A stretch of DNA of 21,935 bases. Source: a virus. The position numbers and the translations under genes were made by a program. The notes beneath the pieces were generated by a model. That model was not told the origin of the DNA, searched no databases, and saw only the letters and a program-made list of their open reading frames with translations. Shown piece after piece: positions 1-21,935 of this stretch; the first letter of the stretch is position 1, and each line of letters opens with the position of its first letter. The DNA lies in IMG/VR virus record IMGVR_UViG_3300031659_000116, positions 1 to 21,935 of that record; one strand, written 5' to 3'.

Positions 1-293
1 TTACCATCAACCTGTCCGTCCGTAACAATACGTTCCAACCAACCCTGCATCTCTTTGTATGCAGTCATGTCTTCATCGCATATTACCTCTACTTGTAACT
101 CACCATATTGGATCTTATCACCTGCCAAAGGGACAGACGTGATTCGCGCAACTGGCATCTCCAATGGAGTAACGCTAGAACCGGGATGGATAACAGACTG
201 GATAAAGTACTCTAGATTCTTGTACTCTTCACCTGCTATGATTAACCTAAACCCTGTGGGTTGTAGGTAGTTTTTATTCTCTGTTAATGCCAT
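1..293 (-). CDS. Tail-tube-fold baseplate/tail protein, 3' truncated
   Basis: The gene starts at the ATG ending at 293 and stays open to the window edge, giving the first 97 residues (MALTENKNYLQPTGF...). It can be lined up by eye with this phage's own tail tube protein gp19: a loop with PG (gp19 has LP) before an MPV/VPF strand, then PLAGDKI against KIAGDRT, then a strand pair followed by an amphipathic helix ending in a Trp (MQGWLERI against MERWMNGI). That pattern is typical of the tail-tube fold shared in T4 by gp19 and the baseplate tube-initiation proteins gp48 and gp54. I infer a tube-initiator or baseplate role; the exact T4 counterpart is not settled because the C-terminus is missing. 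A T4-type late promoter lies about 25 bases upstream, so it is a late gene with its own start. Confidence 0.6.
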   Translation of the reverse strand, partial: MALTENKNYLQPTGFRLIIAGEEYKNLEYFIQSVIHPGSSVTPLEMPVARITSVPLAGDKIQYGELQVEVICDEDMTAYKEMQGWLERIVTDGQVDG

Positions 294-317
294 GTTGACC
301 TCTGTGTTGTATAGTTC

Positions 318-325
318 TATTTATA
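318..325 (-). promoter_or_regulatory. T4-type late promoter for the truncated tube-like gene
   Basis: The minus strand reads TATAAATA, an exact match to the T4 late promoter octamer recognised by gp55-type sigma with the gp45 clamp and gp33. It is 25 bases from the downstream ATG, leaving a short leader. The same octamer recurs upstream of other late gene groups in this window. Confidence 0.8.
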
Positions 326-364
326 CAAGTAATAGTGCCGTCCTTGGCGAGTGTACTCCTATTC

Positions 365-568
365 TTATTCGGTTGGTGCGGTTGCGTCTGTGCCAGTCTT
401 GGTAGCAACATCTTTAATCAAGTTAGATGTTACGTCCAATAAACCTGCGGTTGCACCAAAGACATCAGAACCGACACCTTTAATAATACCACCAGTACCA
501 TCGATAGTTGCATCGACAGTTGAACAAGCAGACAGAACCAATGCGAACGCAATTGAAATAATACGCAT
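365..568 (-). CDS. Small phage-encoded lipoprotein
   Basis: This 67-residue protein begins MRIISIAFALVLSACST: a short hydrophobic signal peptide followed by the lipobox LSAC, with the acylated Cys at residue 15. Serine at position +2 predicts outer-membrane sorting by Lol in a Gram-negative host. The mature part of about 53 residues is rich in Gly, Thr, Ala and Asp with alternating small and hydrophobic residues, and has no catalytic motif. The ribosome site AGGAG precedes the ATG. It has its own late promoter immediately after the capsid operon terminator, so it should be made late. I do not recognise a named family. Candidates are a lysis accessory protein (outer spanin-like), a receptor-masking lipoprotein like T5 Llp, or an envelope stress peptide like entericidin. 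Lipoprotein status is strong; function is unknown. Confidence 0.8.
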   Translation of the reverse strand: MRIISIAFALVLSACSTVDATIDGTGGIIKGVGSDVFGATAGLLDVTSNLIKDVATKTGTDATAPTE

Positions 569-659
569 AATGATCTCCTATCTTGTACTTCCGATTATGT
601 GTCCCTTTAGCATGGTTGCGGTGCGTACCACTTGATACGCAGAACATCTTCCTTGTCTC

Positions 660-667
660 TATTTATA
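660..667 (-). promoter_or_regulatory. T4-type late promoter for the lipoprotein gene
   Basis: The minus strand carries an exact TATAAATA only a few bases after the T-run of the terminator that closes the capsid operon. The leader to the lipoprotein ATG is about 90 bases. The terminator-promoter pairing separates the lipoprotein from gp23 read-through. Confidence 0.8.
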
Positions 668-670
668 CAC

Positions 671-702
671 ATAAAAAAACCCCCCTTCCGAAGAAGAGGG
701 GT
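671..702 (-). terminator. Rho-independent terminator after gp23
   Basis: On the minus strand a 9-bp stem (CCCCTCTTC pairing with GAAGGGGGG, one T-G wobble) closes a TTCG tetraloop and is followed by seven T residues. This is a textbook intrinsic terminator with the extra-stable UUCG loop. It lies 46 bases beyond the gp23 stop codon and ends the prohead/capsid transcription unit. Confidence 0.93.
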
Positions 703-747
703 GAAGATTATAACAAGTTTCTTATTATTATTATCTTTATACTACCA

Positions 748-2100
748 CTACGCGAGGATGTTGTCTACGCGGAAGATTCTGTAGTAGGAGTTAGTCTTAA
801 CAGTAGCAAGTCCATCAGCAGGAGTCGATCCGACATATGGGTTTGATGCCATACCGTAACGAGTCTTGAAACCGATCTTCGGTTGGAAGTTATCTTCACC
901 AACTGCTTTAACCATTTGTAAAGGCACATATGGGCAGTAGAATACACCTGCGTCATAAGCGTTAGTTCCTTTATAACCAACTGTGATATAATCAGCAGTG
1001 GCGTATGGATCTATATACACTTTAATGCGACCATTCAAAGTACCTGCAAAGGTGTTACCAGTATCATCTACTTGCAAAGTAGTAGCAAGACCGGGACTGT
1101 AATCAAGCATACCAGAAGCAGAAAGAGCAGTAGCGACATCTGAAGAACAGATTACTACGTTACCTTTACCACGACGAGTTTCTTTAGCGATCACGTTACA
1201 TTCACGATCAATCTGTACAACTAAACCTTTGAACTTCTCAGCAGACCAACGACCATCAGCATCAGTGCTGAGATTGAAGATACCACGAGTAGCAACGTTA
1301 GTTTGTAAAGCACCAGTTTTTGCTTGACTGTTGATAGTACGGATAACTTCACGGTTAATTTCCGCGAGGATCTCTGTGCTAAGAATGTTAGCAAGTTCAG
1401 TTTCAGCGTCCAAACCGTGGATTGCTTTAAGATCTTGAGCAAGTTCAAGCGAGTATTCTGCTTTCAATGCACGAGACTTAGCAGTCACAGTTGCTTTTTC
1501 GATGGTGAATCCCATCTCAGCGAATGGTGCGCCAACACCGTCACCTAATGCTTCAGCCGCGGCAGTAGTCATACCAGAACCGAAAGTGCTAGTTAGACGA
1601 GAATCGTCTACAGAACTATCGACAGTACGAGTACCAGTTACGGAGTCATCAGAAATACCATTGAAACCAGAAGCGTTGTCTGAATCGTGATTAGTTGAAC
1701 GATCACCAGAGAATTGAGTCTCTGCTTCGTTGAACAATGCTTCACGAGATCCAGTTGCACCTGCGCCATAACGTGCCTTCATCGCGAAGATGAGACCAGT
1801 TGGGCCAGACATTGGTTGTACACCACAAACGTCATATGCCATAAGATTAGGCATAGCACGACGAACAAGAGAGATCAAAACTGGATCCCAGTTGCTTGCA
1901 GATGAGGTAGCGTTACCGGGAGCGGCTTCGTTCAATCCACCGAAACCTTGTGATTGTGAGCGTTCAGCGTTCATTGCGATCTCTTGGTTTTCCAAGATAG
2001 CGGCAGTTACGCTTCGACGATGTGCGTCTTTAATTTCACCAGAACTATTTTCGTTCAGTACCGGTGCCCATTTTTCAACGAGAGTATCATATGAGTTCAT
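748..2100 (-). CDS. gp23: Major capsid protein gp23
   Basis: This 450-residue protein is the T4-type major head subunit that forms the hexamers of the prohead shell. The recognisable core is the segment VRRAMPNLMAYDVCGVQPM followed by SGPTGLIFAMKARYG (about residues 79-113), closely matching T4 gp23. The N-terminus has the usual WAPVL and ILENQE segment. A likely prohead-protease site is LNE-58/Ala-59, fitting the (I/L)xE rule for gp21 cleavage and close to T4's Glu65 site. It is shorter than T4 gp23 (521 aa). A ribosome site AAGGA precedes the ATG. It is the last gene of the gp21-gp22-gp23 group and is followed by a strong terminator. No gp24-like vertex paralogue follows it in the window. 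Confidence 0.97.
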   Translation of the reverse strand: MNSYDTLVEKWAPVLNENSSGEIKDAHRRSVTAAILENQEIAMNAERSQSQGFGGLNEAAPGNATSSASNWDPVLISLVRRAMPNLMAYDVCGVQPMSGPTGLIFAMKARYGAGATGSREALFNEAETQFSGDRSTNHDSDNASGFNGISDDSVTGTRTVDSSVDDSRLTSTFGSGMTTAAAEALGDGVGAPFAEMGFTIEKATVTAKSRALKAEYSLELAQDLKAIHGLDAETELANILSTEILAEINREVIRTINSQAKTGALQTNVATRGIFNLSTDADGRWSAEKFKGLVVQIDRECNVIAKETRRGKGNVVICSSDVATALSASGMLDYSPGLATTLQVDDTGNTFAGTLNGRIKVYIDPYATADYITVGYKGTNAYDAGVFYCPYVPLQMVKAVGEDNFQPKIGFKTRYGMASNPYVGSTPADGLATVKTNSYYRIFRVDNILA

Positions 2101-2140
2101 ATCTTTGTTTCCTTAAATAAGATTTATTATAGTCTGACTA

Positions 2141-3169
2141 CTAAAATGCAGTCTTGGACATTTGTTGAAGTTTACCGACATACCTGCTCATAGAATCAGA
2201 AACTTCAACTAGTGCTTCAGGTTCCTCATCGGTGATCATTTCTTCAGTGATTTCTTTGGAGAAGTACTGCTCTTTCAGTTTGGCAACTTTTGATGCATAA
2301 TCAGCATCAAACTCTACTTTCTCTGCAAGACCTTTTAACTTCTCAACTTGGGTGTCTGCCAGTCCTCGTGCCGCTTCAGCAATGATTTGATCACGCTTCA
2401 GTACTTCAAGTTCTTCGGACAGTTTGATGCTCTCACCAGTCTGAGAATTTAACTTCTCTTCAAGTTCTTCAACTTGTTCTGCGAGTTCATCAACTAGGTC
2501 AACCTTAGATTCTGGAACAGTAATGTGAGACTCAACAAACAAGTCCTTCATTTTGTCCATAAAGTTCTCTGCGATTTCAGTACGGAGACCGTTCTGTACA
2601 GCAACTTTATTGTCTTCCATCCAAGACTCAACAACGTAGTTTAAGTATGAGTCAACTTTCTCAACAAGATCAGACTTAATAGTCTGTACTTCTTCAGCAA
2701 GTTCACCTTTATATTGCTCTTCTAACCGAGCAACTTCTTCGGAGAGTTGTGACTTAACAGCAGATTCAAAGATTGCTTGAGTCTTAGTCTTGAACTCGTC
2801 TGACAGAGTTGCCTCTGATTCGACTAGTGCATCTAACTCAGCAGTCGTGCTAGTCTCAGCAACAACTTCTTGATCTACTACTACTTCTTCGCCCATCATT
2901 TTACCGTATGCCGCCTGAAGACTCTTCTTGTCTAACTTATTCATCTTCTGGTACATAGCATTGACCATACCTGCTTTAGTCTTAGGGACTGCCGCTTGTG
3001 TGGTTGCGTTAGCCGCCTTGTCTACAGACGCAATACTTTCTGGTTCAGATACTTCCTGACCGTCTGTACTAATGCCTTTAGCAGTAGGTGCTTTTTCTTC
3101 GAGAGTTTCCTCCACGATTTCGTTAATATCATCGTGAAGTTCAACTTCGACTTTACTTTCTTCAGTCAT
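2141..3169 (-). CDS. gp22: Prohead core scaffolding protein gp22
   Basis: This is a 342-residue, very acidic, Lys/Glu-rich and Cys-free protein, longer than T4 gp22 (269 aa). A long coiled-coil stretch in the second half (VDELAEQVEELEEKLNSQ and onward) is followed by a helical region and a C-terminal MSRYVGKLQQMSKTAF tail, the conserved scaffold ending in marine T4-like phages. It should form the internal core on which gp23 assembles and be degraded by gp21. The long N-terminal third is low-complexity and Glu-rich, probably disordered. The preceding gene's TAA is fused to its ribosome site (TAAGGAG), so translation is coupled to gp21. Identity rests on position between gp21 and gp23, composition, coiled coil and C-terminal motif. 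Confidence 0.9.
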   Translation of the reverse strand: MTEESKVEVELHDDINEIVEETLEEKAPTAKGISTDGQEVSEPESIASVDKAANATTQAAVPKTKAGMVNAMYQKMNKLDKKSLQAAYGKMMGEEVVVDQEVVAETSTTAELDALVESEATLSDEFKTKTQAIFESAVKSQLSEEVARLEEQYKGELAEEVQTIKSDLVEKVDSYLNYVVESWMEDNKVAVQNGLRTEIAENFMDKMKDLFVESHITVPESKVDLVDELAEQVEELEEKLNSQTGESIKLSEELEVLKRDQIIAEAARGLADTQVEKLKGLAEKVEFDADYASKVAKLKEQYFSKEITEEMITDEEPEALVEVSDSMSRYVGKLQQMSKTAF

Positions 3170-3179
3170 AATTGACTCC

Positions 3180-3842
3180 TTACATATTAGATTTGATTAA
3201 CGAGAGGAAATTTTTAAACTCTCGAATTTGTACAGCACTGCTATACGCTTTCGGTGCGTTCTTGATCTCAGTCTCCATATCTTCAATTACACTTTGTTCC
3301 AAAATGCCGTTATTCCAAACCCAGTCTACACCTTCCATGATCCCATTAACAAATGCGTCTGGTGCTGAAGGGTCTTGTACTATGTCTACAGTTGCAAGGA
3401 TAAAGTCATCCTTAACATATGCGACACCATTTCGGTTCTCAATGCTTCCCATTCCACGAGTTGACACGCCTAGTTGTACACCACCTTCAAGGAGACCTTT
3501 AACAATCTTACCCATTGGAGTATCCAATATTTGTGCTTTTCCGACCACATCATTTCCTTCCAAACGGAGATCTGTGATGAGGTGCGAAACCTTGTCCAAG
3601 TTAACAGTAGGCCCTTCGGGATGATTCAACTCACCGACTGCTCTCTTCTTGCTAACTTGTTCCGTGACGTATTTGTTTACTGCGTTCTCCATAATGGATC
3701 GCGGATAAATACGTCCGTTTCTATTCTTTTGATCTGCTTGTGCGAAGACACCTTCGATGACATAGTTCTTACCACTACCATCTTTCTTTGCTTCTATAAT
3801 GCACTCAAGACCTGTTTCAGTGAATTCACTAATCAGTTTCAT
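3180..3842 (-). CDS. gp21: Prohead core protease gp21
   Basis: This 220-residue serine protease belongs to the T4 gp21 / herpesvirus assemblin-like family. It processes scaffold and capsid precursors inside the prohead. Visible motifs match T4 gp21: EGVFAQADQKNRNGRIYP (T4 EGIFMQAEVVNRNKRLYP) near residue 30, the catalytic His in GELNHP (His74), the catalytic Ser in GVSTRGMGS (Ser127), and the DPSAPDAFV segment near residue 157. The length is close to T4 (212 aa). The ATG overlaps the stop of the preceding small gene as ATGA, which suggests translational coupling. It is followed directly by its substrates gp22 and gp23. Confidence 0.96.
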   Translation of the reverse strand: MKLISEFTETGLECIIEAKKDGSGKNYVIEGVFAQADQKNRNGRIYPRSIMENAVNKYVTEQVSKKRAVGELNHPEGPTVNLDKVSHLITDLRLEGNDVVGKAQILDTPMGKIVKGLLEGGVQLGVSTRGMGSIENRNGVAYVKDDFILATVDIVQDPSAPDAFVNGIMEGVDWVWNNGILEQSVIEDMETEIKNAPKAYSSAVQIREFKNFLSLIKSNM

Positions 3843-4030
3843 TTAAGTTCCTTTATGACAGTCTTCGCTGTCTTCTCTGCTTCTGACTGCGACTTGAACA
3901 CGTCAAGTTTATCACCGTCTATATACACACAGAAACCTTTCGGTTCTTTAACGATCTTAACTGGTACCTTATCTATCTTCTTGTTAAAGACAACTTTGGC
4001 ACCCTCTCTGATCTGTTGAAATGTTTTCAT
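3839..4030 (-). CDS. Small basic protein at the gp68 position
   Basis: This 63-residue Lys-rich protein lies exactly between the gp67-like core protein and protease gp21, where T4 has gp68 (141 aa). No clear sequence similarity to gp68 is visible. The second half, GFCVYIDGDKLDVFKSQSEA followed by EKTAKTVIKEL, has the look of a small beta-beta-alpha domain in which a two-stranded hairpin is followed by a helix, similar in style to DUF2188-type proteins. The N-terminal MKTFQQIREGAKVVFNKK could be a peptide released by the protease. It has its own exact late promoter 26 bases upstream, with only a weak ribosome site (GGAAA), and its stop overlaps the gp21 start. A prohead-core or protease-partner role is inferred from position only. 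Confidence 0.75.
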   Translation of the reverse strand: MKTFQQIREGAKVVFNKKIDKVPVKIVKEPKGFCVYIDGDKLDVFKSQSEAEKTAKTVIKELK

Positions 4031-4055
4031 ACTAAGTTTCCGTGTTAGATGTATT

Positions 4056-4063
4056 TATTTATA
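4056..4063 (-). promoter_or_regulatory. T4-type late promoter for the gp21-gp22-gp23 operon
   Basis: The exact octamer TATAAATA on the minus strand sits in the 61-base gap between the gp67-like gene and the 63-aa gene, 26 bases before the ATG. It gives protease, scaffold and capsid a strong separate late start, ending at the terminator beyond gp23. Confidence 0.82.
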
Positions 4064-4091
4064 CAAATAAGAACTTTGAGTTAAAACTAAT

Positions 4092-4364
4092 TTAATCTTC
4101 GTCTTCATCAGGGATAACTTCCCCTTCTTGATCAAGTATCTCTACCTCATCAGGGTCATCCGTTAGATCATCGTCGATAGACTCGTCTTCGGCACCGTTA
4201 AAGATAGTATCAGCAACATTAATCTTCTCTGCTTCTGCGGCATCAGACATTTTATTATTCAGTAAAGAATCGAAGTGTTCCTTTGCTTGATTAAAGTTCT
4301 GTGCTTGTATCTGATCGATAAAGTCTGCGATCTCTGCTTGGTTTGTTTCTAAATCAATTTCCAT
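4092..4364 (-). CDS. gp67: Prohead core protein gp67-like
   Basis: This is a 90-residue protein with a helical N-terminal half (MEIDLETNQAEIADFIDQIQ...AKEHFDSLL) and an extremely acidic tail dominated by Asp and Glu. T4 gp67 (80 aa) has the same layout: a helical MEGLIEAIKSNDLVAARKLF segment and a run of Glu/Asp. T4 gp67 is an internal core protein cut into small internal peptides. The gene follows portal gp20 as in T4, with the start two bases beyond the gp20 stop and the ribosome site GAGGAA formed by the last gp20 codons. Assignment rests on composition, size and position. Confidence 0.85.
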   Translation of the reverse strand: MEIDLETNQAEIADFIDQIQAQNFNQAKEHFDSLLNNKMSDAAEAEKINVADTIFNGAEDESIDDDLTDDPDEVEILDQEGEVIPDEDED

Positions 4365-4366
4365 TA

Positions 4367-5887
4367 TTATTCCTCATTACCCATGTCATCGTCTCCACCC
4401 TTACTATTCTCTGCTTCGACTTGTTTTGCCATCTCTTCAATGTCTTCATCAGACATCATCATTACATTCTTCATTGCCCATTCACGCGAGAAGTACTCTC
4501 CAACGTATTGTGATAACTGATCCATAGTACTTAGTCTTTCTCTAAGTAGTTCAGAATCCTTCAACTCAGTGAAGTGGTTGTCACGGATAAAGTCAATCTG
4601 TATATCGTTCTTGAATTGCTCCCAGTCTTCGGGGGTGATGATCTGTTTAAGGATCAACTGCTTCTTCAAGATAGTCGTGAACAGTCCAGAGAACCTACGT
4701 CTCAGACGGTCAATAAACTTCTGGAACTTCACTTCATCTCTAGAGATCTCTGTGGATCTACCTAGACTGAACTGTGACTCCTGCTCCAACCTACCAATGG
4801 GCACGTTCAATGAACGATACAATCTCTTCTGAAAGTATACAATGTCATCAATCTGTCCAAGGTTCTCGCCACCGGGAAGTGTACTGATCTCAGTACCACG
4901 ACCACCTTCTCTACGAGGTAACCAGAAGTCTTCGAGCATAGACATATGTTTACGATCATCTTTGAGGTTACCAGTACTCGCATCGTATACTAACTTGTTA
5001 CGATACCTAGTCTGGATCTCCTTCATGTGTTGCTCTGCTTTGTTAGCAGGAAGGTTACCCACGTCTATATAAAAGATTCTACGTTCGGGCGCACGAGCAA
5101 GTCTATAGATTACAAGACTGTCTTCCATCATACGCAGTTGGTTGATAGGTTTGATTGCTTTGTGTAAGAAAGATACGACACGTTTCTTAGTCGGGTCAGT
5201 GATACCAGAGGTAACATACGACACGGAGTCTGGTGTTAACTTGACTGCGCTCTGAGTCTGGTTCTTCTCTTGGAAGACATAGAACTCTTCTGTCTTGTCT
5301 ACAATCTTTGCGCCAGTCTTATCGTCTTTCTTATACTTAACTTCTTTAACTTTGCGAACCTTAACAGCATCAATAGGACGTATCTCTTGGATACCTGCTT
5401 TGAGGTTAGATTCGTTAACAACTAAGTGGTGAACCAATCGTCCATCCACATACCAAGACCTGAATATATCATGTCCTAGATCCGAGAAGTTCAACATACC
5501 TGTGATATTATCGAACTCTTCAGTAATTAATTTCTTGATCTTATCAGACGTTTCAACACCGTCTAGGTTGATCAGCACCGGTGATTCGTTCTCTGAACCA
5601 GAGATACTCTCGTTCACTATGTCTTCGATTGCCGCATCCACTTCGGGATGTTGAGCAACTCCGCGATACTTCATAATGAGTTCTGCGTTATCCTTCGCAT
5701 TGTCACCATTGATATCAATGTACTGTCCGTAGTGTGAACCAGACGCGGTAACATATCCTGCCCCATCGTCATCCGTCTTCGGAACGATACTGGGAAGTTT
5801 ATCATTTTCTTTTCCTTGCTCTCTCTTCTTAGTACGAGAAAGTTCGAAACCGAATAGTTTAATAATATTGTTGTTATCGTCTGCCAT
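4367..5887 (-). CDS. gp20: Portal vertex protein gp20
   Basis: This 506-residue portal subunit (T4: 524) is expected to form the dodecameric ring through which DNA enters the head and to which the neck attaches. Recognisable T4-family segments include QHPEVDAAIEDIVNE (about residue 77), INQLRMMEDSLVIYRLARA and PERRIFYIDVGNLPANKAEQ in the middle, the region MSMLEDFWLPRREGGRGTEI, and LPGGENLGQIDDIVYFQKRL. These are the most conserved stretches of g20, the gene widely used as a marine myovirus marker. Two AGGA-type ribosome sites precede the ATG. The C-terminal tail is acidic. Upstream lies a 69-base gap after gp19 holding two small hairpins but no exact late octamer. Confidence 0.97.
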   Translation of the reverse strand: MADDNNNIIKLFGFELSRTKKREQGKENDKLPSIVPKTDDDGAGYVTASGSHYGQYIDINGDNAKDNAELIMKYRGVAQHPEVDAAIEDIVNESISGSENESPVLINLDGVETSDKIKKLITEEFDNITGMLNFSDLGHDIFRSWYVDGRLVHHLVVNESNLKAGIQEIRPIDAVKVRKVKEVKYKKDDKTGAKIVDKTEEFYVFQEKNQTQSAVKLTPDSVSYVTSGITDPTKKRVVSFLHKAIKPINQLRMMEDSLVIYRLARAPERRIFYIDVGNLPANKAEQHMKEIQTRYRNKLVYDASTGNLKDDRKHMSMLEDFWLPRREGGRGTEISTLPGGENLGQIDDIVYFQKRLYRSLNVPIGRLEQESQFSLGRSTEISRDEVKFQKFIDRLRRRFSGLFTTILKKQLILKQIITPEDWEQFKNDIQIDFIRDNHFTELKDSELLRERLSTMDQLSQYVGEYFSREWAMKNVMMMSDEDIEEMAKQVEAENSKGGDDDMGNEE

Positions 5888-5913
5888 TTCCTATCCTTTA
5901 GATATAGTACGAA

Positions 5914-5928
5914 GGGGAGAAAGTCCCC
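5914..5928. other. Small hairpin in the gp19-gp20 gap
   Basis: GGGGA and TCCCC flank a 5-base loop, giving a 5-bp stem that can extend by G-T wobbles on the minus strand. No T-run follows on either strand, so it is not a convincing terminator. It may be an RNA processing or stability element, or chance. Confidence 0.3.
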
Positions 5929-5951
5929 CCTCCGCATATATTTAGTCCTGT

Positions 5952-5969
5952 CGTAACTACGAAGTTACG
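5952..5969 (-). other. Hairpin spanning the gp19 stop codon
   Basis: A perfect 7-bp inverted repeat (CGTAACT / AGTTACG) encloses a 4-base loop, and the gp19 TAG stop lies within it. No T-run follows, so it is unlikely to be an intrinsic terminator. It could stabilise or help process the 3' end of tail tube mRNA, the tube subunit being needed in very high copy number. Confidence 0.4.
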
Positions 5970-6487
5970 CCATCTGCTTCCCAGTATTGAACGTTGAACG
6001 TTACCTGAAACTCTTCGATAGTATCGACAGTATCATAGTTCAAGTCAATTGCTGAGATGTTGACTGGGAAACAAGAACGGAAGTGATATACTTTCAACTT
6101 CTGTCCATCTTTGTCCAGTTGCTCAACAGCAAGGTCAGTTTGGTATTCAGCAGGATCGTTGAAACCAGTGTTTGCGTTGTGTGAATTGATACCATTCATC
6201 CATCGTTCCATAGCGTCACGAATTTCGAATCCAGTATCATTTATAATAGTTACAGTCCAATCTTCAAAAGTTCGGTCTCCTGCAATCTTCAACTGTCGCC
6301 CACGGAATGGAACAACGATTGGGTTGATTACGGAAGCAGGTAACTGCGCACCTTTTGCCATGAATGATGTTAATTCAGCATCACCGATAGCATAGGCAGG
6401 AAAGTTAACTTTACAGTTAAAGAGGTTAGGACGGGCACCACCACCTTTTAGTTTTGACTTGAAGTCATCTACACCTAAAATCGCCAT
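5957..6487 (-). CDS. gp19: Tail tube protein gp19
   Basis: This 176-residue protein (T4: 163) should build the inner tail tube inside the sheath. Family features include NLFNCKVNFP near the N-terminus, the FMAKGAQLPAS loop, VPFRGRQLKIAGDRTFEDW (about residues 59-77), and the helix DAMERWMNGIN. The C-terminal region contains PVNISAIDLNYDTVDTIEEF followed by VTFNVQYWEAD, the terminal strands of the tube fold. It follows gp18 by 3 bases, and its ribosome site AGGAG is formed by the end of the gp18 gene, so the two are coupled. Its stop codon lies in a small hairpin. Confidence 0.95.
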   Translation of the reverse strand: MAILGVDDFKSKLKGGGARPNLFNCKVNFPAYAIGDAELTSFMAKGAQLPASVINPIVVPFRGRQLKIAGDRTFEDWTVTIINDTGFEIRDAMERWMNGINSHNANTGFNDPAEYQTDLAVEQLDKDGQKLKVYHFRSCFPVNISAIDLNYDTVDTIEEFQVTFNVQYWEADGVTS

Positions 6488-6490
6488 GTC

Positions 6491-8320
6491 TTATGCTCCT
6501 ACCGAACCGACAACTTCTTCAAAGTCCACACCTGTTCTAACAGCAACAAAGTTCAATTGAACAAAGTTAATAGAACGTGCAGGTTTGATGAAGATTGACG
6601 CTACGAATTGGTTATTGTCCACAACTTCCTGATTGTTGTTTGTTTCATCACAAACTACACGGAAGTCAGTTATACCTCTACGACCTTTAACTCTACGCAA
6701 GAAGGGTTCTACAATGTTCACGAACTCTGCACGAGTAAACTCGTCGTTGAATTCAAACATTACAGACTTTGCCGCTTCTCCAATAGACTTCTCAATTGCG
6801 ATAAACAATCTACGCACGTTGATACGGTCAAAGGCAGAAGGTCTACCCAGAAGAGTCTTATCACCAAACAAGATCAAACCAGTACCGGGAATGTTCGCGA
6901 TAGGGTTAACACCTGCTTTATACAGTGAGTCACGTTGAGTCTGGTTGGGGTTAGTGAGGATATCAGTGATACCACGATAGTTACCACGCCTTTGACCTGC
7001 GGGTGAATACCAAGGATCAGCAATAACATCAGTTGCCGCCATTAGTCCTGCGGTGCTTGACGCGGCAGGGAGGTTGATATATTTGTCATTATACTTATCG
7101 AAGACTTTAATAAAGTTGTTGTCTAAGATTAAGTAAGATGACTTCGTTAACGAGTTAGCAAATGTTACAGCGGCAGTTGTTGCTTGTGCATCTGTCTTAC
7201 CCACGATACCTGTCTTATCGACAGATGTTACTACTACACAGTCTTTTCTTGCTTCTGCGATTGATACTAGATCATTCACAACAGTTGTACCGTCACCGGC
7301 AGAACCATGTTGTGGAGCGATCAAGAAGTCAATTTCAGTCTGAAGTTTATCTTCAAACAGATCATAACCAGTCGAGAGATCTCCAGTACCTAATGCGGCA
7401 CTTTCGTCACCAGAACCAAGGTTGCTAGTACGCACGGCATCAGGAAGATCAGTTGCATTTCCTACCCCATATTCAACAGGAGAAGAAACATCAGTAGAGG
7501 ATCCCCAAGTAGCACCAACGTTACTGTAAGCAGAACCAAATGCTGAGTCATCACCGAAGTAACCATTCCAGATATATTGAGATTGTCCATTCAATACGTC
7601 AGAGATATAGTTAGGTGAGTTGTCTGAAGTTACAGCACCTTTAGCAACAGAGAGGTATTCAAACGTCTCTAGTACAGATCCGGGAGTTCCAGAGATAGCA
7701 CCAGTACGGTCAATTACAGCAACGTGGACTTCATCGTTAGTACCGCCATTAGCAAGAGCATAAGCACTTGTTCCCGGTTTCCCATCAAATTGTCCTGCGT
7801 ATGCCCAACCATTGACGTGACCAAGCGATGCATCGCTTTGCTTATTGAAGTGATCAAAAGCAGAATCAGCAGGACAGAAAGATACTGTCAATGCATTACC
7901 TAAAGCACCGGGATATTTTGCAACCCAAGTACCAGTAGAGATCTTTGATCCACCTTCACCAACAGCAGACGATACAGTGTTCGTCCAATGAGAAAGGTTG
8001 TTCACAGTAGCAGAGTCAGAGGTCAATGGTACTAATGCATTGTGTGCGTTAGATCCACCGTTGTTCTCTCGAACGACTTGTAGTGTTTGTGAGTATTTAA
8101 GAAAGTACGCGGCAGAGTGAAAATCTACCGAGTTCGCGTCGTCAGGTGCCGCAAAAGTACTAACTAATCCTGTTTCATCAGCAATTAGTGTTCTTTGGTG
8201 TACGGGGCCCCAACGGAAGTTTCCTACGAATCCACCACCAGAAGAACCAACTGCCGGCACAATTGCCGTCTTGTCGATTTCACTGATATTGATTGCAGGA
8301 GATGATGGTTTAACAGCCAT
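6491..8320 (-). CDS. gp18: Tail sheath protein gp18
   Basis: This 609-residue protein (T4: 659) should form the contractile sheath. The N-terminus reads SSPAINISEIDKTAIVPAV with GGFVGNFRWGPVHQ close behind, the standard T4-family start. The C-terminal half has GNYRGITDILTNPNQTQRDS, GTGLILFGDKTLLGRPSAFD, INVRRLFIAIEKSIGEAAKS, and the end segment RSINFVQLNFVAVRTGVDFE, all typical of the conserved polymerisation core. The middle third is Ser/Gly/Ala-rich and less conserved, corresponding to the surface-exposed domains. A ribosome site AAAGGAAA precedes the ATG and an exact late promoter lies 67 bases upstream, so sheath, tube and portal form their own late unit. Confidence 0.97.
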   Translation of the reverse strand: MAVKPSSPAINISEIDKTAIVPAVGSSGGGFVGNFRWGPVHQRTLIADETGLVSTFAAPDDANSVDFHSAAYFLKYSQTLQVVRENNGGSNAHNALVPLTSDSATVNNLSHWTNTVSSAVGEGGSKISTGTWVAKYPGALGNALTVSFCPADSAFDHFNKQSDASLGHVNGWAYAGQFDGKPGTSAYALANGGTNDEVHVAVIDRTGAISGTPGSVLETFEYLSVAKGAVTSDNSPNYISDVLNGQSQYIWNGYFGDDSAFGSAYSNVGATWGSSTDVSSPVEYGVGNATDLPDAVRTSNLGSGDESAALGTGDLSTGYDLFEDKLQTEIDFLIAPQHGSAGDGTTVVNDLVSIAEARKDCVVVTSVDKTGIVGKTDAQATTAAVTFANSLTKSSYLILDNNFIKVFDKYNDKYINLPAASSTAGLMAATDVIADPWYSPAGQRRGNYRGITDILTNPNQTQRDSLYKAGVNPIANIPGTGLILFGDKTLLGRPSAFDRINVRRLFIAIEKSIGEAAKSVMFEFNDEFTRAEFVNIVEPFLRRVKGRRGITDFRVVCDETNNNQEVVDNNQFVASIFIKPARSINFVQLNFVAVRTGVDFEEVVGSVGA

Positions 8321-8386
8321 AACATTTTCCTTTAGTTTCGTTAACGAATAATACGGTTATCATAATACGTTTATGTTCAATAGTTT

Positions 8387-8394
8387 TATTTATA
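8387..8394 (-). promoter_or_regulatory. T4-type late promoter for gp18-gp19-gp20
   Basis: An exact TATAAATA on the minus strand lies in the 103-base gap between the accessory cassette and gp18. It restores strong late transcription of the tail and portal genes downstream of the inserted sugar genes. No terminator is visible between the cassette and this promoter. Confidence 0.82.
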
Positions 8395-8423
8395 AGAATA
8401 GTTATTTACAGAATAAGGCACCG

Positions 8424-8798
8424 TTATCTCTTCAATTCCTTCATCCACTCCTCATGTTTGTTCTTCTCTTCTTCCCACCATCCCTCATCAAAGTCGTGTT
8501 TATACATCCTCAGTCGAGCATCGGTCTTCTTAGCAATTACGAATGCTTGCTCTAGTAGTTGTATTACTTCTGCTTGAACATCTTTTTCTACCAGAGTCTC
8601 TGGTTTAGATAAGATCTTGTGGTATATCAATCTGTGTATATCGCAGATAGTATAGGTTCCTCTGCTACGATCACTCACACCATGACTATGTTTCTTGGCA
8701 TACTCCTCTAGTTTATCTTCTGTCCAAAGATCGGGGTTGTCCTGTGCCAAGTACTTGGGGTCTATCTTATCTTTGGGTATTAATAGATCGTCACTCAT
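8424..8798 (-). CDS. Unknown 124-aa protein closing the sugar cassette
   Basis: I do not recognise this protein. It is hydrophilic and probably mostly helical, with no signal peptide or membrane segment. Visible points are the segment YTICDIHRLIYHKIL near the middle, a likely long helix (AEVIQLLEQAFVIAKKTDAR), and a highly charged Trp-rich tail (WWEEEKNKHEEWMKELKR). The ATG overlaps the stop of the upstream glycosyltransferase as ATGA, yet it also has a strong ribosome site (GGAGGG), suggesting substantial expression. As the last gene of a phosphomannomutase and double-transferase cassette it may be a partner, adaptor or target of the transferases. That is inference from context only. Confidence 0.8.
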   Translation of the reverse strand: MSDDLLIPKDKIDPKYLAQDNPDLWTEDKLEEYAKKHSHGVSDRSRGTYTICDIHRLIYHKILSKPETLVEKDVQAEVIQLLEQAFVIAKKTDARLRMYKHDFDEGWWEEEKNKHEEWMKELKR

Positions 8799-9535
8799 AT
8801 TCCCTCCGGATACATTTGTTTGATGGTTGGTATAATGTTTCGCTTCCTACCTGCGCAGAAGTGCATGATAGAAGCATTAGGTAGTGAGTCTTCGGGTTGG
8901 TTACAGAACTTCTTGTCGTGCCTGTCATGTTCTCGAAACTTCAGTTTAGAAAGGTCATCTCCTTCGCATCGCATACAGATCTCTTCGACTGTCTTGCCGT
9001 CAAGTATACCTGATCTATGTAGGAGGTAGTGTAGGATGATCTCATCTCCGGGATGTTTATCCTTTAGTGATAATACAAACAAGTTATGATCCCAATGTTT
9101 TCTTAACTCTACTCTCTGGTTCCGATTCAACTTGATCCAGTTACCAAAGAATATGTGTGCCCCTTCTTTGTATAAAGCAGGTGCGGCATTGTATGTTCTA
9201 CTGCGGTGTGGTTCTCCTGTCACGGCATTGAGCGCATTATGTCCACCCATTGCCCTGTCGTGTAGTACACCAATCTCTGGTCTGTCCCAGAAACTTTCAT
9301 GTTCGGGTGTGGCGATAGTGTCCATGTCAATCATACACACTTGATCGTACTTGTCATACTTCTCTTGAAGCATACAAAGTTTCTGTGGTGTGAATCCCAA
9401 CTCCTCTCCCATAGGAAAGTCAAGGACTAGTTCATACTCTGCGCCTGTGGCATGGGCATACTTGCGCATCGTCTTCTCTGCTTGGTTTGCCCACTCAGGC
9501 ATTGTCCCTGCGAAGTGTTGTAGTATTATGTTCAA
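8795..9535 (-). CDS. GT-A fold glycosyltransferase, first paralogue
   Basis: This 246-residue protein looks like a GT-A type sugar-nucleotide transferase of GT8-like style. It opens MNIILQHFAGTMPEW, followed by a helix and a hydrophobic strand ending in the metal-binding DxD motif CMIDMDTIA (Asp70-Met-Asp72). Near the C-terminus ASIMHFCAG supplies a His followed by Gly, as in GT8-type enzymes where a C-terminal His completes the metal site. It is clearly paralogous to the next gene upstream (NIILQHF start, YDxVxMxDxD segment). The start is TTG, overlapping the preceding stop as TTGA with AGGA just upstream; no in-frame ATG is nearby. Donor and acceptor are not evident; a mannosyl donor is suggested by the neighbouring phosphomannomutase. 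Confidence 0.82.
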   Translation of the reverse strand: MNIILQHFAGTMPEWANQAEKTMRKYAHATGAEYELVLDFPMGEELGFTPQKLCMLQEKYDKYDQVCMIDMDTIATPEHESFWDRPEIGVLHDRAMGGHNALNAVTGEPHRSRTYNAAPALYKEGAHIFFGNWIKLNRNQRVELRKHWDHNLFVLSLKDKHPGDEIILHYLLHRSGILDGKTVEEICMRCEGDDLSKLKFREHDRHDKKFCNQPEDSLPNASIMHFCAGRKRNIIPTIKQMYPEGI

Positions 9536-10191
9536 AGAATTCCTGCCATGTGCATACTATAGTAGTTCTCTATCTTCTCTCGCTTTGGCCCTTCGGGTTT
9601 GATCTTGGTACGGACGTGAATCATCCCTGCTTGGTGGTTAGGTAGATAACTATCTTGTTGCCACATAGGATCAGCATCTTTCCATTCACACTTGCTTCTA
9701 TAGAACAACTCTGATATAATACCCTCATCCTCATACTTGTAAGGTTGATTGTATCTATCCATCCACTCATCATTGTCTGGGATTGCAGACCGAAGTTTCT
9801 GTCTCTGTTCGCGAGTCAGTTTATAGAATGCTCCACCCCAGTAACCAGTGTTCTCATCAATGCGACCTTCTAATACAAGTTTGTTCTTCAGATTCTTCTG
9901 TATTATACCTGCCGCGAACCCTACTCCCTCTGCCTTAAAGACATTGAGTCTGAGGTTCTTTGTAACAAACATATCAATGTCCAACATCAATACGTCATCG
10001 TATTCGTCCCACTTCTCATCTAGGATATGTACTTTCTGACAGGGGGGTGTGAGGTGTTCTCTAAAGACCTGACCTTCCACGAACTGATATTCGACACCTA
10101 TGCGTTCAGCATATGCGGAGATGTTCTCTACGGAGAGTTTATCTAGTGGTCTTAGTTTACCTGTGAAGTGTTGTAGTATAATGTTTCTCAT
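9532..10191 (-). CDS. GT-A fold glycosyltransferase, second paralogue
   Basis: I chose the ATG ending at 10191 (219 aa) rather than a TTG 27 bases upstream, because it makes an ATGA overlap with the phosphomannomutase stop and because MRNIILQHFTGK then lines up with the start of the neighbouring paralogue. The DxD motif is VLMLDIDMFV (Asp71-Ile-Asp73), followed by the acceptor-side segment GYWGGAFYKLTREQR and a late His in GMIHVRTKIKPEG. There is no transmembrane segment, so it should act in the cytoplasm, consistent with modifying phage proteins or a soluble or membrane-bound carrier before lysis. The duplication suggests a two-sugar addition or two different acceptors. Confidence 0.82.
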   Translation of the reverse strand: MRNIILQHFTGKLRPLDKLSVENISAYAERIGVEYQFVEGQVFREHLTPPCQKVHILDEKWDEYDDVLMLDIDMFVTKNLRLNVFKAEGVGFAAGIIQKNLKNKLVLEGRIDENTGYWGGAFYKLTREQRQKLRSAIPDNDEWMDRYNQPYKYEDEGIISELFYRSKCEWKDADPMWQQDSYLPNHQAGMIHVRTKIKPEGPKREKIENYYSMHMAGIL

Positions 10192-10877
10192 AATAATAAC
10201 TCTCGTGTATCTTGCCAAGTACTAACCGAAAATACTTGGTTGGGGTTTAACTTACTGGAGATAGGATAATCATTCCCTTCTGGATCTGTACGATCTCCGT
10301 AAAACTTTATCTGTTCGGTAGTAGCAAACTCTCTTAGGATCTGTTCCTTATTGTATCCTTTAGGGAATATATCAATACCAGTCTCTCCACCTACATCTAC
10401 TTGTAATGTCGGAAACTTCTCATTCAGTTCTTTGGCAATCTTGGCGCGTTCTTTAGTTTGGCAGTCATACTCATAGTAATGTGTCCGTTCGGTCTGGGTC
10501 GCATTACGACCAACAACACTAAAATTACACATACCTGTTCTGTCTTCGAGGTGTATTCCTGTGCGTACTGGGTATGCGCTCATCTCTAGTTTTGTTAACA
10601 AGAATGATCTAACTTCTTCGGGTAGTTGCCAGACGCTAGAAAGTATTCTATTATCTTTCATCCAAACGTCATTGCCGCTACAGTTGAACACTTTAATACA
10701 AGCATTATAAACGGCACTGCCTACTTGCTCTAGTGTCTTCGCTCTATCACTTCCTGTAACTAAGAACACTCTGTGAGTATTTGCGAATGCGATGAACTCT
10801 TCTTCGAAGCAAGGATCCATAGTTCCTCTGCTTGGAGTGAGTGTTCCGTCTACATCAAATATGTAATCATGTATCAT
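10188..10877 (-). CDS. Phosphomannomutase of the eukaryotic PMM1/PMM2 type (HAD family)
   Basis: This protein of about 229 residues interconverts, by family, mannose-6-phosphate and mannose-1-phosphate, the step before GDP-mannose. From the chosen ATG the catalytic segment is IFDVDGTLTPSR with nucleophile Asp8 and acid/base Asp10. Further landmarks in the same order as human PMM2 are VTGSDRAKTLEQVG, GMCNFSVVGRNATQTER (PMM2 GMLNVSPIGR...), GIDIFPKGYNKEQIL (SFDVFPDGWDKRYCL), FYGDRTDPEGNDYPI (FFGDKTMPGGNDHEI) and the end FSVSTWQDTRELL. One difference is GGETGID where PMM2 has GGQISFD, so a phosphate-contacting Ser is Gly. The start is chosen on AAGGA five bases upstream; an ATG at 10892 would add MSRNI. 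It heads an overlapping cassette with two glycosyltransferases. Confidence 0.88.
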   Translation of the reverse strand: MIHDYIFDVDGTLTPSRGTMDPCFEEEFIAFANTHRVFLVTGSDRAKTLEQVGSAVYNACIKVFNCSGNDVWMKDNRILSSVWQLPEEVRSFLLTKLEMSAYPVRTGIHLEDRTGMCNFSVVGRNATQTERTHYYEYDCQTKERAKIAKELNEKFPTLQVDVGGETGIDIFPKGYNKEQILREFATTEQIKFYGDRTDPEGNDYPISSKLNPNQVFSVSTWQDTRELLL

Positions 10878-10885
10878 AATATTCC

Positions 10886-10914
10886 TTGACATAATGTAAT
10901 TCTTCTGCTATAAT
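10886..10914 (+). promoter_or_regulatory. Perfect sigma-70 promoter facing into gp17 (antisense)
   Basis: On the plus strand TTGACA (10886-10891) and TATAAT (10909-10914) are separated by exactly 17 bases, with TGC directly before the -10 giving an extended -10 as well. Predicted initiation is near 10921. It is the only consensus host-type promoter I found, and it points opposite to every gene here, into the 3' end of the large terminase gene. Such a match by chance is unlikely but not excluded. It could make an antisense RNA or serve an early transcript. Confidence 0.6.
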
Positions 10915-10949
10915 AAGACAATCGTCTGACACCGGATAATATATTAATA

Positions 10950-12563
10950 TTACCAATCACGATCACCTGTAGTATCGCCTATATCGTGCCATCCACCTTG
11001 CCAATTATTATCTGTCTCTTCTATATAGGAAGATCCGTCATCGATGAATCCGAAGGGTACCACGTCATCACTGATCGCTTGTGTTCTTTCCTCGAACATC
11101 ATTTGTTTAAGGTTGATGTCTGTCATATCTGCGAAGAACTGCGTAGACACAAAGTATCCAAACATTACTAGGTTCATCATCAAGTCATCATGGTTGTTAT
11201 CAGATGCTTCGTATGACTGACCCTTACCTACAAAGGTAGAGATCTCTAGTATGGTGTTCTCATCATAGACTCGCAGTTTCTGCTCTTCGATGATATCCTT
11301 GATAGCAGAACAACCCAGTCTCTTAACCTTGCGGTTCATCTCAATGCCTAGTGCGTTTGCCTTAGTTGCGCTAGATACATGGAGGTTCTCATACTCTAGT
11401 TCGTAGTATAATCCATTACAGACCACACCACCTTGATCATTTGCCTCAACTACTACCCATGCCTCATTGTAGAGATTCGCATACTTATATATAATATTAG
11501 GAAAGAGCAATGGAGAGATACTATTGTTTCTATAGACCGCAACTTGTTTGAACGGTCTTTCGGAAATATCTATGACGTTGAACGTCGAATAATCCTGCCC
11601 TCTTCCCTTACTCACATCTACCGTCATAATATATTCATGTTCGGGTTGTGGTTCGCTATAGATTAAACAGTCACCCGATTCTAAAACAAGATGGGGTGCC
11701 TGACCGCGTAAACCCATCAGTGTCTCTGCATTGATCAGGGTATCTCCAGTACCAAAGAAAGTATTACCAAATTCTTGATCGAACTGCAATGAAGATGTGT
11801 TAGCAATAGTTTGCTTCTTCCATGCATCGTCACGTCCGGGAACATCCCACCAGTCCACACGGAATGGTTTGTATTCATTGACACCCTGTACGGCACCTGT
11901 CCAGATCTTCTCGAACTGATTACCCACGCCATTAGCAGTAGAGGTAATGATTACCTTTGTATCAACACCCGAAGAGACAACAGGATACGTTGAAGTATAG
12001 AACTCAGCAGCCTTTTCAACAAAAGCAAACTCATCAAGAAAGAGTAGATTAACAGACATACCACGAATAGAAGAACCAGAAGTAGCCGCGGCAATAATTC
12101 TAGAGTTATTACTAAATTCGATTGATCCTTTGTTGAGTGCTTTGCATCCCGGTTGAAGGAAGAACGGAAGGTTCTCCAACATGAGCGTAACTCGCGCAAG
12201 CATCTCTCGTGCAGTGGCACCTTTGTTTGCGAGGATTGCGATTGTTTTCTCTGGGTGGAAGAGTGAGTACCATAGTAGATAACCCACACTACTAATAGAC
12301 TTACCAGACTGCCGACAAGCAAGGACAATAGAGAACCTATTCTCGTCAAAGTGCTTGAACATATCTTCTTGATATGGGTATAGATCGAAATGCACCAGAC
12401 CGCGATCAAGATGTATCACCTTCACATAGGTCTTGCAAAAGTATACAGGGTCGTTCATGCATTTTTGATATTCTCTTAACTTATGTTTGTCCCACTGTTC
12501 TTCGACCCCATCTCTCTTTACTTGAGGGTTGCCAAGATATGAGTCTTTAGTCTGTATCGTCAT
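10950..12563 (-). CDS. gp17: Terminase large subunit gp17
   Basis: This 537-residue packaging motor ATPase and headful nuclease (T4: 610) shows all the expected elements. The N-terminal ATPase domain has Walker A ACRQSGKS (about 82-89), Walker B LLFLDE (Asp177, Glu178) and coupling motif TSTANG (207-212). The C-terminal RNase H-like nuclease has YIMTVDVSKGRGQDYS (Asp316), VVVEANDQG (Glu373) and NNHDDLM (Asp459/460), matching T4 Asp401, Glu458 and Asp542. The start overlaps the end of gp16 by 17 bases and has no good ribosome site, so translation probably depends on gp16. T4 has gp18 directly downstream; here a sugar cassette intervenes. Confidence 0.97.
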   Translation of the reverse strand: MTIQTKDSYLGNPQVKRDGVEEQWDKHKLREYQKCMNDPVYFCKTYVKVIHLDRGLVHFDLYPYQEDMFKHFDENRFSIVLACRQSGKSISSVGYLLWYSLFHPEKTIAILANKGATAREMLARVTLMLENLPFFLQPGCKALNKGSIEFSNNSRIIAAATSGSSIRGMSVNLLFLDEFAFVEKAAEFYTSTYPVVSSGVDTKVIITSTANGVGNQFEKIWTGAVQGVNEYKPFRVDWWDVPGRDDAWKKQTIANTSSLQFDQEFGNTFFGTGDTLINAETLMGLRGQAPHLVLESGDCLIYSEPQPEHEYIMTVDVSKGRGQDYSTFNVIDISERPFKQVAVYRNNSISPLLFPNIIYKYANLYNEAWVVVEANDQGGVVCNGLYYELEYENLHVSSATKANALGIEMNRKVKRLGCSAIKDIIEEQKLRVYDENTILEISTFVGKGQSYEASDNNHDDLMMNLVMFGYFVSTQFFADMTDINLKQMMFEERTQAISDDVVPFGFIDDGSSYIEETDNNWQGGWHDIGDTTGDRDW

Positions 12564-12894
12564 GGGGGATCACATTCTTTTCATTCTGTAGAAAACGTTG
12601 AAGTTCAGTAGTTGATCCAAGGAATACGTTATTGTTGGTTGTTCCTCCTTGCGGAAGAGCAGGTAGGTCTGCCTTGTTGATCTCTTTGTGCTTCTTATTG
12701 AGATCCATCAACTTGTCGTTGACATCAGATATATTCTTAATCATACCAGACAGAACCTCAAAGGCACGAGGATGTTCACTCTCACGAGCGACCTCGATCA
12801 TCAACTCCAAAGACTCACGTCCCTTTTCTATAAGGTCGTAGTAAGTATCTCTGCTCTGATCATAATCTTGTTGGATCTTCTCTTCTTCGGTCAT
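12547..12894 (-). CDS. gp16: Terminase small subunit gp16
   Basis: This 115-residue protein (T4: 164) sits upstream of gp17 as in T4. Gp16 forms rings that recognise DNA and stimulate gp17. The central region is a predicted helical hairpin: GRESLELMIEVARESEHPRA then FEVLSGMIKNISDVNDKLMD, the oligomerisation core of the family. The C-terminal tail holds a short NNNVFLGSTTELQRFL segment, typical of gp17-interacting tails in this group. It overlaps the gp17 start by 17 bases. The 75-base gap to gp15 contains no exact late promoter or terminator, and only a weak GGTGA ribosome site precedes the ATG. Confidence 0.9.
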   Translation of the reverse strand: MTEEEKIQQDYDQSRDTYYDLIEKGRESLELMIEVARESEHPRAFEVLSGMIKNISDVNDKLMDLNKKHKEINKADLPALPQGGTTNNNVFLGSTTELQRFLQNEKNVIPHDDTD

Positions 12895-12969
12895 ACTAAT
12901 ATATTCACCAATGTACCTTTTCTAGAGTGCCTGTACCCATACTTGTATTTTATGTAACGAGCATAGTTT

Positions 12970-13746
12970 TTAACTAGCACTGTCAAGGTATGTTAAGTTA
13001 AACCCATAGTCACTATCAACAGATATCCCATTAGGTGTGGGTGTAGTCCGTAGGCGTGTAAGGAAGACATCACTGTCTGCTCCTATATTATATAGGTTAT
13101 TGTTAACTTCACGAATAATGCTCTTATTGGTCTGTGGCCCCATGAAGGATATCTTCATACCAAACGCAAGTGTGTAGATGATTGTTCTACGGTCACCTAC
13201 CGATCCTTCGAAGTCATCCGAGAAAGATACTGACTGTAACGTTACAGGGATATCTTCTTTGATCTCTGGGTAGTCGGCAGAGAATGGTTTAACCGTCACT
13301 GTGTACTGTGGGTTAAAGTAAGGTAAGATCTGCTCAACCATTTGCAATGCATCATCCTGACTCTTAGCATAGATGTTGACATCGAATGTCATATCATATG
13401 GTACGGAGGTAAAGAACTGAGCGCGTTGCGTAGTACTACCTGCTACTGCGGTAGAGAAATTATTAGTCTTAGGTAATTGTCTTTGGGCATCATATGACAT
13501 AGAGGTAATCTCAAATGACATACGAGGTAACTTCATTGCGACCCTACGTTCTGACTCTTCGCCAGATCTCATCTCTTCGAGTCTTTGTATGAAAGATCTC
13601 TTGGGTGCATATGACAGAGGACACTTAACTTGGGAGATAACTTCTCCGTCTTTATTTGTTCTCAAAACATATATGTTATTGAACAAAGAACCGAATACCG
13701 ATACGGCAGTCCTGACTCGTTTGTGATAGAAGTGTGTTCCAAACAT
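12970..13746 (-). CDS. gp15: Tail terminator / sheath stabiliser gp15
   Basis: This 258-residue protein (T4: 272) should cap the tail tube and sheath at the neck and join the tail to the head. It begins MFGTHFYHKRVRTAVSVFGS followed by LFNNIYVLR, which matches the conserved gp15 start. Other conserved portions are CPLSYAPKRSFIQRLEE, MKLPRMSFEITSMSYDAQRQ and VPYDMTFDVNIYAKSQDDAL. The start codon overlaps the gp14 stop as TAATG, so the neck proteins are translationally coupled. Order and neighbours (gp14, gp16) fit T4. Confidence 0.95.
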   Translation of the reverse strand: MFGTHFYHKRVRTAVSVFGSLFNNIYVLRTNKDGEVISQVKCPLSYAPKRSFIQRLEEMRSGEESERRVAMKLPRMSFEITSMSYDAQRQLPKTNNFSTAVAGSTTQRAQFFTSVPYDMTFDVNIYAKSQDDALQMVEQILPYFNPQYTVTVKPFSADYPEIKEDIPVTLQSVSFSDDFEGSVGDRRTIIYTLAFGMKISFMGPQTNKSIIREVNNNLYNIGADSDVFLTRLRTTPTPNGISVDSDYGFNLTYLDSAS

Positions 13747-15503
13747 TATTCCATGTCTCCGAATGGGTTACCTTCAGAGAAGTCTAAGAAGTCTGATTCA
13801 AAGTCATCAAAGAAATTATTCTGTGTAGTTCCACCTAATGTAGGAGAAACGTTGATTTCCATCAGTTCAGATACCAAAGTGGGTGCGTATGCCGCACTCG
13901 CACCAATCACCTGTTGGGTCTTCGAGAAGGTGTGTAATTTGCCGTCTGTCGCACCAACGTGTGCAAGGTATAGGGTATTATCACTATCTGACCAAGCAAC
14001 AACTTCTCCCTTGATCGTATAAGAACTATTAGTCTGAGTTACTATTTCACCACGTTTGTATTGTCCACCAGTGTATGGAGGAGCAATAGTTACGGCAGGG
14101 GCAACATCATAATATAAACCTTGCTCGATCTGTAGTATAGAATTGACCGTACCAGACGAATCTAAAACAGAGGATCCAGTAGCACCGACAGGATCAAAGT
14201 TATTTAGGTATGCGGTTGCACTATCAGATGTCCATGCGGCAGTCTGAGTTGCCAGATTAGTAGTACCTGCGGAGTCATATCGTGTTGCAATGATCTGTGC
14301 CTTGGTACCAACTCTTACTCGATACTCATCAACGAAACCTTGTAGTGCGTTCCAATCAACACCATCGACTGTTCTTGCGGCATCGGCACCTACCGAGAAT
14401 CCATTAGCAGATACCCAATCCCAAGTAACACCTGCGATATTGGCATCATACTTCTTAACAAAGTCAAAGTAGATTACTAGGTTGTTTGTGCCAGATGCTC
14501 CAATAAGAATATGGTGCCACGTTCCTGCTTCAAACAAGATATCATTATTGGTGAGTGTATCAATACCACCACCGTTATTATTACCACGAGAGTATACTAA
14601 CTGTCCTGTGTTACCAACACCCCAGAAGTATGTCTTGTCATCTTGACCACTACCACCAGTCTCAAAGAAGATTGCTTGGGTACCTGAAGCAGGTAATGTA
14701 TTTATATACACCCATGCTTCGACACTACCATTGACGTGGGTCTGTGTGTATGATGCTTCAACACCACGACCTTTGGTTACGTCCAAAGAACCTGTACCAA
14801 ACTTCTTGTTGTTTCCCGGTGGAGATGCTATTGTAACAGTGGGAGCAGTGTTATAACCAATACCACGATTTTCCAGAGTTAATCCATATACTCTACCGTT
14901 ATCATCTATTAATGATGAGGCAGTGGCATTAGCATTCACAGCACTTGCCATATTCAGTTTGTACTGATAGGCACCTTCTAGTTCAATGTCATCGATCTCA
15001 TCGATACCAACATCAAAGTCTTCGTCATTGTATTCGAACAACTCACATTGTAGTCGGAAGGTAGGTAACTGGTTCAATTGATAGAACGGAGTTTCTGTCT
15101 CGACCTTAAAGATCTCGAACATAGACTTAGAGAATGGAATGTATATTACATCACCCTCTCTAGGACGGAAGTTATATGAATCTAGTTTGTCACCGATCAG
15201 AGACTTCCAACGTCTACGAGCAGTAACGAAGGTTGCTTGGTCACGAAGTTCAACACCGAACTTAGAGAAGAGATCTCCCTCACCCCCAAACCCATCAACG
15301 TTCTCAACATACATCTCTATCTTATACGCATCACTAAAGTGTGACGGCACATCGTCCATGAAGACTTTATCTACATTGACTAGTTCACGAGGTAAATAAT
15401 AGACATCCTGACCATAGAACTTTAAAGACTCAATTACGAGATCTTCATACAAGTTCTGTTCAGGACGGAATCCACCAGATGATACCCAAGGGTTAGTTGC
15501 CAT
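13746..15503 (-). CDS. gp14: Neck protein gp14 with an inserted LamG-like domain
   Basis: This 585-residue protein is more than twice T4 gp14 (256 aa). Residues 1 to about 185 are the neck core (EDLVIESLKFYGQDVYYLPR, FRPREGDVIYIPFSKSMFEI). The C-terminal part resumes near residue 481 with KRGEIVTQTNSSYTIKGEVV and ends in an acidic FFDDFESDFLDF tail. Between them lies a LamG/concanavalin-like domain (about 232-405) with FGTGSLDV, GSVEAWVYI, GTWHHILI, LVIYFDF and ALQGFVDEYRV, the standard order for that fold. A GxGYxxAPxVTI motif occurs before it (205-230) and in variant form after it (453-480). I infer a neck subunit carrying a sugar-binding or decorative domain on the virion surface. The ribosome site AGGA overlaps the gp13 end. 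Confidence 0.9.
   Translation of the reverse strand: MATNPWVSSGGFRPEQNLYEDLVIESLKFYGQDVYYLPRELVNVDKVFMDDVPSHFSDAYKIEMYVENVDGFGGEGDLFSKFGVELRDQATFVTARRRWKSLIGDKLDSYNFRPREGDVIYIPFSKSMFEIFKVETETPFYQLNQLPTFRLQCELFEYNDEDFDVGIDEIDDIELEGAYQYKLNMASAVNANATASSLIDDNGRVYGLTLENRGIGYNTAPTVTIASPPGNNKKFGTGSLDVTKGRGVEASYTQTHVNGSVEAWVYINTLPASGTQAIFFETGGSGQDDKTYFWGVGNTGQLVYSRGNNNGGGIDTLTNNDILFEAGTWHHILIGASGTNNLVIYFDFVKKYDANIAGVTWDWVSANGFSVGADAARTVDGVDWNALQGFVDEYRVRVGTKAQIIATRYDSAGTTNLATQTAAWTSDSATAYLNNFDPVGATGSSVLDSSGTVNSILQIEQGLYYDVAPAVTIAPPYTGGQYKRGEIVTQTNSSYTIKGEVVAWSDSDNTLYLAHVGATDGKLHTFSKTQQVIGASAAYAPTLVSELMEINVSPTLGGTTQNNFFDDFESDFLDFSEGNPFGDME
14064..14147 (-). repeat. Second GYxxAPxVTI repeat in gp14
   Basis: It codes for residues 453-480, including IEQGLYYDVAPAVTIAPPY, a diverged copy of the segment at 14814-14891. 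The two copies bracket the LamG-like insert, which suggests the insert arrived within a repeat-containing linker. Confidence 0.6.
14699..14706 (-). promoter_or_regulatory. Late promoter-like octamer inside gp14
   Basis: An exact TATAAATA on the coding strand falls inside the LamG-like part of gp14, about 950 bases upstream of gp15. Codons for Tyr-Ile-Asn explain it without selection, so it may be chance. If active it would boost gp15, gp16, gp17 and the sugar cassette, which otherwise lack a nearby late promoter. Confidence 0.35.
14814..14891 (-). repeat. First GxGYxxAPxVTI repeat in gp14
   Basis: It codes for residues 205-230, including LENRGIGYNTAPTVTIASPP, a short motif common in structural proteins of marine phages. 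It directly precedes the LamG-like insert, and a diverged copy follows it. Confidence 0.6.
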
Positions 15504-15507
15504 TAAT

Positions 15508-16269
15508 TTATCCTATGAAGAACATTGGGCCAACGTCTTCTTCTTCTCTAAACTTGACCATTAATTGTTCGATCTCTGCCGAGGCATCATCGTATATCTG
15601 TCTGCCGTTGATAACAACACCACCGGGAAGTTGCATACCTTCGAACTTAGACATATTCTGTCCCCACTGTCTCTTGATCAATGCAATAGTGTATGCTTTG
15701 AGAAACTTATGATTCCATAAAGAATTCAAGGGAGAGTTCGCGGCAACTCCGGGATCTCGATCACCATAGACTTCTAGTATCACATAGTTACCAAGAAGGA
15801 ACTCTGACATATCGTGATGAATATGTACACGGTCTGCTTGTCTATCAAAGGTGATCTGTGGTTCCCCACTTAGTTTCATATCAAGTAATGATAGATGTTG
15901 TTCCATTTGTTCGTAGTAACCAAGGTCTGCGGTAGCAGATCCTAACATATGTATATCATTCACTCGCATTTGATATTTGATGTCAAAGAAGTTAGTAGAC
16001 GCGTGGGCACTGTTAACACGGAACATACGGATAACAGATATCACATCTTCGGTTAGGTCAATGTATTTATTGTCAAGGTTTGCCTGTGTGATCTGGTGCT
16101 TAATGTAGAATCGTCTCTTTCCATCAGGATGCATTTCACGGAACCACTGTAATGCTTCGTCTACGCGATCTTCGACTTGTTCGTCTGCCACGTTGATTTC
16201 GAGTACGGGCGCACCCAATGATCGAAAGCAGTAGTCGATTAGTTCGTCTCTAGTGTCTGGTGATGCCAT
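15508..16269 (-). CDS. gp13: Neck protein gp13
   Basis: This 253-residue head-completion protein (T4: 309) should bind the portal after packaging and, with gp14, form the neck. The start DTRDELIDYCFRSLGAPVLE followed by INVADEQVEDRVDEAL is highly characteristic of gp13 in T4-like phages. Later landmarks are FFDIKYQMRVNDIHMLGS, YVILEVYGDRDP and LPGGVVINGRQIYDDA. A ribosome site AAGGT lies just before the ATG and the gene is 4 bases from gp14. The upstream neighbour is a fibre-like gene rather than the baseplate-wedge and fibritin genes that precede 13 in T4. Confidence 0.95.
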   Translation of the reverse strand: MASPDTRDELIDYCFRSLGAPVLEINVADEQVEDRVDEALQWFREMHPDGKRRFYIKHQITQANLDNKYIDLTEDVISVIRMFRVNSAHASTNFFDIKYQMRVNDIHMLGSATADLGYYEQMEQHLSLLDMKLSGEPQITFDRQADRVHIHHDMSEFLLGNYVILEVYGDRDPGVAANSPLNSLWNHKFLKAYTIALIKRQWGQNMSKFEGMQLPGGVVINGRQIYDDASAEIEQLMVKFREEEDVGPMFFIG

Positions 16270-16279
16270 GTTCTTTACC

Positions 16280-18055
16280 TTAGTTTAATAATGATCCACT
16301 GGAATTGTAGACATTAATTCTGTAATGTGATCCCTGTTCTCCATCAAGTTTATCTGCGTTCAGTCCACTTGAGTTTGTATCAACTGTCTTTAGTGCGCTC
16401 AGTAGTTCTGCGGCACTTGAGTATGTCTCACTGAATGACAACTGACCAGACCCACTATCATATGCGAGGTCACCTGCCACATTAATCTGATTTCGTATAT
16501 TGGCAGTTGTGACCTTTGCAAAGGTCATTGCACCACTAGTACTATTATACGATAGTCCACCAAACCCAGTGCCAGAAGTTGTGCCGCTTATGGCACCTCT
16601 TGCTCTTGCAGTAGTGTGGTAGAGGTTAGTGTTCTCAGTTAGGTCGGCAGTAGTGTGGTTAGATATATCTGATACTGTACCAGTTACGTTACCTGTAATA
16701 TTACCTGCAAAACTAGATGCCGCTAATGGTTTGTTAAAATCAAAACGAGTATTACCGTGATCCCACTTGAGTAGAGGTTTAGTACCCGAACTCCAAGCAC
16801 CGAATGTTATACCTGCTCCGTCTGTCAATGCACTAGTAGTAGCACTGTCTGCAATGACAATGTTCTTATCGGTTACTGTCAGATTAGTAGTTGCAATGTC
16901 TGTCAGTGAACCAGTGATTGTTAAGTTACCAGATACAACCAAGTCATTGAATACTACGTCATCTGTAGTTGCGACTGCCTGACCAATACTGATTGCACCG
17001 TTACTGTATGTAACACCAGTACCACCAGAGAACATTCCCTTAATGTTACCAGAGTCAACTTGGATATCGTCTGCGTTTGCAATGATACCCTTGCCACCGA
17101 TTACATTCAGAGTTCGAGTCGTGGCAATATTACCACCACCTGTCAAACCTGTACCTGTGGCCAGATATACATTAGTGTGGTCAATGTGTTCGTTTGCTAC
17201 GAATCCACTTAGGTTATCGTGAACGATATCCCCATCAGTCGTAGTTATAGCACCTGTACCACTATTATATGTGATACCAGTTCCACCAGATAACTTACCA
17301 CGAACCTGTGCGTCTGTAATACCGTTGTATGTAATTACACCAGTACTTGCGTTATATGCAAGAGTACCATCCCCTGCGGCATCAGTGACGCTAATTGCCG
17401 CCCTTGCTCTTGCAGTGGTATGGTAAAGGTTGGTTCCTTCGGATAGATCTGAGGTTGACTTCTCTGTGAAGTCTGAGTCGAAACCACCATAGGTAGTCTC
17501 AGCAATTGTTATCGTGCCATTAGATGCATTGTATGAAAGTCCTGCACCAGAGACACCAATCGCATTCTTTGCATCTGAGTCTGCACGAGCAGTAGTATAG
17601 TATAGATTAGTACCTTCGGATAGATCTGAGGTAGAGAATGACGTTAGTCCAATACGAGCATTGAAAGATCCACCGTCTGCGGTAGATACATTTATTGTTG
17701 CTTCGGACGAATCAAAGGTGACACCACTCACACCTGCAACTGTACGATAAGTAGCAGAGTCGATCTGACCCTGTGCATTAACGGAGAATACAGGAACTTG
17801 TGTGGAAGATCCATAGGTTGCGGCAGTCACACCAGAGTTAGTTATTGATAGAGTACCTGCGGTATTAGTAATACCAGTACCACCAACAATCTCTGTGAGT
17901 GTCTTAATCGAGTTGTTTCCTGCGGAGTCAGTTCTCTTAAAGAACAGTCTTCCATCATTGGTGTTGATTGCGATCTCGCCAAGTTCAACATTACCAACGG
18001 CAGGAGTCTTGCCCTTTACCGCACTTCTTTTGACTTTAAGTAAAGTCGTAGACAT
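16280..18055 (-). CDS. Repeat-rich tail fibre-like structural protein
   Basis: This 591-residue Ser/Thr/Gly/Asn-rich protein has fibre composition. The N-terminus TTLLKVKRSAVKGKTPAVGN with ELGEIAINTNDGRLFFKR resembles an attachment segment shared with the next gene upstream. Three copies of a module of about 44 residues begin TSDLSEGTNLYYTTARA or close variants (near 141, 200 and 468); GGTG(I/V)TY motifs recur. A shared module (VSGNLTITGSLTDI to NKPLAASSF, about 373-449) also occurs in the upstream protein. The end, GLNADKLDGEQGSHYR, is a motif seen near fibre C-termini. No chaperone or enzymatic domain is visible. It is probably a fibre, fibritin-like whisker or neck appendage, given its place next to gp13. 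Confidence 0.8.
   Translation of the reverse strand: MSTTLLKVKRSAVKGKTPAVGNVELGEIAINTNDGRLFFKRTDSAGNNSIKTLTEIVGGTGITNTAGTLSITNSGVTAATYGSSTQVPVFSVNAQGQIDSATYRTVAGVSGVTFDSSEATINVSTADGGSFNARIGLTSFSTSDLSEGTNLYYTTARADSDAKNAIGVSGAGLSYNASNGTITIAETTYGGFDSDFTEKSTSDLSEGTNLYHTTARARAAISVTDAAGDGTLAYNASTGVITYNGITDAQVRGKLSGGTGITYNSGTGAITTTDGDIVHDNLSGFVANEHIDHTNVYLATGTGLTGGGNIATTRTLNVIGGKGIIANADDIQVDSGNIKGMFSGGTGVTYSNGAISIGQAVATTDDVVFNDLVVSGNLTITGSLTDIATTNLTVTDKNIVIADSATTSALTDGAGITFGAWSSGTKPLLKWDHGNTRFDFNKPLAASSFAGNITGNVTGTVSDISNHTTADLTENTNLYHTTARARGAISGTTSGTGFGGLSYNSTSGAMTFAKVTTANIRNQINVAGDLAYDSGSGQLSFSETYSSAAELLSALKTVDTNSSGLNADKLDGEQGSHYRINVYNSSGSLLN
16520..16654 (-). repeat. Fibre module copy 3 (TADLTENTNLYHTTARA)
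   Basis: This is the third and most distant copy of the 44-residue module, encoding about residues 468-512. The first two copies lie near each other in the N-terminal half; this one lies near the C-terminus. Confidence 0.75.
17327..17458 (-). repeat. Fibre module copy 2 (TSDLSEGTNLYHTTARA)
   Basis: It encodes about residues 200-243 and is also similar to copy 1 at DNA level, including a shared run ccttcggatagatctgaggt on the plus strand, so the duplication is relatively recent or recombining. Confidence 0.8.
17504..17635 (-). repeat. Fibre module copy 1 (TSDLSEGTNLYYTTARA)
   Basis: It encodes about residues 141-184, ending in a GLSYNASNGTITI strand pair. Copies 1 and 2 share identical stretches of DNA at their starts. 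Confidence 0.8.
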
Positions 18056-18073
18056 ATGTCACCTTTATATTAA

Positions 18074-18091
18074 CCCCCTTATATAAGGGGG
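18074..18091. other. Perfect 18-bp palindrome between the two fibre genes
   Basis: CCCCCTTATATAAGGGGG is self-complementary over all 18 bases and fills much of the 47-base gap between the fibre-like genes. As RNA it can form a stem with a small AU loop on either strand. Only TTAATAT follows on the coding strand, so it would be a poor intrinsic terminator. It might attenuate, protect or process mRNA, or bind a dimeric protein. Confidence 0.5.
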
Positions 18092-18102
18092 ATTATTGTT
18101 TC

Positions 18103-19878
18103 TTAGTATGTACCGCCATCAAGTGAGGTTACAGTCACCGCACCAGATGTTACAGTAAATACGTCACTATCATATGACGCAACACCTTTGTTTGTAATTG
18201 TTGCTATCTCCGCAGTGAATGTATGTGTACCTGCGGTATCATTGTAAGCAAAGTCAAGACCTTCACCGACTGCAATAGATGCACCCATGATGTCTTCAAT
18301 ATACTCGTCTAGTGCAACACCACCGCGCATGATCTCAGGTGCATCAAACGTTTTGTTGGCAGTCCACTTATCACCAGATGCGGCATATACTAGGTTAGCA
18401 CTTGCCCCTGCGATTACGATACCTGCACCGTTTGCCGCGGCTGCGTCTGCGGCACTGTCTGCCAAAGTCAATGTCTTATCGTTAACCGACATATTGACTG
18501 AGTTAATTATAGTTTGTGTACCGTTGACTTGGAGGTCACCAAGAATGACAACCTTACCAGTAACACTGTCACCACCTAATGGATCTAAGATCAACTCATT
18601 AGTAGAACCGTTTGTGCTAATGGTGTTTCCGTTAATACGGATAGTGTCAATAGTTGCGCCAGTCAGACCAGTAAGATCTGTAACTGTTCCACCCAGAGAA
18701 GTATCAGTATCACCAATAGTAATACCGTCATTCGCGAGGTCACCGTTAGCAACCGAACCTGCTTTAAGACTAACTGCACCAGAGGATACATCAAAGTCTG
18801 CCGAAGCAAAAGATGCAATACCTTTGTTGGTTGTAGTAGCGTCTTCACCAGTGATCGCAATACTTTGATCTGCGTGAGTGACATTCATGCCCTCACCACC
18901 AAGTATAGAGATACTGTGTTTAGGTAGAGTCATGGCACCAGTATCAGTGGTTACATGAGATAGTACGTTACCCTTGAGACTAACAATACCAGATGCGACT
19001 GCAAAGTCAGAATCTAGGAACTGTGCAACACCCTTGCCAGATGTAGTAGCATCGGAGGTTGTGTATGTTACTGTGTTAGTAGCATGGTTGAAACCCATCG
19101 CAATACCATTACCAGATGCGGCAAAGGATAATGCGGAGTCTGCTAATGAGATTGGGGCACCGTTAACAGTCAACTCAGTAGAGATACTTGCGGTACCTGC
19201 GGCAGTCAATCGACCTTGTGCGTCTACTGTGAAGGTAGGAATAGCACTTGCTGATCCATATGACCCTGCGGTTACGGCAGTATCGTCTAACTTATAAGAT
19301 ACTTGATCGTCTGTGACGGCACTAGTAAGACCAGTTCCACCATCGAACGTTAATGTTCCTGTACCTGCGTTGAATGTGTCTGTACCACCATCACCTGCTA
19401 GAGAGAATACGACATCAACTCCGGCAAACATACCATCAACATATGCTTTGGTTGTTGCATCGGAATCTGCGGTTGGAGTAAGTAGGTGGGAAATTCTGCT
19501 CCCTGCTACAGATACAACACCTGACCCATGAGGAGATACTATTAGGTTACCGTTTGTATCGGTAGTACTAATCGTGTTGCCGTTGAGAGTTAGGTTATCA
19601 ACGTTAAGTATATCAATCTTACTGTTTGCGTCTACTAGGATAGCACTGTTCGGGGTCAGTGTACCTAATGCATGATCCAGTTTCGCTGTGAAATACTTAC
19701 CACCAATGACTTCGTGATTGACCGCATTACCTGCGATTTCACTGCCAGTACCAATGTATAGTCTATCACCACCATTGCTTCCGTTGTCAGACAAGTATGA
19801 ATATGCTAATTCACCTTGACCAAGTGCAGACGGATTTCCCGAAGTCGCACTTCTTTTAATTCTTAGTAATGATGCCAT
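18103..19878 (-). CDS. Repeat-rich tail fibre-like structural protein, paralogue
   Basis: This is another 591-residue fibre-type protein. It begins MASLLRIKRSATSGNPSALG with QGELAYSYLSDNG, the same attachment-like start as its downstream neighbour. Three copies of a repeat (DATTSGKGVAQFLDSDFAVA and variants near residues 276, 346 and 558) and two of NGNTIST (near 99 and 416) are visible, plus DSDATTKAYVDGM, common in phage fibres. The segment around 448-510 (GDLQVNGTQTII, DKTLTLADSA, NGAGI) matches a module of the neighbour. It ends SLDGGTY; the 74-aa gene upstream ends ELNGGQY. The start overlaps that gene's stop as TAATG, with GGAGG upstream. Composition and repeats support a virion fibre; the receptor or attachment site is unknown. 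Confidence 0.8.
   Translation of the reverse strand: MASLLRIKRSATSGNPSALGQGELAYSYLSDNGSNGGDRLYIGTGSEIAGNAVNHEVIGGKYFTAKLDHALGTLTPNSAILVDANSKIDILNVDNLTLNGNTISTTDTNGNLIVSPHGSGVVSVAGSRISHLLTPTADSDATTKAYVDGMFAGVDVVFSLAGDGGTDTFNAGTGTLTFDGGTGLTSAVTDDQVSYKLDDTAVTAGSYGSASAIPTFTVDAQGRLTAAGTASISTELTVNGAPISLADSALSFAASGNGIAMGFNHATNTVTYTTSDATTSGKGVAQFLDSDFAVASGIVSLKGNVLSHVTTDTGAMTLPKHSISILGGEGMNVTHADQSIAITGEDATTTNKGIASFASADFDVSSGAVSLKAGSVANGDLANDGITIGDTDTSLGGTVTDLTGLTGATIDTIRINGNTISTNGSTNELILDPLGGDSVTGKVVILGDLQVNGTQTIINSVNMSVNDKTLTLADSAADAAAANGAGIVIAGASANLVYAASGDKWTANKTFDAPEIMRGGVALDEYIEDIMGASIAVGEGLDFAYNDTAGTHTFTAEIATITNKGVASYDSDVFTVTSGAVTVTSLDGGTY
18130..18207 (-). repeat. TNKGvAs repeat copy 3 in the upstream fibre gene
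   Basis: It encodes IATITNKGVASYDSDVFTVT and a following beta strand, at the C-terminal end of the protein. Confidence 0.7.
18763..18843 (-). repeat. TNKGiAs repeat copy 2 in the upstream fibre gene
   Basis: It encodes DATTTNKGIASFASADFDVS followed by SGAVSLK, matching copy 1 over about 27 residues. Confidence 0.75.
18973..19053 (-). repeat. TSGKGvAq repeat copy 1 in the upstream fibre gene
   Basis: It encodes DATTSGKGVAQFLDSDFAVA followed by SGIVSLK. With copy 2 it forms a spaced tandem pair 70 residues apart. Confidence 0.75.
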
Positions 19879-20102
19879 TAGTATTGGCCTCCGTTAAGTT
19901 CTTGTTGATCTAAAGTTGTCGTTGCTTCCCATTCTGTAGTTGATGCATTATAAACTAATACTGATCCTTCAACTGCACCATCTGTGTTAATACCAGTTAT
20001 CGCGTTGATGCTGTTACCTGCTTCAATAACACGTCTAACAGGTTTCCCTACTACGACTCTCTTTACTTTAGTCTTGCCCCGAAGGGATACAGTAGTTGCC
20101 AT
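19878..20102 (-). CDS. Small structural protein of the fibre operon
   Basis: This is a 74-residue protein with a basic N-terminal third (SLRGKTKVKRVVVGKPVRRV) and a C-terminal half that reads GAVEGSVLVYNASTTEWEAT, a motif found widely in phage fibre and baseplate-associated proteins (a short beta hairpin). It ends ELNGGQY, like the SLDGGTY end of the next protein. It follows the 119-aa gene closely with the stop of that gene lying inside its ribosome site (AGGTAA), and overlaps the fibre gene start by one base. A fibre-base or connector role is inferred; no named family is recognised. Confidence 0.7.
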   Translation of the reverse strand: MATTVSLRGKTKVKRVVVGKPVRRVIEAGNSINAITGINTDGAVEGSVLVYNASTTEWEATTTLDQQELNGGQY

Positions 20103-20107
20103 AGTAG

Positions 20108-20467
20108 TTACCTTGTTACCGAAGGATTGACTTTAATCTTTCCTTCCAGTATTCGTTCGATGATTGTGTTCGATCCGCTGTCTGTAAAGGACAGTTCTAC
20201 GTCATAGACATATCTGAGTCTTGCGTTCAGTAATCCAGATTGGGTATTTGTGAGTGCCAAGATGCCTATCCCATCAGAAGGGGGATCTGCGATAGTTGCT
20301 GTAAAGGATACTATTTCATCAGAGTCCACAGAGTTATAACTCCGCTTCATCTTTGCCGCAAGTGTGTGACCAGTGAGGTTCTTAACAGAACCATCCTGTT
20401 CTTGTAGGTGTAGTTCAATTGCTACATCCGCACCTTGGTCGATAGTAAAATCTTCGTAATCTGCCAT
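20108..20467 (-). CDS. Small baseplate/fibre-associated structural protein
   Basis: This 119-residue all-beta protein starts MADYEDFTIDQGADVAIELH, continues with a DGSVKNLTGHTLAAKMKR segment and a YVYDVELSFTDSG strand, and ends RILEGKIKVNPSVTR. The pattern (dxxIxxGxdxxxxL, LTGxTxxAxxR, YDVxxxxxxG, GxIxVxPxVTR) resembles N-terminal domains of phage baseplate upper proteins (BppU type), which attach fibres to the baseplate. It is the first gene behind an exact late promoter and heads the 119-aa, 74-aa, fibre, fibre, gp13 run. Family assignment is by pattern only. Confidence 0.7.
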   Translation of the reverse strand: MADYEDFTIDQGADVAIELHLQEQDGSVKNLTGHTLAAKMKRSYNSVDSDEIVSFTATIADPPSDGIGILALTNTQSGLLNARLRYVYDVELSFTDSGSNTIIERILEGKIKVNPSVTR

Positions 20468-20502
20468 TCCAGTCTCTCAAACCTTATTATATGTTATGGT
20501 TT

Positions 20503-20510
20503 TATTTATA
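20503..20510 (-). promoter_or_regulatory. T4-type late promoter for the fibre and neck operon
   Basis: The exact TATAAATA octamer lies 36 bases before the ATG of the 119-aa structural gene. Apart from an internal copy in gp14, no further exact late octamer is seen until the one before gp18, so this promoter may serve about 12 kb of genes through gp17 and the sugar cassette. Confidence 0.82.
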
Positions 20511-20514
20511 TGTT

Positions 20515-20533
20515 TTCGAAACTGGAGTTCGAA
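20515..20533. other. Inverted repeat before the late promoter
   Basis: Two TTCGAA palindromes separated by 7 bases can pair to form a 6-bp stem in the gap after the oxygenase-like gene, just upstream of the late promoter. There is no T-run, so a terminator call is not supported. Confidence 0.3.
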
Positions 20534-20538
20534 CAAAC

Positions 20539-21234
20539 TTAGATTTCTGAGGTGATTTCTTCTATTAAATCGTCTCTGTAGTCTAGAGATGCTTGTGAGA
20601 TATCAAATGTGAATGATACCGTACATCTCCAACAGTCGGTCTTTGCCGCATGATAGAATAGGTTCTCTGGTTCACCATAGTGACCAAAGTATGCCGCCTT
20701 ACATTGCCAACCCTTCTTGTCCTTCATAACGACAACTTCTTTCGATACAGGATCTACATACTCAAATTGTCCGTCTCCAGTTTCAGACCATGAGAATATT
20801 AGATTGTATGCGGCCGCGTTAGCATTGTTATGCCAAGAGATGAAACCACCGGGAGGATACCACGCAGTAAGAGCATTACAACGAGTGCCCAACCATTGCA
20901 TAATATCTTTGTTCATAAAGGCAATGTCTGCCGTTCGTTTAGTTCGTATAGATGGATGGGTGTCTCCCTCAAAGAACTCATGTCCTTTGCGACCAATACT
21001 CATCTCATATCCATACATCTTATCGGGGAAACCTTCGTGTCTGCTTCCCTGTGCTTGGATCTCTTCTAGATGATCTTTACCTGCCCAGAAGTGACGTTGA
21101 CTTGCCTCTTGTGAACACGCAAGATGGAAGTCCTTCTGGAACTGTTCTTTATCATCCAAGAGAAAGTCTCTGTATGCGTCTAATCTCTGCAACAGTTCTC
21201 TGTTTTTAATTGGTATGTCTTGCATATAACTCAT
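20539..21234 (-). CDS. 2-oxoglutarate/Fe(II) oxygenase-like protein
   Basis: This 231-residue protein has a C-terminal half that looks like the jelly-roll of 2OG-Fe(II) oxygenases: TAWYPPGGFISWHNNANAAA (His135), a strand NLIFSWSETGDGQFEYVD, then YFGHYG, and FYHAAKTDCWRCTVSF with His195 and Arg203, in the positions of the distal iron His and the 2OG-binding Arg. The usual HxD is HNN here, so the carboxylate iron ligand is not obvious and activity could be altered or lost. The N-terminal 100 residues are helical and charged with no recognised domain. The ATG overlaps the stop of the upstream transferase gene as ATGA, so the pair probably acts together, possibly on a glycan or protein. Confidence 0.65.
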   Translation of the reverse strand: MSYMQDIPIKNRELLQRLDAYRDFLLDDKEQFQKDFHLACSQEASQRHFWAGKDHLEEIQAQGSRHEGFPDKMYGYEMSIGRKGHEFFEGDTHPSIRTKRTADIAFMNKDIMQWLGTRCNALTAWYPPGGFISWHNNANAAAYNLIFSWSETGDGQFEYVDPVSKEVVVMKDKKGWQCKAAYFGHYGEPENLFYHAAKTDCWRCTVSFTFDISQASLDYRDDLIEEITSEI

Positions 21235-21935
21235 AATATGTGTCCGTCCTTATCTAATCCGCACGAGTAGTGCCGTACAATAACTGGCCCTGACTCTGGT
21301 TTGGTCTTATGCCAATTAAAAGCGTTGTAATAGTTCCATCGCAGATCATCATAGATGATGCCATAGTTTAAATCTTTGTACTTATCTTCCTTCTCTGTCA
21401 ACCACCATAGAGAGAACTGATCCCAAGACTTCAGGGAATCGATGTAACCTTCTGGCCACCATTCCTTATCCATTTGTCTCTTGGTCAAGTCTTCCCATTC
21501 TGCAACAAACTCTTTGATGATGGGTACTGTCATATCATACAAACATATACCACCACATAGAGTAAACTTTGCCTTACCTTCGGGGGTGTCAAAGTCTCGT
21601 TCAGCATAGACATATGATCTATCATCGGTCAATGCAGAGAACAACATATCGTGTTCGCTATCTCTCAAGATTTGGAAACAAGTACTAATGTCTTCGTGTT
21701 CTACTTCCATATCAACATCAAGGTACATGGTTAGGTCATAAGGAGATCTTGCCATACCTTCTAACTTGGCACGGTAGTGTCCAGTACACCATTCAACATT
21801 ATCAAAGAGATCACGATGAAGTTCTTCGAACATCCACTCTTCGCAGAACAAAGTAATCTTGGCATCAGGATAGAAGTCTAAGATGGACTCTGCTAGATTG
21901 ATTGCATACCTATAGAAGTTAATCTTATTGGATGC
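21231..21935 (-). CDS. DxD glycosyltransferase, 5' truncated by the window
   Basis: The reading frame is open through the window edge, so the N-terminus is missing; 234 residues are visible. An apparent TTG start at 21851 is not the real start because coding continues upstream (ASNKINFYRYAINLAESILD...). The visible protein shows FYPDAKITLF, then DLTMYLDVDMEVEHEDI with a metal-binding DxD (Asp73-Val-Asp75 counted from the edge), a middle segment TLCGGICLYDMTVP and a late His in IVRHYSCG, a layout typical of GT-A transferases. It differs from the two transferases beside gp17. Its stop overlaps the start of the oxygenase-like gene. Donor and acceptor cannot be told. Confidence 0.75.
   Translation of the reverse strand, partial: ASNKINFYRYAINLAESILDFYPDAKITLFCEEWMFEELHRDLFDNVEWCTGHYRAKLEGMARSPYDLTMYLDVDMEVEHEDISTCFQILRDSEHDMLFSALTDDRSYVYAERDFDTPEGKAKFTLCGGICLYDMTVPIIKEFVAEWEDLTKRQMDKEWWPEGYIDSLKSWDQFSLWWLTEKEDKYKDLNYGIIYDDLRWNYYNAFNWHKTKPESGPVIVRHYSCGLDKDGHIL

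What the first reader, a model, noticed from the sequence alone, without database searches (positions are those of the whole stretch)
8424..10892. Late sugar-activation and glycosylation cassette inserted between gp17 and gp18
T4 has gp17 and gp18 adjacent. Here a eukaryotic-type phosphomannomutase, two paralogous DxD glycosyltransferases and an unknown 124-aa protein sit between them, all joined by 4-bp stop/start overlaps. Family knowledge suggests mannose-6-P to mannose-1-P, then GDP-mannose made by a host or another phage enzyme, then transfer. Inference: a self-contained late system for mannosylating virion proteins or a host surface polymer.
Basis: partly seen in the sequence, partly recalled or inferred. 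Interest (0 to 1): 0.8.

Follow-up and report, generated by a model that had tools for sequence, protein, structure and literature searches.

The report
Phage sugar-activation and glycosyltransferase cassette
A marine T4-like phage carries, between two of its virion-building genes, a sugar-phosphate mutase-like gene and two sugar-transferring enzymes; this looks like interchangeable parts of a phage glycan-making toolkit, and the usual companion of the mutase is a second activating enzyme encoded elsewhere in the same phage.

Summary
The four genes are real, tightly coupled and under purifying selection. PMM belongs by sequence to the eukaryotic-type phosphomannomutase family (103 bits, cut-off 22.4). 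GTa and GTb are paralogous GT-A glycosyltransferases (GTa's model best matches a chlorovirus capsid glycosyltransferase); x124 is of unknown function. 'Self-contained' and 'mannosylating' are not supported: sister phages hold GTa-GTb-x124 in this slot without PMM, a 97.6% identical PMM sits in another phage's glycan island, only 1 of 88 PMM loci has these transferases nearby, and no GDP-mannose-type pyrophosphorylase (PF00483) was found in 92.7 kb of a near-identical phage. Instead PMM is accompanied by a PF01467 nucleotidyltransferase (TagD/RfaE-like) in 50 of 88 loci, adjacent in 41. The window's lineage has that gene about 13 kb away, behind the same 51-nt leader (49/51). Likely route, inferred: sugar phosphate, sugar-1-phosphate, nucleotide sugar by the PF01467 enzyme, transfer by GTs; sugar, nucleotide and acceptor unknown. 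Against: most PF01467 carriers in the phage collection show no PMM. The slot lies in the published g15-g18 hypervariable region. New variant of a known kind; the mutase-nucleotidyltransferase pair is the interesting part.

The parts
10188..10892 (-). PMM: HAD-IIB protein of the eukaryotic-type phosphomannomutase family (likely start ATG at 10877)
   Evidence: PF03332 103.3 bits, cut-off 22.4; PDB phosphomannomutases, best 1.1e-28; HAD motif residues conserved in 9 of 9 aligned phage proteins, apart from one N for D at position 49
9532..10191 (-). GTa: GT-A-fold glycosyltransferase, DxD = LDIDMF
   Evidence: AlphaFold2 mean pLDDT 84.6; VIA-align Z 15.0, rmsd 3.3, 182 residues to 2p72; both Asp of DxD invariant in 24 sequences
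8795..9535 (-). GTb: paralogue of GTa, DxD = MIDMDT, TTG start
   Evidence: hhalign to the GTa family 99.6%, E 5.9e-25 over 211 columns; BLASTP 39% over 75 aa, 2e-13; own model poor, pLDDT 49.9
8424..8798 (-). x124: unknown 124-aa protein, travels with GTa-GTb
   Evidence: no Pfam match and only weak PHROG matches (best E 0.039); 65% relative behind GTa-GTb in L042, the contig of L104; 36-37% relatives beside other genes in L092/L093
10878..10928 (-). 51-nt leader of PMM; recurs (49/51) only before the PF01467 gene in the near-identical contig G001
10886..10914 (+). 12-of-12 extended sigma-70-like promoter (TTGACA-17-TATAAT, TG before the second hexamer) inside the leader, pointing away from PMM towards the 3' end of gp17 (antisense)
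8387..8394 (-). TATAAATA, T4-late-promoter-like box between x124 and gp18 (consensus recalled)
20539..21234 (-). OG: unassigned protein; a relative (29% identity) follows PMM directly in L133
21231..21851 (-). GTc: glycosyltransferase-like protein (gene starts further upstream); a relative (36% identity) precedes PMM directly in L133
   Evidence: no Pfam match over cut-off; L133 relative has a sub-threshold Glyco_transf_8 match, 18.2 of 24.3 bits

Best explanation
The block is a modular glycan-decoration cassette in the g15-g18 hypervariable slot of a marine T4-like phage. PMM (shown by sequence to be of the phosphomannomutase family) moves phosphate from the terminal carbon of a hexose- (or heptose-) phosphate to C1 (inferred). 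A PF01467 nucleotidyltransferase encoded about 13 kb away (shown in a near-identical contig) turns that sugar-1-phosphate into a nucleotide sugar (inferred from recurrent gene pairing and a shared leader). Two small paralogous GT-A transferases, GTa and GTb, transfer sugar from this or from a host nucleotide-sugar pool to an acceptor (inferred from fold), most likely a virion protein or a surface glycan of the infected cell. The cassette was put together in steps: sister phages suggest that GTa-GTb-x124 was in the slot first and PMM came in later as a single gene (inferred; loss of PMM in the sisters is the alternative). It is not self-contained, and the sugar need not be mannose.
For: PMM family and motifs. 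GT-A fold, best match the PBCV-1 capsid glycosyltransferase A064R domain 1. GTb homologous to GTa. A PF01467 gene lies in the flanks of PMM in 50 of 88 loci and next to it in 41, in either order; in 41 of 70 PMM clusters at 90% identity (87 loci); 14 of the 50 have no gp43-like gene in the flank (gp43 by eye; five of the 14 are the loci that prompted the idea and some flanks are short); 0 of 44 GTa loci have it in their flanks. Same pair, 64 nt apart, in Acinetobacter phage Ab1-TPeters, whose PMM-like protein is only 23-26% identical to its marine relatives. 13 of 15 PMM-bearing records have a PF01467 match over cut-off, the two others being fragments of 20.0 and 9.8 kb. Directly downstream of PMM an NAD-dependent-epimerase-like gene in 21 of 87 loci and a UDP-Glc/GDP-Man-dehydrogenase-like gene in 12 of 87 (one representative of each checked by Pfam). 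In L130, L131, L135 and L136 PMM is overlapped by a GT-like ORF near long virion-protein-like ORFs (by eye, no Pfam match). Single-gene transfer of PMM: 97.6% over 695 bp, window 10187-10881, from 4 nt before the second ATG to 1 nt past the stop. Sisters without PMM.
Against: No activity has been shown for any of these proteins. In this lineage PMM and the PF01467 gene are about 13 kb apart. 38 of 88 PMM loci have no PF01467 gene in the flanks (many flanks are short). PF01467 relatives were found in 115 phage records against 13-14 with PMM relatives, so that enzyme usually works without PMM; the close relatives in Vibrio phage pv27 and Synechococcus phage S-B43 have no PMM within 4.5 kb, and of the 7 Acinetobacter records with a PMM-like gene only one is seen to have the pair (2 Acinetobacter records match the PF01467 protein). 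The PF01467 protein scores far below the NCBIfam cut-offs for both RfaE domain II (69.9 of 181.5 bits) and TagD (63.5 of 165.4); its best PDB hits are ethanolamine-phosphate and glycerol-3-phosphate cytidylyltransferase, so its substrate may not be a sugar phosphate. In 13 of 87 loci the right-hand neighbour of PMM is a UV-endonuclease-like gene (by eye), with no link to sugars. GTa/GTb are near PMM in 1 of 88 loci only, so they need not use its product. Without the five prompting loci the pairing counts are 45 and 36 of 83.
Confidence: 0.48

Rival explanations
1. One reading: mannose-6-P to mannose-1-P by PMM, GDP-mannose by a host ManC-type enzyme, mannosyl transfer by GTa/GTb.
For: PMM family membership; [quoted passage not shown] representatives of the epimerase-like and dehydrogenase-like neighbours of other PMM genes also match GDP-mannose family models.
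Against: No PF00483 match in the 92.7-kb near-identical contig nor in the complete PMM-bearing phages S-SSM7 and P-TIM68 (a host enzyme would do instead); recurrent companion is PF01467; no GDP-mannose enzyme that I recognised among the top 50 rows, which excludes nothing.
Confidence: 0.2
2. PMM is a metabolic or phosphatase-like passenger (general HAD activity or glucose-phosphate interconversion) unrelated to the transferases, which work from host nucleotide sugars.
For: PMM and the GTs are separable in both directions, and only 1 of 88 PMM loci has them nearby; the Arg of the RGT motif of cellular PMMs is one column off in the phage clade; a HAD-IIB superfamily model also matches.
Against: PF03332 far outscores generic HAD models; purifying selection; recurrent pairing with a nucleotidyltransferase and with nucleotide-sugar-modifying-like genes.
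Confidence: 0.17
3. The cassette changes the host surface (LPS or capsule), for example to exclude superinfecting phages, and not the virion. (This overlaps with the best explanation, which leaves the acceptor open.)
For: LPS-gene clusters are known in the larger cyanophage genomes near hli03 and/or phoH (PMC3037559, passages), and the near-identical contig has a glycan island at 5.7-18.7 kb behind a PhoH-like gene (PhoH by eye).
Against: Position within the virion-gene block; best structural match is a virus-capsid glycosyltransferase.
Confidence: 0.3
4. The transferases glycosylate modified phage DNA bases.
For: DNA glucosylation in T4 (recalled; also mentioned in PMC9614988, passage).
Against: A review states that there is no evidence that cyanomyoviruses use modified nucleotides or glycosylate their DNA (PMC2984593, passage). 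I did not search the window or G001 systematically for base-modification genes.
Confidence: 0.05

Closest known systems
Eukaryotic-type phosphomannomutase (PMM1/PMM2, PF03332)
   Same: Near-full-length homology, catalytic motifs, two cap-domain Arg in register
   Different: Phage family phrog_29277; a third cap Arg is one column off; substrate untested
Chlorovirus PBCV-1 A064R domain 1 (2p72)
   Same: Best structural match of GTa (Z 15.0, 182 residues, rmsd 3.3); virus-encoded and decorates a virus capsid (PMC9614988, passages)
   Different: 14% identity; A064R-D1 is a beta-L-rhamnosyl transferase assayed with UDP-L-Rha and is fused to two more domains; donor and acceptor of GTa unknown
g15-g18 hypervariable region of cyanomyoviruses
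   Same: Extra genes inserted in the structural module between g15 and g18 (PMC2984593, passage)
   Different: Contents named there are plastoquinone- and carbon-metabolism-related; host of this phage unknown
LPS/glycan islands of marine T4-like phages
   Same: PMM and GTa-GTb-x124 relatives lie in islands with GT-, epimerase- and methyltransferase-like genes in L105 and L104
   Different: Here a small cassette within the virion genes
RfaE domain II / TagD (PF01467) nucleotidyltransferases
   Same: The companion gene matches PF01467 and both models and phrog_7878
   Different: Far below the curated cut-offs of both; a pairing with a PMM-family mutase was not found in print

Membership tests
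Eukaryotic-type phosphomannomutase | PF03332 over cut-off and better than generic HAD models | tested here: met
   103.3 bits against 22.4; Hydrolase_3 25.3
Eukaryotic-type phosphomannomutase | DxDGT catalytic Asp pair and other HAD motifs | tested here: met
Eukaryotic-type phosphomannomutase | Cap-domain phosphate-binding Arg set (role recalled) | tested here: inconclusive
   two Arg in register; the Arg of RGT is at the neighbouring column in all 9 phage proteins aligned
Eukaryotic-type phosphomannomutase | Mannose-6-P/mannose-1-P mutase activity | not testable with these tools
   needs an enzyme assay
GT-A glycosyltransferase (GTa) | GT-A fold | tested here: met
   predicted model, pLDDT 84.6; Z 15.0 to 2p72, 12.7 to UGGT, 11.1 to glycogenin and LgtC
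GT-A glycosyltransferase (GTa) | DxD metal motif | tested here: met
   both Asp invariant in 24 sequences
GT-A glycosyltransferase (GTb) | GT-A fold | tested here: inconclusive
   own model pLDDT 49.9; homology to the GTa family by hhalign 99.6%
GT8 or another CAZy family | Curated family match of GTa or GTb | tested here: inconclusive
   no Pfam match for either; none sensible among 24 GTa relatives; structural neighbours spread over several kinds of enzyme
GDP-mannose pathway | Phage-encoded mannose-1-P guanylyltransferase (PF00483) | tested here: inconclusive
   no match in the 92.7-kb contig, S-SSM7 or P-TIM68; matches in 2 of 18 records searched; the window's genome is incomplete
Self-contained four-gene system | The four genes co-occur | tested here: not met
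   no PMM match in sisters L027/L041/L091, L028, L034/L040; GTa/GTb/x124 near PMM in 1 of 88 loci
g15-g18 hypervariable region | Non-core genes inserted between g15 and g18 | tested here: met
   PMC2984593 (passage)

The most novel reading that the evidence does not exclude
PMM-family mutase plus PF01467 nucleotidyltransferase is a widespread, so far unnamed phage route to an activated sugar that bypasses the GDP-mannose pyrophosphorylase class: for example a manno-configured hexose-6- or heptose-7-phosphate is turned into the 1-phosphate by the mutase and then joined to CMP or AMP by the TagD/RfaE-like enzyme, and epimerase- or dehydrogenase-like enzymes and GTs use the product to glycosylate virions or infected cells.
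Probability: 0.22. Interest if true: 0.8.

Novelty: new variant of a known kind. Interest (0 to 1): 0.55.

Why it matters
Marine-virus PMM-like genes are common in the viral collection (536 relatives among 600 candidate stretches in one capped scan), yet are annotated as hypothetical in S-SSM7 and P-TIM68. The companion PF01467 gene has a relative in roseophage CRP-6 (53.4% identity) whose function its authors call unclear (PMC6918029, passages). A recurrent two-enzyme pair gives a joint, testable hypothesis for both. If true it would show where the many small glycosyltransferases of such phages may get a donor, perhaps one that the host does not make.

Tried and rejected
Self-contained mannosylation: rejected in its strong form (PMM and GTs separable; no PF00483 match in G001). 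Generic phosphatase: disfavoured by scores. Bacterial relatives as a guide to substrate: GTa gave 4 Rhizobiales contigs; in three of them (L210, L211, L213) I saw no telling neighbourhood by eye, L212 was not looked at. A PMM-profile search gave matches in 3 of 398 genomes of one phylum that looked like other HAD proteins by eye; three longer stretches around them were fetched and not analysed. GTb structure: model too poor to search. x124: no family found; relatives sit next to spanin-like ORFs (by eye) in L092/L093. Sequence search of solved structures with the GTa profile: nothing significant (best LgtC row E 0.11). Phage collection: no match for GTa, GTb or x124 at E 0.01. PADLOC and Rfam were not used. 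VIA-align rows not listed for GTa exclude no family. Papers on virion glycosylation in other phages: listings only, none read.
Full report
Setting. The window is a 21,935-bp virus record with T4-type virion genes on the minus strand; over 1.45 kb at the large terminase gene it is 70.8% identical in DNA to phage C48C1, filed under Kyanoviridae. The host is unknown. A near-identical contig of 92,722 bp (G001) was fetched and served as the wider genome; it is not known to be complete, so absences there are weak evidence.

Observation. Four ORFs lie between gp17 and gp18 with three 4-bp overlaps. In C48C1 no gene lies between gp17 and gp18. [quoted passage not shown] The genes are under purifying selection: dN/dS 0.17, 0.04 and 0.12 for GTa, GTb and x124 against L041, and 0.23, 0.11 and 0.14 for PMM against L105, L129 and L133, the last two with dS above 1.5. 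Comparisons with L104 are saturated, and those with the near-identical L004 rest on 0-7 amino-acid changes per cassette gene (GTa 0.49 from 6 changes).

PMM. Pfam PMM scores 103.3 bits (cut-off 22.4), the generic Hydrolase_3 25.3. A profile of nine phage relatives matches 15 distinct phosphomannomutase sequences of the PDB at 106.6-147.8 bits and the two alpha-phosphoglucomutase sequences listed at 57.7. The HAD motif residues that I checked are conserved in 9 of 9 rows, apart from one N for D at position 49. One cap-domain Arg that cellular enzymes have in RGT is found one column earlier in the phage proteins. Sequence therefore supports mutase chemistry but not the choice of mannose.

Transferases. 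GTa: model pLDDT 84.6, pTM 0.86; best VIA-align match is a PBCV-1 capsid-glycosylation glycosyltransferase (2p72, Z 15.0, rmsd 3.3, 182 residues), then UGGT (12.7), glycogenin and LgtC (11.1). A review says that this PBCV-1 domain was first thought to prefer UDP-glucose and was later shown to be a beta-L-rhamnosyl transferase with UDP-L-Rha (PMC9614988, passages), a warning against guessing donors from the fold. GTb is homologous to GTa (hhalign 99.6%; BLASTP 39% over 75 aa); its own model is too poor to use. GTa has relatives at 54 loci of the viral collection, often several per locus; four bacterial contigs hold a relative.

The cassette is a mosaic. In 5 near-identical contigs the four-gene block lies between gp17 and gp18 (L003-L007). 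In three sister contigs (L027/L041, L028, L034/L040; gp17 95% identical) GTa and GTb follow gp17 directly or behind a small ORF, and no PMM match is found; L034/L040 is cut within GTb. L028 has 13 nt between gp17 and GTa; L041 has instead a small ORF of about 100 codons with a signal-like N-terminus (by eye). A 97.6% identical PMM lies in L105 within a glycan island (carbamoyltransferase by Pfam, a methyltransferase-like gene under its cut-off, radical-SAM- and GT25-like genes by similarity to those of G001); the DNA match covers 695 bp, from 4 nt before the second ATG of PMM to 1 nt past its stop, and the next gene differs. GTa-GTb-x124 relatives (74, 70, 65%) lie in a similar island in L104/L042 with an epimerase, a methyltransferase and a GT25-like gene. 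Of 88 PMM loci, only the window-like L127 has GTa, GTb or x124 in its flanks. The simplest reading is that PMM entered as one gene into an existing transferase block; its loss in the sisters is the alternative.

The missing activating enzyme. PF00483 has no match in G001 nor in the complete PMM-bearing phages S-SSM7 and P-TIM68; it matches in 2 of 18 records searched, G009 and G010. Looking at five PMM loci of other phages I saw a small PF01467-like gene next to or near PMM in each. A test with a profile of five such proteins (G001, L012, L014, L015, L019) on 88 loci found it in the flanks of 50 and adjacent (under 300 nt between open frames) in 41, upstream or downstream. The 88 are the best 80 of 536 relatives from a capped scan plus L012, L014, L015, L018, L019, L021, L022 and L125; L013, L016, L017 and L020 were left out. 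Without the five prompting loci (L012, L014, L015, L018, L019) the counts are 45 and 36 of 83. By clusters at 90% identity it is 41 of 70 (87 loci, L125 left out). By a plainer measure, the neighbouring ORF in my ORF selection, it is 37 of 87 (33 left, 4 right). Of the 50, 14 have no gp43-like gene in the flank, so inherited order near the polymerase need not be the whole cause, but five of the 14 are the prompting loci and some flanks are cut short. Of 44 GTa loci (450,891 bases) none has the gene in its flanks, and none has PMM; this is a control on flanks only, since G011 and G013 hold GTa, PMM and PF01467 genes at different places. The pair also stands in Acinetobacter phage Ab1-TPeters, where the PMM-like protein is 23-26% identical to its marine relatives but over the PF03332 cut-off (45.2 bits).

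Against the pairing. In the phage collection 115 records match the PF01467 protein but 13-14 match PMM; close PF01467 relatives in Vibrio phage pv27 and Synechococcus phage S-B43 have no PMM within 4.5 kb, although in S-B43 the next genes are annotated as dTDP-glucose dehydratase and epimerases. Of 7 Acinetobacter records with a PMM-like gene only Ab1-TPeters is seen to have both. Among 23 records PF01467 is over its cut-off in 13 of 15 with PMM (the two without are fragments) and in 3 of 8 without PMM: G010 strongly, G012 and W03 weakly and in longer frames; G014 is under the cut-off (PMM status of the smaller records). In S-SSM7 and P-TIM68 the PF01467 genes are not next to PMM and may be of another subtype.

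In the window's own lineage the PF01467 gene is at 90,490-90,963 of G001 and PMM at 76,398-77,102. Both are preceded by the same 51-nt leader (49 of 51 identical), not found elsewhere in G001 at up to 14 substitutions; a 21-nt core with 2 mismatches lies at 10,982 within the GT island. The leader holds a 12-of-12 extended sigma-70-like promoter that points away from the gene in both places. G001 has 11 such 12-of-12 sites, 8 on the plus and 3 on the minus strand, two of these 3 being the leader. It may be a shared control element or a scar of the transfer; the sense promoter of PMM is not established.

Neighbours elsewhere partly fit nucleotide-sugar work: directly downstream of PMM an NAD-dependent-epimerase-like gene in 21 of 87 loci and a UDP-glucose/GDP-mannose-dehydrogenase-like gene in 12 of 87, but also a UV-endonuclease-like gene (by eye) in 13 of 87; DAHP/KDO8P-synthase-like genes in 9 loci (the one in L014 passes the NCBIfam KDO8P-synthase cut-off). 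In L130, L131, L135 and L136 PMM is overlapped by a GT-like ORF (by eye; no Pfam match) near long virion-protein-like ORFs, and in L133 PMM stands between relatives of the window's own GTc and OG proteins.

Mechanism. Shown: gene order, families, predicted fold of GTa, pairing counts. Inferred: mutase reaction, sugar-1-phosphate as substrate of the PF01467 enzyme, transfer to virion or host glycan. The PF01467 protein scores 69.9 bits with RfaE domain II and 63.5 with TagD, both far under cut-off, so nucleotide and phosphate substrate are open. Literature seen: a roseophage study calls the function of its glycerol-3-phosphate-cytidylyltransferase-like gene unclear (PMC6918029, passages; that phage, CRP-6, holds a 53.4% relative); a cyanophage study found a cytidylyltransferase among proteins detected by mass spectrometry in its structural proteome and calls its function unclear (PMC9146016, passages), but that protein has 362 residues and is probably another subtype. 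Searches for phosphomannomutase with phage terms and for cytidylyltransferase with marine-phage terms listed no paper that I recognised as describing such a pair; I read titles and abstract starts only, and most subscription journals are not in that library.

Verdict. The cassette is a new variant of known marine-phage glycan genes in a known hypervariable slot; the mutase-nucleotidyltransferase pair is what deserves follow-up.

Noticed in passing
window 10886-10914 (+); same element reversed before the PF01467 gene at G001 90468 (L100): A 12-of-12 extended sigma-70-like promoter points from the PMM leader into gp17 in antisense; the same element, also pointing away from its gene, lies before the PF01467 gene. 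It could make an antisense RNA against the end of the terminase gene.
   Followed up: partly
window 318, 660, 4056, 8387, 14699, 20503 (-): Six TATAAATA boxes, all on the coding strand (1.03 expected, 0 of 100 shuffles reach 6): likely T4-type late promoters (consensus recalled).
   Followed up: partly
window 13746-15503 (-): gp14 neck protein is 585 aa, about twice that of C48C1 (292 aa by its coordinates); the Pfam neck domain covers residues 4-175 only and the middle looks lectin-like (LamG-like by eye, no Pfam match).
   Followed up: partly
window 20539-21851 (-): A GT-like protein (GTc) and an unassigned protein (OG) form a second pair; their relatives flank a PMM gene in L133.
   Followed up: partly
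G001 5.7-18.7 kb (L096): Glycan island with carbamoyltransferase, radical SAM, one GT8 and two GT25 genes over Pfam cut-offs, behind a PhoH-like gene (by eye).
   Followed up: partly
L092 5114-5440, L093 3967-4296: x124 relatives (36-37%) lie between two spanin-like ORFs (by eye); no glycosyltransferase noticed nearby.
   Followed up: partly
L041 5689-6000: In a sister phage the PMM slot holds a small ORF with a signal-peptide-like start instead.
   Followed up: no
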